This document shows, one piece after another, positions 1 to 64,000 of a DNA stretch of 64,000 bases (its first letter is position 1; each line of letters starts with the position of its first letter). The stretch is from Terriglobia bacterium. GTDB lineage: Bacteria > Acidobacteriota > UBA6911. The notes under the pieces were generated by a model. It was not told where the DNA came from, made no database searches, and was given only the letters and a program-made list of their open reading frames with translations. Where the stretch lies: assembly GCA_020072565.1 (NCBI GenBank), contig JAIQGI010000011.1, forward strand, positions 62,001-126,000. The letters run 5' to 3'. Made by a program: the position numbers and the translations under genes.

Positions 1-1
1 C

Positions 2-1174
2 AGCGAGGAAACCGATTTCATGTTTCTCAATGTGGGGCCGCAGCATCCGGGGACTCACGGCGTGTTCCGCATCGTCCTCCAGCTCGACGGCGAGGAAATC
101 CTGGATGCGGTGCCCGAGATCGGATTCCACCACCGGGCCGCAGAGAAAATGGGCGAGCGCCAGTCGTGGCACACCTACATCCCCTACACGGATCGTGTCG
201 ACTACCTCGGCGGCGTGATGAACAACCTCGCCTATGTGCTGGCGGTGGAAACGCTGGCGGGAATTGAGGTGCCCGATCGCGCCAAAGTAATCCGGGTCAT
301 GATGGCAGAGTTGTTCCGGCTGTCCAGCCATCTCGTCTGGTACGGCACATTCGCGCAGGACGTAGGCGCGCTCTCGCCCGTCTTCTATATGTTCACTGAT
401 CGCGAGCGGATCCTTGAGATCGTCGAAGCCATATGCGGAGCCCGCATGCATCCCAACTGGTTCCGCATCGGCGGCGTGGCGCAGGATCTGCCGAGGGGTT
501 GGGATCAAATGGTGCGGAACTTTCTCGACTACCTGCCGAAGCGGCTCGCGGAATATGACAGCCTCGTCATGAAAAACCGGATTTTCAAGGCCCGCACACA
601 GGGGATCGGCAGCTACAACACGGCCGAGGCGATCGAATGGGGTGTAACCGGGCCGGGGCTGCGCGCGACCGGCTTTGAGTGGGACTTCCGCAAAAAACGG
701 CCTTACTCCGGATACGACCGGTTTGAATTCGACATCCCCATTGCCCAGCACGGCGATTGTTACGACCGCGGACTCGTACGTGTGGAGGAGATGCGGCAAA
801 GCCTGCGCATCATCCGCCAGTGCCTCGAGAACATGCCACCCGGCCAGTACAAGTCCGATCATCCGCTGGCAACGCCGCCGCTCAAAGAGAACACCATGCA
901 TGACATCGAGACCCTGATCACCCATTTTCTGGGAGTGAGCTGGGGTCCGGTGATTCCCCCGGGCGAAGCGTTTTTCGGCATTGAAGCAACCAAAGGCAAC
1001 AACGGCTATTTCCTCGTAAGCGATGGAAACACCGTTTCGTATCGCACGCGCATCCGCGCGCCATCGTTTCCCCATGTGCAGATGGTACCGCTGCTCAGCC
1101 GTGGCCGCCTGGTTCCCGACCTGGTGGCCATTCTCGGCAGCATCGACTTCGTGCTGGCTGATGTAGATCGTTGA
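2..1174 (+). CDS. nuoD: NADH-quinone oxidoreductase subunit D (partial at 5' end)
   Basis: 49 kDa-type subunit of the complex I peripheral arm; with NuoB and NuoH it forms the quinone-binding site. The translation begins with the family hallmark [15 protein letters not shown] and ends in the usual [11 protein letters not shown]. The frame is open to the left edge (in-frame SEETDF before the Met at position 20), so the true start is probably upstream and the Met at 20 is internal or an alternative start. From that Met it is 384 residues, close to full length for the family (about 400). It overlaps or abuts nuoE by a few bases and heads a same-strand run of nuo genes, so it is one operon with them. 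nuoA-C are presumably left of the window. Confidence 0.96.
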
Positions 1175-1191
1175 GAAGAGGAAGAACCTTG

Positions 1192-1653
1192 TTGAGTGAG
1201 AAAGAGGTCCGGGAAATCGAAACGGCTCTCGAACATTACGAGCAGAAGCAGGCCGCCTGCCTCGATGCGCTGAAGATCGTTCAGCGGCACCGGGGATGGG
1301 TCTCGGATGAAAGCCTCACGGAGATCGCCGGGCTGCTCGAGATGTCACCGGATGAGCTTGACGGCGTCGCGACGTTTTACAACCTCATCTTTCGCAAGCC
1401 CGTCGGGAAACATGTGGTCCTCGTCTGCGACAGCGTCAGCTGCTGGATCATGGGGTATGACAGCATCCGGGCCCATCTGACGGCGCGCCTGGGCGTCGGG
1501 CTCGGGCAGACCACCGCCGACGGCAGGTTTACCCTGCTGCCGATTGTCTGTCTGGGTGCCTGTGATCACGCGCCCGCGATGATGATCGATGATGTGCTTT
1601 ATCACGACCTCGATCCGGACAAGATCGACCGGATCCTCGAGAGCTACCAATGA
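1192..1653 (+). CDS. nuoE: NADH-quinone oxidoreductase subunit E (24 kDa, 2Fe-2S)
   Basis: Thioredoxin-fold subunit of the NADH dehydrogenase module carrying the N1a 2Fe-2S cluster. All four ligands are visible: CDSVSC (Cys79, Cys84) and CLGAC (Cys120, Cys124), numbered from the chosen start. The frame is also open from a TTG at 1171 that overlaps the nuoD stop. I prefer the TTG at 1192, because AGAGGAAG at 1177-1184 lies at good ribosome-binding distance from it. Its 3' end overlaps nuoF, whose ATG sits at 1650, so the two are translationally coupled. About 153 residues, normal for the family. Confidence 0.95.
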   Translation: MSEKEVREIETALEHYEQKQAACLDALKIVQRHRGWVSDESLTEIAGLLEMSPDELDGVATFYNLIFRKPVGKHVVLVCDSVSCWIMGYDSIRAHLTARLGVGLGQTTADGRFTLLPIVCLGACDHAPAMMIDDVLYHDLDPDKIDRILESYQ

Positions 1654-2969
1654 TGGAGAGACCGCTGACCGCCAACATCCGGCCGGGCGAAGAGCCGCTC
1701 AATCTGAGGGATTACGAGCGCGTCGGAGGATACCAGGCCGTACATAAGGCACTTGCGAAGATGACGCCGGCCGAGGTGACGGATGTCGTCAAGCAATCGG
1801 GCCTCAAGGGCCGGGGCGGGGCGGGATTTCCCACCGGGCTGAAATGGACCTTCGTCCCGATGGGCAGGGATGCGCCCGCGCGCAAATATCTGGTGCTCAA
1901 TGCGGACGAGATGGAACCCGGTACGTTCAAGGACCGCTTCCTGTTGGAGGGCAATCCGCATCAGATTATCGAGGGCATGATCATTGCAGCGTTCGCGATC
2001 CAGGCCGATGTCGGCTACATCTTCCTGCGTCGTGAGTACGCGGTCGCGGAGATCCGCCTGCGCCGGGCCATGGCGGAAGCTTACGCGGCCGGACATCTGG
2101 GAAAAGACATCCTGAGGAGTGGTTTCACCTTCGAACTGCGTCTTCACACCAGCGCCGGCCGCTATATGTGCGGCGAGGAAACGGGCCTGCTCAACTCACT
2201 GGAAGGGAAACGTGCCAACCCGAGGGCCAAGCCCCCATTCCCACAGACAAGCGGCCTGTGGGGAAAACCCACGGTCGTGAACAACGTCGAGACCATCTGC
2301 AACGTCCCCCATATCGTGAACAAAGGCGCGGAGTGGTTTCGGAGCCTGAGCCGCACCGAGGACAGCGGAACCAAGCTTTACGGGGTGAGCGGCAAGGTCA
2401 ACCGCCCGGGCTTGTGGGAACTGCCCATGGGAACGCCCATGCGCGAAATCCTCGAAGAGCATGCCGGCGGTATGCGCCCGGGCCTCAAATTCCGGGGAGC
2501 GCTGCCGGGCGGCGCATCGACTGACTTCCTCGTCGAGCGGCACCTCGACGTCCAACTCGACTTCAGTGCCGTGCAGGCGGCCGGCAGCAGGCTGGGGACC
2601 GGGACGATCATCGTGCTCGACGACAAGACCTGCCCTGTCGGCATGGTGTGGAACCTGGAGCATTTCTTCGCTCAGGAATCCTGCGGGTGGTGCACGCCGT
2701 GCTGGGGCGGCCTGCAGTTCGTGGAGCATATTCTCCTGGCGCTCGAGAACGGCGCGGGTCGTGCCGGCGATCTGGAGATCCTGCAGTCTCACACCCGGCT
2801 GCTGGCGCCGGGCAACACCTACTGCGCACTCGCGCCGGGTGCCATGGAGCCGTTACAGAGCGCGCTCAAATATTTCCGGGAGGACTTCGAACGGCATCTG
2901 CACGAGCGGCGCTGCCCGTGGAGGCAGCAGGAGAATCGAACCGCGATACCCTCCAAGGCCACAAAGTAA
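1650..2969 (+). CDS. nuoF: NADH-quinone oxidoreductase subunit F (51 kDa, FMN/NADH binding)
   Basis: Site of NADH oxidation in complex I. The glycine-rich GRGGAGFPTGLKW segment (about residues 51-63) and NADEMEPGTFKDR are the nucleotide/FMN-binding signatures. The 4Fe-4S N3 ligands are all present: Cys345, Cys348 and Cys351 in SCGWCTPC, and Cys392 in NTYCALAPGA. Length 439 residues, matching E. coli NuoF. The ATG overlaps the nuoE stop codon. A gap of about 40 bases then leads to nuoG. Nothing is missing, so a functional protein is expected. Confidence 0.96.
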   Translation: MMERPLTANIRPGEEPLNLRDYERVGGYQAVHKALAKMTPAEVTDVVKQSGLKGRGGAGFPTGLKWTFVPMGRDAPARKYLVLNADEMEPGTFKDRFLLEGNPHQIIEGMIIAAFAIQADVGYIFLRREYAVAEIRLRRAMAEAYAAGHLGKDILRSGFTFELRLHTSAGRYMCGEETGLLNSLEGKRANPRAKPPFPQTSGLWGKPTVVNNVETICNVPHIVNKGAEWFRSLSRTEDSGTKLYGVSGKVNRPGLWELPMGTPMREILEEHAGGMRPGLKFRGALPGGASTDFLVERHLDVQLDFSAVQAAGSRLGTGTIIVLDDKTCPVGMVWNLEHFFAQESCGWCTPCWGGLQFVEHILLALENGAGRAGDLEILQSHTRLLAPGNTYCALAPGAMEPLQSALKYFREDFERHLHERRCPWRQQENRTAIPSKATK

Positions 2970-3008
2970 CTCGTTTGAGGTCTGCGCGGTTCACAATGGA
3001 GGCAATCA

Positions 3009-5723
3009 GTGGCGACGATTTACGTGGATGGAAAGGCCTACGAAGTCGATCCCGGCCGGAACCTGCTTCATGCCTGTCTGGAGTTAGGACTGGACCTCCC
3101 CTACTTCTGCTGGCACCCGGAGTTGGGGTCGGTAGGCGCCTGCCGCCAGTGCGCCGTCAAACAGTACAGGGATGAGCATGACACCAAAGGCAAGATCATC
3201 ATGGCCTGCATGACTCCCGCCGCGGATGGCACACGGATTTCCATCGAGGATCCCGAGGCGCGCGAGTTCCGCGCCTCCATCATCGAGTGGCTGATGCTGA
3301 GCCATCCCCATGACTGTCCTATATGCGACGAAGGCGGCGAGTGCCACTTGCAGGACATGACCGTCATGACCGGGCATGACTACCGGCGCTATCGCGGATT
3401 GAAGCGTACTTTCCAGAATCAGTACCTCGGCCCCTTCGTGAACCATGAAATGAACCGTTGCATCCAGTGTTATCGCTGTGTGCGCTTCTACAACGACTAC
3501 GCGGGCGGGCGCGACTTCGGCGCCCACATGCTGCGCAATCAGGTATATTTCGGCCGCCAAACAGACGGCGTGCTCGAGAGTGAATTCAGCGGCAACCTGG
3601 TGGAGGTGTGCCCCACGGGTGTTTTCACCGACAAATCGCTCAAGAGGCACTATACGCGGAAGTGGGACCTCCAGACCGCGCCCTCGATCTGCGTTCACTG
3701 CGCCATTGGCTGCAACACCCTCCCCGGCGAGCGCTATGGGACGCTGCGCCGGATCCGCAACCGCTACCACGGCGAGGTCAACCGCTATTTTCTGTGTGAC
3801 CGCGGCCGCTATGGCTACGAGTTCGTCAACAGTGAGCGCCGCATCCGCAGGCCGATGCTGCGGCGGGCGGCCGGAACTGCGGCCGAGCCTGCAACCAGAG
3901 AAGAGGCGCTCGCACACCTGGCGGGTATCCTGGCGGAGAGCCAGGGCGTGATCGGTATCGGATCGCCGCGAGCCTCCCTCGAAGCCAACTTCGCGTTGCG
4001 CACTCTGGTCGGGGCGGAGAACTTCTGCCTGGGCACCTCCGACGAGGAATCAGAATTGATCTCTGCAGCGGTGGAGATCCTGCGGCAGGGACCTGCGCGC
4101 TCCCCTTCTCTGCACGACGCGATGCGGGCCGATGCCGTCCTGGTCCTGGGGGAGGATCTGACCAATACCGCACCCATGCTCGCGCTCGCGCTGCGCCAAT
4201 CGGTGCGCCAACAGCCGATGGAGACTGCGCGCAAGCAAAAGATCCCCGACTGGCAGGACACCGCCGTGCGTGAAGCGCTCCAGCATCAGAGGGGTCCCCT
4301 CTTCATCGCCACACCAGCAGCCACCCGGCTGGATGAGATCGCCCGAGGCGTGCTGCGTGCCGCGCCCGACGACATCGCTCGCCTCGGCTTCGCGGTTGCA
4401 TCGGTGTTGAACCCTGCTTGTCCGGAGGTCCCCGGTCTGCCGGGCGACACGCGCGCGCTGGCCGCGCAGATTGCCGCCGATTTGGCGGCAGCGCGCCGTC
4501 CTCTGATCGTGGCTGGGACCAGCCTGGGCAGCAAACCAATCTTGCAGGCGGCCGCCAATGCCGCATGGGCGCTCACGACCGCCTCCCGCACGGCCGAGCT
4601 CAGCCTCGTTGTCGCTGAGTGCAATACCGTCGGGATCGGCTTGATGGGTGGAGCAGGGATCAGCCGGGCTCTCGCATCACTGCGGCAAAAAACAGCGGAT
4701 ACGCTTCTGATCCTCGAGAATGATCTTTACCGGCGCGGCGATGCGACGACGGTCGATGCACTGTTTGCCGGTGCCAGGCACGTGGCTGTGATTGATTCGC
4801 TGGCCAACGACACGACCGCCCGCGCGGAAGTAGTGCTGCCGGCGGCGACGTTCGCCGAAAGCACCGGCACTCTGGTCAACAATGAAGGAAGAGCGCAGCG
4901 CGCCTATCAGGTTTTCACTGCAGGCGGCGAGGTGGCGGAGAGCTGGCGCTGGCTTCAGGACATCATGGTCGCGACGCACAGGGCCCAGGAAGCCGCCTGG
5001 AAAAATCTGGACGACGTCACCGAGGCACTGGCCCGGGCTTTGCCGGTTTTCAGCAGGGTTCCGGACATGGCACCTGCCGCTGAGTTTCGCATGACCGGCC
5101 AGAAGATCCCCCGCGAACCCCACCGGTACAGCGGTCGGACCGCCATGCTGGCACATATCGAAGTCAGTGAGCCCAAGCCTCCCAGTGATTCGGAAACTCC
5201 GTTTTCATTCTCGATGGAGGGCTATCCGGGACATCCCCCCGCGGCCCTCATCCATGAGTTCTGGGCCCCCGGGTGGAATTCCATTCAGGCGGTCAACAAG
5301 TTCCAGAAGGAGATCGGCGGCCCGCTGCACGGCGGCGATCCGGGACGCCGACTGATCGAGCCCCCTTCCGGTGCGAGTCTCGTTTTTTTTGCAGACGTCC
5401 CACCGCCTTTCCAGCTCCGGCACGGCGAATATCTGGCCGTGCCGTTGTTTCATATCTTCGGCTCCGAAGAGCTGAGCATGTTGTCGCCCGGGATTGCGGA
5501 GTTGGCGCCTGAACCATGTCTGGCGCTCAATCCCGCAGACGCGCGGGTACTTGCAGTAGATGATGGAGCCAACGTGCTGGTCGAATTCAAAGCCAGCCGG
5601 CATCGGCTGCCGGTTCGGCTGACTGCCTCGCTGCCGGCCGGTGTCGTGGGCATCGCGAGCGGCCTGCCGGCATGGCGCGGACCGCGTGCACCCGAATGGG
5701 TACGGCTTGCCGCGCTTCGCTAG
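3009..5723 (+). CDS. nuoG: NADH-quinone oxidoreductase subunit G (75 kDa, multiple Fe-S clusters)
   Basis: Largest subunit of the peripheral arm. The N-terminus has the 2Fe-2S ligands Cys34, Cys45, Cys48 and Cys67. It is followed by the His-Cys N5 motif HPHDCPICDEGGEC (His99, Cys103, Cys106, Cys112) and the CIQCYRC region. Near residue 230 the CVHCAIGC motif with a later Cys in YFLCDRG matches the extra N7 cluster of E. coli-type NuoG. The remaining ~650 residues are the degenerate molybdopterin-oxidoreductase fold. Length 904 residues, like E. coli (about 908). Starts at GTG 3009 behind TGGAGGCAA. The C-terminus is diverged but open throughout. Confidence 0.95.
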   Translation: MATIYVDGKAYEVDPGRNLLHACLELGLDLPYFCWHPELGSVGACRQCAVKQYRDEHDTKGKIIMACMTPAADGTRISIEDPEAREFRASIIEWLMLSHPHDCPICDEGGECHLQDMTVMTGHDYRRYRGLKRTFQNQYLGPFVNHEMNRCIQCYRCVRFYNDYAGGRDFGAHMLRNQVYFGRQTDGVLESEFSGNLVEVCPTGVFTDKSLKRHYTRKWDLQTAPSICVHCAIGCNTLPGERYGTLRRIRNRYHGEVNRYFLCDRGRYGYEFVNSERRIRRPMLRRAAGTAAEPATREEALAHLAGILAESQGVIGIGSPRASLEANFALRTLVGAENFCLGTSDEESELISAAVEILRQGPARSPSLHDAMRADAVLVLGEDLTNTAPMLALALRQSVRQQPMETARKQKIPDWQDTAVREALQHQRGPLFIATPAATRLDEIARGVLRAAPDDIARLGFAVASVLNPACPEVPGLPGDTRALAAQIAADLAAARRPLIVAGTSLGSKPILQAAANAAWALTTASRTAELSLVVAECNTVGIGLMGGAGISRALASLRQKTADTLLILENDLYRRGDATTVDALFAGARHVAVIDSLANDTTARAEVVLPAATFAESTGTLVNNEGRAQRAYQVFTAGGEVAESWRWLQDIMVATHRAQEAAWKNLDDVTEALARALPVFSRVPDMAPAAEFRMTGQKIPREPHRYSGRTAMLAHIEVSEPKPPSDSETPFSFSMEGYPGHPPAALIHEFWAPGWNSIQAVNKFQKEIGGPLHGGDPGRRLIEPPSGASLVFFADVPPPFQLRHGEYLAVPLFHIFGSEELSMLSPGIAELAPEPCLALNPADARVLAVDDGANVLVEFKASRHRLPVRLTASLPAGVVGIASGLPAWRGPRAPEWVRLAALR

Positions 5724-5802
5724 GCAATGCTTATGGAAACAGACAGGATGCGAGACAAATTCATATCATGCGATCTCAGCAGACTCTGCGTTGAGATTTT
5801 TC

Positions 5803-5823
5803 GGATGCGGCGATGCCGCATCC
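5803..5823 (+). terminator. Hairpin between nuoG and nuoH
   Basis: A perfect 8-base inverted repeat, GGATGCGG and CCGCATCC, with a 5-base loop lies in the 131-base gap between nuoG and nuoH. It is followed by GGTGTTTTGTGG, not a clean T-run, so it is more likely an attenuator or mRNA processing/stability element than a strong terminator. Because it covers the ATG at 5813, it argues for the downstream nuoH start. Confidence 0.4.
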
Positions 5824-5854
5824 GGTGTTTTGTGGTTTGTGCCGGGATGTACAG

Positions 5855-6811
5855 ATGACCGAGATTCTTCGCCCAATCCTGACAATCCTAGGCGTCCTGA
5901 TCGTCATCCTGACCGTTGCGGCAGGGCTGATCTGGCTCGAGCGCAGGCTGCTGGGGATCTGGCAAGACCGCTGGGGGCCTAACCGGGTGGGACCGTTCGG
6001 CCTGAACCAGGTGGTGGCAGATGCCATCAAGCTCTTTTTCAAGGAGGACTGGATTCCGCCTTTCGCGGACAAGCCCGTCTTTGTTCTGGCGCCCGCCATC
6101 ATCATGGTAACGGTGCTGATGACCTTCGCCGTGATCCCCTTTGGGCCGCAGATCTCGGTCGTCAACCTCAACATCGGCCTCCTTTTCTTTCTGGCGATGT
6201 CATCGTTGGGGGTTTACAGCGTGGTCCTGGCCGGCTGGGCCTCCAACAACAAATATGCCTTGATCGGCGGCCTGCGCAGCGTAGCTCAAATGCTGAGTTA
6301 CGAGGTCTTCATGGGGCTGTCGCTGATGGGCGTAGTTCTGCTCGCCGGATCCTTCAACCTCAACGACATCGTCGCAGCCCAGAAGCATCTGTGGTTCTGC
6401 ATCCCGCAGTTTCTTGGCCTGATCATTTTCCTGGTCGCGGGCTTCGCGGAAACGCACCGGCTGCCGTTCGACCTGCCCGAGGCCGAGGCGGAACTGGTGG
6501 CTGGGTATCATACAGAGTATTCAGGCATGAAGTTCGGCATGTTCTTCGTCGGCGAATATCTCGCCGTCACGCTGATCTCGGCAATGATTGTCACCTTGTT
6601 TTTCGGCGGCTGGCTCGGCCCAGTACTGCCGCCACCCCTCTGGTTTTTCATAAAGACGTTCGCCTTCATCTGTGGATTCATACTCGCTCGGGCCGCCCTT
6701 CCACGCCCGCGCTATGACCAGCTGATGGCCTTCGGCTGGAGGGTGCTGTTACCGCTGTCGCTGTTAAACCTGCTGGCCACCGGCGCAATCGCTCTGGCGA
6801 TCGCACCTTGA
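5855..6811 (+). CDS. nuoH: NADH-quinone oxidoreductase subunit H
   Basis: Membrane subunit linking the peripheral arm to the proton-pumping modules and forming part of the quinone chamber. The signature [21 protein letters not shown] appears near residues 30-50, followed by eight hydrophobic segments. [28 protein letters not shown] is the family's conserved acidic loop. The frame is open from an ATG at 5813, but the ATG at 5855 (MTEILRP) follows GCCGGGA and matches where the family starts, giving 318 residues. Next comes nuoI, 10 bases downstream. Confidence 0.94.
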
Positions 6812-6821
6812 GAGAGAAACC

Positions 6822-7337
6822 GTGTTCAGTTTGATCAGAACGATTTGGGCTGTGCTCACGCACACATTTCGCAGGCGGGAGACGATTGAATATCCCGAGA
6901 AGAAGGCGTATCTCGCTCCCCGATGGCGCGGCCGGATCATTCTTTCTCGTGACCCGGACGGCCAGGAGCGCTGCGTGGGCTGCTACCTGTGCGCCGTTGT
7001 CTGTCCGGTGGAGTGCATCGCCCTGCAGGCGGCCGAGGACGAACATGGACGACGCTATCCGGAGTTTTTCCGCATCAACTTCTCGAGGTGCATCTTTTGC
7101 GGCTATTGCGAAGATGCGTGCCCGACCTACGCCATTCAGTTGACGCCGGACTTCGAGATGAGTGAGTACCGGCGTCAAAACCTGGTATATGAAAAAGAAG
7201 ACCTGCTGATCAACGGAACCGGCAAGTATCCGGGATACAACTTCTACCGGATCGCAGGAATGGCAGTCGGGGGCAAGAGCAAAGGCGAGGCGGAGAATGA
7301 AGCTCCACCAACGGATATTCACAGCCTTTTGCCGTAG
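6822..7337 (+). CDS. nuoI: NADH-quinone oxidoreductase subunit I (two 4Fe-4S clusters)
   Basis: Ferredoxin-like subunit carrying clusters N6a and N6b that pass electrons toward quinone. Both 4Fe-4S motifs are intact: [15 protein letters not shown] and [15 protein letters not shown]. Starts at GTG 6822 behind GAGAGAAAC. Length 171 residues, typical. Followed by an unusually long 160-base gap before nuoJ that contains inverted repeats (see 7336-7479). Confidence 0.95.
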
Positions 7338-7479
7338 TGCTGAGTGATGAGTCATGAGTGGAAAGGAAGGGCATATTGATGGAAAGCTCTCAGAACGCTG
7401 TGGCAGTAAACGGTCATGTTTCGGCCACTCCTGAATTCGGTTCCCAGCGCTCCGCACTCAGCACTCCACACTCAGCACT
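7336..7479. repeat. Intergenic inverted repeat, AGTGCTGAGT family
   Basis: AGTGCTGAGT at 7336-7345 (continuing TGATGAGTCATGAGTG) is answered by two tandem copies of its reverse complement, ACTCAGCACT, at 7456-7465 and 7470-7479. The repeat interrupts the nuo operon between nuoI and nuoJ. A second element with nearly the same core (ACTGAGTGATGAGCAATGAG) lies near 27071-27115, so this is a dispersed family rather than a local accident. Confidence 0.65.
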
Positions 7480-7497
7480 AGGGGGCAGAGACGGCAG

Positions 7498-8010
7498 ATG
7501 AACATTGTCTTTTACATTGCGGCGGCGGTTGCGGTGCTGGCGACGGCGTTAGCGGTTACCCGTCTGAATGTGGTTCACGGTTTGCTGTATTTGATCGTCT
7601 CGTTGCTGGCGGTGGCCGTGGTCTTCTTCACGCTGGGTGCTCCTTTCATCGCCGCTCTGGAAGTGATCATCTATGCCGGCGCCATCATGGTGCTGTTCGT
7701 GTTCGTGGTCATGATGCTTAACCTCGGACCGCGGACGATCGAGCAGGAGCACCGTTGGCTGAGCGCCGGCATTTGGACGGGGCCATCGATCCTTGCTGCC
7801 GTCCTGCTGGCGGAGCTCTTTTATGTGTTCCTGAGCGATCGGGCTGCGCTGGCACCTTCCGGGCAGACGCAGCCGCAGGCGGTCGGAGCGCTGCTGTTCG
7901 GTCCCTATCTGCTGGCCGTGGAGTTGTCGTCGATTCTCTTGATGGCAGGTCTGGTGGGGGCATATCACCTGGGGCGCCGAGACAGGACGGCGGCGCACAG
8001 CACTGACTAG
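7498..8010 (+). CDS. nuoJ: NADH-quinone oxidoreductase subunit J
   Basis: Small membrane subunit (ND6 equivalent) of complex I. Five hydrophobic segments are visible. The conserved central stretch LEVIIYAGAIMVLFVFVVMMLNLG (near residues 55-78) is the best family landmark. Length 170 residues, typical. ATG start behind a purine-rich GGGGGCAGAG. Nine bases separate it from nuoK. Confidence 0.94.
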   Translation: MNIVFYIAAAVAVLATALAVTRLNVVHGLLYLIVSLLAVAVVFFTLGAPFIAALEVIIYAGAIMVLFVFVVMMLNLGPRTIEQEHRWLSAGIWTGPSILAAVLLAELFYVFLSDRAALAPSGQTQPQAVGALLFGPYLLAVELSSILLMAGLVGAYHLGRRDRTAAHSTD

Positions 8011-8019
8011 GCGGGAGCC

Positions 8020-8328
8020 GTGGCTTTAATACCAATGCAGCACGGGTTGATCCTGGCCGGAATCCTGTTTGGTCTCGGGCTGATCGGCGTGCTCACGCGC
8101 CGCAACATCGTATTCGTGCTGCTTTCGATCGAGGTCATGCTGAATGCCGCCGGGCTGGCCTTCATCGTCGCGGGCGCTCGCTGGGGGCAACCGGACGGAC
8201 AGGTGATGTTTCTCTTGGTGCTGGCCACAGCGGCGGCCGAAGTGTCCGTCGGGCTCGCGCTGGTGCTGCGTATCCATCGGCAGCTGAAGACACTGGACAC
8301 GGCCGCCGCCGGCAAGATGAAAGGCTGA
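8020..8328 (+). CDS. nuoK: NADH-quinone oxidoreductase subunit K
   Basis: Small three-helix membrane subunit (ND4L equivalent). The translation [42 protein letters not shown] is characteristic, including the buried Glu in helix 2 (LSIEVMLNA) and a second Glu further on ([11 protein letters not shown]). Start taken as GTG 8020 behind CGGGAG; an in-frame ATG at 8035 is an alternative. Length 102 residues, usual for the family. In most bacteria nuoL and nuoM follow; here they do not. Confidence 0.94.
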
Positions 8329-8398
8329 ACCGAATGACGGATTTCCCCAGGCCTTTTACTGAACATTGGCCGTTCGACAATCCTGATCGAGGTGGGTT

Positions 8399-9835
8399 GT
8401 GACCCGGGCTGATCTGATTGCTCTGGCACCTTTCTTGGTGATTGCCGGGGGTGCCGTCCTGGTGATGTTGGGAATCGCCCTGCGCCGGAGCCATCGCCTC
8501 ACTTTCGGCCTGACGCTGGCCATCTTTGCCTCAGGGTTGGCCTCCCTGCCGCAGACCGTACCGTTCTCCCCGCGGCAGCTGACCACCCTGTTGGTAATGG
8601 ATGGCTATGCGCGCTTTTACCTGGGGCTGCTTTTCGCCGCAGGATTCGCCGTGGCCCTGATGTCCTATTCCTATTTGGAACTGCAGGGCGGCGAACGTGA
8701 GGAATTCTACCTCCTGCTGCTTCTGGCAACATTGGGTTCTGCCGTGCTCGTTGCCAGCACCCACTTCGCGTCTTTTTTGCTCGGTCTTGAGATTCTCAGT
8801 GTCTCCCTTTACGTTCTGATCGGCTACACCTGCACACGAGAGCAGAGCATCGAGGCGGCCGTCAAGTACCTCATCCTGGCCGCGGTTTCCGCCGCTTTTC
8901 TGTTTTTCGGCATGGCGTTGATCTATGCCGACCTCGGGACTATGGAATTGTCGCGCGTCAACTCCCTGCTGGCTGCCCGGCCCGGGGGGCCGGGAGCACT
9001 GCTGCTGGCCGGCCTCGCCCTCGCCACCGTCGGCATCGGCTTCAAGCTGGCAGTGGTCCCCTTTCACATGTGGACTCCCGACGTGTACGAAGGAGCACCG
9101 GCGCCGGCAACTGCATTCGTGGCATCGGTATCGAAGGGCGGGGTGTTTGCGCTCCTGCTGCGCTACTTCTCACAGCTGCAGCTGCGCGAGCATGGCGTCT
9201 TTTTTGAGATTTTTGCCTCGATCGCGATCGCCTCGATGCTGGCCGGCAATCTGCTGGCTTTGCGGCAGAACAACGTCAAGCGCATTCTGGCCTATTCTTC
9301 CATCGCCAACCTGGGCTATCTCCTGGTCGCGTTCCTGGCCAGCGGATCACGGGCATTCACCGCGGTGGCCTACTACCTGACCGCCTATTTCGCGGCTATC
9401 CTGTGCGCGTTCGGGGTCATATCAGCCTTATCCGGCCGCGAGGCAGAAATGGATAGCCTTCCCGACTACCAGGGTCTTTTCTGGCGCCGGCCCTGGGTGG
9501 CCGGCATGTTCACAACAGCGCTGCTGTCGCTCGCGAGCATCCCGCTGACGGCGGGTTTCATCGGGAAATTTTATGTTCTGACAGCCGGCATCGGTTCCGC
9601 GCTATGGCTGCTCGTGCTGGTCCTGGTGGGAACCAGCGGCATCGGGCTTTACTACTATCTCCGCATCGTTGTCATCATGGCCCAGGATCCGGGTCCGGCC
9701 GCCTCCACCCCGCCACCGGTGCTGACATTCACGGGCGGCCTGGTGCTCACTGCGCTCACCGTGGCGCTGATCTGGCTTGGCGTCTATCCCGCCCCGATCG
9801 TGCGCCTGATCGAAGCCACGGCCGCGAGTCTCTGA
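8399..9835 (+). CDS. nuoN: NADH-quinone oxidoreductase subunit N
   Basis: Antiporter-like proton-pumping subunit (ND2 equivalent), 478 residues with about 14 membrane helices. NuoN rather than NuoM/NuoL is indicated by VVPFHMWTPDVYEGAPAPATAF, the Lys-containing SVSKGGVFALLLR, and the C-terminal DYQGLFWRRPWVAGMF...GFIGKFYVL. Starts at GTG 8399; the stop of a 22-codon reading frame (8334-8402) overlaps this start, which suggests translational coupling. Directly preceded by nuoK, so the genes for the other two antiporter-like subunits are absent from this operon. Confidence 0.93.
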   Translation: MTRADLIALAPFLVIAGGAVLVMLGIALRRSHRLTFGLTLAIFASGLASLPQTVPFSPRQLTTLLVMDGYARFYLGLLFAAGFAVALMSYSYLELQGGEREEFYLLLLLATLGSAVLVASTHFASFLLGLEILSVSLYVLIGYTCTREQSIEAAVKYLILAAVSAAFLFFGMALIYADLGTMELSRVNSLLAARPGGPGALLLAGLALATVGIGFKLAVVPFHMWTPDVYEGAPAPATAFVASVSKGGVFALLLRYFSQLQLREHGVFFEIFASIAIASMLAGNLLALRQNNVKRILAYSSIANLGYLLVAFLASGSRAFTAVAYYLTAYFAAILCAFGVISALSGREAEMDSLPDYQGLFWRRPWVAGMFTTALLSLASIPLTAGFIGKFYVLTAGIGSALWLLVLVLVGTSGIGLYYYLRIVVIMAQDPGPAASTPPPVLTFTGGLVLTALTVALIWLGVYPAPIVRLIEATAASL

Positions 9836-9919
9836 CCCCCTAACTTCCGACCTTGGATTTCCAGCGCATTTCCGATAGACTCGCGTCGCTTCTCAGCGGT
9901 TTTTCTAAAGGAGTCCTCC

Positions 9920-12073
9920 ATGCTCAGACGGATGTTTTTCATTTTGGCCATTCTTCTGTCTCTTCTCCTCCAGCCTACCACGGGTGAAGAGGGAATGTAT
10001 CCCATCAGCGAATTGACGAAGTTGAACCTCAAGGCGAAAGGCATGAAGATTGACCCGAAAGAGCTTTACAACCCGAAAGGCACGAGTTTGATCGAGGCAA
10101 TTGTCTCCCTTGGCGGCTGCACCGGCTCGTTCGTCTCGAAGGACGGCCTGATCATCACCAACCACCATTGCGTCTTTAGCACCGTGCAGGCCGCCAGCAC
10201 CGTGGAAAACGACTATCTCACCAACGGATTCCTCGCCAAAGCGCGACCGGAAGAGATTCGCGCCCGTGGGCTTACCGCGCGGATCACTGAGGAAATGCGC
10301 GACGTCACCAAAGAAGTGCTCAGCGCAATCAGTGATTCCTTGGACCCCGTGGAACGATCGAAAGCGATCGACGGCAGGATCGGTGAGCTGACAAAACAGG
10401 CTCAGAAAGAGCTTCCTGGAAAAAGCATCGGCATATCGGAAATGCTCGCCGGGAAATCGTATGTGATGTTCATTTCGACGACCCTGCGTGATGTCCGCCT
10501 GGCGTACGTTCCGCCCCGTTCCATCGGCGAGTTCGGCGGAGAGGATGACAACTGGGTATGGCCGCGTCACACGGGAGATTTCTCATTCGTCCGAGCTTAT
10601 GTCGGTCCTGACGGGAAACCGGCCGACTACTCAAAGAACAATGTTCCGTACCATCCCAAACGGTTCCTGAAAGTGAATCCCAACGGCGTAAATGAAGAAG
10701 ACCTGGTCTTCATTCTCGGCTATCCCGGAAGGACATATCGGCACCAGACGTCCTCCTACATGGCCTACGAGGAAAATCTCCGGATGCCGTTCGTCGCCGA
10801 TCTGAACGACTGGCAGATCAAATGCATGGAAGAGCTGGGCAAGGCAAGCAGGGCCGTGGCGCTCAAATTCGACGCGCGGGTCAAAGGTCTGGCCAACACG
10901 ATGAAGAACTATCGCGGCAAGCTTGCCGGCATGAAGCGCCTCCAGTTGGTTGCGGAAAAACGGGAAGAAGAGGTCGCGCTTCAAAAATTCATCGATGCTG
11001 ACCCGCAACGCAAGGCAATCTACGGAACCGTACTGGATCAAATCGGCAAAATATACGCGGAGATGTCCGACAAGGCACAGTACGAGCTTGTGCTCGACAA
11101 TCTTCAGTCGACTTCCCTGCTGCTTCGATTGGGCAACACCGTCCACGACGCAAGCAGAGAAATGGCGAAACCGAGCGCAGAGCGTTCGGCCGCCTACCGC
11201 GATTCCGCCCTGGCAGAAACCAGGAAGGCATCGAGCGGCAACTTCGCCAACTATTATGAACCGGCGGAGAAGCTTTTCTTCAGGAAGATGATCTCGCTCG
11301 CGGCGCAGCTGCCGCAGGGCCAGCGCATCGCCATTGTCGATGATGTCCTGCAAAAAGACTATTCCGAACAGAACATTGGCCGATATGTCGACGCCGCGTT
11401 TTCGAAAACCACATTAAGAACCGCCGAGGGGCTCGCGAATGCCTTAGGCAAGACGCCGGAAGAAGCGGCGCAGCTGAACGATCCGTTTGTCAGCCTGGCC
11501 AGAGAGCTCGCTCCGCTGCAGCAGAATCTGAGAGATGTCCGCCAGCGCCGCAGCGCAGAACTATCCAAACTCTCGGCTCTGCTTATTGATGTGAAGCAAA
11601 GGTACCTGAAGAGGGACTTCATCCCCGATGCGAACGGCACGTTGCGATTCACCTACGGCCACGTCCGAGGATACTCGCCGGCTGACGCAACGTATCTCAA
11701 GCCGATTACAACCCTCACGGGCGTGATGGAGAAAACGAAAGACGAGTATCCCTATGCCACGCCCCAGAAAGTGCGCGAGTTGTACCGGGCGAAGGACTAT
11801 GGCCGTTACAAACTGCCCAAAAGCAACGAACTCCCCGTTGCCCTCCTCTATGATACCGACACTACCGGCGGCAATTCCGGAAGTCCACTGATGAATGCGA
11901 TGGGTGAACTCGTGGGCGTGAACTTCGACCGGGCCTGGGGCGCGACGATCAATGACTATGCCTGGAATGAGGCGTACAGCCGCTCCATTGCGGTCGATAT
12001 CCGATATGTCCTGTGGGTAACGGAAAAAGTCGGCGGAGCGGATTCACTGTTGAAAGAGATGGGTGTGAAGTAG
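9920..12073 (+). CDS. Secreted S46-family dipeptidyl-peptidase (DPP7/DPP11 type)
   Basis: Serine exopeptidase that releases dipeptides from peptide N-termini outside the cytoplasm. A signal peptide (MLRRMFFILAILLSLLL) is followed by a mature enzyme of about 695 residues. Chymotrypsin-like catalytic landmarks are present: GGCTGSFVS then TNHHC (His82/His83) and TTGGNSGSPLMN (Ser653). The residue that separates DPP11 (Arg, prefers Asp/Glu) from DPP7 (Gly, hydrophobic) falls at Arg671 in VNFDRAW, suggesting acidic-residue specificity. AAAGGAGTCCTCC precedes the ATG. Not part of the nuo operon in function; only 31 bases separate it from pcrA downstream. Confidence 0.9.
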   Translation: MLRRMFFILAILLSLLLQPTTGEEGMYPISELTKLNLKAKGMKIDPKELYNPKGTSLIEAIVSLGGCTGSFVSKDGLIITNHHCVFSTVQAASTVENDYLTNGFLAKARPEEIRARGLTARITEEMRDVTKEVLSAISDSLDPVERSKAIDGRIGELTKQAQKELPGKSIGISEMLAGKSYVMFISTTLRDVRLAYVPPRSIGEFGGEDDNWVWPRHTGDFSFVRAYVGPDGKPADYSKNNVPYHPKRFLKVNPNGVNEEDLVFILGYPGRTYRHQTSSYMAYEENLRMPFVADLNDWQIKCMEELGKASRAVALKFDARVKGLANTMKNYRGKLAGMKRLQLVAEKREEEVALQKFIDADPQRKAIYGTVLDQIGKIYAEMSDKAQYELVLDNLQSTSLLLRLGNTVHDASREMAKPSAERSAAYRDSALAETRKASSGNFANYYEPAEKLFFRKMISLAAQLPQGQRIAIVDDVLQKDYSEQNIGRYVDAAFSKTTLRTAEGLANALGKTPEEAAQLNDPFVSLARELAPLQQNLRDVRQRRSAELSKLSALLIDVKQRYLKRDFIPDANGTLRFTYGHVRGYSPADATYLKPITTLTGVMEKTKDEYPYATPQKVRELYRAKDYGRYKLPKSNELPVALLYDTDTTGGNSGSPLMNAMGELVGVNFDRAWGATINDYAWNEAYSRSIAVDIRYVLWVTEKVGGADSLLKEMGVK

Positions 12074-12104
12074 CGTTTGGGTCGAACCCCAGGATTGTTG
12101 TCGG

Positions 12105-14363
12105 ATGGATATTTTGGCCAAGTTGAATGCGCAGCAGCGGCTCGCTGTCGAGCACGGCAGCGGGCCTGCGCTCGTGCTGGCCGGCGCCGGGAGCGGCAAG
12201 ACCAGGGTCATTGCGCACCGGATCGCCTACCTGATCCAAAATGGGGCGGCACGTCCCGAGAATATCCTGGCCGTCACCTTCACCAACAAGGCCGCGCAGG
12301 AAATGCGCGAGCGCGTCCACGCACTGCTGGGCCCGTCACGGACCGCGGAACCTCTCATTACGACTTTTCACTCTTTGTGCGTGCGGGTGCTTCGACGTGA
12401 GATCCAGCGCCTCGGCTACAAGCGCGATTTTTCGATCTACGACACGGATGATCAGAGGCGCCTGATGAAGCAGATCCTGGAGAATGAGCGCCGGACGGAG
12501 AAGGATCTGGCGCCGCGCGAAATCCTCGGCCGGATCAGCTACGCCAAGAATCACAACATTACGGTTGCCGATTTCGCCGCTCGTTTTCCATCGGAGACCG
12601 CCGAAGATCTTCAGCACCTCTACAAGGTCTACGATGAGCGGCTGCGCAAGTCGAATGCCCTGGATTTCGATGACCTGCTCCTGAAAACAACGGAACTCCT
12701 GGAGCGCTTTCCGGAGGTGCGCGACAACTACAGCCACTGGTACCGCTACATTCTGGTGGATGAATACCAGGACACGAACCGCACTCAGTATGACCTGTTG
12801 CGTCTCCTCACCGCGAGGCACAAGAACGTCTTCGTCGTCGGGGATGAGGATCAGTCGATCTACAAGTTCCGGGGGGCCAACATCCAGAACATCCTGAATT
12901 TCGAAAGGGATTTCCCCGGAGCTACGACCATCAAACTGGAGCAGAACTATCGCTCCACGCAGACCATCCTCGATGTCGCAGGCGCTGTGGTATCGAACAA
13001 TACGGAGCGCAAAGGAAAGGTGCTGTGGACTGAAAATGCGCGCGGCGACGTAGCCACCTGCCACCGCAGCCCCTCTGCCCGCGCGGAAGCAGAATGGGTT
13101 GCATTCCGGATCCAGGACATGCTGCAGGACAATCCCGATTGTCACATCGCAATTCTGTATCGCACGAACGCGCTGTCCCGGAATTTTGAGGATGTCCTGA
13201 TTCAGCGCGGAATCGCTTATGTGGTGGTAGGGAGTGTGGGCTTCTTCAACAGGATGGAAGTCAAGGACATGCTGGCCTACCTGCGTGTAATCTACAATCC
13301 GGAGGATGACGTCGCTCTCCTGCGCATCATCAACACGCCGCCCCGCGGCATCGGCAGTACCACCGTCGAGCAGCTGACCACGACTGCGGTCGACAAGGGG
13401 GTGCCGGTCTCGCAGGTCGTGCGTGAACTTGTGAAAGACCCGCAGCGGGCCGGGCGGGCGCACCGGGCGCTCGCCCGTTTCCAGGAGCTGCTTGATGCCT
13501 GGATTTCGAATGCAGAGCAGACCCCGGCAGGAAAGCTGCTGGAAGAAATCGTCAATCAGATCGGCTATCTGAATATGCTCGAAGAGCGCGAGACCCCGCA
13601 AGAAGCCGAGAGCCGGATCGCGAACGTCGAGGAATTGGTGCGCGCCGCCTATGAATCGGAAGAGCGGGGCGAGACGATCTTCGAGTTCCTGGATCGCGCT
13701 TCCCTCTCCTCCGAGCTCGACCAATTCGATCCGAATGCGCGCGTGGCGCTTCTTACCGTTCACAGCGCGAAGGGGCTGGAGTTCGACGTGGTTTTGCTGG
13801 CGGGAATGGAAGAGGGCCTGTTCCCGCACTTCCAGTCGCGGGATTCAAAGGAGGACCTGGAGGAGGAACGGCGCCTCTGCTATGTGGGAATGACGCGCGC
13901 ACGCGGCAAGCTGTATCTGACCTGGACTCCGTATCGCCGGAGCTTCGGCCCCGAGGCGGGCATGCCGTCCCTGCCGTCCCGCTTTCTGAAGGAGATTCCC
14001 GAAGCGTTGGTTGAAGGCTTTGACACTCAGGCGGGATATGTCTTTGAGGAGAGCGGCGATTATCAGGATGAGGAAGAAGAAGAGGACGATGCCACTGAAG
14101 AGCGAGCCGGGGTGGACGCTGGCAGTCAGCCGCGCTCCCTGGCAGAACTGCGCGCTTACGTGGAGAAACAGAATTCCGGAAAATCCGGCGGCGGGGCCGG
14201 CCCGGTTTTGAAACCGGGGATGCGGGTGCGCCACGCGCAATTCGGAGACGGAATCATCCTGAGCCGCCAGCGCACCGGAAATGACGTCAAACTGACGATC
14301 ACCTTCGGCCGTGTCGGCAGAAAAACTCTGATAGAGAGGTACGCCAAACTTCGACCTTTGTGA
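12105..14363 (+). CDS. pcrA: ATP-dependent DNA helicase PcrA/UvrD
   Basis: Superfamily 1A 3'-5' helicase for nucleotide-excision repair and clearing of replication/transcription conflicts. Walker A is AGAGSGKT at residues 26-33. VDEYQDTNRTQYDLL is motif II, VGDEDQSIYKFRGA motif III, LEQNYRSTQTIL motif IV, TVHSAKGLEFDVVLLAGMEEGLFPH motif V and RRLCYVGMTRAR motif VI. The C-terminal MRVRHAQFGDGIIL...KLTITFGRVGRKTL is the Tudor-like fold that PcrA uses to contact RNA polymerase. Length 752 residues. An acidic patch (DEEEEEDDATEE) lies in the linker. Cytoplasmic, housekeeping. Confidence 0.95.
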   Translation: MDILAKLNAQQRLAVEHGSGPALVLAGAGSGKTRVIAHRIAYLIQNGAARPENILAVTFTNKAAQEMRERVHALLGPSRTAEPLITTFHSLCVRVLRREIQRLGYKRDFSIYDTDDQRRLMKQILENERRTEKDLAPREILGRISYAKNHNITVADFAARFPSETAEDLQHLYKVYDERLRKSNALDFDDLLLKTTELLERFPEVRDNYSHWYRYILVDEYQDTNRTQYDLLRLLTARHKNVFVVGDEDQSIYKFRGANIQNILNFERDFPGATTIKLEQNYRSTQTILDVAGAVVSNNTERKGKVLWTENARGDVATCHRSPSARAEAEWVAFRIQDMLQDNPDCHIAILYRTNALSRNFEDVLIQRGIAYVVVGSVGFFNRMEVKDMLAYLRVIYNPEDDVALLRIINTPPRGIGSTTVEQLTTTAVDKGVPVSQVVRELVKDPQRAGRAHRALARFQELLDAWISNAEQTPAGKLLEEIVNQIGYLNMLEERETPQEAESRIANVEELVRAAYESEERGETIFEFLDRASLSSELDQFDPNARVALLTVHSAKGLEFDVVLLAGMEEGLFPHFQSRDSKEDLEEERRLCYVGMTRARGKLYLTWTPYRRSFGPEAGMPSLPSRFLKEIPEALVEGFDTQAGYVFEESGDYQDEEEEEDDATEERAGVDAGSQPRSLAELRAYVEKQNSGKSGGGAGPVLKPGMRVRHAQFGDGIILSRQRTGNDVKLTITFGRVGRKTLIERYAKLRPL

Positions 14364-14442
14364 GAGATTCCGTGGTGGGCACAATTGCAGCCTGGCACGC
14401 GACGTCATAAAGAGGTAAGAAATTGATGACGAAGTGCTTAAA

Positions 14443-14535
14443 GCGGGCGAGCTCCGTTGCGCCCGCATTCTCGAGAGCGTCGGGCTGTCTGCGCCGTAAA
14501 CGGAAAGAAGGCGGCAGCAAGCTGCCATACTCCAT
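14443..14535. repeat. Intergenic hairpin and GCGGCAGCAAGCTGCC repeat
   Basis: The 185 bases between pcrA and the next gene hold no gene. They contain a 7-base inverted repeat GCGGGCG (14443-14449) / CGCCCGC (14460-14466). At 14510-14535 is a copy of a dispersed motif, GCGGCAGCAAGCTGCC followed by ATACTCCA, also seen at 17325-17350 and, as a full hairpin, at 33565-33624. Confidence 0.5.
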
Positions 14536-14548
14536 GGCCTAGGGGACA

Positions 14549-17251
14549 ATGGATATGGTTACTGATTTGCGCGATTACCTGGTGGAGGCCATCTTACGCG
14601 ACGGCAGATCGATTTATCTCCGCGCCCTGCGCACCGACGACCAGCATTGCCTGCTCGAGCTTTTCAGCCAGTTGAGCCCGAGGTCGGTCTACTTCCGCTT
14701 TTTCCGTTTTAAGAAGTGGCTGACCGAGGGCGAGTTGGCACAGTTCACCAACCTGGACTTCGTCAAGGAGGCGGCCCTGATCGCCGCCTTCCGTGATGGA
14801 GACAGGGAACGCATCATCGGTGTCGGCCGGTATGTTGCGCTGGAAGAGAACGACGGGCCGAGACGGGCCGAGGTCGCGTTTGCGGTGGCCGACGCATTTC
14901 AAGGGAAGGGGGTGGGAACCCTGCTCCTCGAACACCTCGCCGTGATCGCGCGCCGCAACGGCATAGCGGAGTTCGGGGCCGACGTCCTCGAAGAGAACAG
15001 CCGGATGATCGAGGTCATCACTTCCATCGGCTTCCGCGTGGAACGGTGCCAGGGGTCGGGCGTGGTTCATTTCTCCTTCCCCACCGATTTGACCGATGAA
15101 TTCATGGCGGCGCAAATAAAGAGGGAACAGCTGGCGACGGCCGAGAGCGTCCGTGCCTTCCTGAACCCACGAGCGATCGCGATTGTTGGCGCTTCGCGCA
15201 AGCATGGCACCATTGGTGCGGCATTGGTGGCCAGTCTGAAGCGTTGCGGTTTCAAAGGTTTGCTTTACCCGGTCAATCCGGGAGCCCCGGAAATCGACGG
15301 CATTCCGGCCTATCCGGCTGTGACCGCCATTCAGGCGCCGATAGACATGGCCCTCATCGCTGTTCCCGCCGCCGCCGTGGAGGAAGCGATCAAGGATTGC
15401 GCTCGCGCCGGCGTCCGCAGCGTGGTCGTGATATCCGCGGGCTTCGGTGAGGTCTCGGCCGAGGGGCGGCAAACGGAAAAACGCCTGAGACAACTGGCGC
15501 GGTCGTCGGGCATGCGTATGGTCGGCCCCAATTGCATGGGCGTGATCAACACGGCGCCGGATGTCTCCATGAACGCTAATTTCGCCCCCGTCTGGCCGCC
15601 GGCCGGCACGATCGGCTTGCTGTCGCAGAGCGGCGCCCTCGGCTATGGCATTCTCGATCTCACCCCGGATCTGAACATAGGCATCTCGACCTTCGTGTCC
15701 GTCGGCAACAAGGCCGATGTGTCGGTCAATGACCTGCTCTCCTACTGGGCCGAGGACCCTCACACCAAGGTCATCATGCTGTATCTGGAGAGTTTCGACC
15801 ACCCGGGCAAGTTCGCGCGCATGGCGCCGGAGATCGCGCGCCACAAACCGATTGTCGCCGTCAAGTCCGGACGCTCGACTGCCGGGACGCGTGCCGCTTT
15901 GAGTCACTCCGCCGCGCTGGCCAGTTCAGATGTGGCCGTGGACGCCTTGTTTCTGCAATCGGGCATCATCCGCGCCCAAACGGTGGAACAGCTCCTGGAC
16001 ATAACCAGGTTCCTATCGAGCCAGCCGCTCCCGCCCGGCCGGCGGGTAGGTGCCATCACCAATGCAGGCGGGCCGGGCATCCTGCTTGCCGACGCCTGCG
16101 AGGCGCACGGGCTGATCCTGCCCGAATACGCGCCTGCCACCAAAGAGGCGCTGCGCACCTTCCTGCCCATGCAGGCGGGACTGGCCAATCCCATCGACAT
16201 GATCGCGTCCGCGACGCCGGAACAATACGCGCGCGCGATCGACATCGCGGCCGCAGACCCCGGTATCGACTCATTGATTCTGATTTATCTGCCGCCGCGG
16301 CTGCACCCGCCGGAGGACATGATCGAGGCGATCAAAGAAGCGGTCGAGCGCGTGCCGCCTGAAAAGCCGGTGCTAGGGGTTTTCATGTCTGCGCGCGGAC
16401 TGCCCCCCGTCGTGTGCGATGGGCCGCGGGGACGGATTCCTCTGTACGGCTTCCCGGAAAATGCGGCGGTCGCCCTTTCTGCGGCCTACCGGCATGCGTC
16501 CTGGCGCCAACGTCCGAAAGGTTCGACATTGGCCCTTGATGCGCATGCGAAGCACGAGATCCGCGCCGTGGTTGACCGTGTTCTTGCCTCCGCCCGCGGT
16601 CCCGTCTGGCTCGAGCCCGCGGATCTGGCGCGCATATTGCGGGCTGCGGGCATCGACTTCGCCGTCGCCGAGGCGGCCGGCCTGGGAGAGGCGCCGGCGG
16701 TGGCCGACCGTCTGGGATATCCGCTGGTCGCGAAAGTACAGGCAGAGAGTGTGATCCACAAGAGCGATGTCGGCGGCGTGCTCCTGGGCTTGAAGTCGCG
16801 CGCAGAGGTGGCAGCGGCGGTCACTGCGCTGAAGGAGCGCATGAAGGCGATCGGCGTGGAACTGAAGCGTGTGCTGCTGCAGCGCGAGATCCGAGGGGGG
16901 GTGGAGGCGCTCGTGGGAGTCACGGTAGATCCTAACTTCGGACCCATGCTGGTGTGCGGGCTCGGGGGCGTGCTGGTGGAAGTGATCAAGGACGTTAGTT
17001 TCCGACTGCCTCCAGTAAGCGATATTGACGCCGCCGACATGATCGGAAAGCTGCGCACGGGAACGCTTCTTGACGGTTATCGCGGCGCCCCCCCCGGCGA
17101 TCGGGAAGCCTTGATCCGGGTGCTGCAAAAGGTGTCGGCCCTGATCGGCATCATTCCTGAATTGCAGGATCTGGACCTAAATCCCATCAAGGTGCTGGAA
17201 CCTGGAACCGGAGCGATTGTGGTGGATGGGCGCATGAGAATCGGCGCATGA
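14549..17251 (+). CDS. GNAT acetyltransferase fused to ADP-forming acyl-CoA synthetase (Pat-like)
   Basis: Four-part protein of 900 residues. Residues about 15-170 are a GNAT acetyltransferase domain with the acetyl-CoA loop QGKGVGTLLLEHLA. Residues about 210-300 are a CoA-binding Rossmann domain (IAIVGASRKHGTIG). Next come two succinyl-CoA-ligase-like domains (about 350-500), and the C-terminal ~220 residues are an ATP-grasp domain (VAKVQAESVIHKSDVGGV). Relatives are protein lysine acetyltransferases such as Pat/PatZ, which silence acetyl-CoA synthetase. Here the GNAT part is N-terminal, as in actinobacterial versions. The position of the phospho-accepting histidine of true ADP-forming synthetases is retained as His453 (ALSHSAALASSD), so catalytic acyl-CoA synthetase activity cannot be excluded. 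Confidence 0.85.
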   Translation: MDMVTDLRDYLVEAILRDGRSIYLRALRTDDQHCLLELFSQLSPRSVYFRFFRFKKWLTEGELAQFTNLDFVKEAALIAAFRDGDRERIIGVGRYVALEENDGPRRAEVAFAVADAFQGKGVGTLLLEHLAVIARRNGIAEFGADVLEENSRMIEVITSIGFRVERCQGSGVVHFSFPTDLTDEFMAAQIKREQLATAESVRAFLNPRAIAIVGASRKHGTIGAALVASLKRCGFKGLLYPVNPGAPEIDGIPAYPAVTAIQAPIDMALIAVPAAAVEEAIKDCARAGVRSVVVISAGFGEVSAEGRQTEKRLRQLARSSGMRMVGPNCMGVINTAPDVSMNANFAPVWPPAGTIGLLSQSGALGYGILDLTPDLNIGISTFVSVGNKADVSVNDLLSYWAEDPHTKVIMLYLESFDHPGKFARMAPEIARHKPIVAVKSGRSTAGTRAALSHSAALASSDVAVDALFLQSGIIRAQTVEQLLDITRFLSSQPLPPGRRVGAITNAGGPGILLADACEAHGLILPEYAPATKEALRTFLPMQAGLANPIDMIASATPEQYARAIDIAAADPGIDSLILIYLPPRLHPPEDMIEAIKEAVERVPPEKPVLGVFMSARGLPPVVCDGPRGRIPLYGFPENAAVALSAAYRHASWRQRPKGSTLALDAHAKHEIRAVVDRVLASARGPVWLEPADLARILRAAGIDFAVAEAAGLGEAPAVADRLGYPLVAKVQAESVIHKSDVGGVLLGLKSRAEVAAAVTALKERMKAIGVELKRVLLQREIRGGVEALVGVTVDPNFGPMLVCGLGGVLVEVIKDVSFRLPPVSDIDAADMIGKLRTGTLLDGYRGAPPGDREALIRVLQKVSALIGIIPELQDLDLNPIKVLEPGTGAIVVDGRMRIGA

Positions 17252-17324
17252 GCCTGCGAGATCTCTTGGCTGCGCAGGATCGTCGGCGCCTCGGTTCGGC
17301 GCGCCCTTCATCGCTGCGCCCGAA

Positions 17325-17350
17325 GGCGGCAACAAGCCGCCGCACTTCCA
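17325..17350. repeat. Copy of the GGCGGCAACAAGCCGCCGCACT repeat half
   Basis: In the 140-base spacer before the permease, GGCGGCAACAAGCCGCC followed by GCACTTCCA resembles the right arm of the 33565-33624 hairpin and the 14510-14535 copy. It marks a dispersed family placed only between genes. No other gene is visible in this spacer. Confidence 0.45.
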
Positions 17351-17391
17351 GGAGATGATCTCGAAGGGAATGCATAGAAGGAGCGTACACA

Positions 17392-18924
17392 ATGTCTTTG
17401 TTCCGCAGAAAGCCGCTGGACCAGTTGCTCGACGAGCGAGGTGACGAGGCACACGGCCTCAAGAAAACCCTGACGGCCATCGACCTGATGGCGCTCGGCA
17501 TCGGGGGCATCATCGGGGCGGGGATCTTCGCGACCCTGGGATCCGCAACCTCCGGAGGCAACGGTTTGCCGCCGGCCGGACCCGGCGTCAGCGTTTCGAT
17601 CCTGCTCACGGCGGTCGCGTGCGGCTTCTGCGCACTCTGCTACGCTGAATTTGCCAGCCTGGTCCCGATTGCGGGCTCGGCGTACACTTACAGTTACGCC
17701 ACTTTGGGCGAACTGGTGGCATGGATCATCGGCTGGGACCTGATCCTCGAGTACGCGGTGGGAAACATCGCCGTGGCGATCTCATGGGCGGCCTACTTCC
17801 GCCAGTTGATGCTTGGTTTCGGCATCGAGATCCCCGCATGGATGGCAGCCGATTACAGGTCTGTCGCGGCAGCCGCAAAGGCTGCGGCCGCCGGGGGCGC
17901 AAACTCTCTCAGCCCGGAAGCAAGCATCGCCTATCAGGCGCACTTGTCTCACCCGGTGGTGTTCGGGCTGCCGATTATCTTCAATCTTCTCGCCGTCGTC
18001 ATTGTCGGGCTGATCACCTGGCTTCTCGTCATCGGCATCAAGGAGTCGGCACGCTTCAACAACGTGATCGTGGTCCTGAAGGTGATCACGCTGTTGTTTT
18101 TCATCGGCGTAGGCGCAGCCTTCGTGAAGCCGGCCAACTGGCATCCGTTCTTCCCGGGAGGAATCCACGGAGTCTGGACCGGCGCTTCTCTGATCTTCTT
18201 CGCCTATATCGGTTTTGACGCCGTCTCCACAGCAGCCGAGGAGTGCAAAAACCCGGGCCGCGACATGCCCAGGGGCATCATCGGTTCGCTCGTGATCTGC
18301 ACGATCCTCTACATAGCCGCCGGCGTGGTGCTGACCGGCATGATCCCCTACTTCAAACTCACCGGGGCAGCCGACCCGCTGGCAGCGGCACTGCACTTCG
18401 TTCAGCAGGATTGGGCCGCAGGACTGCTCGCCTTCGGCGCGGTGATCGCGATGACGGCAGTGCTGCTGGTTTTTCAGTTGGGTCAACCACGCATCCTGAT
18501 GAGCATGTCACGTGACGGGCTCCTGGGCCCATGGTTTCGAAAGATCCATCCCCGCTACCGGACACCGCATGTGACGACGATCCTCACCGGCATCTTCGTC
18601 GCCTTTTTCTCCGCAATCGCCAACATCGACGAAATCGTGCAACTCACCAACATCGGCACCCTGTTCGCTTTCGTTCTGGTCTGCATCGGGATTCTGATTC
18701 TGCGCAGGCGGGAGCCGGACCGCCCGCGCAAGTTCAGGGTTCCGTTCGTACCTGCGGTTCCCCTGCTTGGCATCGCGATGTGTGTGTTTCTGATGTCGGG
18801 TCTGCCACTGATGACCTGGATCCGCTTCGTGTTATGGCTGGCCACCGGGCTGGTGATCTACTTCCTGTACGGCGTCCGCAAGAGCCGTCTCGCGCAGAAT
18901 TCGGCCCCCGGAACGAAGAAATGA
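17392..18924 (+). CDS. APC-superfamily amino acid permease
   Basis: Inner-membrane secondary transporter of 510 residues with about 12-14 hydrophobic segments. The N-terminal motif LTAIDLMALGIGGIIGAGIFATLGSA is the substrate/cation-site helix 1 of the APC family. Other landmarks are FASLVPIAGSAYTYSYATLGELVAWIIGWDLILEYAVGN and FFAYIGFDAVSTAAEECKNPGRDMPRGI, typical of the cationic amino acid transporter (CAT/YfnA) subgroup. The substrate cannot be decided from sequence. Preceded by GAAGGAGCGTACACA. Its stop is immediately followed by a broken gene on the other strand. Confidence 0.9.
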   Translation: MSLFRRKPLDQLLDERGDEAHGLKKTLTAIDLMALGIGGIIGAGIFATLGSATSGGNGLPPAGPGVSVSILLTAVACGFCALCYAEFASLVPIAGSAYTYSYATLGELVAWIIGWDLILEYAVGNIAVAISWAAYFRQLMLGFGIEIPAWMAADYRSVAAAAKAAAAGGANSLSPEASIAYQAHLSHPVVFGLPIIFNLLAVVIVGLITWLLVIGIKESARFNNVIVVLKVITLLFFIGVGAAFVKPANWHPFFPGGIHGVWTGASLIFFAYIGFDAVSTAAEECKNPGRDMPRGIIGSLVICTILYIAAGVVLTGMIPYFKLTGAADPLAAALHFVQQDWAAGLLAFGAVIAMTAVLLVFQLGQPRILMSMSRDGLLGPWFRKIHPRYRTPHVTTILTGIFVAFFSAIANIDEIVQLTNIGTLFAFVLVCIGILILRRREPDRPRKFRVPFVPAVPLLGIAMCVFLMSGLPLMTWIRFVLWLATGLVIYFLYGVRKSRLAQNSAPGTKK

Positions 18925-18929
18925 GCACC

Positions 18930-19038
18930 GATGGCTCATGTATTTCCCATACCATCCGTCCCGGAGGGCGCCATTCAGTACGGCAATCAGCACCATCGGG
19001 AGCCATGCAAAAACATATTTTATGATCATCGCTCCCAT
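18930..19038 (-). pseudogene. Truncated small membrane protein gene (N-terminal fragment)
   Basis: Reading leftward from about 19038 gives MIIKYVFAWLPMVLIAVLNG followed by ALRDGWYGKYMS, which resembles the first helix of a conserved small integral membrane protein of unknown function that usually has about 140 residues. Good ribosome-binding purines (AAGGGATGGGAG) precede it. After about 32 residues the similarity ends where the 3' end of the permease gene begins, and the frame continues only as low-complexity antisense of that gene. I read it as a 3'-truncated remnant. The family recognition is from memory and moderate in certainty. Confidence 0.5.
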
Positions 19039-19049
19039 CCCTTACCATT

Positions 19050-19904
19050 TCAGGCAACCAGACCCCGTAGGGTACGCAGGTTCATCAAATCGAGTTTCAG
19101 GTCATCTCCCTTGGGAGTTTCCAGGATCTTGGGAACGGCCGCAAAGCGGCGGTCGTTGACCAGGCAGCGAAAAGCTTCCAGGCCGATGCAGCCTTGCCCT
19201 ATGTGGGTGTGACGGTCGACCCGACAGCCCAGGGGTTTCCTGCAGTCATTCATGTGGAAGGCGCGGATCTTCCTGCAGCCGATCAGCCGGTCGAAGAGGC
19301 GCAGGGTCCTGCGATAGCCCGCTTCGATGCTGATATCGTAGCCCGCCGCGAACAGGTGGCAGGTGTCAAGGCAAAAGCCTATGCGGTCGGCGTCCCGCAC
19401 ACCTTCGAGTATTGCAGCCAATTGCTCGAAGCTGTGGCCGATGGAGCTTCCCTGCCCTGCGGTGTTTTCCAGCAGAATCGACACCGGCGGAGGGACTTGA
19501 TCAAGCGCGTGGTTGAGCGCGGCGGCGATCGCGGCAATCCCCGCAACCTCGCCCGAACTCCTGTGCGCGCCCGGGTGGAGGATCACGGCAGATACGCCCA
19601 GAAAGTTGGCGCGCTTCAGCTCCTCAACAAACGCAGCCTGTGATTTCCGGTACAACGCGCGATCCGGCGTTGCCAGGTTGATCAGGTAGCTGCTGTGGGC
19701 CAGCACCGGCGCGATTCCGCTCTTTTCTTGCGCTTCCGCGTACAGTCTTCTATCCTCGTCCGTGAGTCGCTTTGCCTTCCACTGATTGCTGTTCTTCAGA
19801 AAGATCTGGAGGGTGCGGCATCCGGCCCGCAGGCCGCGCTCGAATGCAAGATGGATGCCGCCGGCAATCGACATGTGGGCCCCGACGAGAGGTTCGTATG
19901 TCAT
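19050..19904 (-). CDS. nfo: Deoxyribonuclease IV (AP endonuclease)
   Basis: Zinc TIM-barrel endonuclease IV that cuts at abasic sites in base-excision repair. Landmarks: VGAHMSIAGGIHLAFERG at the N-terminus, RTLQIFLKNSNQWKAK, IGFCLDTCHLFAAGYDI, FHMNDCRKPLGCRVDRHTHIGQGCIG and the C-terminal ILETPKGDD, which hold the metal-binding His/Glu/Asp residues. The frame is open upstream, but the ATG at 19904 (MTYEPLVGAH) follows GGGGAAATTCT and fits the family start, giving 284 residues. Divergent from the FHA/PP2C gene with a 57-base shared upstream region. Confidence 0.94.
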   Translation of the reverse strand: MTYEPLVGAHMSIAGGIHLAFERGLRAGCRTLQIFLKNSNQWKAKRLTDEDRRLYAEAQEKSGIAPVLAHSSYLINLATPDRALYRKSQAAFVEELKRANFLGVSAVILHPGAHRSSGEVAGIAAIAAALNHALDQVPPPVSILLENTAGQGSSIGHSFEQLAAILEGVRDADRIGFCLDTCHLFAAGYDISIEAGYRRTLRLFDRLIGCRKIRAFHMNDCRKPLGCRVDRHTHIGQGCIGLEAFRCLVNDRRFAAVPKILETPKGDDLKLDLMNLRTLRGLVA

Positions 19905-19961
19905 AGAATTTCCCCGGCGTATGATATCATTGGTTTCACAATTCCTGGGGCCGTGCCCGCT

Positions 19962-21998
19962 ATGCCCGACAACCATCGCATACTTCTTCTGGGAATGACG
20001 GAACAAGCTCTCGCGCTGAGCCATTTCAGCGAGGCCGGTTCTCATGTAGCCGCGGCACCCGCACTCAGTCAGATGATCGAGAGCTTGGATGACTCAGAGT
20101 TGGACGTGATCTATCTCCAGCCGGCGGAAGATGCGCGGGCAATGGAGGAACTTCAGCAGGTTTTGAACCGACGGCCCGATCTGGCCGTCGTTCTGGTCTG
20201 CGCCCAGCCCTCGCAGCGCCTGACGCTCGAAGCCTGGCGCACCGGCGCGTCCGATGTCCTTTTCACACCGCTGACGCCTGCATCCCTGGACGAAAGCCTG
20301 CGGCGGGCAACGCTGCGCACGCGCCACCGGCGAAGTGATAGAGAGGAGGAGACTCAGGCCCGATTCCGCTACCTCGACGAGACCGGAAAGGAACGCTCGA
20401 TTGCGATCTCGCCGCCCAAGTTTACAATCGGACGCGGCTCAAACAACAACCTGGTCCTTTCCTCAATGAATGTCTCCCGTGACAAGGTTGAGGTCGAGGT
20501 GCGCAACGGAGAGTATGTTCTGCGCGATTTGGGCAGCAAGCACGGCACGTTCGTGAACGGGGTCAGGATCGAAGAGGTGGTCCTCAACCATGGAGATCGC
20601 ATCCGGGTGGGCGGCCTGCAGGGGGAAGCCCTCACGTTTCAGAAAGGGGATCTCCTCCAGTCTCTGCTCGCCGGCAGCGGATCCAAGGCGGATTCCGGAT
20701 TGACGGTGCGCGGCTTTCGTGAAATGGCCATGCTGCTGTCGACTTTTCGTGCCCTCAGTTCGATCCCACTTCTGGATGACCTGTTGAACCTCGTAGTGGA
20801 TACAGCCATCGAGTTGACCGGCGCGGAACGAGGCTTCATCATGCTCAAGGAGGCGGACGGCAAGCTGAGTTTCCGATGCGCCCGGAATGCCTATAAACAG
20901 TCGCTGGACGGAGCCTCGTTCCAGACCAGCCGGCGCGTCCCGGATGAGGTTTTTCAGACGGGCCGGCGGATCGTGATCAATGACCTCGAACTCGGCAATG
21001 AATCCGAGAGCCATACCTCCACCCGGAGGCTGGGCGTGCGCAGCATCTCGTGCGTGCCCCTGCGCTACCTCCCGTTTCACGAATCCGTGGGGCTTTCGGG
21101 GGTCGGAAGCATGGAGACCATCGGGGTGCTGTATGTGGACAGCGCCAACATCGGCAGCGGCCTGTCTCTCTCCCAGATCGACGCGTTCGACACACTGGCC
21201 TCGGAAGCCGCCATGGCCATTTACAACGCCCGGCTCTACAAGGAATCCCGGGAGAAACAGAAACTGGAGGAGGATCTCGCCATCGCACGCGAAATCCAGC
21301 AGGCTCTGCTGCCCCCGCCGGACAAGACGCTGCCCTATGTCACCGCCTGCAGTCTGAACCTGCCCTGTCGCGAGGTAGGAGGGGACTATTTCGATTACTT
21401 CGACCTGGAGGGAGGACGGCTCGGTTTTGCTCTGGGCGACGTTGCCGGGAAGGGAATGCCTGCCGCGCTTCTTGCCGCCATGCTCCAGGGGATTTTCTGC
21501 GCCCAGACACTGCTCAATCTCCCTCTCCCCAGCATGATCGCCAACGTCAATTGCAGCCTGGCAAAGCGGGGCACCGGAAACAGATTTGTGACCTTCTTTT
21601 TCGGCATCCTTGACCCCGAGGGGAACTGCACCTACACCAATGCCGGCCACAATCCGCCGTTCCTGGTTCGCACGGATGGGTCCCTGCACGAACTGACGGA
21701 GGGGGGAATGGTTCTCGGGCTCTTTCCTCAAGTTCAATTCGAGACCAACACCATCAGCCTGCGGCCGGGAGATCACGTCGTTCTCTTCACCGACGGAGTG
21801 CTGGAGGCTCTCAATACTGCGGGCGAAGAGTTCGGAGAAGTGAGAATGCGCGATCTCCTGCGGGAGCACTCGCGTGCAAGCACTTCCACGATACTCCGTT
21901 GCCTGCAGGAACAGCTTGCTTCGTTTTCCGCCAACACCCCTCAGCACGACGATATCACCATGATGATCCTGGGATACCGCGAGACGCCTGCGGGATGA
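19962..21998 (+). CDS. FHA-GAF-PP2C (RsbU/SpoIIE-type) serine phosphatase
   Basis: Cytoplasmic signalling protein of about 678 residues. Residues about 1-110 look like a receiver-type fold (PDNHRILLLGMTEQALA...VVLVCAQPSQRLTLEAWRTGASDVLFTPLTPASLDE). Next is an FHA phosphothreonine-binding domain (FTIGRGSNNNLVLSS...SRDKVEVEVRN...DLGSKHGTFVNGVRI). A GAF sensor domain follows. The C-terminus is a metal-dependent PP2C phosphatase with LEEDLAIAREIQQALLPPP, EVGGDYFDYF, ALGDVAGKGMPAALLAAML and TDGVLEA. Such proteins act on anti-sigma antagonists in partner-switching pathways; no partner gene lies nearby. Alternative GTG start at 19953. Divergent from nfo. Confidence 0.9.
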   Translation: MPDNHRILLLGMTEQALALSHFSEAGSHVAAAPALSQMIESLDDSELDVIYLQPAEDARAMEELQQVLNRRPDLAVVLVCAQPSQRLTLEAWRTGASDVLFTPLTPASLDESLRRATLRTRHRRSDREEETQARFRYLDETGKERSIAISPPKFTIGRGSNNNLVLSSMNVSRDKVEVEVRNGEYVLRDLGSKHGTFVNGVRIEEVVLNHGDRIRVGGLQGEALTFQKGDLLQSLLAGSGSKADSGLTVRGFREMAMLLSTFRALSSIPLLDDLLNLVVDTAIELTGAERGFIMLKEADGKLSFRCARNAYKQSLDGASFQTSRRVPDEVFQTGRRIVINDLELGNESESHTSTRRLGVRSISCVPLRYLPFHESVGLSGVGSMETIGVLYVDSANIGSGLSLSQIDAFDTLASEAAMAIYNARLYKESREKQKLEEDLAIAREIQQALLPPPDKTLPYVTACSLNLPCREVGGDYFDYFDLEGGRLGFALGDVAGKGMPAALLAAMLQGIFCAQTLLNLPLPSMIANVNCSLAKRGTGNRFVTFFFGILDPEGNCTYTNAGHNPPFLVRTDGSLHELTEGGMVLGLFPQVQFETNTISLRPGDHVVLFTDGVLEALNTAGEEFGEVRMRDLLREHSRASTSTILRCLQEQLASFSANTPQHDDITMMILGYRETPAG

Positions 21999-22004
21999 TT
22001 TCGG

Positions 22005-22148
22005 ATTCTGGATCGCGGATTTTGGATTTCAGACCGGGATGGGAGCCCATCATCAGTATGGCAAGAAACCGGAATCCAAAATTCAGGATCAGAGGCCAAC
22101 AAAGAGGAAGTCCATCCGGCGGCCCTGAATCCGCAACCCGCATCCGAC
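22005..22148. repeat. Intergenic repeat, GGATTTTGGATT family
   Basis: The 151-base gap between the phosphatase and glgC holds no gene. It contains GGATTCTGGATCGCGG, ATTTTGGATTTCAG and, in opposite orientation, GGAATCCAAAATTCAGGATC and CTGAATCCGCAACCCGCATCC. These are halves of a degenerate inverted repeat built on a GGATTTTGGATTGCGG core. Related copies occur at 38944-38970 and 39880-39986. Placed between convergent genes, it could fold as a bidirectional terminator. Confidence 0.55.
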
Positions 22149-22149
22149 C

Positions 22150-23418
22150 TCAAATCACTGTAGTACTGCTGATGATGGAGCCTTTGGGCACGACGATGAT
22201 GCCATCACGAATGTGGTAGCGGTCTTCGTCCTTCTCCTGCAGGTTGTGCGCGTTGATTATGGAAACATTGTCGCCTATGCGCACATCCTTGTCGATGATG
22301 GCGTTGATGATGGTGCAGTTGCTTCCGATCGCGATATTGGGGATTCCCCGCTCCGCATTGGCCGCCAGCTCTTCACTCGTCTCGTAACTGTCGGCGCCCA
22401 TGATGATCGAGTTCTTGATCGTGGTTCCGGTTCCGATCCGGCTTCGGACGCCCACGATGGAGCGCGTGATGTCGGCGCCGTTGAGAATGCAGCCGTCGGC
22501 GATGATCGACTGATAAAGCGTGCAACTGTTCAGCTTGGAACTCGGGAGGTTTCGCGGGTGGGTATAGATCGGCGTGCGTTCGGCATAGAAGTTGAATCGG
22601 GGCAGGCCTGCGGTGAGTGCCAGGTTGGCCTCATAGAAAGATCGTATCGTTCCGATATCGGTCCAATATCCGCTGAAAACATCGGCGGACACGCTGCATT
22701 TCCCTATGGCTTCAGGAATCAGATCCTTGCCGAAGTCAAGCGCGCTGGATCCCGTCAACAGGTCGACCAGGTGTTCCTTCCGAAACAGGTAGATGCCCAT
22801 GTTGGCCAGATAGTCGCGGCCGTCGTCGGGCTTGTGCCGGTTCGCCATCGCCCAGCGCAGCTCGGGCAGGTGCTCGGGTCCCGGCTTCTCGTAGAATGCG
22901 GTCACACGTCCATCATCCCGCACCTTCATGATGCCCAGACTCGAAGTCTCCGCAGCACTGACGGGAATGCCGGCAACAGTGATGTCGGCTCGCGACTTCT
23001 CATGGAATTGAACGAGCCGGCGGAAGTCCATCTGGTAGAGCTGATCGCCTGAAAGAGTCAGGATGTAGCGCACATCGTAGGGTGCGAAATGCTTGATACT
23101 CTGCCGGACCGCGTCCGCTGTCCCCTGGAACCAGTTTGGATTATCGGGCGTCTGCTCCGCGGCCAGAATATCGACGAAGCCGCCGCTGAACATGTCGAAC
23201 TTGTAAGTCTGAACAATATGCCTGTTGAGCGATGCCGAGTTGAACTGGGTCAGCACGAATATGCGATTGATGTCCGAGTTGAGGCAGTTGCTGATCGGGA
23301 TGTCGATAATCCGGTATTTCCCGCCCAGAGGGACCGCAGGCTTGCTGCGGAACTTTGTCAGAGGATAGAGCCGTTGGCCACGGCCGCCGCCCAGCACCAA
23401 TGCCAGCACATCCAGCAT
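22150..23418 (-). CDS. glgC: Glucose-1-phosphate adenylyltransferase
   Basis: ADP-glucose pyrophosphorylase, the committed step of bacterial glycogen synthesis. The N-terminus has the nucleotidyltransferase loop LALVLGGGRGQRLYPLTKFRSKPAVPLGGKYRIIDIPISNCLNS. The C-terminal third is a left-handed beta-helix with hexapeptide repeats (ADGCILNGADITRSIVGVRSRIG). Length 422 residues, normal. AAGGGGCGATC precedes the ATG. Last gene of a minus-strand series with hisB and aroDE, though the 143-base gap upstream could hold its own promoter. No other glg gene is in the window. Confidence 0.93.
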   Translation of the reverse strand: MLDVLALVLGGGRGQRLYPLTKFRSKPAVPLGGKYRIIDIPISNCLNSDINRIFVLTQFNSASLNRHIVQTYKFDMFSGGFVDILAAEQTPDNPNWFQGTADAVRQSIKHFAPYDVRYILTLSGDQLYQMDFRRLVQFHEKSRADITVAGIPVSAAETSSLGIMKVRDDGRVTAFYEKPGPEHLPELRWAMANRHKPDDGRDYLANMGIYLFRKEHLVDLLTGSSALDFGKDLIPEAIGKCSVSADVFSGYWTDIGTIRSFYEANLALTAGLPRFNFYAERTPIYTHPRNLPSSKLNSCTLYQSIIADGCILNGADITRSIVGVRSRIGTGTTIKNSIIMGADSYETSEELAANAERGIPNIAIGSNCTIINAIIDKDVRIGDNVSIINAHNLQEKDEDRYHIRDGIIVVPKGSIISSTTVI

Positions 23419-23561
23419 GATCGCCCCTTTCGCAGAGAGAGTCCGATTATAGCAGGTTCCTGCGCACGCTCACGCCCATACCGCAAGAACCTGACAGGGA
23501 GCGTCTTTCATGCCATGCGGCCGCGCAGCCTTCACGATCGGATTCCACCGGTTCTTGAGAG

Positions 23562-24143
23562 CTATTCCACGCCCACGCGCTGGGAGGAAGATCCCTGAAG
23601 CCGGCATGCATCACTCACGGCGCGGGCCGCTGCCTTGAAGAGGGCTTCGTAGGCGGGCAATCCTCCACCGCCATAGAGGAGTTCAATGTGCAGGGTGAAG
23701 CGGGCTTGAGCGACGAAGGTCTTCCAGAAGTTCTCAATTTCGCCGGCGTCCACGCCGCCGAGAGACGGGGCCGACGCGCGCACGCGATAGACCAGGCACG
23801 GATGACCTGAAAACTCGACTACCGCGCGAGCGAGATGCTCTTCCACGGGCGCGCAGGAATGCCCCGAGCGCAGGAGCCCCCTCTTATCCCCGAGTGCCTT
23901 GTCCAGCGCCAGGCCCAGGCAAAAGGCGACTTCTTCGAGCAGATGATGAGGATCGGTTTCGCCCGCCGCTCTGCAGTGGACCTCGAGATCGAAGGCCCCG
24001 TGCCTGGCAAACAGAGTCAGCATGTGATCCAGAAAGGGAGACCCGGTCTGCACGGCAGCCGAGCCTTTGCCGTCGAGGTCGAGTACTGCCTTCACCTCCG
24101 CAAGCTCCGTAGTGCGTATGATGCTGGCCTTGCGTTCGCTCAT
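23562..24143 (-). CDS. hisB: Imidazoleglycerol-phosphate dehydratase homologue with incomplete metal site
   Basis: Homologue of the histidine-biosynthesis dehydratase: FLDHMLTLFARHGAFDLEV, KALGDKRGL and LHIELLYG are clear family matches, and 193 residues is the usual length. The first manganese-binding HHxxE motif is intact (His66, His67, Glu70). The second, normally HHIIEA near the C-terminus, reads LPAYEA here (Leu162-Pro163), so both histidine ligands are lost while the Glu remains. In the family both motifs bind the di-manganese centre. The gene may therefore be inactive, retasked or a second copy. No other his gene is nearby. It follows aroDE by 39 bases. Confidence 0.82.
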   Translation of the reverse strand: MSERKASIIRTTELAEVKAVLDLDGKGSAAVQTGSPFLDHMLTLFARHGAFDLEVHCRAAGETDPHHLLEEVAFCLGLALDKALGDKRGLLRSGHSCAPVEEHLARAVVEFSGHPCLVYRVRASAPSLGGVDAGEIENFWKTFVAQARFTLHIELLYGGGGLPAYEALFKAAARAVSDACRLQGSSSQRVGVE

Positions 24144-24182
24144 TTTGTCCTTTTCATTTGGCTGCGCCGGGGCTGGAATGGG

Positions 24183-25661
24183 TCACGATTTTTCCAATGC
24201 CGCTTTCAGCGCCGCCTCCATGACCTCCTCGGGAGGCGGCGTCCCGCACCAGAGGCACTGCTGTTTCCAGGCCTGCCCGAGGAACATTTCGTTTCCCGCA
24301 ATAGTCATGCAGCCACGCCGACCGGCTTCTGCCAGCAATCGGGTCTCTGCAGGATTGTAGACGAGGTCGTACACCCATTGGCCCGTAAGACAGTTTGCGG
24401 GCACCGGAGACCGGTCTGTTTCCGGAATCATTCCTATCGGCGTCGCATTGACCAGAAGATCCCAGTGCAGACTTTCGAGCCGGTCCCACGCTGCGTACTC
24501 CACTTGAAACTTGTTTCCCAGATCGCGCGCTTGGGAGCGGTCGCGTGCCACGACGCAGACCTCAGCACCCTCGGAGCGCAGCGCATGAATCACGGCTCGC
24601 GCAGCACCGCCGGCTCCCAGCACGACTGCGCGCATGTTTCCCGGAAGCGCGAACCGCTTGAGGGGACGAAGAAAGCCTTCGACGTCCGTGTTTTCGCCGT
24701 GCCACCGGTTCTTCGTGAAAATCAGCGTGTTGACTGCTCCAGTCTGCTCGGCCGCAACCGACAAGGTGTGCGCGAGCGCGTGCGCATCCCCTTTGTATGG
24801 GATCGTAACGGCAACTCCCTGCATCGGGATTGAAGCGTGAAACCGGAGGAAGTCATCGAAGTCCGCTGCCTCGAGCGGAAGCAGCACCGCATTGGCACCG
24901 CGCGCAGCAAACGCGGCATTATGGACATGGGGTGACAGGGAATGCTCCAGCGGCTTCCCCAGCACGCCGAAGAGAAGGGTGTCGTGGGTGATTTCGCGAA
25001 CACGATACTGATGCAGCAGCACATCGACGGGCAGTTGTCCCTCGGCAGTCGTCTGCCCGCCGGGCAGGCTGGCATAGGTCATCCACGATCCCCAGCAACA
25101 TCCGAGGATCCGGCTGGGCAGTCCCTCGCGCCCCATGGCGAGCGCGCACAATTTCAGGCACCGCTCCCGCGCATGTTCGAGAAGTTCCCGGATGCGCAGG
25201 TTGTCGGCAAGGCAGCCGGCACGCACGGCGAGCTTGAGGATGCCGGCACCCGAAGCAGCCATGGCATTCACGAGCACATCCAGATCTGCGGGAGCCTGTT
25301 CAAAATGGTGGCAGGACAAGATCACCATTTCATGCGGCAGGGCCTGCAGGATCTCCTGCCAGGAGGAGGAGAACTCCACGTCCACGTAGTCTGCGCCGCA
25401 CCGTGCTGCTTGCAGGATCGTTCCCAGTCGCCGCTGCTCCGAGCCGGCATAAGCTCCGCCTTCCCGGCGTGACCGCAGGGTGAAGATCACGGGACGCGGC
25501 TTGGTACGGAAGAGCAGGTCGAGGTTGAGATCCTGGATAAAATCGGCACGGAACTCCACCACATCGGCCCAAGCGGCGGCGCGCCCCGCCGCCTCAACGG
25601 CTCTCTGGGAGGTGGATTCACGGATAGAAACGCAGATTCGAGCCTCCATGTCTTGTGCCAT
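24183..25661 (-). CDS. aroDE: Bifunctional 3-dehydroquinate dehydratase / shikimate dehydrogenase fusion
   Basis: One protein of 492 residues covers steps 3 and 4 of the shikimate pathway. The N-terminal ~215 residues are a type I dehydroquinase: VVEFRADF (substrate Glu/Arg), the general-base His in LSCHHF (about residue 119) and the Schiff-base Lys in GILKLAV (about residue 143). The C-terminal ~270 residues are AroE: GKPLEHSLSPHVHNAAF, the catalytic Lys in VTIPYKGD, the NADP loop GAGGAARAV and NATPIGM. The same order occurs in plant DHQ-SDH enzymes. Start taken as ATG 25661. Upstream gene is 45 bases away in the same direction. Confidence 0.92.
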   Translation of the reverse strand: MAQDMEARICVSIRESTSQRAVEAAGRAAAWADVVEFRADFIQDLNLDLLFRTKPRPVIFTLRSRREGGAYAGSEQRRLGTILQAARCGADYVDVEFSSSWQEILQALPHEMVILSCHHFEQAPADLDVLVNAMAASGAGILKLAVRAGCLADNLRIRELLEHARERCLKLCALAMGREGLPSRILGCCWGSWMTYASLPGGQTTAEGQLPVDVLLHQYRVREITHDTLLFGVLGKPLEHSLSPHVHNAAFAARGANAVLLPLEAADFDDFLRFHASIPMQGVAVTIPYKGDAHALAHTLSVAAEQTGAVNTLIFTKNRWHGENTDVEGFLRPLKRFALPGNMRAVVLGAGGAARAVIHALRSEGAEVCVVARDRSQARDLGNKFQVEYAAWDRLESLHWDLLVNATPIGMIPETDRSPVPANCLTGQWVYDLVYNPAETRLLAEAGRRGCMTIAGNEMFLGQAWKQQCLWCGTPPPEEVMEAALKAALEKS

Positions 25662-25706
25662 CAATTCTACCCGACGGGGTTCTGGAAGAGGTGAGCATCC
25701 TCCGTG

Positions 25707-26981
25707 TCACGCTGATGCCGGATGAAGTTTCTGGGCGGCCACAAAGGAAAGACCGTGTTCCGTCAGGGCCCAGGCGGTCCTGTTGGTGGAATCGACCTTG
25801 TCCATGAAGTTCTGGGCCATGTGGTCCCAGTCGCCCGAGGCAATGACCTCCTGCTTGTCACGGAAGTAATCCAGGATGTCCGAGGCGTGTACCCGGGTTT
25901 GTTCGACTTCCGGCTCTCCGCCTTCGTGCTTGGCTGAGATATTGGCGACATGACCGGCGATTTCGATCAATTCATTCCGGCGATTGTAGGGCTGGCGCAC
26001 GATGCTCTTGTAGGTTTCCGTGATATGGTGCTCGAAGCGCACGAACTCTTCGAGACCAAGCGTCTTGCGAAACTGGGCCGTGATCTCCATCGACTCGTTG
26101 TTGACGGAGTTGCTCCAGTTGAAGCCGATCAGGGGTGTACCGCCGTCGCGCCGCGAGAACAACCTGGCCCCGATCAGAGTCCAAAGGGCCGCATACGGAT
26201 TGTCGTTGCCCATGAAAACGGAGATCTTGAACTCGATATTCACGCCGAGGCGATGCAGGAGGTATCCGGCCAAGACGGTGCCGGGATTGATGTTGAGTAC
26301 CTGGCGCACACCGTAGTTGGTATAAAAGTAGAGGAACTCATCGATCCACTGCAGTACGTGCGCGTTGGGTTGGCCGACGCCGCCGAAGTAGCCGGTTATG
26401 GTCTCCGGCCCGCCCAGGTGGATGTTCGAGCCATCGGTCCCCCTGGTGTCCAGAGTTTCGACATAGCTGGCGCCGATGATCTGCATGGCGGCGGCGAAAG
26501 CCGGCAGGTCGCCATCCGCCTCCTGTTCCTTCATCTTGCGCACGCAGATGAAACGTCCGGGCATCAGTGAGCCCTGGGCAATGGCTCGCTCCGCGGCAGC
26601 GATCACCCATGGGAAGTACTGGGCCGCACTGACCTCGAGCGTCACGGCGAAGTCGTCCTTGAATTGCATGGACGCGACGCGATCGCCCAGGACCTTGTGC
26701 CGGTAAGCCTGGATCCCGATAAACGCGCCTCTGTCCCTCTCCGACTCCAGCCAGCGCAGCGAATCGAGGAATTCGGGCTTGACCTCGCGCACGCGTTTGC
26801 GCAGTGCCGACAATTTCCCGGCCCGCACCGCTTTCCGATTGATCTCCGCAGGCGTGCCATATCGTGCCACGACATCAAGGAGATCCCTGATGACGCGCGT
26901 ATCGGGATCGAGCAGAACAGCGTTGATCTCGTTCAACCGTTTATGGGGGATTTTGAGCAGTTGCTGGATCGGCCTTGCCAT
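25707..26981 (-). CDS. Conserved-looking protein of unknown function (424 residues)
   Basis: I do not recognise this protein. It has no signal peptide or membrane helix and looks cytoplasmic and globular. Distinctive motifs suggest an enzyme: RGTDGSNIHLGGPETITGYFGG, VLNINPGTVLAGYLLHRLG, FMGNDNPYAALWTLIGARLFSRRDGGTPLIGFNWSNSVNNE and EEFVRFEHHITETYKSIVRQPYNRR. The alternation of beta-like and glycine-rich turns is reminiscent of a TIM barrel, but this is inference. The ATG at 26981 follows AAGGAGAATTTCC. It is first in a minus-strand series before aroDE, hisB and glgC, and divergent from panB, whose neighbours are folate one-carbon genes. Confidence 0.75.
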   Translation of the reverse strand: MARPIQQLLKIPHKRLNEINAVLLDPDTRVIRDLLDVVARYGTPAEINRKAVRAGKLSALRKRVREVKPEFLDSLRWLESERDRGAFIGIQAYRHKVLGDRVASMQFKDDFAVTLEVSAAQYFPWVIAAAERAIAQGSLMPGRFICVRKMKEQEADGDLPAFAAAMQIIGASYVETLDTRGTDGSNIHLGGPETITGYFGGVGQPNAHVLQWIDEFLYFYTNYGVRQVLNINPGTVLAGYLLHRLGVNIEFKISVFMGNDNPYAALWTLIGARLFSRRDGGTPLIGFNWSNSVNNESMEITAQFRKTLGLEEFVRFEHHITETYKSIVRQPYNRRNELIEIAGHVANISAKHEGGEPEVEQTRVHASDILDYFRDKQEVIASGDWDHMAQNFMDKVDSTNRTAWALTEHGLSFVAAQKLHPASA

Positions 26982-27064
26982 GGAAATTCTCCTTGAAGCG
27001 GTTTTGAAGTCATATTGCGCGCACTGCAGACACCGGATTCTACCATCAACGCCCGCTCTTTTAG

Positions 27065-27119
27065 TACCGAGTACTGAGTGATGAGCAATGAGTGTAAGAC
27101 TCATCGCTCATCACTTTTC
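27065..27119. repeat. Hairpin of the ACTGAGTGATGAG family
   Basis: Between the divergent unknown gene and panB, AGTGATGAGCAATGAGT (27077-27093) pairs with ACTCATCGCTCATCACT (27099-27115) with one mismatch and a 5-base loop, followed by TTTT. A small palindrome AGTACCGAGTACT precedes it. Related to the nuoI-nuoJ spacer element at 7336-7479. As the flanking genes diverge here, a terminator role is not obvious. Confidence 0.65.
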
Positions 27120-27217
27120 TGAGCGCGCTTGACATTCCCAGGGGTGGATGATATCAACGGCCGTCGTCATTGATGCCCTGAGCTTGCATACGAATCATGG
27201 AGTTTCGTGGAGGAGCT

Positions 27218-28072
27218 ATGACCGAAAGAAAACCAGCGACGCTGCCATCTCTTTTTAAAAAAGTCGCCGAAGGGCAGCCGCTTGCCATGCTCACTTGTTA
27301 TGACTTTCCGACCGCGGTCATGCAGGATCGCGCCGGCATCGATATTATCCTGGTGGGCGACAGCCTGGGCATGACCATGCTGGGATATGAAAGCACCTTG
27401 CCGGTGACCATGGAAGACATGATCCGACACGCCCAGGCTGTGCGGCGCGGCTCGCCGAACGCCTGGCTGATCGGGGACATGCCCTACATGAGCTACCAAC
27501 CCAGCATCGAAACGGCTATTCGCAGTGCCGGACGCTTCATGGCCGAGGCCGGCTGCAATGCCGTTAAACTCGAGGGCGGCATTGAAATGGCCGACCGCAT
27601 CGCAGCACTGGTCCGCTCGGGCATCCCGACCATGGGCCACCTGGGGCTGACTCCGCAGAGTTCCAGCGCGCTGGGAGGATTCCGTGTCCAGGGAAAGGGC
27701 GCGGTCCAGGCAAAGAAGATCGTGGATGATGCCAAGGCGCTTGAAGAGGCCGGCGCCTATTCCATCCTGCTCGAAATGGTTCCCGATCGAGTCTGCAAAG
27801 TGATCACGGAGCGGGCCAGGAACTGTTTCATCATCAGCCTCGGTTCCGGGCCGGACGCCCACGGCCAGCTGTTGATCTACCACGACATGTTCGGGCTGTA
27901 CCCCAGATTCAAGCCCAGGATGGCCAAAGTCTTTGCCGATGCCGGCAAAGTCATCCAGCAGGGACTCGAGCAGTACGTCAAGGAAGTTACCGGGCGCAGC
28001 TTCCCCCAGCCTGAAAACTGGTTCCAGATGCCGGACGATGAATACCAGCGGTTTTGCGAGTTGCTGAAATAG
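27218..28072 (+). CDS. panB: 3-methyl-2-oxobutanoate hydroxymethyltransferase (ketopantoate synthase)
   Basis: First step of pantothenate/CoA synthesis: transfers a hydroxymethyl group from 5,10-methylene-tetrahydrofolate to alpha-ketoisovalerate. TIM-barrel landmarks: LTCYDFPTAVMQDRAGIDIILVGDSLGM (metal-binding Asp in VGDS), GDMPYMSY, AVKLEGG and MGHLGLTPQ. The ATG at 27218 follows GTGGAGGAGCT and is preferred over the in-frame ATG at 27197, giving 284 residues. It stands at the head of a plus-strand run of folate one-carbon genes with which it shares a cofactor. Confidence 0.95.
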   Translation: MTERKPATLPSLFKKVAEGQPLAMLTCYDFPTAVMQDRAGIDIILVGDSLGMTMLGYESTLPVTMEDMIRHAQAVRRGSPNAWLIGDMPYMSYQPSIETAIRSAGRFMAEAGCNAVKLEGGIEMADRIAALVRSGIPTMGHLGLTPQSSSALGGFRVQGKGAVQAKKIVDDAKALEEAGAYSILLEMVPDRVCKVITERARNCFIISLGSGPDAHGQLLIYHDMFGLYPRFKPRMAKVFADAGKVIQQGLEQYVKEVTGRSFPQPENWFQMPDDEYQRFCELLK

Positions 28073-28095
28073 CAACGGCAACTGCTGAAATCTCG

Positions 28096-28141
28096 ACGCA
28101 GAGGGCGCAGAGATTGGCCCATTGCTCTGCACCCCCTGCGT
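28096..28141. repeat. Intergenic hairpin downstream of panB
   Basis: ACGCAGAGGGCGCAGAG (28096-28112) pairs with CTCTGCACCCCCTGCGT (28125-28141), 15 of 17 positions complementary, with a 12-base loop. It lies between panB and fhs. No T-run follows, so it may be a dispersed repeat element rather than a classic terminator. Confidence 0.55.
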
Positions 28142-28177
28142 TGATCTCCTGCTTATTCTGCCCGAGGCGGGGAGGAG

Positions 28178-29947
28178 ATGAGAATGCCCTACGATGCGAG
28201 CAAGATGGCAGACTGGCAGATTGCTCAAGCAGCCGAAAAAAACATGCCCTCTCCTGCCGCATGGAGGGAACGCCTGGGATTGCAGGAAGATGAAGTTCTC
28301 CCCATGGGGAGAGTCTGCAAGCTGGATTTTCTCCGGATCATGGACCGCCTCAAAGACCGTCCCGACGGCAAATTTGTGGAAGTAACCGCGATCACACCCA
28401 CACCTTTGGGAGAGGGGAAGACAACCACCTCTCTCGGCCTGATTCAAGGCCTGGGCAAACTGGGCAAGAATGCCGGCGGATGCCTGCGCCAACCTTCCGG
28501 CGGGCCTACGATGAATATCAAGGGGACTGCAGCCGGCGGCGGGAACGCGCTGCTGATCCCGATGACCGAGTTCTCTCTGGGGCTGACCGGAGACCTCAAC
28601 GACATCATGAATGCCCACAATCTGGCCATGGTAGCGCTGACTGCACGCATGCAGCATGAACGGAACTACGGCGATGAGCAGCTGCAAAAGCTGACCAGGA
28701 TGCGCCGCCTCGATGTCGATCCCACGCGTGTCGAATTCACCTGGGTGATGGATTTCTGCGCCCAGGCCCTGCGCAACATAATCATCGGCATCGGCGGCAG
28801 GAACGACGGCTACATGATGAAGTCCCAGTTCAACATCATACCGAGCTCCGAACTCATGGCCATTCTCGCCATCGTGCGGGATCTGGCGGATCTGAGAGAG
28901 CGTCTGGCAAACATCACTCTGGCCTTCGATCGCCGCGGCAACCCCGTCACGACCAGGGATCTGGAGGTGGACGGCGCCATGTGCGCCTGGATGCGCAACA
29001 CCATCAACCCGACTCTGTGCAGCACGGCCGAGTACCAACCCTGTATGGTGCACGCCGGGCCTTTTGCCAATATCGCCGTAGGCCAGTCCTCGATAATCGG
29101 TGACCGGGTCGGACTCAAGCTGTTTGAGTATCATGTTACAGAGAGCGGATTCGGGGCCGATGTCGGCTTTGAGAAATTCTGGAATGTGAAATGTCGTTAC
29201 GCCGGCCTCGCTCCCAGCACCTCGGTTCTTACTGTCACCATCCGGGCCCTCAAAATGCACGGTAACGGCCCAGCTGTCGTTCCCGGCATTCCGTTGCCTC
29301 CGGAGTACACCAAAGAGAATCTGGAATTGCTGGAAAGGGGAATTCCCAACCTGGTCCATCACATCAAAATCATCCGCAAAGCGGGGATTCACCCCGTGGT
29401 GTGCATCAACCGCTTCGCCAGCGACACCAAGGATGAGATCGCGATGGTGCGCAAGGCAGCAGAGGCTGCCGGGGCGCGTTGCGCCGTGTCCAACCAGTGG
29501 GCCAAGGGTGGAGAGGGCGCCGTAGAACTTGCCGAAGCTGTAACCGAGGCTTGCAGAGACAGGAATGATTTCCACTACCTCTATCCGCTCGATAGAAAAC
29601 TGAGAGACCGCGTCGAAACCATCGCTCAGGAAGTTTATGGGGCTGACGCCGTTGCGTGGACTCCCGAGGCTAAGGCAAAGGCCGAAATACTCGAGTCTGA
29701 CCCGAAATATGCAGACTATGCCACTCTCATGGTCAAGACTCACCTAAGCCTCACTCATGATCCCGCGCTCAAGGGCGTTCCGAAAGGTTGGATTCTTCCC
29801 ATTCGCGACGTTTTGATCTTCTCGGGAGCCAAGTTCCTCTGTCCGCTGGCCGGGAGCATCAGCCTGATGCCCGGAACAGGATCCAACCCGGGATTCCGCC
29901 GCGTCGATGTGGACACCGCCACCGGCGAGGTGAAAGGTCTGTTCTGA
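28178..29947 (+). CDS. fhs: Formate-tetrahydrofolate ligase
   Basis: Joins formate to tetrahydrofolate with ATP, or runs backwards to make ATP from formyl-THF. The ATP loop is [16 protein letters not shown] (about residues 70-85), followed by [40 protein letters not shown]. Length 589 residues, slightly over the usual 550-560. GGGGAGGAGATG precedes the ATG. It is the entry/exit point of the methyl branch of the Wood-Ljungdahl pathway, and its neighbours (AcsE-like, corrinoid protein, FolD, MetF) supply the rest of that branch. Confidence 0.96.
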
Positions 29948-30055
29948 ACTACCAGCCCCTGCGCAGGAGAAAATTGCCGGTGCAATGAAGAACGAGACGA
30001 TATCATGATTACATCAGAGACCCCGTGATCGCGTTTGCAGGGGAGAGGAAGATTT

Positions 30056-30520
30056 ATGTTCATCGAGAAGGCCTATCTTTTCCAGGGAATGAGCCCGGAG
30101 TTCATGGACGAGATTTCCCGAAGCCTGACTCACGAGTCACACCAAAATGGAGACCTTCTGTTCAAGGCCGGAGATCCAGCCGGCTTTCTGTATGTGATCG
30201 AGGAGGGCAGGGTGCGGCTGAGTGCCGGGGATCGAGGCATCGTCACTCAGATCGTGGAAAACCAAGGCGATGCCATCGGATGGTCCAGCCTCGTGGGGCG
30301 TGACGTTTATTCGAGCTCGGCCGAATGCCTCTCCGACGTCCGCCTCGTCAAAATCCGAAGGGAGAGGTTGAACGAGATTTTCGACCGTTATCCGGTTTGC
30401 GGCCTGGTTCTCTTTCGGCGCCTTGCGAGAATGATCGGCGAACGTCTGTTGAAGAGTTATCGCCAGATCGCAGCGGCCCACGAATCCAAGGGCTCAGGCC
30501 GCTACGAATTCGGGGGGTGA
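30056..30520 (+). CDS. Single-domain cyclic-nucleotide-binding (CRP/FNR N-domain) protein
   Basis: About 154 residues forming only the beta-roll sensor fold of the CRP/FNR family: GDLLFKAGDPAGFLYVIEEGRVRLSAGDRG...GDAIGWSSLVGRDVYSSSAECLSDVRLVKIRRERL. The C-terminal helix is present, but no helix-turn-helix DNA-binding domain follows. It cannot be a classical transcription factor; it may sense a ligand and act through a partner protein. Start at ATG 30056 behind GAGAGGAAGATTT. It sits 108 bases after fhs and 139 before the pterin methyltransferase gene. Ligand unknown. Confidence 0.8.
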   Translation: MFIEKAYLFQGMSPEFMDEISRSLTHESHQNGDLLFKAGDPAGFLYVIEEGRVRLSAGDRGIVTQIVENQGDAIGWSSLVGRDVYSSSAECLSDVRLVKIRRERLNEIFDRYPVCGLVLFRRLARMIGERLLKSYRQIAAAHESKGSGRYEFGG

Positions 30521-30659
30521 GAAAACTGCCGGTACGGTAGCTCGAAGCGCGGAGGCTGCAGGAATTTTGTTATTAGTTCCTGTTTTCCCTGCGATCTCAG
30601 CGCTGAGGCATCGGACAACCGCAGGGCAATTCCGGCTAACCATGAGGGGAGGGAAAACC

Positions 30660-31487
30660 GTGCTGATTATTGGGGAACGCATTAACGCAACGCGCAAGCG
30701 TATTGGCGAAGCGGTAACGAAGAGGGATGAGGACTTCATCAAAGAGGAAGCCAGGAAGCAGGTGGAGGCCGGGGCGCACATGCTGGATGTCAACGGCGGC
30801 GTCGCGGGCCATGAGGTGGAAAACCTGTCCTGGCTAGTGAAGACCGTCCAGGAGGTCGCGCAGGTGCCTCTTTGTCTGGACAGCGCCGATCCCGAGGCCT
30901 TGCGGCAGGCTCTGCCCTTGTGCCGGCAACCGGCGATGATCAACTCGATCACCGACGATCCGGAGAGATTCCAGGCTGTGTTGCCTCTGGTTAAGCAGCA
31001 CAATGCGAAGGTCATCGCCCTCTGCCTTGCCGCCGGAGCCCCGCCCACAGGTCTCGAGGACCGCGTAGCCACCGCCGTCAGCCTGGTGGAGCGGCTGACC
31101 GCGGCGGGTGTCCCGGCGGGCAATATCTATGTAGATCCCTGCGTTTTTCCCGTCAGCACGGGCTCGCAGCACGGTCCTGCGGTTCTCGAGGCCATTAGCC
31201 GAATCCACAGGCAGTGCCCGGGTGTCCATACCAGCTGCGGTGTGAGCAACGTTTCCTATGGACTCCCCGTCCGCAAGCTGCTGAATGAGGTCTTCCTCTT
31301 GATGCTCCTGGGAAGGGGAATGGACGCAGCCATCATCGATCCTTGTGACACAGGATTGATGGCACGGATATTGGCTGCTGAGGCGCTTGGGGGGCGGGAT
31401 GCGCACTGCATGGGTTATCTGCACGCCTATCGGAACGGCAGGCTCGAGCCGCAGCAGGCGGGCTCCGGCAGTCCGAAGACACCCTAG
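30660..31487 (+). CDS. Methyltetrahydrofolate:corrinoid methyltransferase (AcsE/MT2-like, pterin-binding)
   Basis: Pterin-binding TIM barrel that moves a methyl group between methyl-THF and a corrinoid protein. The family start LIIGERINA, MLDVNGG, LCLDSADPEAL (Asp74) and MINSITDD (Asn95) match the pterin-binding residues of Moorella MeTr. 275 residues, close to AcsE (about 262). The GTG at 30660 (MLIIGER) is chosen because AGGGGAGGG lies just upstream; the frame is open further left. In O-demethylase operons this is component methyltransferase II. Neighbouring corrinoid protein and UroD-type enzyme support that role; direct acsE function with a CO dehydrogenase is not supported by this window. 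Confidence 0.87.
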   Translation: MLIIGERINATRKRIGEAVTKRDEDFIKEEARKQVEAGAHMLDVNGGVAGHEVENLSWLVKTVQEVAQVPLCLDSADPEALRQALPLCRQPAMINSITDDPERFQAVLPLVKQHNAKVIALCLAAGAPPTGLEDRVATAVSLVERLTAAGVPAGNIYVDPCVFPVSTGSQHGPAVLEAISRIHRQCPGVHTSCGVSNVSYGLPVRKLLNEVFLLMLLGRGMDAAIIDPCDTGLMARILAAEALGGRDAHCMGYLHAYRNGRLEPQQAGSGSPKTP

Positions 31488-31599
31488 ATTTTGCGATAGG
31501 GGAAGCATCAGAATGATCTTGAAATCAGCTTGCTTGCGGGAGAGCTGCAGATCGCGCCCGGCAGCTGCGACCCGCTGTGCAGTTTAAAGGGATTCATTC

Positions 31600-32352
31600 A
31601 TGGCAGAGAACCAGCAAGCCGTCGTCATCGCCTGCGCAGTGCTCCGGGAAGTAGTTCGCACCGGCATCGAGATCCCGTTCATCTTCATGGACTATGGCCT
31701 GCACCTTACGCCCCGGAAGATGCGGGCCGCCATTCAGGAGCAGATCGATGCTCTCGCAGCGCCCCACCTCGTGTTGATCGGATTCGGACTTTGCGGCAAC
31801 GGCCTGATCGGCCTGCAGGCGAGACACCACACGCTCATTATTCCCAGAGTCGATGACTGCGTCTCCTTTTTTCTCGGATCGCGTGCCGCCTACCTCAGGG
31901 AGTTCCATGCCGAGCCCGCAACATACTACATCACTCCGGGATGGCTGGAATGCGGCGGCGAGCCCATGAGCGAGCACCAGAAACACTGCGACAAGTATGG
32001 CCCGGCAAAGGCCGCATTGATCTCCGACGCCCTCTACGGACGTTATCGGAAGGTCTGTTTCGTCGCCTTCAGCCCGCAAGACCTGGAGCGCTACCGTCCG
32101 CGGGCCATGCGGGTAGCCGAGTTCTGCCGGGAACGCTGGCGTTGGCAGTACACGGAGCGCGTCGGCTCGGACGCACTCATCCGGCGCCTGCTCGAGTTTG
32201 GCCGGGCCGCCGTCCCCGCCGGCGATCTCTGCGTCACCGAGGACTTCGTGATCATCAAGCCGGGTGAAGAAGTGCGACAGGAGCAGTTCTTAATGAACGA
32301 GACGGCCCTTACGGAGAAATCAGGTTCATGTACTACTTGTACAATCAAGTGA
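31600..32352 (+). CDS. DUF1638 family protein
   Basis: Cytoplasmic protein of 250 residues matching the DUF1638 family, which is often encoded beside corrinoid methyltransferase genes but has no established activity. Recognisable stretches are VVIACAVLREVV, FMDYGLHLTPRKMRAAIQEQID, LIGFGLCGNGLIGLQ, IIPRVDDCVSFFLGSR and PGWLECGGEP. Several cysteines in glycine-rich turns (GLCGNG, DDC, LECGG, and a terminal SCTTC) could bind metal or a cofactor. The 3' end overlaps the start of the UroD-type gene by 25 bases, implying coupled translation and linked function. Confidence 0.83.
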   Translation: MAENQQAVVIACAVLREVVRTGIEIPFIFMDYGLHLTPRKMRAAIQEQIDALAAPHLVLIGFGLCGNGLIGLQARHHTLIIPRVDDCVSFFLGSRAAYLREFHAEPATYYITPGWLECGGEPMSEHQKHCDKYGPAKAALISDALYGRYRKVCFVAFSPQDLERYRPRAMRVAEFCRERWRWQYTERVGSDALIRRLLEFGRAAVPAGDLCVTEDFVIIKPGEEVRQEQFLMNETALTEKSGSCTTCTIK

Positions 32353-33473
32353 CGGAAATGACCCCCATGGAGCGGATGATGGCCGCACTCCGCGGCGAGA
32401 AGCCCGACCGCGTGCCGGTGCACATCTACCCTCGCTTTGCCCCGCTCGAGTATTTAGGGCTGAAGTTCCTTCAGACCTGGGAGGTCCCCGATCTGTATGT
32501 CAAAGCACAAATCCTGGGCCAGGAGAGGTTCCAATACGACTGTGTGATCGACTACGACATGATGGGGCCGGTCGAGGAGGCCCTGGGCACCGTGCTGAAG
32601 TATCCGGAAGACGACGTGCCCATGGTAAAGGAGCCCGCCATCAGGAGCAAGGAGGACACCAGAAAGATCAACTGGAAAATCGATCCCCGAAAAGACGGCA
32701 ACATGCCCAAGGTCCTCTACGTCATCCGGAGGCTCAAAGAGGAATTGACCAAGAGGGGAGGCGGAAAGCAGCACGTCCCCATCATGACATGGGGGAGTTG
32801 CCCGTCCAGAACCGTCGGCTGCCTGCTCGGTTTCCAGAAGTGGTTCACCACGGTCGTGCGCGATCCCGCCTGGGCGCAGGAACTCATGGAACTGGCTCTC
32901 GATCCATGGCTGGAGATGGTAAAAGCAGAGGTGGAAGCCGGGGCGGATCTGGTGTGGGTCAACGATCCGGTGTCCTCGGCAGACTGCATCTCGCGGGCCG
33001 TCTACGAGAAACTCACCCAGCCGATGGAAAGGAAGTTCATCGAGGCCATCCGGAAGGAGACGGGGCTGCCTGTCGTTTTCCATCCCTGCGGCAATTGGCA
33101 CGATCGACTGGACCTCATCGCACAGAATCAGGCCGACTGCTATTTCCTCGGCCCGATGGACATCCGGCTCTGCGTCGAAAGAATCACCGAGCAAAACAGG
33201 GCCGGCAGGGCACGCGCCAAGGCCATCAACGGCAACATCGGGGCCACCACGCTGACGAGCACCGACAAGAAGGTTCCCGTGCCGTATGCCACAACTCTTG
33301 ACGCCGGCACGCCGGACACCATCGAGGCGGAGTGCAGGGAAATCATCCAGGTCGTCGAGGGGAGCGGACTGCGCAGCATCCTCGGGCCCAACTGCTGGAC
33401 GCCGCAGGGTGTGCCCTTCGTCAATATTGACACGGTGGTCTACGCCGCAAGAAAGCACGGCCGTTTGTCGTAA
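32328..33473 (+). CDS. UroD/MtaA-family zinc methyltransferase
   Basis: Member of the uroporphyrinogen decarboxylase superfamily branch that acts as cobalamin-dependent methyltransferases (MtaA, MtbA and the methyltransferase I of O-demethylases). The opening MTPMERMMAALRGEKPDRVPVHIYPRF is typical. The zinc ligands are visible as His252 and Cys254 in FHPCGNW and Cys356 in GPNCWTP, the H-x-C-xn-C pattern. True HemE is unlikely because of the zinc motif and the corrinoid context. It would move methyl groups between a substrate and the corrinoid protein two genes on. Start at ATG 32328 behind ACGGAGAAA; ATG 32358 is possible. 381 residues. Confidence 0.87.
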   Translation: MYYLYNQVTEMTPMERMMAALRGEKPDRVPVHIYPRFAPLEYLGLKFLQTWEVPDLYVKAQILGQERFQYDCVIDYDMMGPVEEALGTVLKYPEDDVPMVKEPAIRSKEDTRKINWKIDPRKDGNMPKVLYVIRRLKEELTKRGGGKQHVPIMTWGSCPSRTVGCLLGFQKWFTTVVRDPAWAQELMELALDPWLEMVKAEVEAGADLVWVNDPVSSADCISRAVYEKLTQPMERKFIEAIRKETGLPVVFHPCGNWHDRLDLIAQNQADCYFLGPMDIRLCVERITEQNRAGRARAKAINGNIGATTLTSTDKKVPVPYATTLDAGTPDTIEAECREIIQVVEGSGLRSILGPNCWTPQGVPFVNIDTVVYAARKHGRLS

Positions 33474-33486
33474 TGCGCCGGCGAAA

Positions 33487-33558
33487 GGGGGACATCCCGA
33501 TTTTTCGATCATCACATTCAAGCGGCGGCGTTGGAACCGGAAAACCGGAACATCCCCC
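33487..33558. repeat. Inverted repeat of the GGGGGACATCCCGATT family
   Basis: GGGGGACATCCCGATTTT (33487-33504) is mirrored by AAAACCGGAACATCCCCC (33541-33558) with a few mismatches. A sister copy lies at 34334-34397, so the corrinoid-protein gene is bracketed by two elements of the same family. Non-coding. Confidence 0.55.
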
Positions 33559-33564
33559 ATCGTC

Positions 33565-33624
33565 CTTGGAGTGCGCGAGCTTGCTCGCGCCTTGACAGGC
33601 GGCAGCAAGCTCGCGCACTCCAAG
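33565..33624. repeat. Perfect 21-bp stem hairpin (REP-like)
   Basis: Positions 33565-33585 are the exact reverse complement of 33604-33624, with an 18-base loop that itself can pair (GCC..GGC). The right arm shares GCAGCAAGCT and GCACTCCA with partial copies at 14510-14535 and 17325-17350, and the outline matches the hairpin at 48056-48093. It is placed between the UroD-type gene and the corrinoid-protein gene. Such elements resemble REP/MITE sequences; no transposase is near. Confidence 0.75.
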
Positions 33625-33674
33625 AACTTCGCCACAACTTCGCTGGTCTGACTGAGAGTATCGAGGAGGCTGAA

Positions 33675-34328
33675 ATGACCCTTGCCGATGACATTTTGGA
33701 GCAGATCAAGCTCAGCATTGTAGACATGGAAGACCAGAAGGCCGTCGCGCTCACGAGGCAAGCTCTGGCAGATCACCCGGCAGAGGAAATTCTTAACAGG
33801 GCGCTCATTCCCGCGATGGAATTGGTCGGGAACGAGTATGAACAGGGGCAGAAGTTCATTCCCGAAATGCTCCTGGCCGCGGAAGCGATGACCTCAGCGC
33901 TCGAGTTGCTGAAGCCGCAGCTCGCCCGGTCCGACGTCAAGAAGGTCGGCAAGGTCGTCATGGGGACCGTCGAGGGCGACGTGCACGACATCGGCCAGAG
34001 AATGGTATGCATCATGTTGGAAGGAGCCGGCTTCGAGGTCCTCAGCCTGGGCGCGGACGTTGCGACCCATGAGTTCGTCAATGCCGTCAAGACGAAAAGC
34101 CCCGACATCCTGGGAATGTCTGCGTTATTGACAACCACGGCGCCCCGCATGAAAGGGGTCATCGAAGCGCTTCAGAAAGAGGGCTTGAGAAACAGGGTGA
34201 AGATCATGGTCGGCGGCGCCATCCTGAATCAGCGGCTCGCGGATGAATACGGCGCCGACGGCTACGCCCCCGATGCGGCGTCCGCTACCAGGCTGGCCAG
34301 GACATTGATGGAAGACCCGCGCACGTAA
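33675..34328 (+). CDS. Corrinoid (B12-binding) methyl carrier protein
   Basis: 217-residue MtbC/MtmC-type corrinoid protein. Residues about 1-90 form the four-helix cap domain (ILNRALIPAMELVGNEYEQGQKFIPEMLLAAEAM). Residues about 90-217 are the Rossmann B12 domain with the lower-ligand motif DVHDIGQ (Asp102, His104, Gly107), LGADV, SALLTTT and VGGAILN. His104 is expected to coordinate cobalt. ATG follows TCGAGGAGGCTGAA. It would shuttle methyl groups between the UroD-type enzyme and the AcsE-like enzyme. A reductive activase (RamA-type) is not present in the window. Confidence 0.95.
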   Translation: MTLADDILEQIKLSIVDMEDQKAVALTRQALADHPAEEILNRALIPAMELVGNEYEQGQKFIPEMLLAAEAMTSALELLKPQLARSDVKKVGKVVMGTVEGDVHDIGQRMVCIMLEGAGFEVLSLGADVATHEFVNAVKTKSPDILGMSALLTTTAPRMKGVIEALQKEGLRNRVKIMVGGAILNQRLADEYGADGYAPDAASATRLARTLMEDPRT

Positions 34329-34333
34329 AGCAG

Positions 34334-34397
34334 AAGGGGACATGCCGATTCGCCGGCCTCACCGGCAGATTTGCCGCCGTACCCGAACCGGAATGTC
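34334..34397. repeat. Second GGGGACATGCCGATT inverted repeat
   Basis: GACATGCCGATTCG (34341-34354) is mirrored by CGAACCGGAATGTC (34384-34397) with two mismatches. The left side reads AAGGGGACATGCCGATT, matching the 33487 element upstream of the corrinoid gene. It separates the convergent corrinoid and C_GCAxxG_C_C genes and could end transcription from either side. Confidence 0.5.
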
Positions 34398-34418
34398 GAA
34401 GTGCTCCCGATTCGCTCT

Positions 34419-34976
34419 CTAGCGGCACGGAAGCTCCAGGATGGTTTCGGCCGCGAGACGCGCGGCCCTGCCGACAAGACTGACGCACGCCGTGTGTCCG
34501 CCCGCCAGGTGAAACCTTTCCTCCTCTTCCAGGATCACGGTCTCAAAGCTCCGGCCGAAGATCCGGATCTGCAGATCGCGGCAGGACCAGCTGCCGAATT
34601 CCTGTATGAAGCGTTGATAAAAGCCCCGGATCAGCATCAGAGAACGGGGCAGCTGGTAGGTCTCGTCCACCACCTCGGGCTGGGGGTAGATGGTATCGGC
34701 GAAATCCTCGCGCCCGCAGGCCAATCCCATGGCCATGATGCAACCCAGCAACGCGCCGCATATGTTCTGCGTCAGCGCGATTCCCATGTTGGTGAAACCT
34801 GCTGCCTTCAACACCGCCGCGCCTCCGCCGAGATCCATTTCTTCCTGGAGCGCCCGCAGCGTGCACTGGCCGCAGCCCCCATACTTGTTCATATAGGAGC
34901 CCGCCTTCTCCTCCACGCGGTTCAAGAGTTCCGTCCTGTCGGTATCGGACAACACTCCGCCTCTCTTTTCCGTCAT
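34419..34976 (-). CDS. C_GCAxxG_C_C family redox/metal protein
   Basis: 185-residue protein of the C_GCAxxG_C_C family (PF09719), small cysteine-rich proteins of unclear function that occur in anaerobes. The conserved core is MNKYGGCGQCTLRALQEEM, with NICGALLGCIMAMGLACGRE; a further Cys pair lies in WSCRDLQ and TACVSLV. Cys spacing suggests metal or Fe-S binding. The ATG at 34976 (MTEKRGG) follows AGGAGGAGCGCGGGGA; the longer frame upstream is not preferred. It is the last gene of a minus-strand series after the MetF-MetV fusion and converges on the corrinoid gene. Confidence 0.8.
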   Translation of the reverse strand: MTEKRGGVLSDTDRTELLNRVEEKAGSYMNKYGGCGQCTLRALQEEMDLGGGAAVLKAAGFTNMGIALTQNICGALLGCIMAMGLACGREDFADTIYPQPEVVDETYQLPRSLMLIRGFYQRFIQEFGSWSCRDLQIRIFGRSFETVILEEEERFHLAGGHTACVSLVGRAARLAAETILELPCR

Positions 34977-35010
34977 TCCCCGCGCTCCTCCTAGTGGATC
35001 TAAAACATAA

Positions 35011-35074
35011 GAAACCACAAAACACACGCAACACGCATAATGCCTTCCGTGTATCTCGTGTCTTTTGTGGTTTC
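35011..35074. repeat. Hairpin GAAACCACAAAA family
   Basis: GAAACCACAAAACACACG (35011-35028) pairs with CGTGTCTTTTGTGGTTTC (35057-35074), 17 of 18 positions. It fills the gap between the MetF-MetV gene and the C_GCAxxG_C_C gene. Another intergenic hairpin family distinct from the others in this window; no coding potential. Confidence 0.6.
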
Positions 35075-35090
35075 TCCCCGGACCCGCCGG

Positions 35091-36641
35091 TCAGATCTTC
35101 TGCCGGCGCGGGTAATTATCCAACCCGGCGAGACGATTTGCCAGAGCATTCGTCTGGTCCAGGTGCCAATCCCGGGGCGGGAGCCAGGTGTGGGCGAACT
35201 TCGCCGGATCCTCCCGGATCGCCAAGGTGCTGAGATAGACGTTCTCCCACGCGCAGCGCAGATCCGCGTGCGCCTCGCAGCTTCCATCCACGCGCGAGCC
35301 ACCGCATGGGCCGTTGCGCAGGCCCTTATAGCACCAGCGCATGGTGCATCCCGCGTAGCTCAGGTGATCCTGCAAGCAGTCGCCACAACTCAAGCATCCC
35401 AGCACGGCTCTGCGATAGAGCGTCGCCGCCCCAAGCAGCCGATACCAGAATCCGCAACGCCACGAATCGTCGTTGGGCAAGCCGGCAGAAACTCCCAATC
35501 TCGCCGAAAGAAATCGGGCCCCGCTTGAATCCCCGGCCACGAGGTGCTCATGCACGGCCAGGGTGAGGTGCTGCAACAGGGAGAGGTGTGGAGAAGCGGC
35601 GGTCTGATACGTTGCGTCCGGGTCGCTCAGGCCGCCCTCACCTGGCGGCAGGAGATAGAATTCGCCGGGGTAGGGGAAAATCAGATCCTCCACCCGCTGC
35701 CGCCAATCCGCTCCGATTTCCAGGGCGCGGTCGCGAATGGTCACATAGTCGGCATGCGCGAGCCGGAATCCGCCCACATGCGCCCCGGCGAATCCAAGGT
35801 CCTTCGCCGCGGCAACCATCAGGGCCGCACGTTCGAGCCGCTCCGGTTTCTTCTCCTTCTCGAGCCGCTCAATCAGAGCATCCGGAATCACGCATCCGGC
35901 AACCTCCCCATCCTTCATCATGCGGGCGATGGTCGCGGTCGGCACATAGACATTGGCCACCAGCGGCACGCCGCCCAGCCCTTCCCTCATCAGAAACTGT
36001 TTGACCTCAAGAAGCTTGCGAAGATTGAAGCCCAGCTGGGTGATGATGAAACGGGCTCCTGCAGCCACTTTCAGCTCCAGCTTGTAAAGCTGCATCATCT
36101 GGTCGGGCTCGCTGGTTTTGTAGGGATTCACCACCGCACCCGCGAGGAAAGCGAAGGGGGTCGTCCGGACGGTCCGGGATCCAAGCGTGTATTCGATGCC
36201 GGCGCCGACGGCGTTTATAAGCCCGAGCAACAAGACGGAATCGAGATCATAGACCGGCTTGGGTTTGCCCAGAAATCCGTCCTTCTGCGCGTCTCCCGTG
36301 AGCGCCAGGATGCTTTCGACCCCGATGCGCGCCAGAGCATGCAGGCGGCTTTCGAGGAAGGCCCGGTTGCCATCCTTGCCGCTCAGGTGGGCCAGCGGCG
36401 TCAAGCCCCGTTCGGCTATGAAAGATGCGAAGGATTCCGGAGGCAGGGCCGGGTTGCCGCCCGGCAGATCGGTGATGCTGATGATTTTGATGCCCTTGCT
36501 CTCGCGGGACGCGTCCAGGACGAAGGTCTCTGCCTCCGTGACTGCATGGTCCCGGCCCAGCACCAGCTCGGCAGAAATAAAAAACTCACCCTGATCAAGA
36601 GCCAGCCTGAGAAAATTCTCCGGCACGTTCCTCACTCCCAT
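35091..36641 (-). CDS. metF: Methylenetetrahydrofolate reductase fused to MetV-type cysteine-rich domain
   Basis: Interconverts methylene-THF and methyl-THF. The N-terminal ~300 residues are the MetF TIM barrel (ISAELVLGRDHAVTEAE, ILALTGD, GARFIITQLGFNLRKL). The C-terminal ~200 residues are the MTHFR_C/MetV domain with a cysteine cluster, CLSCGDCLQDHLSYAGC then CYKGLRNGPCGG, which in acetogens binds zinc as a separate MetV subunit. Here the two are one polypeptide. Start uncertain: ATG 36641 is used, but a GTG about 15 bases further in has better ribosome-binding context. Upstream neighbour is folD, 67 bases away. Confidence 0.9.
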   Translation of the reverse strand: MGVRNVPENFLRLALDQGEFFISAELVLGRDHAVTEAETFVLDASRESKGIKIISITDLPGGNPALPPESFASFIAERGLTPLAHLSGKDGNRAFLESRLHALARIGVESILALTGDAQKDGFLGKPKPVYDLDSVLLLGLINAVGAGIEYTLGSRTVRTTPFAFLAGAVVNPYKTSEPDQMMQLYKLELKVAAGARFIITQLGFNLRKLLEVKQFLMREGLGGVPLVANVYVPTATIARMMKDGEVAGCVIPDALIERLEKEKKPERLERAALMVAAAKDLGFAGAHVGGFRLAHADYVTIRDRALEIGADWRQRVEDLIFPYPGEFYLLPPGEGGLSDPDATYQTAASPHLSLLQHLTLAVHEHLVAGDSSGARFLSARLGVSAGLPNDDSWRCGFWYRLLGAATLYRRAVLGCLSCGDCLQDHLSYAGCTMRWCYKGLRNGPCGGSRVDGSCEAHADLRCAWENVYLSTLAIREDPAKFAHTWLPPRDWHLDQTNALANRLAGLDNYPRRQKI

Positions 36642-36708
36642 TTTCAGAGGGGCCGGATCTGCAAGAGTCAACGGACCCGGGATTTTGATTATTGCAGATC
36701 CGGCCTCA

Positions 36709-37590
36709 TCAAGACATGTGCACCTTGCATGCCCGGACCGTGTTCTTCATGAGCATGGTGATGGTCATCGGCCCCACGCCTCCGGGAACTGGCGTGATGG
36801 CGCCGGCGACTTCGACGGCTTCCTCAAAAGCCACGTCCCCCTTCAGCATTCTCCTGCCGTCGGCTGTACGTCCCACCTCATTGACGCCCACGTCGATCAC
36901 CACTGCGCCGGGCTTGATCATGTGACCCCGGACATATTCCGGTGTGCCGGCAGCCACGATCAGGATGTCGGCGCGCCTTGAGTGCGAGGCCATATCCCGG
37001 GTCTTCGTGTGACAAACCGTCACAGTGGCATTTGCGCCCTTTGCCTTTTGCAGCATCATGTTTGCTATCGGCTTGCCCACGATATTGGACCGGCCGATGA
37101 CGACCACTTCGGCACCGCTGGTCTCCACACCGGAACGAACGATCAGCTCCTGGATGCCGGCGGGGGTGCAGGGAAGATAATCCGCCTGTCCGATCACCAG
37201 CTTGCCGACGTTCACCGGGTGGAACGCATCAACATCTTTCTTGGGATCGACGGCGTACAGCACTTTGGCCTCGTTAATGTGGCGCGGCAGCGGCAGCTGG
37301 ACCAGGATGCCGTGGATCCGCTCATCCCGATTGTATCCCTCGATGAGCGCCAGCAACTGATCCTCGGAAATGCTCTCCGGCCGGCTGTCCTGGATCGAAT
37401 AGAAACCAAGCTCGTGGGCCGTCTTCTGCTTGGCCCGGACATAGCTCTCCGAGGCGGGATTGTTGCCGACCAGAACCGTCACAAGTCCCGGGACAGCGCC
37501 GCGGGTTTCTTTGAGCCGCTGCACTTCCTGCAGGAGCTCTTCACGAATCTCCCTGGCTACGTCCGCGCCCTTGAGCAGCCTGGCGGTCAT
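36709..37590 (-). CDS. folD: Methylenetetrahydrofolate dehydrogenase / methenyl-THF cyclohydrolase
   Basis: Bifunctional enzyme linking methylene-THF and formyl-THF. Landmarks: SYVRAKQKTAHELGF with the catalytic Lys, GILVQLPLPRHINEAKV, DVDAFHPVNVGKL, PCTPAGIQELI, the NADP loop VVIGRSNIVGKPIANMMLQK and TPVPGGVGPMTITMLMKNT. Start at the second ATG (37590, MTARLLKG), which follows GAGGAGGAATGCC; 293 residues. With fhs and metF it completes the folate route between formate and methyl-THF. Same strand and order as the MetF-MetV gene, likely co-transcribed. Confidence 0.96.
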   Translation of the reverse strand: MTARLLKGADVAREIREELLQEVQRLKETRGAVPGLVTVLVGNNPASESYVRAKQKTAHELGFYSIQDSRPESISEDQLLALIEGYNRDERIHGILVQLPLPRHINEAKVLYAVDPKKDVDAFHPVNVGKLVIGQADYLPCTPAGIQELIVRSGVETSGAEVVVIGRSNIVGKPIANMMLQKAKGANATVTVCHTKTRDMASHSRRADILIVAAGTPEYVRGHMIKPGAVVIDVGVNEVGRTADGRRMLKGDVAFEEAVEVAGAITPVPGGVGPMTITMLMKNTVRACKVHMS

Positions 37591-37677
37591 AGGCATTCCT
37601 CCTCGAAGTGTTGTCCTCGGCAGGCCACATCGCGCAACCGTCGAAACGTTTATCCCCTTGCCGTGCGCGAGTGTCAA

Positions 37678-38874
37678 TCACTTTTCACAGGAGTCCTTCT
37701 TCTTGGAAGCTACCAGGGAGGCGCGGGTGATGGAGCCGTCTCCGTAACGGCGCGTGATGTGGTCGAGTGCCTGTGCCAGCTGTCGGTCTTTCTCCGGCGT
37801 CTGGTCGAAGAGAGGCAGCTGGCCCTTGTTCTCCGGCGTGCCCAGGTTGCTGGCATAGACTCCTATCAGGCGCACCAGCTTTCCAGTGCGGATGAGCGGT
37901 TGCATGAGTTTCCAGGCCGTCGGAAATATCTTCTCCGTGGTGTCGGCCGGCTGCGGCAGAGTGGTGCGGCGCGTTGATGTCGAGAAATCGGCCTCGCGCA
38001 GCTTGACGGTAATCGTCCGGCCGCGGGCATCGTTTGCGCGCAGGCGCTGGGCCACTTTCTCGGCCAGCTCGAGGAGCGTGTCGTGGAGCAGCTGCCGGTC
38101 CGCAGTATCCCGATCAAAAGTGGTTTCGTGGCCGATCGACTTGAAGCCTTCTTCGGGCGAGACGACGCGGTCGTCGATCCCGTGTGCGAGTTGCCAGAGG
38201 TGGTCGCCGCTTTGCCCCAGGCGCCGGATCAGATCGGCATGTTCGAGCCGGGCGATATCTCCGATCAGCCGCATGCCGAGGCGGCCGAGCGCTTCCTCGG
38301 TTTTGGCGCCAACACCCCACAGTCGCCTGATAGGAAGGGGCGCGAGAAACTCCCGCTCCCGCCCAGGTTCGACGGCTACCAGGCCGTCTGGTTTCTGCAG
38401 ATCCGACGCCACCTTGGCGACGAACTTGTTTGCCGCAATCCCCACCGAAGCCGTCAGGTGCTGATCCTCAACGATGCGCGCTTTGATCTTGCGGGCGATC
38501 TCGATCCCCGAACCCAGCAGCCTGCGGCTGCCAGTGACATCGAGAAATGCCTCGTCGATGCTGACCTGCTCAACCATGTCGGTGAACTCGAGCAGGATCG
38601 CCATCAGGCGGTCCGAGGCGCGCGCATATTTGCCCATGTCCGGCCGGACGTAGATGCCCTGCGGGCAGCGGCGCCAGGCCTCAGAGATCGGCTGCGCCGA
38701 GTGCACGCCGAACTTGCGCGCTTCGTAGGAGCACGTCGCCACGATCCCGCGGCCTCTGCCATTTTTGGGATCGGATCCGACGATCACGGGCTTGCCGCGA
38801 TACTCGGGGTGGTCGCGCTGCTCCACCGCCGCAAAAAAGGCATCCATGTCGACGTGCAGAATGGTGCGGTTCAT
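37678..38874 (-). CDS. dinB: DNA polymerase IV (Y-family translesion polymerase)
   Basis: Error-prone lesion-bypass polymerase. Catalytic carboxylates are in ILHVDMDAFFAAVEQ and SIDEAFLDVTGS; the steric-gate region and NKFVAKVASDLQKPDG palm/finger segments follow. The C-terminal little-finger domain is present. ATG at 38874 (MNRTILHVD) follows GGAGCTTGAA, giving 398 residues, slightly longer than E. coli Pol IV (351). The tail KKKDSCEK is not the canonical clamp-binding pentapeptide, although QLPLFDQT near residue 365 is a good beta-clamp motif. Confidence 0.94.
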   Translation of the reverse strand: MNRTILHVDMDAFFAAVEQRDHPEYRGKPVIVGSDPKNGRGRGIVATCSYEARKFGVHSAQPISEAWRRCPQGIYVRPDMGKYARASDRLMAILLEFTDMVEQVSIDEAFLDVTGSRRLLGSGIEIARKIKARIVEDQHLTASVGIAANKFVAKVASDLQKPDGLVAVEPGREREFLAPLPIRRLWGVGAKTEEALGRLGMRLIGDIARLEHADLIRRLGQSGDHLWQLAHGIDDRVVSPEEGFKSIGHETTFDRDTADRQLLHDTLLELAEKVAQRLRANDARGRTITVKLREADFSTSTRRTTLPQPADTTEKIFPTAWKLMQPLIRTGKLVRLIGVYASNLGTPENKGQLPLFDQTPEKDRQLAQALDHITRRYGDGSITRASLVASKKKDSCEK

Positions 38875-38943
38875 TTCAAGCTCCGCTCCTCGCACCTGCT
38901 ATGGTAATCGCAAACCTTCACAGACAGCAAATGCTCTTGAACC

Positions 38944-38970
38944 TGGATTTTGGATTGCGGGTCATGGATT
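38944..38970. repeat. Copy of the GGATTTTGGATTGCGG repeat
   Basis: GGATTTTGGATTGCGG followed by GTCATGGATTC lies upstream of dinB, in the gap to the divergent SDR gene. It matches the cores at 22005-22148 and 39880-39986. The remaining 120 bases before the SDR start hold no recognisable gene. Confidence 0.5.
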
Positions 38971-39094
38971 CTAAAAAGTCGCACCTCCTTTGAGATCGAG
39001 AGTAAATTATAGGTTGCCGGTGTCGACCTGGCGCTCGAGAGTACGGAGTGTCCACTGCAAGGTTTGGAAGTTTTACTGCAACGAGGAGAACAAC

Positions 39095-39880
39095 GTGACA
39101 AAGGGACTGGCCGTGGTTACCGGGGCTTCCGCGGGCATCGGGTGGGAGATGGCAAAACAGCTGGCGACACGGGGGTACGACCTGCTTCTGGTCGCGCGCA
39201 GAGAAGAGCGGCTCAAGCAATTGGCCGGGGACATCGAAGCACGCGGCCAGGCAAAAGCCGGGATCCTGAAGCTCGACCTGACGGTCCGTGCAGAACGGCA
39301 GCAACTCGTTTCGAGCATCGCGCTCGAACCGGACAGATTCAGCCTGCTCATCAACAACGCCGGATTCGGAGCGGCCCGGCCTGCAGTCGACATCGCCGCG
39401 GCGAGATGTCTCGAGATGATTGAGCTCAATGTGAGCGCGCTGACCGAGCTGTCTCTCGAGGCCGCGAAGATCCTGACGCGGAAGCGGTCGGGAGGCATCA
39501 TCAACGTGGCCTCCACGGCGGCCTTTCAGTCGGTCCCTTACATGAGCGTCTACGCGGCGACCAAAGCCTATGTACTGAGCTTCACGGAGGCGCTGGCCGA
39601 AGAGTTAGGCGGCTCGGGCGTGCGTGTGATGGCGCTCTGTCCGGGCTACACCGAAACCGAATTCCAGCAAGTTGCAGGAGAGCGCGCTGAGAGCGCGCGC
39701 ACGAGACCCAGGATGAGCGCGGCCGACTGCGTGCGCATCGGCCTCCATGATTTCGAAGCCGGCAAGCGCATCAGCATAACCGGCATAAGCAACAAGCTGC
39801 AGACCTTCGCCAGCTGGCTCTTCCCCCGCAGCCTGGTGGTTCATTTAGCGGCAGCCATGGTGAAAAGCCGCATCTCATGA
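39095..39880 (+). CDS. Short-chain dehydrogenase/reductase
   Basis: Classical SDR of 261 residues. The cofactor loop is VVTGASAGIGWEMA (TGxxxGxG), with LLINNAGFGA, the catalytic Ser region INVASTAAF and YAATK with catalytic Tyr/Lys. The Arg-rich LLVARREERL after strand 2 favours NADP(H). Start at GTG 39095 behind ACGAGGAGAACAAC. Substrate not predictable; close relatives are often annotated as DltE/YqjQ-type reductases. It is divergent from dinB and ends in a dispersed repeat. Confidence 0.88.
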   Translation: MTKGLAVVTGASAGIGWEMAKQLATRGYDLLLVARREERLKQLAGDIEARGQAKAGILKLDLTVRAERQQLVSSIALEPDRFSLLINNAGFGAARPAVDIAAARCLEMIELNVSALTELSLEAAKILTRKRSGGIINVASTAAFQSVPYMSVYAATKAYVLSFTEALAEELGGSGVRVMALCPGYTETEFQQVAGERAESARTRPRMSAADCVRIGLHDFEAGKRISITGISNKLQTFASWLFPRSLVVHLAAAMVKSRIS

Positions 39881-39986
39881 TTTTGGATCTTGGATTGCGG
39901 AATTTTGATTTGGAACCTGCGGTCGCTATCGAAGTCACGATGGGGCTGCGAGTGTTCGCTGGCGCCAAATCAAAAAATCCGAAATC
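39880..39986. repeat. GGATTTTGGATTGCGG family inverted repeat
   Basis: Between the convergent SDR and desulfhydrase genes: TTTTGGATCTTGGATTGCGG on the left, and an exact 11-base inverted repeat TTTTGATTTGG (39903-39913) / CCAAATCAAAA (39965-39975). The right arm continues AAATCCGAAATCAGG into the 3' end of the desulfhydrase gene. Third copy of this family in the window. A bidirectional terminator role is plausible. Confidence 0.6.
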
Positions 39987-40950
39987 AGGCGAGCTGATTC
40001 ATGTAAGCCCACAGTGCAGGGACACCACCGGTGTGCCAGAACAGAACCGTCTCATCTTTGCCGATGACGCCACGACGGATAAGGTCGATCATGCCCGCTG
40101 CAGCTCTGCCGGTATATACCGGATCGACGATTATCCCTTCGTAACGCGCGAACAGGTCGATGGCCTCGCGCTCCGGCGCGCCCAGGATCCCATAGCCGGC
40201 GCCCAGACAATCCGCGTTGGCAAAAATATTGCGGGGCTGAATGGTTCCCGGCTCGCCCAGCAGACGGTACACCCCGTTGGCAATCTCCGCAACCAGGCGC
40301 TGCAGCGACGCCAGGTCCTCGTCCACGCTGATGCCAAGCACCTGGCCACGGAAGCCGGCCATGACGGCACCGACCGCCAGCCCGGCGTGAGTGCCGCCTG
40401 AGCTGGATGCAAAGACGATGCGGTCGAAATGCTCCGTCGTCTGGGTCAGGATCTCATTCATCGCAGCAGCATAAGCCGCCGCTCCCAGCGGATTCGAACC
40501 GCCGAGAGGAATAGGGTAAGGATTGCGTCCCGCCGCCCGTTCGGCTGCCACCACCTCATCCATGACTTCCTCGCGCGTCCGGTCGCCCGACCAGCGGATT
40601 TCAGCTCCCAGCAGACGATCGAGGAGCAGGTTGCCCACCGGTTGCGCCGGCGCATGGCCACGCAAGACAAGGATGCAGCGCAAGCCCGTCCTGGCAGCCG
40701 CTGCTGCTGTCTGCCTGCAATGATTCGACTGCACCGCCCCGAGCGTAATGAGGGTGTCGGCCTTCTTGAGCTGAGCGTCGGCAACCAGAAACTCGAGCTT
40801 GCGTGTCTTATTCCCGCCCCCGGCAAGCCCGGTCAGATCGTCGCGCTTGATGAAAAGGCGCGGCCCGCCCAGGGCTTGGCCCAGCCGCGCAAGCGATTCG
40901 ACCGGCGTGGGCAAGGGTGTAAGAGAAACGCGCGGCAAGGCAATCTTCAT
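39985..40950 (-). CDS. dcyD: PLP-dependent D-cysteine desulfhydrase / ACC deaminase family enzyme
   Basis: Fold type II PLP enzyme of 321 residues. LFIKRDDLTGLAGGGNKTRKLEFLV contains the PLP-binding Lys (NKTRK); GAVQSNHCRQTAAAAA and the phosphate loop SSSGGTHAGLAVG follow. This is the ACC deaminase/D-cysteine desulfhydrase group; without biochemical evidence the exact substrate (D-cysteine, ACC or L-cysteate) is open. ATG at 40950 (MKIALPRV) follows ACGGAGGACTT. The 244 bases to feoB hold no gene. Confidence 0.85.
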   Translation of the reverse strand: MKIALPRVSLTPLPTPVESLARLGQALGGPRLFIKRDDLTGLAGGGNKTRKLEFLVADAQLKKADTLITLGAVQSNHCRQTAAAAARTGLRCILVLRGHAPAQPVGNLLLDRLLGAEIRWSGDRTREEVMDEVVAAERAAGRNPYPIPLGGSNPLGAAAYAAAMNEILTQTTEHFDRIVFASSSGGTHAGLAVGAVMAGFRGQVLGISVDEDLASLQRLVAEIANGVYRLLGEPGTIQPRNIFANADCLGAGYGILGAPEREAIDLFARYEGIIVDPVYTGRAAAGMIDLIRRGVIGKDETVLFWHTGGVPALWAYMNQLA

Positions 40951-41141
40951 AAGTCCTCCGTCAAAACAGATTCGCTTCCATGCCGAAGCGCTCATTGTAT
41001 CCGCCAAACCGGCCGGCAGGTCCTGAAAGTTTCATTTATCAGGATCCACAAGATGTAACAAAGAGACGTCTGCGAAAAGCGAAGTCCCCCGAACCCGGCG
41101 TCTTTAATCTCTGGCAGCACCGCCATGAATCTGCTACATTT

Positions 41142-41166
41142 TGAAGTTCGTTTTCAATAATTATGC
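41142..41166 (+). promoter_or_regulatory. AT-rich palindromic patch before feoB (possible metal-repressor site)
   Basis: TGAA (41142) and TTCA (41153) form a short inverted repeat directly followed by ATAATTAT, about 30 bases before the feoB start in otherwise GC-rich DNA. The position fits an operator for the DtxR-type regulator encoded downstream or for Fur. It does not match either consensus well, so this is only a pointer. Confidence 0.25.
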
Positions 41167-41194
41167 TGCGCCTTCAAGCAGGAGCAAGAGAAGC

Positions 41195-43453
41195 ATGACG
41201 ACCGACGAGCGCGCTGCCACGAGGAGGGTGATCCTGGTCGGCAATCCTAATGTCGGCAAGTCTGTCATTTTCAGGTTGTTAACCGGCAGCTATGTCATGG
41301 TCTCGAATTTCCCTGGCACCACGGTTGAGGTTTCGCGCGGCAGAATCAGCCTGGGAGGCGTCTCCTACGAGATCGTCGATACGCCTGGCGTGCATAGTCT
41401 CGTTCCCCAATCGGAGGATGAGCGCGTCACCTGCGAGGTCCTCCTCCGGGAAAAGCCCGACCTCATCATGCAAGTGGCGGACGCCAAAAACCTGCGGCGC
41501 ACGCTCCTGGTTGCTTCACAGTTGGTTGAATTCCGCATCCCGATGGTTCTCGTGCTCAACATGATGGACGAAGCACAGGAGCGCGGCATCGAGATTGACA
41601 CCCGGGGCCTGTCCAGCCTGCTTTCCGTTCCGGTCGTCGAAACCGTCGCCATCTACTCGCAGGGCCGGCGCCAGCTGCTGCAGGCCATGCAGAACGCGTT
41701 GCCGCCGACGAATCCGCTGAGGGACTGCCGTCCGATGTGCCATGTCTCTTCAACGCTCAACGGATCAGGATCCGCTCCCGGAGCTTTGGCAGTCGAGTGG
41801 CTGTCGCTCGGTGATGCCGGCTTTGCGCGGCGGCTGGAATCGTCGCTGGGCGGTACCGTCGTAAACCAGCTTGAACATGCCAGGAAGACATACCTGGAAG
41901 CCACGCACCGGTCTTTGGCCAAGGATGTGGCTGAGAGCAGAAATGATTTTCTGGACCGCTCCGTCGCCGCCTTCAAGAAGAGGAGACAGGGTGGGTTGTT
42001 GGAGAAAGCCGAAAGCTCTGCGTCACGGATATGGCTGGGGCTGCTGATCGCAGGCCTGATCCTTTTCGCATGGAATGAGTTTGGAGGCATCGCAGGCGTC
42101 GCGACACCCTACAGTGTGGCGACCCGGTTTCTTGCCGCGCGCCTGGCGCCCGCTTCCGGCAGCGCCGGTCTCATCTCCACGCTGTTACTCACAAAGGCTT
42201 CGTCAGGGCGCGGGGAATTCGGCCTGGCCCTCGAAGCGCTCCACTTCCTGTTCTTCATCGCCCCTGTCGTTATCCCTTTCGGCATGCTCATCGCCCGCAG
42301 CCGGAAATTCGCGCACGAGGTCGGTATCCTGACAAGGCGCGCTTCGACCGGGATTCCGATCCTGTTATGCGTTCTGCTCCTGCTGTTTGAATTTGTCGGC
42401 TACACGGGCGCCCAGACGCTGGTCGGTTTCCTGGAAGACATCGTCTTCGGGCGTTACCTGATCCCGCTGATCCACGGGTTCCTGCCGCCGGGATTTTTCC
42501 AGGAATTCGTCGCCGGAAAATACGGGCTGGTGTCGATGGGGCTGACTTATGCAATCGCGATTGTGCTGCCGGTGGTAGCGACCTTCTTCATCGCGTTCGG
42601 GCTGTTGGAGGACAGCGGGTATCTGCCGAGACTCTCGATTCTATCCGACCGCGTGATGCGCCTGATGGGGCTCAACGGGAAAGCGACACTGCCGATGGTG
42701 CTCGGCCTCGGTTGCTGCACCATGGCCACGATCACAACACGGGTCCTCAGCTCGCGCAAAGAGAGGCTCATCGCGACGCTGCTCCTCGCTCTGGGTGTCC
42801 CATGCTCGGCGCAACTGGGTGTGATCCTCGGCATCGCTTCGGGCTTTTCCCCCGCGGCTACCCTGACCGTGCTCGGAGTGGTGGCATCGCAGCTTCTCCT
42901 GGTCGGTTTTTTGTCTTCCAAGCTGATTCGCGGCCAGAGCAGCGAGTTCATCTTCGAAATTCCCCCAATCCGCGTGCCGCAGCTCAAGAACCTCGCGCTC
43001 AAAACCGGCTATCGGATTCAGTGGTATTTGAAGGAAGCGCTTCCGCTTTTCCTTTACGGGACGGTGGCGCTCTTCATCCTGGACAAGGTCCGTGTGGCGG
43101 GTCAGAGCCTGCTGGAATGGGTGCAGACGGGGTTGGCTCCCATCGTGACGGGCTTCTTGCACCTCCCGGCACAGGCGGCGGGCGCTTTTGTCCTGGGCTT
43201 CCTGCGGCGTGATTACGGAGCTGCCGGTCTCTTCCAGATGGCACGCACCGGAATGTTGAGCGCCCAGCAGGTGGTCGTGAGCCTGGTAGTGATCACGCTC
43301 TTTGTTCCCTGTCTCGCCAGCTTCCTGGTAATCGCCAAAGAACAGGGGATGAAGCGCGCCGTAGCCATGACCACTTTCATCGTCCCGTTCGCCGTCAGCA
43401 TCGGTGCCATGGTCAGCTGGGTGCTGCGCACGTTCCATATCACTTTCGGTTAG
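41195..43453 (+). CDS. feoB: Ferrous iron transporter FeoB
   Basis: Inner-membrane Fe(II) uptake protein. The N-terminal G-protein domain has G1 GNPNVGKS, the NFPGTTVEVSRG switch, G3 DTPGVHSL and G4 NMMD. A helical spacer leads to the membrane domain with two Gate motifs (PVVATFFIAFGLLEDSGYLPRLSILSDRVM and GLNGKATLPMVLGLGCCTMATITTR). Start at ATG 41195 behind GGAGCAAGAGAAGC, 752 residues. No separate feoA is seen; the FeoA-like domain is at the C-terminus of the regulator encoded 4 bases downstream, so the two form one operon. Confidence 0.94.
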   Translation: MTTDERAATRRVILVGNPNVGKSVIFRLLTGSYVMVSNFPGTTVEVSRGRISLGGVSYEIVDTPGVHSLVPQSEDERVTCEVLLREKPDLIMQVADAKNLRRTLLVASQLVEFRIPMVLVLNMMDEAQERGIEIDTRGLSSLLSVPVVETVAIYSQGRRQLLQAMQNALPPTNPLRDCRPMCHVSSTLNGSGSAPGALAVEWLSLGDAGFARRLESSLGGTVVNQLEHARKTYLEATHRSLAKDVAESRNDFLDRSVAAFKKRRQGGLLEKAESSASRIWLGLLIAGLILFAWNEFGGIAGVATPYSVATRFLAARLAPASGSAGLISTLLLTKASSGRGEFGLALEALHFLFFIAPVVIPFGMLIARSRKFAHEVGILTRRASTGIPILLCVLLLLFEFVGYTGAQTLVGFLEDIVFGRYLIPLIHGFLPPGFFQEFVAGKYGLVSMGLTYAIAIVLPVVATFFIAFGLLEDSGYLPRLSILSDRVMRLMGLNGKATLPMVLGLGCCTMATITTRVLSSRKERLIATLLLALGVPCSAQLGVILGIASGFSPAATLTVLGVVASQLLLVGFLSSKLIRGQSSEFIFEIPPIRVPQLKNLALKTGYRIQWYLKEALPLFLYGTVALFILDKVRVAGQSLLEWVQTGLAPIVTGFLHLPAQAAGAFVLGFLRRDYGAAGLFQMARTGMLSAQQVVVSLVVITLFVPCLASFLVIAKEQGMKRAVAMTTFIVPFAVSIGAMVSWVLRTFHITFG

Positions 43454-43457
43454 CGAA

Positions 43458-44141
43458 ATGGAATTCACAACTGACAGGCTGCCGGAGCAACTGGCCGAAA
43501 TTCTCGAGGCTCTATGGACTCTCGAGGAAAAAGGAAAAGACGCTCCTGAGGAGATCTTTCATGAGGCCGGGACGCAGGTAACCGCGGAGCACCTTGGAGC
43601 TCTGAGGCGCCAGGATCTGATCACGATCGACAATGCGCAGCGCGTCAGGCTGGCGAAGGAAGGGCGCAAGCTGGCGGAACGGATCATCCGCCGCCACCGC
43701 CTCGCAGAGCGCCTGATCTGCGATGCCCTGGGAGCGCACGTTGATGACAGCGAGGATGCCGCCTGCGAGTTCGAGCACATACTGGCCGAGGGCATAGCCA
43801 ACTCGATCTGCACCTTACTCGGACATCCGCGCTTCTGCCCTCACGGAAAACCCATTCCCGAAGGGGAGTGCTGCCGCCGCACCCAGGAGGAGCTCCAACC
43901 CATCCTGGTTTCCGGCGATCAGCTTGACGTGGGGGAAACCGGCACCATCGCCTACCTGTGCACAACCGAACACGCACGCATGCTGAAGCTTTCGTCGTTG
44001 GGGATGACACCGGGCAACCGGCTCAAGCTGCTGCAAAAATGGCCGAGCTGCGTCTTCCAGTGCGATGAAACCGAAATCGCGGTCGAGCAAGAGGTGGCCA
44101 GAAACATCTACGTGCGCCGCGAGGGACGCCGCGGCCGCTGA
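43458..44141 (+). CDS. DtxR/MntR-family metalloregulator with C-terminal FeoA-like domain
   Basis: 227-residue iron- or manganese-dependent repressor. Residues about 1-80 form the winged helix (LAEILEALWTLEEKG...HLGALRRQDLITIDNAQRVRLAKEGRKLAERIIRRHRLAERLICDALG). Residues about 80-135 are the metal-binding dimerisation domain with CEFEHILAEGIANSICTLLGHPRFCPHGKPIPEGECC. The remainder is an SH3-like FeoA domain (DVGETGTIAYLCTTEHARMLKLSSLGMTPGNRLKLLQKWPSCVFQCDETEIAVEQEVARNIYV). It lies 4 bases after feoB and probably controls it. Its last ~60 bases resemble 48009-48066 (see findings). Confidence 0.9.
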   Translation: MEFTTDRLPEQLAEILEALWTLEEKGKDAPEEIFHEAGTQVTAEHLGALRRQDLITIDNAQRVRLAKEGRKLAERIIRRHRLAERLICDALGAHVDDSEDAACEFEHILAEGIANSICTLLGHPRFCPHGKPIPEGECCRRTQEELQPILVSGDQLDVGETGTIAYLCTTEHARMLKLSSLGMTPGNRLKLLQKWPSCVFQCDETEIAVEQEVARNIYVRREGRRGR

Positions 44142-44415
44142 GTTCGCGATTCGCAGTGCGGTGGATTGCTGCCGTTTTCGACCCGGGAGCGGTGAGGGTG
44201 AAAGTGCAGAAGCCCCCGCCTGGGGAGGGGGCAGTGACCAGCGTCCCCAAGGTCAGCGTCAATAGGGAGGCTGCAGACTTGGACTCAGTGGTGGCTGCTC
44301 CCCCGGCCGCAGGAGCAGTTGACTGCAGGTCTGCAAAGGTATATTGTGCGACCATTGGATTTAGATACGGGCAACTCGGGTTGATTTTCCCAACATACGC
44401 GGCAGGGGGTGTCGG

Positions 44416-44979
44416 ATGCGAACGCTTCAAAACCTGGGCATACTTGTTTTCATTGCGGCCACCGCCGTCACAAGCGGCTTTCGAGACAGCTCAGCCCAGA
44501 CAGCAACTCAGCTCAAACCCGGCAGTCCCGCGCCTCAGTTCTCTCTCCCGGGATCGGACGGCAAGACCTACAGCCTGGCAGGGTTTGGAGGCAAGCAGGC
44601 GGTGGTGCTTGTCTGGTTTGTCAAAGCCTACAGCGCCGGCTGAACGGCCCAATGTCAATCGCTCCGTGAGAGCGGCGACGAAATCCGCGCCTTTAATGTT
44701 GCTTTTTTCGCCATCAGCACTGATTCCCCTGAAACGAACAAGGCTTATGCCCAGTCGCTGGGCGTAGACTATCCCATTTTGAGCGACCCTACCCGGAAGG
44801 TGGCTCTAGCCTACGGCGTCGCCTCCCCGGTTTATGAGGGCATTTCGCGATGGACGTTTTACATCGGCCTCGACGGGAAGATCCTTTACATCGACAAGGA
44901 GGTCAGTCCATCCGATCATGGCAAGGCGATCGCCGCGAAGCTCGCCGAGCTTGGTGTTCCGAAACGTGCACGGCGGTGA
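44416..44979 (+). CDS. Exported peroxiredoxin-like selenoprotein (in-frame TGA = Sec76)
   Basis: Thioredoxin-fold redoxin of about 187 residues. The signal peptide is MRTLQNLGILVFIAATAVTSG. The redoxin body begins LKPGSPAPQFSLPGSDGKTY. At codon 76 (44641-44643) there is a TGA, read as FVKAYSAG-U-TAQC. The family peroxidatic Cys belongs exactly there (PGCT), and Cys80 may be the resolving partner. After the TGA the same frame continues with perfect family sense: FFAISTDSPETNKAYAQSLGVDYPILSDPTRKVALAYGV...RWTFYIGLDGKILYIDKEV. A SECIS-like stem-loop follows the TGA. A simple nonsense mutation is the alternative, but its position would be a coincidence. AGGGGGTG precedes the ATG. It would act as a periplasmic thiol peroxidase next to iron-uptake genes. 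Confidence 0.82.
44654..44679 (+). promoter_or_regulatory. Bacterial SECIS-like stem-loop
   Basis: Immediately downstream of the in-frame TGA, CGCTC (44660-44664) pairs with GAGCG (44670-44674) around the loop CGTGA. GTC (44654-44656) can pair with GAC (44677-44679) below a small internal loop. The apical loop begins 21 bases after the TGA and has G at its second position, which fits the published bacterial SECIS pattern (loop 16-37 bases downstream, G in the first two loop bases). Confidence 0.65.
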
Positions 44980-45026
44980 CAGCCGCAGCTCGTAAGACCC
45001 GCACAGGCCGGCTACCCCCGTGGAGG

Positions 45027-47714
45027 CTACCTGGATACGCGGTGCTTCAACTCCTGGAACCATTCCAGGATGACCTCGAGTTCGATCGGCGCCGATTCTT
45101 TGTCGCCGCTTCTGACGAACAAGAATCGCGCGCCGTCGGCGCTGACATCGTAAGCCGGCCGGGAAGCCTTCCCCCGGTCGTACGCACCCTCGAAGAGCGA
45201 CTGCGGTGTGTTCCTCTTGAAGGAAGGCGTAGTCGTGATTCTGGCGGCCATCAGGTGGTTCCCGATGCGATAGAAGATCTCACTTCCATCGTGACTCCAG
45301 AGCGGCTCGGTCCCGCCGTCGACTGAAACTTGCCACTTGCCCTGGGCTCCCGGAAACGACGAGACGTACACTTCGTTGCGACCCGATTCGTCCGAGACAT
45401 ATGCCAGCCAGCGCCCGTCGGGCGACAGAGCGGGACCGGTCTCATTGGAGGGCGATTGGAGGACCGGCCGGATGCTGAGATCGCCGTCCATCGAGAGCAT
45501 CCGGATGTCGCGGCCGGTCGTCGGAGAATTCTCGACGAACACGAGCCCCCGGCCACCAGGCAACCAAGAGCAGGGGACTTGCAGCAGTTCACTCGTTGTC
45601 AGCCGTTCATCCGATCCACCCTCGTCTGTTCGCCGCCAGAAGAGGTTCAACGGACCGGTCCTGTTCGACGCGAACGCCAGGCGGGCGCCGTCCGGCGGCA
45701 TCCACACCGGCATGGAATTGTTGCCATCGAAAGTCAGTTGCGTGAAATTGCCAGTGGGGATGTCGTAGATCCAGACGTTTTCCGAGGTTCGGGTGATGGT
45801 GACGGCCAGACGCCGGCCGTCTGGTGCGAGCCTGGGATCCGAATAAGCGTCTGGCGGTGCTGCCAGCGGCTCAACGTCGTTCTTCCGACTTACCCACACA
45901 AGCGTGTGCATGCTGCCGGGAGGTCCGCCCGGCACATACACGAGGTGGCCAAGGGGCGAGGTGCTCAACTGGGCGGCGCCGTCGACGGACTCCCATACCC
46001 TCGGCAGAACAGCCACCGGAGGGCCGGTGACTTTGCTTTGAGCGACATCGAATGGCACCGCCAAGAGGGTGCCACCTCGCACATAGATCAGATTCCCGGT
46101 CGGAACGTAGTGAGGGGAGGTGCCTCCGACGATCAGGATGTGCCGCTCACCTGTCTGCAGCGACTGTGCGACGATCTGTGCGTCATCCCAGCTGCCGAGC
46201 GCCCCCACGGTGAAAAGCACCGTTTTCCCGTCCGGCAACAGGTCGGGCCAGCGGTGGCTGATTTCGCCTTTTTCCGAATTCAGCCTCGTCACCGCGCGGG
46301 GAGTGCCGCCTCCAGAGGGCACCTGCAAAAGTCCCGACCCTCCGGTCGGCGCGAACGTGATGGTGTCATCGCGTCCCCACACGGCGCCGAAGCCGATCGG
46401 GGCATAGCACAGGGACGCCGGGGCGCCGCCCTGGATTGACACCTTCATGAGCTTCCCACCCGCGAAAAAACCAATCCAATGTCCGTCGGGCGAGAAAAAG
46501 GGGCCCAGCGCCTGCTCAGTGCCGGAGATCGGCTCGGACTGGAGGCTATCCATGCGTCGCAGGAACAGCTGCGAAGTGCCGCCGCGGCTCGCGACATACG
46601 CCAGGTGAGATCCCGCCGGCGAGATTGCTATGCTGGGAAAGTCCATTCCTGTCAGCCGCTCAGTTGACGGAAGTGTAACGGTGAAGCGCATTACCGGGCC
46701 GTGCGAGGGAAGTGACGTGGGCTGCAATTTCCATACGAAGAAACTTATAGCGAGGGCGCAGACCATCATGACGGCGAGGCTCAGCCTTATAGGATGATCC
46801 CGCAGAGTCGTCCAGGTCGTTTTCTTGCCCGCAACCGGCAAGGGGGACGCGATGGCGTCTTCGATCTCGATCCTGGCGTCGCCGATATCATGCAGGCGCC
46901 GCCTGGAGTCCTTTTCGAGGCACCGCCTCAGCAGACATCGAATGCCGGCCGGCGTTGCCTCCGGCAACGCACGCCAATCGGGCACCTCATTCAGGATTCC
47001 GGCGATCGTGTCCGAGATCGTCTGTCCAGGAAACGCCCGCCGCCCCGTCAGAAGCTCGTACATCACGCAACCAAACGCCCAGATGTCGGTCCGCTTGTCG
47101 ACAGTCTTGCCCCTTGCCTGCTCCGGGCTCATATAGGACGGCGTGCCCCGGATCACTCCTTCCTGCGTTGCGGTTGCGGCAACTCGGGACAAAGTTGAAA
47201 AATCCGGGCTCAATCCTTCGGAGGCAAATGCCTTGGCCAGGCCAAAATCCAATACCTTGACCTTATTTTCGGGAGTGACCTTGATGTTTGCAGGCTTGAT
47301 GTCACGGTGGATGACGCCATTCTGATGGGCCGCTTCCAGCGCCTCGGCAATCTGAACACAAATGCGGAGTGACGCAGCTACATCCATTGGCCCCAAAGCC
47401 AATTGCTCTGCCAGCGTCCCGCCCGGCACCAACTCCAGCACAAGGTAATGGAGGTCCCCGGATTCTTCCAGCCCATGGATCGCGGCGATGTTCGGATGGT
47501 CGAGCGAAGCCAGCAGTTGCGCCTCGCGCTGGAAACGCTCCAGTCTTTCCGGATCCTGTGCAAAAACCTCCGGTAGGACTTTGATGGCCACCTCGCGCGC
47601 CAGCTTCGTATCCTGGGCGCGATAGACCACCCCCATACCGCCGGCGCCGATCTTCTCCACGATGCGATAGTGAGCAACGGTGCGGCCGGCCAAGTCAGCT
47701 GGTGACGTTTGCAT
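45027..47714 (-). CDS. Receptor-like Ser/Thr protein kinase with periplasmic beta-propeller (PD40/TolB-like)
   Basis: 895-residue membrane kinase. Residues about 15-280 are a Hanks-type kinase: IGAGGMGVVYRA, VAIK (Lys45), HRDIKPANI, DFGLAKAF, GTPSYMSPEQARG and DIWAFGCVMYELLTGRRAFPG. A single hydrophobic helix follows near residue 310-330 (LSLAVMMVCALAISFFVWKL). The C-terminal ~550 residues hold repeated blade motifs such as ISPAGSHLAYVASRGG, FSPDGHWIGFFAGG, LAPDGRRLAVTI and LSPDGRWLAYVSDESGRNEVYV. This architecture is abundant in Acidobacteriota. ATG at 47714 is preferred over TTG 47735. Signal and targets unknown. Confidence 0.92.
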   Translation of the reverse strand: MQTSPADLAGRTVAHYRIVEKIGAGGMGVVYRAQDTKLAREVAIKVLPEVFAQDPERLERFQREAQLLASLDHPNIAAIHGLEESGDLHYLVLELVPGGTLAEQLALGPMDVAASLRICVQIAEALEAAHQNGVIHRDIKPANIKVTPENKVKVLDFGLAKAFASEGLSPDFSTLSRVAATATQEGVIRGTPSYMSPEQARGKTVDKRTDIWAFGCVMYELLTGRRAFPGQTISDTIAGILNEVPDWRALPEATPAGIRCLLRRCLEKDSRRRLHDIGDARIEIEDAIASPLPVAGKKTTWTTLRDHPIRLSLAVMMVCALAISFFVWKLQPTSLPSHGPVMRFTVTLPSTERLTGMDFPSIAISPAGSHLAYVASRGGTSQLFLRRMDSLQSEPISGTEQALGPFFSPDGHWIGFFAGGKLMKVSIQGGAPASLCYAPIGFGAVWGRDDTITFAPTGGSGLLQVPSGGGTPRAVTRLNSEKGEISHRWPDLLPDGKTVLFTVGALGSWDDAQIVAQSLQTGERHILIVGGTSPHYVPTGNLIYVRGGTLLAVPFDVAQSKVTGPPVAVLPRVWESVDGAAQLSTSPLGHLVYVPGGPPGSMHTLVWVSRKNDVEPLAAPPDAYSDPRLAPDGRRLAVTITRTSENVWIYDIPTGNFTQLTFDGNNSMPVWMPPDGARLAFASNRTGPLNLFWRRTDEGGSDERLTTSELLQVPCSWLPGGRGLVFVENSPTTGRDIRMLSMDGDLSIRPVLQSPSNETGPALSPDGRWLAYVSDESGRNEVYVSSFPGAQGKWQVSVDGGTEPLWSHDGSEIFYRIGNHLMAARITTTPSFKRNTPQSLFEGAYDRGKASRPAYDVSADGARFLFVRSGDKESAPIELEVILEWFQELKHRVSR

Positions 47715-48099
47715 TTGATCCACTTTCTGACACAAAAGGACTGTCAGGTGGCCTCAATATTAACCTAGGAGATTGTTTCCCGAGTTGGCTTATGATAGTG
47801 GTCACCCTAATGGGTGTCAAGAGAGCTGACTGAACCGCAGAAGAGGCGGCTGGCCGGTGCGATGCGAGTGCCGGACGCAGATGATGGCAAACCATCGGCA
47901 GGAAGGGTGTGTCCGCCGGATGATTGCTTCCGGGGTGCGCCGCTCGCCGAGATCGCACTGGGGAGTTACCTGGTTACCGGGCGCAATGTCTATACCCTGG
48001 CCGGAGAGATCTACGTCCGCTGCGAGGCACGCACGGACCGCTGAGCTCGCGATCAGGAGTGCGGCGCTTTTTGGTGGCAAGCCATCGCACTCCGGATCG
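47715..48099. other. Intergenic region with possible gene remnant and hairpin
   Basis: No convincing complete gene in these 385 bases between two minus-strand genes. A plus-strand frame of 76 codons ends ...GEIYVRCEARTDR. Its last ~58 bases (48009-48066) are about 80% identical to the end of the DtxR-type gene plus its 3' flank at 44107-44164. It looks like a decayed copy or shared repeat. At 48056-48093 GGAGTGCG and CGCACTCC form a hairpin like the 33565 family. Nothing else stands out. Confidence 0.4.
48056..48093. repeat. GGAGTGCG...CGCACTCC hairpin
   Basis: GGAGTGCG (48056-48063) and CGCACTCC (48086-48093) pair exactly, with partial pairing inside (GCGCTT / AAGCCAT). It lies 6 bases beyond the stop codon of the RRM gene on the minus strand and shares sequence with the 33565-33624 hairpin. 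No T-run follows on either strand. Confidence 0.5.
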
Positions 48100-48459
48100 T
48101 TAGTAGAGTTCCTGGATCTTGCGCTTGGGACGTTCGCGCTCCTTGCGGCGGGAATCGTGTCCGCCGAATCTGTTGCCGCCGCCACCGCCACCGCCAAACT
48201 CACGCTTTTTGGGCGGCCGCGCCTCATTCACCGTAAGAGCCCGCCCATCCAGGTCCTTCCCGTTCATGGCCTGAATGGCAGCATCCATGTCGGTTTCTGG
48301 GGCCAGCTCGATAAAACCAAATCCGCGCGACCTCCCTGATTCCATATCACGCATGACCTTGACGCTTGCCGTCTTTAGATTAAGATCCGCGCAGAGCTTA
48401 TCGAGATCCGCCTCAACGACATTGAAGGAAAGGTTACCTACGAAAAGTTTTCCTGGCAT
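48100..48459 (-). CDS. RRM-type RNA-binding protein
   Basis: 119-residue glycine-rich RNA-binding protein. RNP2 is LFVGNL (residues 5-10) and RNP1 is RGFGFIEL (about 45-52), in a single RRM domain of about 80 residues followed by a GGGGGGGNRFGG linker and a basic tail (SRRKERERPKRKIQELY). Similar proteins in cyanobacteria and other bacteria are cold-induced. It lies beside a cold-shock protein gene on the same strand, which suggests shared use in RNA handling at low temperature, though a hairpin separates them. Confidence 0.93.
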   Translation of the reverse strand: MPGKLFVGNLSFNVVEADLDKLCADLNLKTASVKVMRDMESGRSRGFGFIELAPETDMDAAIQAMNGKDLDGRALTVNEARPPKKREFGGGGGGGNRFGGHDSRRKERERPKRKIQELY

Positions 48460-48496
48460 GAAACCTCACTTTCAGAGTGACAATCCTTATAGGGCA

Positions 48497-48522
48497 GGGG
48501 GTTCCGGATTACCGGAACCCCC
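48497..48522 (-). terminator. Perfect 11-bp hairpin after the cold-shock gene
   Basis: GGGGGTTCCGG and CCGGAACCCCC pair exactly around a 4-base loop, starting 10 bases past the csp stop codon. No strong T-run follows on the minus strand (TGCCCTATAAGG), so it may be a weak terminator or an mRNA-protecting 3' hairpin between csp and the RRM gene. Confidence 0.55.
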
Positions 48523-48532
48523 GCAGTCCTGT

Positions 48533-48736
48533 TTAAATCTTTGTTACGTTCTGAGCCTGCAATCCCTTGGGACCCCTGGCCACCTCAAACTCGATCCGGT
48601 CACCCTCGTTGAGCGACTTGCGGCCGGTGCCTTCGATCGCCGTGTGGTGGACGAAAACGTCGTCCCCGGACTCACGGCTGACAAAACCGTAACCCTTATC
48701 ATTATTAAACCACTTCACTGTTCCTTGTTCTCTCAT
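48533..48736 (-). CDS. Cold-shock protein (CspA family)
   Basis: Single-stranded nucleic-acid-binding OB-fold protein of 67 residues, acting as an RNA chaperone. RNP-1-like [17 protein letters not shown] and RNP-2-like DVFVHHTAI motifs are both intact. ATG at 48736 ([10 protein letters not shown]) follows AGGAAAGCA; the longer frame upstream is not preferred. Upstream on this strand TTGTTT and GATAAT, 18 bases apart (about 48793-48822), could form its promoter just after the copA terminator, leaving a 5' leader of about 55-60 bases. Confidence 0.95.
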
Positions 48737-48822
48737 TTGCTTTCCTAGTGTCAACTTACCCTTGCGGGCAAAAATGTTAATCTCGGGTTTCCGTAATTAT
48801 CCGCGGGCTATGGGGCCAAAAA

Positions 48823-48858
48823 CAAAAAAAGCTGCCCTCCGTCCAGGAGCATGCAGCT
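48823..48858 (-). terminator. Rho-independent terminator of the copper ATPase gene
   Basis: On the minus strand AGCTGC...CTCC, a short loop, then GGAG...GCAGCT form a stem (48830-48858) followed directly by seven T residues (48824-48830). It lies about 130 bases beyond the stop of the copper ATPase gene and before the cold-shock gene, a classic intrinsic terminator insulating the two. Confidence 0.75.
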
Positions 48859-48990
48859 CAATCCTATCAACGAAGTCCTTACAAAACCCTACCCACAAAT
48901 CCTACGCCGAGTTATCAAGGTAAACAAGACAAATCGGAACTTGGGTGACAAAAAGGGGATTGGGCGAAATCCGCGGGAGATGCACTTTTC

Positions 48991-51612
48991 TCATAGCTGC
49001 AGGCGGCGCAGGCGCAAAGCGTTGCTGATGACAGAAACGGAACTGAAGGTCATCGCGGCCGCGGCGATCATGGGACTGAGCAGCAGCCCGAATACCGGAT
49101 ACAGGATTCCTGCCGCGATGGGCACTCCCAGCATATTGTAGACAAAGGCGAAAAAGAGGTTCTGGCGGATGTTTCTCATCGTCCCGCGGCTCAGCCGGCG
49201 CGCACGGGCGACGCCGCGCAGGTCCCCTTTTACCAGAGTGATTCCGGCGCTCTGAATGGCGACGTCCGTACCGGTGCCCATGGCGATCCCGACGTGGGCC
49301 TGGGCCAGGGCGGGGGCATCGTTGATCCCGTCGCCTGCCATGGCGACAATGCGTCCCTGCGCCTGGAGTTGCTTGACGATCTCCCCCTTCTGGCCGGGCC
49401 TGACCTCTGCCCTCACGTCGTCGATGTTCAGCCGGCGCCCTACATCTTCCGCAGTGATGCGGCTATCCCCCGTCAGCATGACCAGTTGCACACCGTCCCC
49501 ATGCAGCATCCGGATGGCTTCAGGCGTGGTCTCTTTGATTGGATCGGAGACGCCCAGAACTCCGGCAGGCTTGCCGTCCATGGCCGCAAACACGATCGAC
49601 TGCGCGCCCAGGTTCACCTCTTCGGCCTTGCTTATCAATGCGGAGGGGTCGATCCCGAGTTGTTCGAACAGGCTCCGGTTGCCGAGAACGATCGTGTGCC
49701 CGCCGACTTTCCCGCTGATTCCCATTCCCGTGACGGAGCGGAAATCGCGGGCCTCGCTGAGCAGGAGCCCCTTCGACTCTGCAGCCGTGACAATGGCGGT
49801 CGCGAGCGGATGCTCGCTCCCCCGTTCCAGAGATGCTACAGCCCGCAGAAGTTCCGTCTCGGCCAGCGGCGGCAGGCTCACGAGCGCACTCAGGCGTGGC
49901 TTCCCTTCTGTAAGGGTTCCGGTCTTGTCGACGACCAGAGTGTCGATTTTTTCGAGCATCTGAAGCGCCTCGGCATTCTTGATAAGCACCCCCGCCACGG
50001 CGCCGCGCCCCGTGCCCACCATGATGGACATCGGCGTGGCCAACCCGAGCGCGCAGGGGCAGGCAATGATCAGCACGGCCACCGCGTTCACCAAAGCATA
50101 GGCAAGGCGGGGTGAAGGCCCGATCCAGGCCCAGATGACAAATGTGACGGCAGCAGCGAAAACCACGGCCGGCACAAAATAGGAGGAGACCCTGTCGGCC
50201 AATCGTTGGATCGGCGCCCGCGTGCGCTGCGCATCACTCACCATGCGGACGATCTGTGCAAGCAAGGTATCGCTTCCCACTCGCTCCGCCTCCATGACGA
50301 AGCTGCCCGTGCCGTTCACCGTCCCTCCGGTAACCCGGGAACCCTTGACTTTTTCCACGGGGATCGGCTCCCCAGTTACCATCGATTCATCCACGGAGCT
50401 CGATCCTTCGAGAATCACACCGTCCACCGGCACCTTTTCTCCCGGGCGGACGCGCAGCCGGTCGCCCGGCTTGACCCGATTCAGAGGAATATCCCGGTCG
50501 CCGCCGTCCGCCATCACTAGGCGCGCCGTGTTCGGCGCCAGGCTCAGGAGAGCCCGGATGGCGCTGCTCGTTCGGCTGCGGGCGCGGATCTCCAGCACCT
50601 GGCCCAGAAGGACAAGCGTGGTGATCGCCGCCGCTGCTTCGAAGTAGACGGCCGGCCGGCCCCCGTGGCCGCGAAACGATTCAGGATATATCCCCGGAAA
50701 CAGCGTCGCTATCAGGCTGTCGAGGAACGCAGTTCCTGTGCCGACGGCGATGAGGGTGAACATGTTCAAGTTGCGGCTGACAATGGATTTCCAGCCACGC
50801 TGAAAAAAGGGCCATCCTCCCCAAAGAACGACCGGCGTGGACAACAGACACTGAATCCAGACCGGCGCCCTCCCGGAGAAAAGGAAGAAATGCCCGGGTC
50901 CGGCCATCATCTCACCCATTGCGATCAGCACCACCGGGACCGTGAGGATCAAGCTGATCCAGAATCGCCTTTTCATCCCGTCCAGTTCCGGATTCGCCTC
51001 TTCTTCGAGGGTGACCGTGCGCGGCTCCAGCACCATTCCACAAACGGGGCATGTGCCGGGTTTGTCGCTGACCACTTCGGGATCCATGGGACAGATGTAG
51101 TCGATCTTGGACCGGGGCGCAATCGGCAACGGCTCCAAGACCATGCCGCAAGCGGTGCACGTACCTGGGCTGCCGGCGCGGACTTCCGGGTGCATCGGAC
51201 ATAGGTACTGTGTCGCCTCATCCTCCGGCTCGACCCGCTGCACAAAAGGCTCTGACCGAGCGGCGCTTCCGAGCGCCAGGAAACGTTCCGGCGCCGCCAC
51301 GAATCGGTCGGCACAGGACCGGCAGCAGAAGTAATACTTCATCCCCTGGTAATCCGCTTCGGCCGCTGCGTGGCGCGGGTCAACGCTCATGCCGCACACA
51401 GGATCCCGGGCCATTTCCGGCGCAGCGTCGAGAGCGGTGAGGAACTTGGGCCTTGCCGTCAAAAATCTCTCGGGAGCCTCGCGGAATCGTTTTTCGCAGG
51501 ATGGATTACAGAAATAGTAGGTCTGGCCCTTGAAGTCGGCTTTACCCGCAGCCGTGTCCGGATCTACTTTCATCCCACACACCAGATCCCTGGCCTCAAA
51601 ATCACCCTTCAT
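48991..51612 (-). CDS. copA: Copper-translocating P1B-type ATPase with N-terminal YHS and heavy-metal-binding repeats
   Basis: 873-residue metal export pump. The N-terminus has two YHS domains ([31 protein letters not shown] and [27 protein letters not shown]). Then come two heavy-metal-binding modules ([26 protein letters not shown] and [26 protein letters not shown]) instead of the usual CxxC ferredoxin-like domains. The ATPase core has the TGEP loop ([10 protein letters not shown]), ion-site CPC ([12 protein letters not shown]), phosphorylation motif DKTGTLTEG, the HP dipeptide of SEHPLATA and the [10 protein letters not shown] hinge. CPC indicates Cu(I)/Ag(I). ATG at 51612 follows GCGAGGAGAGGACCG. 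No copper regulator is adjacent. Confidence 0.93.
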
Positions 51613-52009
51613 CGGTCCTCTCCTCGCATGTCGTTGCGTGATTATAACTTTATCACACCCATAAATATCTAAGTCGTCGCGATCGAGAAACCAATCTGTT
51701 CCACAGCAAACAGGGAACAACCTCCGGTCAATAAGGGCCCTACCTCTGCCGCCGGCTCTGCGGTCATTCCGGGTCGGCATGATATCTGACTTCTGTCACT
51801 GAACCTCCACAGGAGGTTCTTGCATCTAATTAACTGTGAGGAAGATATTTATTTAAAAATGAGTTGAGATTTTCCGAGAGATCTGTGAATGTAATGAGAT
51901 TATTCGGGGTGGAAAACAGGGAAGTCGGGTCGGAAAGGTCAGAAATTGATTTTCCTCGCTATAGCGTTTTGCATCCTTTGATTTGGCAAAGGGGTGCGGT
52001 GGAGGAACA
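51613..52009. other. AT-rich intergenic region
   Basis: About 400 bases, noticeably richer in A and T than the surroundings, between copA and a small plus-strand gene. It contains a perfect 8-base hairpin GAACCTCC / GGAGGTTC (51801-51819) and otherwise no gene I can support. Promoters for the divergent copA and the small protein presumably lie here; I could not assign them with confidence. Confidence 0.4.
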
Positions 52010-52150
52010 ATGGTCGGGATCATTCTGACTCTTTTGGCTGTTCTGCTTGTGATTTGTCTGGCTTTCTGCTATTCCGATCATAGTCAGACCTCGCGCAGTT
52101 CCGCCAGAGATCTTTCCTTTCTCGACAAGAATCACAAGAAAAAGAGCTAA
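52010..52150 (+). CDS. Small single-pass membrane protein (46 residues)
   Basis: ATG at 52010 is preceded by GTGGAGGAACA. The product begins MVGIILTLLAVLLVICLAFC, one clear transmembrane helix, and ends in a basic tail (LDKNHKKKS). The tail probably faces the cytoplasm if the helix enters N-terminus out; orientation is not certain. No homologue comes to mind. It is divergent from copA and convergent with the radical SAM gene. A real gene is supported by the ribosome-binding site and coherent hydrophobic/basic layout, but the short length leaves doubt. Confidence 0.5.
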   Translation: MVGIILTLLAVLLVICLAFCYSDHSQTSRSSARDLSFLDKNHKKKS

Positions 52151-52258
52151 AGCAGAACCAAATTCTCTGACAGCAAAATCCCCCTCGAAACGCATGTCGC
52201 GGCATGGCCGCACCCAAGCCATCTCAACACAGAGTGCGCTGAGGCCGCAGAGACCCCG

Positions 52259-53416
52259 TCACAACTGAGAATCGCCCCCAGGCTCTATTCGTGTGGCGGT
52301 TCTTGCTTCTCGGCACTCGTGGATGCCGGCCAGCGAATCCAATTTCGCTGCAAGTTCGTCCGAGGATGCCGGCGCACAGTCGAAGGTTCGCTCCCATACT
52401 GCGCGATTTTCCATGCACAGATAGACAAAAACCTGCGGCGCGCGCTCGCCGATCCAGGCCCTCATTTTCGCGTACATCTCGTCGCGGATGGGCCGGAAAT
52501 AGCGCAGCTTGCCGTGGTTGCCCGGGACGAACTCTCCGTAAGGGACATTGGATCGCGGGAACCGTCGCCGGACGATGTCTTTCAAGTCATGGGTGAAGCG
52601 CAGGCATCCGAGACTGATCCAGCAGACACCGTCTGGATCCACGTGCCGGAACAGATCCCGGACCACCTCCTCGTAATCCTCTTCCCAGCCTTCGTAATGG
52701 ATCAGAGGGTCGAAATGAAAGCCGACGCGAAATCCCCACTCACGGCACCGGCGGGCTGCGGCAAGACGCGCCTCGAGGGTGGCGGTCCTCAATTCTTCGT
52801 TGCGAATGATGCGTCTGGGGTTGAGCGACCACGAAATGATGGTATGCCCGCCATGATCCAGCGCCTGTAGATTGGCTATCTGGGCTGATTTCGTCTTCAG
52901 CTCCAACACTGCATTCGGAAGGTTGCGGAAAAACGGTACCAGCCGGTGCGAGTAAAGCGTTATGTCATCGAGCGCAAGAGAGTCGGCGGTCTCCCCGGTC
53001 CCGATCCTGAAAGTGCGCCCGGGCACGAGCTGCACCTTCGTTTTCACCTCGCACATGAGATCATCGATGTTGGTGTAGATGGTCAGGGCCGGATTGTTGA
53101 GGAATGACTGCAGGACGCAGTAGGTGCACTCCAGATGGCAATTCAATGCATAGTTGATCACGAAGTAGTTGCAGCAGATCTCGGCACCTGCGCCCGGACA
53201 CTCCTTCATGAAGCTGCCTCGGTTGCGCGCCAGGATCAAGGTGCGTTTCGCCGCCGAACGAAAGTCGGAAGCGGCCCGCAGCTCCGGGAGAAGCGCATCG
53301 AGGTCGCGGACTGTTCGCGTGGGAATGCCCTCCAGTCTTCGCAGCATCTCGCGAGTGGCGGCATCGTTCCACGCCTCTTCCTGGACTACGATGCGCTCGG
53401 GACGATAGGGAACCAT
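52259..53416 (-). CDS. Spore photoproduct lyase-like radical SAM protein
   Basis: Radical SAM enzyme of about 385 residues resembling SplB. The cluster-binding CxxxCxxC is CHLECTYC (about Cys93, Cys97, Cys100), within CNYFVINYALNCHLECTYCVLQSFLNNP. Other SPL-like stretches are RTFRIGTGETADSLALDDIT, LELKTKSAQIANL, SWSLNPRRIIRNEE and FHFDPLIHYEGW. In genuine spore photoproduct lyases a Cys (B. subtilis Cys141) acts as hydrogen donor; by eye the equivalent site here reads GTGETADSL, without Cys. Substrate is therefore uncertain. The ATG at 53416 (or 53422) lies a few bases after the ParB-like stop, so the two are translationally coupled. Confidence 0.85.
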   Translation of the reverse strand: MVPYRPERIVVQEEAWNDAATREMLRRLEGIPTRTVRDLDALLPELRAASDFRSAAKRTLILARNRGSFMKECPGAGAEICCNYFVINYALNCHLECTYCVLQSFLNNPALTIYTNIDDLMCEVKTKVQLVPGRTFRIGTGETADSLALDDITLYSHRLVPFFRNLPNAVLELKTKSAQIANLQALDHGGHTIISWSLNPRRIIRNEELRTATLEARLAAARRCREWGFRVGFHFDPLIHYEGWEEDYEEVVRDLFRHVDPDGVCWISLGCLRFTHDLKDIVRRRFPRSNVPYGEFVPGNHGKLRYFRPIRDEMYAKMRAWIGERAPQVFVYLCMENRAVWERTFDCAPASSDELAAKLDSLAGIHECREARTATRIEPGGDSQL

Positions 53417-53425
53417 CGGCATCCT

Positions 53426-54394
53426 TCAGGCGATCTCGAACAAACGATCCAACGAAGTCGTCCGGCAAGCCCGCTCAAGAGCCGCGACGGTCTCGCGAAA
53501 AGCCTGGGCGGAAGCGACATCGAACTCCACGCGCAGGCGTGGGCTCTCAAAAAATGGGTCCGGTGACAGCCGGACGGTCCCCGGCAGGTTCAGCCCCGCC
53601 TTTTCAGAATGAAACCTCTCAATCGCCTGGGAAATGCGCGGGTTGCGCTGCCGATAGAGTAAGCCGTGTATTTTCTCCCCTCTCTGGAAGGCGGAGATGC
53701 GGGCATCACTTGCCGCAGCCAGGATCTCGGGCTGGCTCAATACCTCCGCAGGTGTGGTGCGCCCGATTGCGGTAAGGTCCTCGACCAGATCGAGTGTTTC
53801 CCGCTGCAGGCTCGCGCTCAGGCGGATCTTGCCCAGTATGGAGGCCAAACCAGCCTGAGTCTCGGGCGCCGCTCCGGCAAGGCGTTCCGCGCTCGACAGG
53901 GTTAGATGCCCTGCATTCAACAGGATCCGCAATTCCGGATGCAGCGCATGCAGTGTGAGGTACGTACGCAGCACGTTGCGGTGCGGGGACAGACCCAGCA
54001 AGGGAAGAAAGCGCTCTATCAGAACCTCGGATTCCACGCCGCATTCGTGCTTGAGAGTGTACAGGACCCGCGCGGTTTCCAGCGGACACAGCTGCCGGTG
54101 CGAGAGGTTGTCCCAGATGGCTTTGAGAAAAACCTCGAGCTTTCCGAACTCAGCCGGACGCAGGATCCGTGCTGCCGCCGTGGTTCTCCCCAGGCGGCGC
54201 AATCCGTGCAACCTGCGGAATCCGCAGACGATCCTGTATCCGGGTGCAACCGTGCCCTCGAGAAGGATCACGGCATGGATCAGGCCGGCTGCCTGAAGCG
54301 AGGGACACATCCGGGCAAGATCGAGGTCTTCACTTATCCGGAAGGTCTCGTCTTCGAAGTCGATGGCGGCAAGCAGCACTTCCTCAACGATCAT
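53426..54394 (-). CDS. ParB-like N-terminal-domain protein
   Basis: 322-residue protein with a ParB/sulfiredoxin-like N-terminal domain: DLARMCPSLQAAGLIHAVILLEG, then YRIVCGFRRLHGLRRLGRTTAAARIL, which matches the ParB box II-type G(F/E)RR motif. The middle, rich in helices (LSHRQLCPLETARVLYTLK...FLPLLGLSPHRNVLRTYLTL), resembles the ParB helix-turn-helix region. It is not a chromosomal ParB: there is no ParA next to it and the C-terminus differs. It is immediately upstream of the SPL-like gene in the same direction. Function unknown; DNA or nucleotide binding is a reasonable guess. Confidence 0.75.
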   Translation of the reverse strand: MIVEEVLLAAIDFEDETFRISEDLDLARMCPSLQAAGLIHAVILLEGTVAPGYRIVCGFRRLHGLRRLGRTTAAARILRPAEFGKLEVFLKAIWDNLSHRQLCPLETARVLYTLKHECGVESEVLIERFLPLLGLSPHRNVLRTYLTLHALHPELRILLNAGHLTLSSAERLAGAAPETQAGLASILGKIRLSASLQRETLDLVEDLTAIGRTTPAEVLSQPEILAAASDARISAFQRGEKIHGLLYRQRNPRISQAIERFHSEKAGLNLPGTVRLSPDPFFESPRLRVEFDVASAQAFRETVAALERACRTTSLDRLFEIA

Positions 54395-54630
54395 GGCCCG
54401 AAGAATAAACCGCAAAGGCTTCCAAGACCACAGAGAATTTGCGGCAGGTCGCCGAGTATGTTCGCGACCCTCGCAACCCGCATGGTTAATTCTGGACAGT
54501 TATTTCTGCTCTGTTATAGAGTAGGAATGCCGCTCTTCTACTGGAACCAATCGAAGTCTGCAGGGGCACTCTCCGGTGCGGGCGGCTCCCGCGCGCTGAC
54601 GGTGCTCCGCATTGATAAGGAGCTAAGGAC

Positions 54631-55647
54631 ATGACTTCTCTGTCAGGCTCAACCATCAGAGTGTTACTTGTTGCTTTCATCCTTGGCGGTGTTGCGCTTA
54701 TCCACCCGAACCTGAACGCGCCGGCACAGGAAAAACCTCCTCAGTATACGGTTGAGGAGTATGGCGCCTACCAGGCCATCACCGGCGAACCCGATCCTGC
54801 CAAGAAGATGGACCTGATCCTCAAGTTCTTCAAGGAGTATCCGAAATCCGAGTTGCAGCAGCACATAACCGCTGATTTCCAGAGCATGCTGAAAAGCTTA
54901 TCGGACGCCAAGAAGTGGCCCCAGGTGGTAACGGCGGGGAGACAGTTCCTGAGCGTCGTCCCCGGTGATACCTATACCATCGCGCTCGTGGCAGACGCGT
55001 ACTCGGCAAGCAAAAACTATCCGCAGTTCGTGATCTTCGGGGAAGAAGCGTACCGCGCGAATCCGAGTGGAAATCTCGCCTACGCCATAGCCAAGGCCTA
55101 CAAGGAAATCGGCAACAATGCCAAGTTTGTCGAGTGGGGCGAAAAAACCGTCTCCAAACTGCCCGACAACTACGAGATCATGCTCCAGATGGCGATTATC
55201 TACTCCGACAATCAGAGAACGGCGGAGGCCGATAAATATGCCAAACAGTGTCTCAAGGTGATTCAGGCAGCGAAAAGGCCTGAACAGATGGCCGAAAAAG
55301 ACTGGACCACTTACACAACCGGCGCCTTCACGGCGTGTTACTATATCATCGGCACCGCAGCGTACCAGAACCAGCAATTCCCTGCCGCGATTCCCAACCT
55401 CGAAAACTCGATCAAATACAATCCACGCAACGACTATGCCTACTACTGGCTGGGCATGAGCTATTGGCAGACGCGCAATACGAGCATGGCGTTGAAAAAC
55501 TTCGCAAAAGCCATGCTTCTCAATGGCCGGTCTGCGGCGCCGGCGAAACAGCAACTCGAGAACCTTTGGAGGCAGACCCACCAGAACTCGTTGATGGGGC
55601 TGGACAAGGTAATCGCCGCTGCCAGGGCAGAGCTGGAGATGAAATAG
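54631..55647 (+). CDS. TPR-repeat protein with N-terminal membrane/signal segment
   Basis: 338 residues. An N-terminal hydrophobic segment (VLLVAFILGGVALI) acts as signal peptide or anchor. The rest is helical with tetratricopeptide-like units, for example PDNYEIMLQMAIIYSDNQRTAEADKYAKQC and NDYAYYWLGMSYWQTRNTSMALKNFAKAMLLNGR. Likely periplasmic scaffold. AAGGAGCTAAGGAC precedes the ATG. It is 3 bases upstream of the YjbQ-family gene. Partner unknown. Confidence 0.85.
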   Translation: MTSLSGSTIRVLLVAFILGGVALIHPNLNAPAQEKPPQYTVEEYGAYQAITGEPDPAKKMDLILKFFKEYPKSELQQHITADFQSMLKSLSDAKKWPQVVTAGRQFLSVVPGDTYTIALVADAYSASKNYPQFVIFGEEAYRANPSGNLAYAIAKAYKEIGNNAKFVEWGEKTVSKLPDNYEIMLQMAIIYSDNQRTAEADKYAKQCLKVIQAAKRPEQMAEKDWTTYTTGAFTACYYIIGTAAYQNQQFPAAIPNLENSIKYNPRNDYAYYWLGMSYWQTRNTSMALKNFAKAMLLNGRSAAPAKQQLENLWRQTHQNSLMGLDKVIAAARAELEMK

Positions 55648-55650
55648 CAG

Positions 55651-56070
55651 ATGGTCATCCGCACCTATCACGAGCAGGTGAAGACCCGGGGCGAGGCAGA
55701 GATCCTGGACATTACCCCCCTTGCAGCAAAGGCCCTGGAACAGAGCGAGTTGAAAAACGGGGTGGTAAACGTTTTCGTCCCGGGTTCTACCGCCGCGGTG
55801 ACCACCATCGAGTTTGAGTCAGGCGCGATTCACGACCTGCGTTCCGCTATTGAGAGGCTGGTGCCCAGAACGGTTCGCTACGAGCACGATCAGCGATGGG
55901 GCGACGGAAACGGCTATAGCCACGTGCGGGCCGCCCTGATGAAGGCCGCCCTCTCAATCCCTTTCGAAGGCGCCGGACTGCTGCTGGGCACATGGCAGCA
56001 GCTTGTCCTCATCGACTTCGACAACCGGCCCCGCACCCGCGAGGTCATCTTCCAGGTCCTGGGCGAGTAG
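55651..56070 (+). CDS. YjbQ/UPF0047 family protein
   Basis: 139-residue member of the YjbQ (UPF0047) family. Conserved stretches: NVFVPGSTAAVTTIEFESG near residue 42 and RWGDGNGYSHVRAALMKAALSIPFEGAGLLLGTWQQLVLIDFDNRPRTREVIFQV. Members form trimers with a metal site; a secondary thiamine-phosphate synthase activity has been reported for relatives, but the physiological role is unsettled. The usual HTTAA is STAA here. Translationally close to the TPR gene (3-base gap). Confidence 0.9.
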   Translation: MVIRTYHEQVKTRGEAEILDITPLAAKALEQSELKNGVVNVFVPGSTAAVTTIEFESGAIHDLRSAIERLVPRTVRYEHDQRWGDGNGYSHVRAALMKAALSIPFEGAGLLLGTWQQLVLIDFDNRPRTREVIFQVLGE

Positions 56071-56180
56071 AAAATCCTTTGTTGGGTGCCAGGATACCGG
56101 TTTCCTGATTTCCAGTAATCTCCCGGACAGAATCTTCTCCGAGATTAAGAAGCTGGTGTCGTGTCGCCGGGTTTTTGCGC

Positions 56181-57344
56181 ATGTATTTCAACGACTCGAG
56201 ATACGCGGATGTTGTGGTAATTGGTGGGGGAATCGTCGGGGCGAGCATCGCCTACCATCTCGGCGGCATGGGCGCCGGGCGCATCGTCCTGCTCGAGCGT
56301 GAGACCCTGTTGGGAACGGGATCCACAGGGCGTTGCGCAGGCGGTTTTCGGCACCAGTTCTCCACGGAGATCAACATACGCCTTTCCCGCCTTAGCATTC
56401 CAATGCTCCTGGCTTTTCGGGATGAGATGGACTGGCCGGTGGATTTGCATCAGGACGGATATCTCTTCCTGCTGTCCCGGCCTGACGAAGTGGTGACGTT
56501 CCGGGAAAATGTGGCTCTCCAGAATCGCCTCGGAGTATCGTCGGAATTTCTCGAACCTGCAGATGTTGCCCGGCTCGCGCCGCATGTGTCCCTGGACGGC
56601 GTGCTCGGTGGGACTTATTGCGCCCTGGACGGCATAGGAGATCCCAACGGCATGACTCAAGGTTACGCGGCCGCAGCGCGCCGCCAGGGTGCGAAGATCC
56701 ATACCGGCGTTTCCGCCACCGGAGTTCGGTGCGCCGGTGGAAGAATAGAAGGAGTGGAAACCAGTCAAGGATACCTTCCCTGCAGAATCCTGGTAGACGC
56801 CGCCGGCCCGCACGCGCGTGAAGTCGCTGCCTGGGCAGGAATTGACCTCCCGGTGTTCCCCGAGCGCCGCCACGTGTACACCACGTTTCCGTTCGAGCAG
56901 GCGCCGCACGACTACCGCATGGTAATTGATTTCACTACGACCTTTTATTTTCACCGGGAGAGCGGCGGCGTGCTCATGGGAATGGGAAACCCAGACGAGC
57001 TTTCGTCTTTCAACCTGAATGTCGACCCGGATTTTTTGGAAAAAGTGCTGGTGATCGGGCTGAAGCGCTATCCCGCTCTGGCCGATGCGGCCATCCATCG
57101 GGCCTGGGCCGGCTTATACGAGATGAGCCCCGACGCTCACCCCATCCTCGGCAAGGTGCAGGAGGTCGAAGGATTCTACCTCGCGAACGGATTCAGCGGC
57201 CACGGCTTCCAGCACGCCCCGGCAGTCGGAAAGCTGCTGGCTGAGGAGATTGTGTCGGGAAACGCCCGCTCGCTCGATATCGCACCCCTCCGGCTCGACC
57301 GCTTCCGTGCCAAGACATCCATCCGAGAAATCAACGTCGTCTGA
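56181..57344 (+). CDS. FAD-dependent oxidoreductase (D-amino acid oxidase / sarcosine oxidase family)
   Basis: About 387 residues. The dinucleotide-binding fold opens DVVVIGGGIVGASIAYHLGGMGAGRIVLLERE (GxGxxG). STGRCAGGFRHQFSTEINIRLSRLS follows, as in sarcosine/glycine-oxidase-like DAO enzymes, and GFSGHGFQHAPAVGKLLAEEI is the C-terminal FAD-contact motif. It would oxidise a secondary or primary amine or D-amino acid; the substrate is unknown. ATG 56181 is chosen over TTG 56175. Separated by 110 bases from the YjbQ gene. Confidence 0.87.
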   Translation: MYFNDSRYADVVVIGGGIVGASIAYHLGGMGAGRIVLLERETLLGTGSTGRCAGGFRHQFSTEINIRLSRLSIPMLLAFRDEMDWPVDLHQDGYLFLLSRPDEVVTFRENVALQNRLGVSSEFLEPADVARLAPHVSLDGVLGGTYCALDGIGDPNGMTQGYAAAARRQGAKIHTGVSATGVRCAGGRIEGVETSQGYLPCRILVDAAGPHAREVAAWAGIDLPVFPERRHVYTTFPFEQAPHDYRMVIDFTTTFYFHRESGGVLMGMGNPDELSSFNLNVDPDFLEKVLVIGLKRYPALADAAIHRAWAGLYEMSPDAHPILGKVQEVEGFYLANGFSGHGFQHAPAVGKLLAEEIVSGNARSLDIAPLRLDRFRAKTSIREINVV

Positions 57345-57349
57345 CTCAG

Positions 57350-60300
57350 TTACTTTGCACGGCTTGCGGCTGAGGCGAGGCGCCAGAAGCGGGCGCGTTC
57401 ACGCCACCGGATGGTGACGATGTCGTCGAGAATCGTGTAAAGGACGGGGATCGCCAGCAGTGTAAGCAGGAAGCAGAGCGACTGGCCCCCAATGATCACG
57501 ACCGCGATCGCCGACCGGGTCGCGGAACCCGGGCCCGTGCCGAATGCGGTCGGAATCATCCCCGCCACGATCGACAGCGTGGTCATGAGAATCGGGCGGA
57601 ACCGGGCGCGGTTGGCCTCGATCATCGCCCGATGGCGCTCGTAGCCTTGCTCGCGGCGCAGCCGGTTGACGAAGTCGATCTGGAGAATCGAGTTCTTCTT
57701 GACGACTCCGAACAGAAGCAGCAGGCCCAGGGCGCTCCACATGTGCAGGGTCTTGCCCGTGGCAAAGAGCGATACGAGCGCAAACGGCACGGCCAGGGGC
57801 AGTGAAGCCAGAATGGTAATCGGATGAATGAAGCTCTCGAATTGAGCCGCAAGCACAATGTACATGAAAATAAATGACAGGACGAAAGCAATCAGGAAAT
57901 TCATGACCATCTCGACCATCACCTTGCCCTGCCCGGTGAAGTAGTAATCATAACCGACCGGCAGCCCGGCGCCGGTGATGATGGCCTGCACGTCGTTCAT
58001 CGCCTGCCCCAGCGATTTGGCCGGCAGCAGATTGGCCGACAGCGTGATCTGATGCTGCCGGTTGTAGCGATCGATCTGCGCCGGCCCCGTGCCGCGCTCG
58101 ATGAGAGCCACGTTGTCGAGCCTGACCAGGCGGCCCTGGGATGACGGCACCATCAGCCCGGCGATGACCCCGGCGCTGCCGCGCTGATCGGGACGGACCC
58201 GGAGTCGCACCTCGTAGAGTTCGTCACCTTCCTTGTACTTGGTGATGTCCTCCTCCCCGGAAACCATGGTTCGCAGTGCGCGCGCAATATCGTTGACAGA
58301 CACTCCCAGATCGGAAGCCTTGTCACGCAGAATGTTGACCTGCACCTCGGGATTGCCGACATTGACGGAGCTGTCGACATCCACAAGGCCGGAAACCTCC
58401 TTCATCTTCTCCGTGAACAGGTTCGACAGGCGCGCCAGTTCCTTCAGGTCCGGGCCGCGCACGATCACGTTTACGGGGGTGGCGCGGCCACCGATCGAAC
58501 TCACGTTTTGGACCGCAACACGCACACCGGGAAAATCCTGCAGCGCCGCGCGGGCCTGTTTCATTACGTCAAACTGGCTGATCTCGCGGCTCTGGAGCGG
58601 CGACATGCGGACATAAATGGAGCCGTCACGGACCTCTCCAGTACCCTGCGAATTGATGGTGGTCAGAAGGTGCCGGACCTCGGGGAGTTTCCTGATGCGT
58701 TCTTCCATCTGCTGCAGGATCGTGTCGGTGCCGCTCAGCGATGTCCCTTCCGGCGTCTTGATCACCACTTCGAACTCGTCCTGGTCGTCCGCGGGAAAGA
58801 AATCCATGCCGATGCGCGCCCCCAGGGGGAAGATCGACAGGAAGGTCAGCGTGCAGATCAAAACCATGGTCTTCCGATGCGCCAGGCTCCATTCAAGCGT
58901 ACGGAGGTACTTGTTCTCGAGCCAGCGATAGAATCCCCTCTCCTTGGATCCGTGATGTGACGCCTTGGCATTATCCTCGCGCATCCGGACAAAGCGGGAT
59001 GACAGCATGGGCGTCAGCGTGAAGCTGACGAGCAGCGAGACCATGATCGCGACGGCCGCAGTCACTCCGAAGCTCTGCAGGAAGCGCCCGGGAATGCCCC
59101 CCAGAAACACCACAGGGGCAAAAATCACGACCAGCGAGAGAGTGGCGGCCATCACCGCCAGCCCGATTTCCCTGGTCGCAGCCACGGCGGCGTCGAACGG
59201 TTTGAAGTGCTTCTCTTCGATATAGCGAAATATGTTTTCCAGCACGACAATCGCATCATCGATCACAATACCGACCGATACGGTCAGCCCCAGAAGCGTG
59301 AGGCTGTTCAGGGTGTAACCCAGCGCCCGCATGATGGTGAATGTGGAAATGATGGAGGTCGGTATGGCAACGGCGGCGATCAGCGTGGAGCGCCAGTTGC
59401 GCATGAAGAAAAAAACGACGATGCTGGCGAACAATCCACCGAGGGCCAGGTGCTCGTAAATGGCGTTGACGGAGCCCTCGATGAACGTCGACTGGTCCCG
59501 GATCACGCTGACGTTGAGGTCGGGTGGCAGAGTCCTGCTGATCTCCGCCAGCTTGGCTTTGACCGTATCGATGATTTTTATGGTATTCGTGCCGGATTGC
59601 TTGCGCACCAACAGGGTGACGGCGGGATTGCCATCGAGCCGCGCCAGGTCGCGCGGTTCCTCGAAACCGTCGGTCACAGTGGCGAAATCGCGGATGCGAA
59701 CCGGGACGCCGTCACTGGTGCTGACGATCAACTCCCGGAACTGGTCCGGCGAAGAGATGCGTCCCAGGGTACGCAGCATCAGCTCACGCCGGCCCTGGTC
59801 GAGGCGTCCGCTGGGAATCTCCACGTTCTGGCGCTGCAGCGCCTGCGAAACCTGGCTGATGCTCAAGCCGAGCGAACTCAGTTTTTCCGCGTCGATCTCA
59901 ACCTGGATCGCGCGCTTGCGCCCGCCGATCAGCAACACCTGGCCTATGCCGCTCACACCTTCGAGCCGCTGCTTGATCTGCTTGTCGGCGATCTCGGTGA
60001 TCTCGCGCAGGCTGCGATCCCCCGAGACGCTGATCGACATGATCGGTGAAGCATCCGGATCGACTTTCTCGATAACCGGCGGGTCGATTCCCGAGGGGAG
60101 CCGGCGCAGGATCACCGCGACTTTATCACGCACATCCTGGGCCGCCTGCTCGGTGTCGCGCTCGAGCACAAAGGTCACGATGACGCGCGAGACTCCTTCC
60201 ACCGTGCTGGCGCGCAGCTCGTCGATCCCCTGGATCGTGTTGACCGCCTCTTCGATCGGCTTGGTGACCTCAGTCTCCATCTCCTCGGCGCTGGCGCCTG

Positions 60301-60454
60301 GAAGGACGGTGGTGATCGTGACGATGGGCAGATCGACCTTGGGGTATTGGTCGATGCCCAGCTCGCGAAACGAAGCCACCCCCAGCACCACCAGAGCCAT
60401 GATCAGCATGGTGGCGAAGACCGGACGACGAACGCACAGCGCAGCCAGCCCCAT
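57350..60454 (-). CDS. RND efflux transporter (HAE1/AcrB family)
   Basis: 1034-residue inner-membrane pump driven by protons. Twelve helices and two large periplasmic loops are apparent. The proton-relay Asp pair is in VGIVIDDAIVVLENIFR (TM4). The opening LCVRRPVFATMLIMALVVLGVASF, ASPIMSISVSG and the C-terminal GVVKKNSILQIDFVNRLRREQGYERHRAMIEANRARFRPILMTT are family signatures. Start ATG 60454 behind GGAGAGCTAG overlaps the adaptor stop region, so adaptor and pump are one operon. No TolC-type gene is present. Confidence 0.95.
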   Translation of the reverse strand: MGLAALCVRRPVFATMLIMALVVLGVASFRELGIDQYPKVDLPIVTITTVLPGASAEEMETEVTKPIEEAVNTIQGIDELRASTVEGVSRVIVTFVLERDTEQAAQDVRDKVAVILRRLPSGIDPPVIEKVDPDASPIMSISVSGDRSLREITEIADKQIKQRLEGVSGIGQVLLIGGRKRAIQVEIDAEKLSSLGLSISQVSQALQRQNVEIPSGRLDQGRRELMLRTLGRISSPDQFRELIVSTSDGVPVRIRDFATVTDGFEEPRDLARLDGNPAVTLLVRKQSGTNTIKIIDTVKAKLAEISRTLPPDLNVSVIRDQSTFIEGSVNAIYEHLALGGLFASIVVFFFMRNWRSTLIAAVAIPTSIISTFTIMRALGYTLNSLTLLGLTVSVGIVIDDAIVVLENIFRYIEEKHFKPFDAAVAATREIGLAVMAATLSLVVIFAPVVFLGGIPGRFLQSFGVTAAVAIMVSLLVSFTLTPMLSSRFVRMREDNAKASHHGSKERGFYRWLENKYLRTLEWSLAHRKTMVLICTLTFLSIFPLGARIGMDFFPADDQDEFEVVIKTPEGTSLSGTDTILQQMEERIRKLPEVRHLLTTINSQGTGEVRDGSIYVRMSPLQSREISQFDVMKQARAALQDFPGVRVAVQNVSSIGGRATPVNVIVRGPDLKELARLSNLFTEKMKEVSGLVDVDSSVNVGNPEVQVNILRDKASDLGVSVNDIARALRTMVSGEEDITKYKEGDELYEVRLRVRPDQRGSAGVIAGLMVPSSQGRLVRLDNVALIERGTGPAQIDRYNRQHQITLSANLLPAKSLGQAMNDVQAIITGAGLPVGYDYYFTGQGKVMVEMVMNFLIAFVLSFIFMYIVLAAQFESFIHPITILASLPLAVPFALVSLFATGKTLHMWSALGLLLLFGVVKKNSILQIDFVNRLRREQGYERHRAMIEANRARFRPILMTTLSIVAGMIPTAFGTGPGSATRSAIAVVIIGGQSLCFLLTLLAIPVLYTILDDIVTIRWRERARFWRLASAASRAK

Positions 60455-61669
60455 CTAGCTCTCCTTCTTGATTTCAACGCGGCTGCCCTGGTGGATCCTG
60501 GTCAGCTCCGTGGCCGCGATCCAGGCGCCGGGCGTCACCCCTTCCGTGATTTCAATGACGTCTCCAAAACGGTCGCCGAGCTTCACAACCTTTTCGCGGA
60601 TCTGACCATTCTCGATCTCGTAGACCTTCTGCACTCCATAATAGGAAATCACGGCACCCGCAGGCACGCGCAGGACCAGGTCGGCCTTGGAGGTGATCAG
60701 GACGGCGCGGGCGAACAGGCCGGGGCGGAGCCGCTCCCTGGAGTTCTCGACCTCCGCTTCGATCGAAAATGTGCGGCTCTGTGGATCGACCGTGCGCGCC
60801 ACACGGACGACTCTGCCCTGGAATTCTTCATGGTAAGCCTCCACGGCGAGATCGACCCGGGCGCCGACGGCGACATAAGGGAACCAATGCTCCGGAATGC
60901 CCGCACGCAGCTTGAGAGGATTTATTGAGGTGATCGACATGATGGCGCCTTGCTCTTTTACATACTGTCCGATTTCCACCATGCGCGCGCGCACGGTGCC
61001 GTCGAAGGGGGCGCGGACGACGGTGTCGGTGACCTTCTTGCGTGCGAGCGCAAGCTGGGCGCGCAGGTTTTCCACCTGGGCCACGAGATTGCGCACCCCT
61101 TCGAGAGCAGAAGTGTAATTGGCTTCCGCCGCCTGGTAGCGTGCTTCCGCCGAGTCGTACACCTGTCTGGCAACCACGTTTTTGGCAAGCAGAGATTGGG
61201 CGCGCTCAAAGTTCGTCCTGGCGTCGGACAGGTCTGCCGCGGCCTTGCGCACAACCGAAGTCTGCTCAGGAGCCGGCATCGGGTCGTTTTCCTTGGATAA
61301 GCCCAAGGACGCCAGCGCCTGCTGAAGAGCTGCCCGCTGCCTGTCCACGGCCAGGGTGAGTTCCCGGGAGTCGATCTCCACGAGCGCCTGCCCCTGCGTC
61401 ACGTGGTCGCCCAGGTCGGCGCGCACCGCCAACACGCGTCCCGACACCTCACTTGACACCGTCACTTCGTGTTCCCCCTCCAGGGTGCCGACGAGTTCCA
61501 CCGTGCGCTGGACCTTTTCCGGCTGGACCTGAATCGCCTGCACCACGACTGGAGTCCCAGGGTCCGCTGTCACCGTGGGACCTGGGCGAGAGCAGCCTGA
61601 TGCCGACAAAAGCACCAAGAACGCCGCGGCGAAGGCCGCCGGCACGACACTGTTGTGTTTCATACTCAT
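60455..61669 (-). CDS. RND efflux periplasmic adaptor (membrane fusion protein), lipoprotein
   Basis: 404 residues. A lipoprotein signal ends LLSASGC, giving a lipid-anchored periplasmic protein. The barrel-sandwich/lipoyl halves are VSSEVSGRVLAVRADLGDHVTQGQALVEID and DTVVRAPFDGTVRARMVEIGQYVKEQGAIMSI, flanking an alpha-helical hairpin (residues about 100-200). It bridges the RND pump to an outer-membrane channel. Start at 61669 or the ATG two codons later. First gene of the two-gene efflux operon. Confidence 0.94.
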   Translation of the reverse strand: MSMKHNSVVPAAFAAAFLVLLSASGCSRPGPTVTADPGTPVVVQAIQVQPEKVQRTVELVGTLEGEHEVTVSSEVSGRVLAVRADLGDHVTQGQALVEIDSRELTLAVDRQRAALQQALASLGLSKENDPMPAPEQTSVVRKAAADLSDARTNFERAQSLLAKNVVARQVYDSAEARYQAAEANYTSALEGVRNLVAQVENLRAQLALARKKVTDTVVRAPFDGTVRARMVEIGQYVKEQGAIMSITSINPLKLRAGIPEHWFPYVAVGARVDLAVEAYHEEFQGRVVRVARTVDPQSRTFSIEAEVENSRERLRPGLFARAVLITSKADLVLRVPAGAVISYYGVQKVYEIENGQIREKVVKLGDRFGDVIEITEGVTPGAWIAATELTRIHQGSRVEIKKES

Positions 61670-61799
61670 CCGATCAGGAAAATTTTCAGATCCGAAAGGC
61701 GCCCAGACACAAATACTCCACAGTGATGCGGGTACCGGTCCCTCGGAGTCCTTGAATATGGCGGTTTAGAATCCTGTCCTGGGGCCCTCAGGCAGAAAT

Positions 61800-61975
61800 G
61801 CGTGGGCTGTCCCCGGCGATGTCTGCCTGTCGCTGCCCCCCGCAAGTTCCGGCTCTGCCCTGTCGAGGTGAACGTGGCGGCGCGAGTGTTTCTTCACGAA
61901 CTTCCGGATCGACTCCATAAATGTGTAAAGGACGGAAGTAATATACAGGGTCGCGAGCCGAGAAAACAACAGTCA
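61800..61975 (-). pseudogene. Remnant of RND transporter C-terminus
   Basis: Reading leftward gives FSRLATLYITSVLYTFMES and KHSRRHVHLDRAEPEL, clearly a diverged copy of FSQLVTLYITPVVYTYMES and KHSRRRVRFDMAEPEL at the C-terminus of the pump at 62227. The DNA match covers roughly 61845-61975 against 62268-62398, about 80-85% identical by eye. Everything upstream of this last helix and tail is missing. Confidence 0.75.
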
Positions 61976-62016
61976 AGGGGAACAGTGGCCAATGGCACAA
62001 GGTAAAGAGCTGGGTC

Positions 62017-62104
62017 GTGTCCCAATCCGTCGCTCAGCGCACCGGGGAAATCGCCATTCGGATGGCACTTGGAGCACTGACGAGGGACATCATATTCCTT
62101 GCTC
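62017..62104 (+). pseudogene. Fragment of FtsX/MacB-type ABC permease
   Basis: A plus-strand stretch reads SVAQRTGEIAIRMALGALTRDI, the hallmark cytoplasmic loop (VAQRTxEIGIRMALGA) of FtsX-domain permeases that are strongly expanded in Acidobacteriota. The preceding and following family sequence is absent, so only this core survives. It is embedded among RND pump debris. Confidence 0.6.
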
Positions 62105-62226
62105 CATCAGAGGTTGCAGATGGCGCCGGCGGCCTCGTTCTCGACAAACCTCGCGATCGCCGGCATGACATCGTCATGACTTTCAGCTGTGGTTCGCGTC
62201 GATCGCATCCCGGTTTGTCGGCAGCT

Positions 62227-64000
62227 CTAGCGGGCTTTTTCGGGCAACGTGGGTCTGCTGCCGTCTCCGACAAGTTCCGGCTCTGCCATGTCGAAGCGGA
62301 CGCGGCGGCGCGAGTGTTTCCTCACGAACTCCTGGAACGACTCCATATATGTGTACACGACGGGGGTAATGTACAGGGTCACGAGCTGAGAAAACAGCAG
62401 GCCTCCGCAAACCGCCAGGCCCAGCGGGCGGCGCGTCTCGGCGCCGGCGCCGAAGCCGAGGGCGATCGGCAGGCTGCCCATCAGGGCCGCCATGGTCGTC
62501 ATCATGATGGGCCGGAACCGGATCACGCAGCCTTGAAAGATGGCGTCCGCCGGGCTCTTTCCCCCTTTCCGCTGCGCTTCCAGGGCGAAATCGATCATCA
62601 TGATGGCGTTCTTTTTCACAATTCCGATCAGCAGAATCACCCCCACGAAGGCATAGAGGTCCAGATCCTTGTGGAAGAGGACCAGTGTCATCAGGGCCCC
62701 GAATCCGGCAGCGGGAAGACCGGAAAGGATCGTCACAGGATGGATGAAGCTCTCATACAGGATCCCGAGCACGATATAGATCACCACGATGGCTGCAACC
62801 AACAGCCACGTAAGGCCACCCATCGAGGATTGAAACGCCTGGGCGGTGCCCTGGAAGCTTGCATTGATGGTCGACGGCAGGGTATTGGCCGCAACACGCT
62901 GGACTTCCGTCACGGCATCGCCGATGGCAACCCCGGGTCTGAGATTGAACGAGATGGTCACCGAGGGGAGTTGTCCCAGGTGGTTGATGGAGAAAGGACC
63001 GAAACCCCGGGCAACCCCAGAGACGGCATTCAAAGGCACCAGCTGTCCGTTGGTCGACCGGACATAAAGCATGGAGAGAGCCGCCGGGTCCTGCTGGTAC
63101 CGGTCGTCCAGTTCCAGAATGACATGGTACTGGTTGTTGGGCGCGAGGATCGTCGATATTTGCCGGTCTCCGTAAGCAGTGTAAAGCGCGTCTTCGATCT
63201 CGCTCACAGAAACCCCGAGCGCGGATGCCTTGTCCCGGTCGATCTCGATGTTGGCCTGTGGATTTTTAATCAGCAGGTCGCTGGTGACGTCCTGCAAGCC
63301 GGGAATCTGGCTGAGCTTTTGCTGCAATTCGGGCGCGTAGCGATAGAGATCGTCAGTGTCGGGACCCTGCAGCGTGTACTGGTACTGGCTCTTGGTCAAC
63401 TGCCCGCCGATGCGGATCGGCGGCAGGTTCTGCATATAGACATTCATGCCCGGAACCACCGCCAGCTTGGGCCGCAGCTCCTGAATCACCTGATCCACGT
63501 TCAGACGGCGTTCCGGATGCGGTTTCAATTGGAGAAACAGGACGCCCGAGTTGATGCCGCCGCCGGGGCCGCCGCCGCCCACGCTAGAGAAGAATGACTT
63601 CACGTTGGGATCCTGGCGCAGAATCGCCGCGACTGCCTGCTGGTGCGCTTCCATGGCATCGAATGAGATCCCTTGAGCTGCCTCCGTGAAGGCGAAGATG
63701 TTACCTGTGTCCTCGCTGGGAAGGAAGCCCTTCGGAATCGTGACGAGCAGATACAGTGTGGCGGCCAGCACGATGGCGCCGACGGCCGTGGTGAGCACCG
63801 GATGGCGCAATACCCTCTTCAGGCTCCATTCATACGCGCGCAGCATCCCGGTAAAAATCCGTTCCGTGGCCATGTAAACACCGCCGTGCCGCTGCTCCCC
63901 GGGCGGACGGATGAAGCGGCTGGACATCATGGGCGTCAAGGTCAGCGAGACAATCCCCGACACCAGTATCGCCGAAGTGATGGTCACCGCAAACTCGTGC
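62227..64000 (-). CDS. RND efflux transporter, C-terminal part (partial at window edge)
   Basis: Second HAE1-type RND pump; the frame runs open through the right edge (HEFAVTIT...), so roughly the N-terminal 430 residues lie outside. The visible part covers TM5 onward (ILVSGIVSLTLTPMMSSRF), the second periplasmic loop (NSGVLFLQLKPHPERR) and the last helices with GIVKKNAIMMIDFALEAQRKGGKSPADAIFQGCVIRFRPIMMTTMAALMGSLPIALGFGAGAETRRPLG. It belongs to the MdtB/MdtC-like group. The C-terminal 55 residues have a decayed copy at 61800-61975. Confidence 0.93.
   Translation of the reverse strand, partial: HEFAVTITSAILVSGIVSLTLTPMMSSRFIRPPGEQRHGGVYMATERIFTGMLRAYEWSLKRVLRHPVLTTAVGAIVLAATLYLLVTIPKGFLPSEDTGNIFAFTEAAQGISFDAMEAHQQAVAAILRQDPNVKSFFSSVGGGGPGGGINSGVLFLQLKPHPERRLNVDQVIQELRPKLAVVPGMNVYMQNLPPIRIGGQLTKSQYQYTLQGPDTDDLYRYAPELQQKLSQIPGLQDVTSDLLIKNPQANIEIDRDKASALGVSVSEIEDALYTAYGDRQISTILAPNNQYHVILELDDRYQQDPAALSMLYVRSTNGQLVPLNAVSGVARGFGPFSINHLGQLPSVTISFNLRPGVAIGDAVTEVQRVAANTLPSTINASFQGTAQAFQSSMGGLTWLLVAAIVVIYIVLGILYESFIHPVTILSGLPAAGFGALMTLVLFHKDLDLYAFVGVILLIGIVKKNAIMMIDFALEAQRKGGKSPADAIFQGCVIRFRPIMMTTMAALMGSLPIALGFGAGAETRRPLGLAVCGGLLFSQLVTLYITPVVYTYMESFQEFVRKHSRRRVRFDMAEPELVGDGSRPTLPEKAR

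Follow-up and report, generated by a model that had tools for sequence, protein, structure and literature searches.

The window, a stretch of 64,000 nucleotides, carries on its plus strand a single reading frame that runs from an ATG at 44416 to a TGA at 44977-44979 and contains one internal stop, a TGA at codon 76 (44641-44643). The original prediction of a 188-codon frame interrupted only by this TGA was correct with respect to the frame, but the figure of 188 counts the terminal stop, and the read-through product has 187 residues. The surroundings of codon 76 read AG-U-TAQC, as claimed, and an ORF caller applied to 44416-44979 returned the two pieces of 75 and 66 amino acids into which the gene had been expected to be split. 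The features of the locus are as follows.

44404-44409, plus strand: probable Shine-Dalgarno sequence AGGGGG, 6 nt before the ATG, read from the sequence
44416-44979, plus strand: selenoprotein gene for a predicted exported PrxQ/Bcp-like peroxiredoxin with selenocysteine (Sec) at residue 76
44416-44496, plus strand: predicted N-terminal signal peptide, residues 1-27, cleavage proposed between SSA and Q
44641-44643, plus strand: UGA codon 76, read as Sec at the peroxidatic position
44653-44655, plus strand: TGT codon of Cys80, the candidate resolving Cys of a U-x3-C motif
44659-44675, plus strand: SECIS hairpin UCGCUC-CGUGA-GAGCGG, apical loop at 44665-44669
44848-44865, plus strand: R145-W-T-F-Y-I motif

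Upstream of the gene lies feoB, with an iron-dependent repressor/FeoA-domain gene in between. The predicted position beside feoB is thus accurate for this locus, but not as a conserved neighborhood, since neither the window's feoB nor the regulator was found near the subfamily genes at any of 75 other loci (flanks of up to 5.5 kb). Lacking conservation, the neighborhood gives no functional link, and a connection to feoB was rejected.

The site of codon 76 was placed by tblastn in 109 distinct close homologues, where it is TGA in 90 (a fraction that may be inflated, as four Sec members served to build the search patterns), TGC in 18, TGT in 1, and nothing else. Cys accordingly stands in place of Sec in 19 of the 109, and bias of the search patterns is not the explanation for a site that admits only Sec or Cys. 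A TGA at codon 76 also recurs in related peroxiredoxins of the same class. Decoding of the internal TGA as Sec is strongly supported by these comparisons, and insertion at codon 76 can be regarded as near certain at the level of sequence evidence. The possibility that the terminal TGA also encodes Sec was rejected because the homologues end near the same point; termination of the gene with TGA in turn implies that UGA is not globally reassigned in this genome. Named genomes yielded 80 loci, which belong almost exclusively to Acidobacteriota, Planctomycetota, and Verrucomicrobiota, and a search by phylum added more. The presence of selB in 43 of 45 genomes with the TGA form of the subfamily vs 7 of 14 with only stop-free forms (p = 2.8e-4) is based on genome labels that reflect stop counts rather than codon-by-codon assignment. 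No match to selB was found in the TGA-form genomes G349 and G284, which incomplete assembly could explain. Two Sec-peroxiredoxin genes of the subfamily occur in tandem, within about 1.4 kb, at two loci (L075, 5995-7272, and L078, 5076-6462). The subfamily lets Sec and Cys forms be compared cleanly in a natural setting.

The read-through protein matches the Pfam family AhpC-TSA (PF00578) above its cut-off (E value of 1.4e-26) and Redoxin with 7.7e-20. Its AlphaFold model, which has a pLDDT of 91.8 and an N-terminus of low confidence, adopts a peroxiredoxin fold of the Bcp/PrxQ/AhpE type; the best solved matches are Bcp1 (3drn, TM up to 0.89 by target), BcpB of Mycobacterium tuberculosis, AhpE, and PrxQ, and the sequence-profile comparison agrees with the fold in placing Bcp/PrxQ best. 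The description as a thiol peroxidase therefore stands as to family and fold, from which we infer the peroxidase activity itself. NCBIfam contains no model dedicated to the subfamily, which passed none of the specific cut-offs in the model search, the window protein scoring 84 bits vs a cut-off of 140 for PRK09437, 55 vs 260 for the PrxQ model, and 29 vs 270 for the PrxU model NF040737; ResA/TlpA-type models match it below cut-off. The proposed signal peptide appears likely here, where the hydrophobic stretch has a mean Kyte-Doolittle value of 2.7, and in most family members, which begin with a hydrophobic signal-like segment or a lipobox as judged by hydropathy. Export of the window protein is therefore likely.

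In the model, Sec76 starts helix alpha-2 (residues 74-85) and Cys80 follows one turn later in the same helix. The Cys at position +4 is invariant in all 109 homologues, Cys forms included, and none has a Cys at +5. R145, which we take to be the conserved active-site Arg of peroxiredoxins, and T147 are invariant in 47 aligned sequences. Position -3 is Thr in 108 of the 109 homologues, the Ser of the window protein being the sole exception, and position -7 is Pro in 103, but Val in the window protein. The resulting active site, VxxxSxxU, fits the T/SxxU/C pattern of Sec/Cys peroxiredoxins (PMC1794560) and departs from the strict PxxxTxxU motif (PMC13188914) that most relatives retain. Both replacements may alter or tune the peroxidase activity of the window protein.

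Taken together, the protein is most likely an exported Sec-containing PrxQ-type peroxidase resolved through Cys80, and we consider the explanation as a whole, that of an exported Bcp/PrxQ-type peroxiredoxin with SECIS-directed Sec76 and Cys80 as resolving residue, to be very probably correct. SelB with Sec-tRNA(UCA) would bind the hairpin just 3' of UGA76, so that Sec would be placed there instead of termination, and the signal peptide would export the chain. From its place at the N-terminal end of helix alpha-2, Sec76 would then attack the peroxide as a selenolate, the selenenic acid would be resolved by Cys80, four residues on, with formation of a selenylsulfide, and an envelope thioredoxin-like reductase would presumably recycle the Sec76-Cys80 pair.

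A variant that differs only in the resolving step, and that we regard as possible but rather unlikely, is an AhpE-like one-Sec peroxidase in which an external thiol reduces Sec76 directly and Cys80 is structural. The 1-Cys enzyme AhpE of M. tuberculosis is indeed among the closest solved folds, and a Cys at the +4 helix position probably needs unfolding to reach Sec76, but the retention of Cys80 in 109 of 109 homologues, including the Cys forms, is what would be expected of a resolver. Less probable is an exported seleno-reductase or Sec-containing thiol-disulfide oxidoreductase, in which Sec76 and Cys80 would swap disulfides in the envelope rather than reduce peroxide. The invariant +4 Cys would supply a redox pair, the peroxidatic motif of the window protein is changed in its PxxxT portion, and the ResA/TlpA-type models match as well, albeit below cut-off. 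Against this reading, the motif U76-T-A-Q-C80 is spaced as U-x3-C, whereas oxidoreductases have UxxC. Bcp/PrxQ and AhpE also come out as the best matches by fold and sequence, the presumed active-site Arg never varies, and Thr at -3 is kept in 108 of the 109 relatives.

The hairpin downstream of UGA76 has the predicted geometry, with six stem pairs (44659-44664/44670-44675) and a CGUGA loop that begins exactly 21 nt past the UGA and carries G at its second position. The energy of the single-sequence fold was rejected as support for a SECIS, since the 61-nt fold has a z value of only -1.0, although the four apical pairs are included in the optimum, and support came from comparison only. For the window sequence, the chance of six pairs given the protein and synonymous codons is p = 0.023, and that of six pairs together with GU in the loop is p = 0.0013 under synonymous recoding. 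Among 71 distinct Sec sequences, the hairpin that opens with UC(G/A)(C/U)U(C/G) around the CGUGA loop is paired in 96.4% of cells and shows 49 two-sided changes, a covariation that 0 of 500 shuffles matched; the best slid register reached 67.6% and 10 two-sided changes. RNAalifold, unprompted, returned the identical hairpin with seven pairs, the inner six of which the window sequence forms. The six core pairs are complete in 67 of 71 Sec forms but in none of the 12 Cys forms (Fisher 1.9e-11, treating related sequences as independent). CGU serves as the Arg codon of the loop in 69 of 75 Sec forms and in none of 12 Cys forms, although it makes up just 11 of the 188 Arg codons of three large genes in the window. 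The stem with a GU loop was observed in 63 of 71 sequences vs an expected 0.25 under synonymous recoding. The retention of hairpin and CGU loop in Sec forms beyond this expectation indicates selection on the RNA and not on the protein alone. As far as sequence comparison can decide, the covariation in Sec forms and the decay in Cys forms settle the hairpin at 44659-44675 as the SECIS, and the subfamily supplies a clear example of covariation in a bacterial SECIS.

Several exceptions and relatives of the hairpin were also encountered. The SECIS stem or loop is degraded in the TGA forms at L121 (6118-6162) and L165 (1633-1677), which may have lost Sec insertion recently or may use another element, and rare apical loops in Sec forms (AGUGA near 6139 in L062; GGGAC and GGGUC in L097 and L119) are useful for learning which loop bases SelB requires. 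The genome of the window harbors two further peroxiredoxin genes with an in-frame TGA at the peroxidatic position (L052, G000 C20:120827-121270, and L057, G000 C8:98914-99411), the product on C20 appearing exported and that on C8 cytosolic and Bcp-like. Their downstream hairpins differ, and a genome-wide covariance search with the SECIS model, of which the window sequence is part, gave a confident match to the present gene only, from which it follows that the two other genes use different hairpins. A separate Sec-peroxiredoxin branch with the motif FTxGUTxE (L035, L038, L042-L044, L046, and L048) shares a strong hairpin that starts 22 nt after the UGA; its AGUCU or AGGCU loop resembles the GGUCU loop of Escherichia coli.

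The genome of the window (7.46 Mb, 135 contigs, 98% complete, 3.8% contamination) encodes the machinery that the original prediction presupposed and whose absence would have spoken against it. A tRNA-Sec with UCA anticodon and G73 is located on contig C25, where it scores 73.5 bits and exceeds the Rfam cut-off; both Rfam and ARAGORN call it, and no second tRNA with this anticodon was found in the genome. The genes selA (541 bits), selB (387), and selD (396) all score above curated cut-offs and occur in two copies each (selB on C3 and C19, selD on C13 and C19, selA on C23 and C19). One set, in which SelB is divergent, forms a selA-selD-selB cluster (L021, G000 C19:227772-232814), and the other is native and dispersed (L012 on C3, L022 on C13, L028 on C23), so that two Sec-decoding sets accompany the single tRNA-Sec found. 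In the SelB phylogeny, the C3 copy falls with its own genus. The C19 copy joins a second SelB from the family relative G029; both branches are long and stand apart from the remaining 20 sequences (100/100). The composition of C19 correlates with the window at 0.95, which together with the related second SelB of G029 makes contamination an unlikely source of the second set. Photobacterium profundum 3TCK, reported to carry two complete Sec operons (PMC5330540), offers a precedent. A more far-reaching proposal, that the gene represents a distinct, undescribed exported Sec-peroxiredoxin subfamily with a U-x3-C intra-helix selenylsulfide and that the two SelBs divide the selenoprotein mRNAs by SECIS type, is speculative and in our judgment quite improbable.

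The two SelB copies might also suggest that UGA is read as Cys through a selC*-type tRNA-Cys and the second SelB, as reported for some deltaproteobacteria (PMC7609411), but the second selB sits with selA and selD, no tRNA gene was found in the 16-kb stretch around this cluster, and the only UCA tRNA found is a tRNA-Sec with G73 by Rfam and ARAGORN, so that this reading is highly improbable. A sequencing error or a pseudogene with a chance nonsense codon, conceivable for a gene from one MAG that gene callers would split, is virtually excluded and already refuted comparatively by 90 distinct homologues from many genomes of three phyla with TGA at the same codon and a covarying SECIS, the closest named relative (68% identity) among those with TGA.

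Sec-containing peroxiredoxins of the Bcp type (TxxU; PF00578/COG1225) are listed in PMC13188914 and PMC9312934, with that of Eubacterium acidaminophilum as prototype. Those with TxxU or T/SxxU are a long-known family to which the window protein adds a member, combining an AhpC-TSA domain, a TGA aligned with Cys, a downstream SECIS, and host sel genes with tRNA-Sec. In the literature searched, which covered few subscription papers, no description was found of an exported U-x3-C branch or of its presence in Acidobacteriota; it is a little-described branch across Acidobacteriota, Planctomycetota, and Verrucomicrobiota. Since standard gene calling splits such genes, Sec-dependent peroxide defense of the envelope is probably under-reported, which would concern abundant, mostly uncultured phyla of soil and water.

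With known Sec peroxiredoxins, the window protein shares the AhpC-TSA/Bcp domain, the peroxidatic Sec, and a SECIS just downstream, but it differs in its SxxU motif, the Cys at U+4, the signal peptide or lipobox of the subfamily, and its low PrxU score. Bcp/PrxQ proteins (PRK09437; PDB 3drn and 5iiz) are the best profile and fold matches, and their peroxidatic site likewise falls where alpha-2 begins. E. coli Bcp has its Cys pair at C45/C50, with the resolving Cys at +5, in contrast to the +4 Cys of the window protein, which further departs from this group in having Sec for Cys, in its predicted export, and in scoring below the PRK09437 cut-off. M. tuberculosis AhpE (1xvw and 4x1u) has the same fold at about 30% identity, but is a 1-Cys enzyme, whereas Cys80 is invariant in the subfamily of the window protein. 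The hairpin, finally, is presumably comparable to the E. coli fdhF-type SECIS in its in-frame position shortly after the UGA and its small apical loop with G-U, from which it differs by a CGUGA instead of a GGUCU loop on a stem of six or seven pairs.
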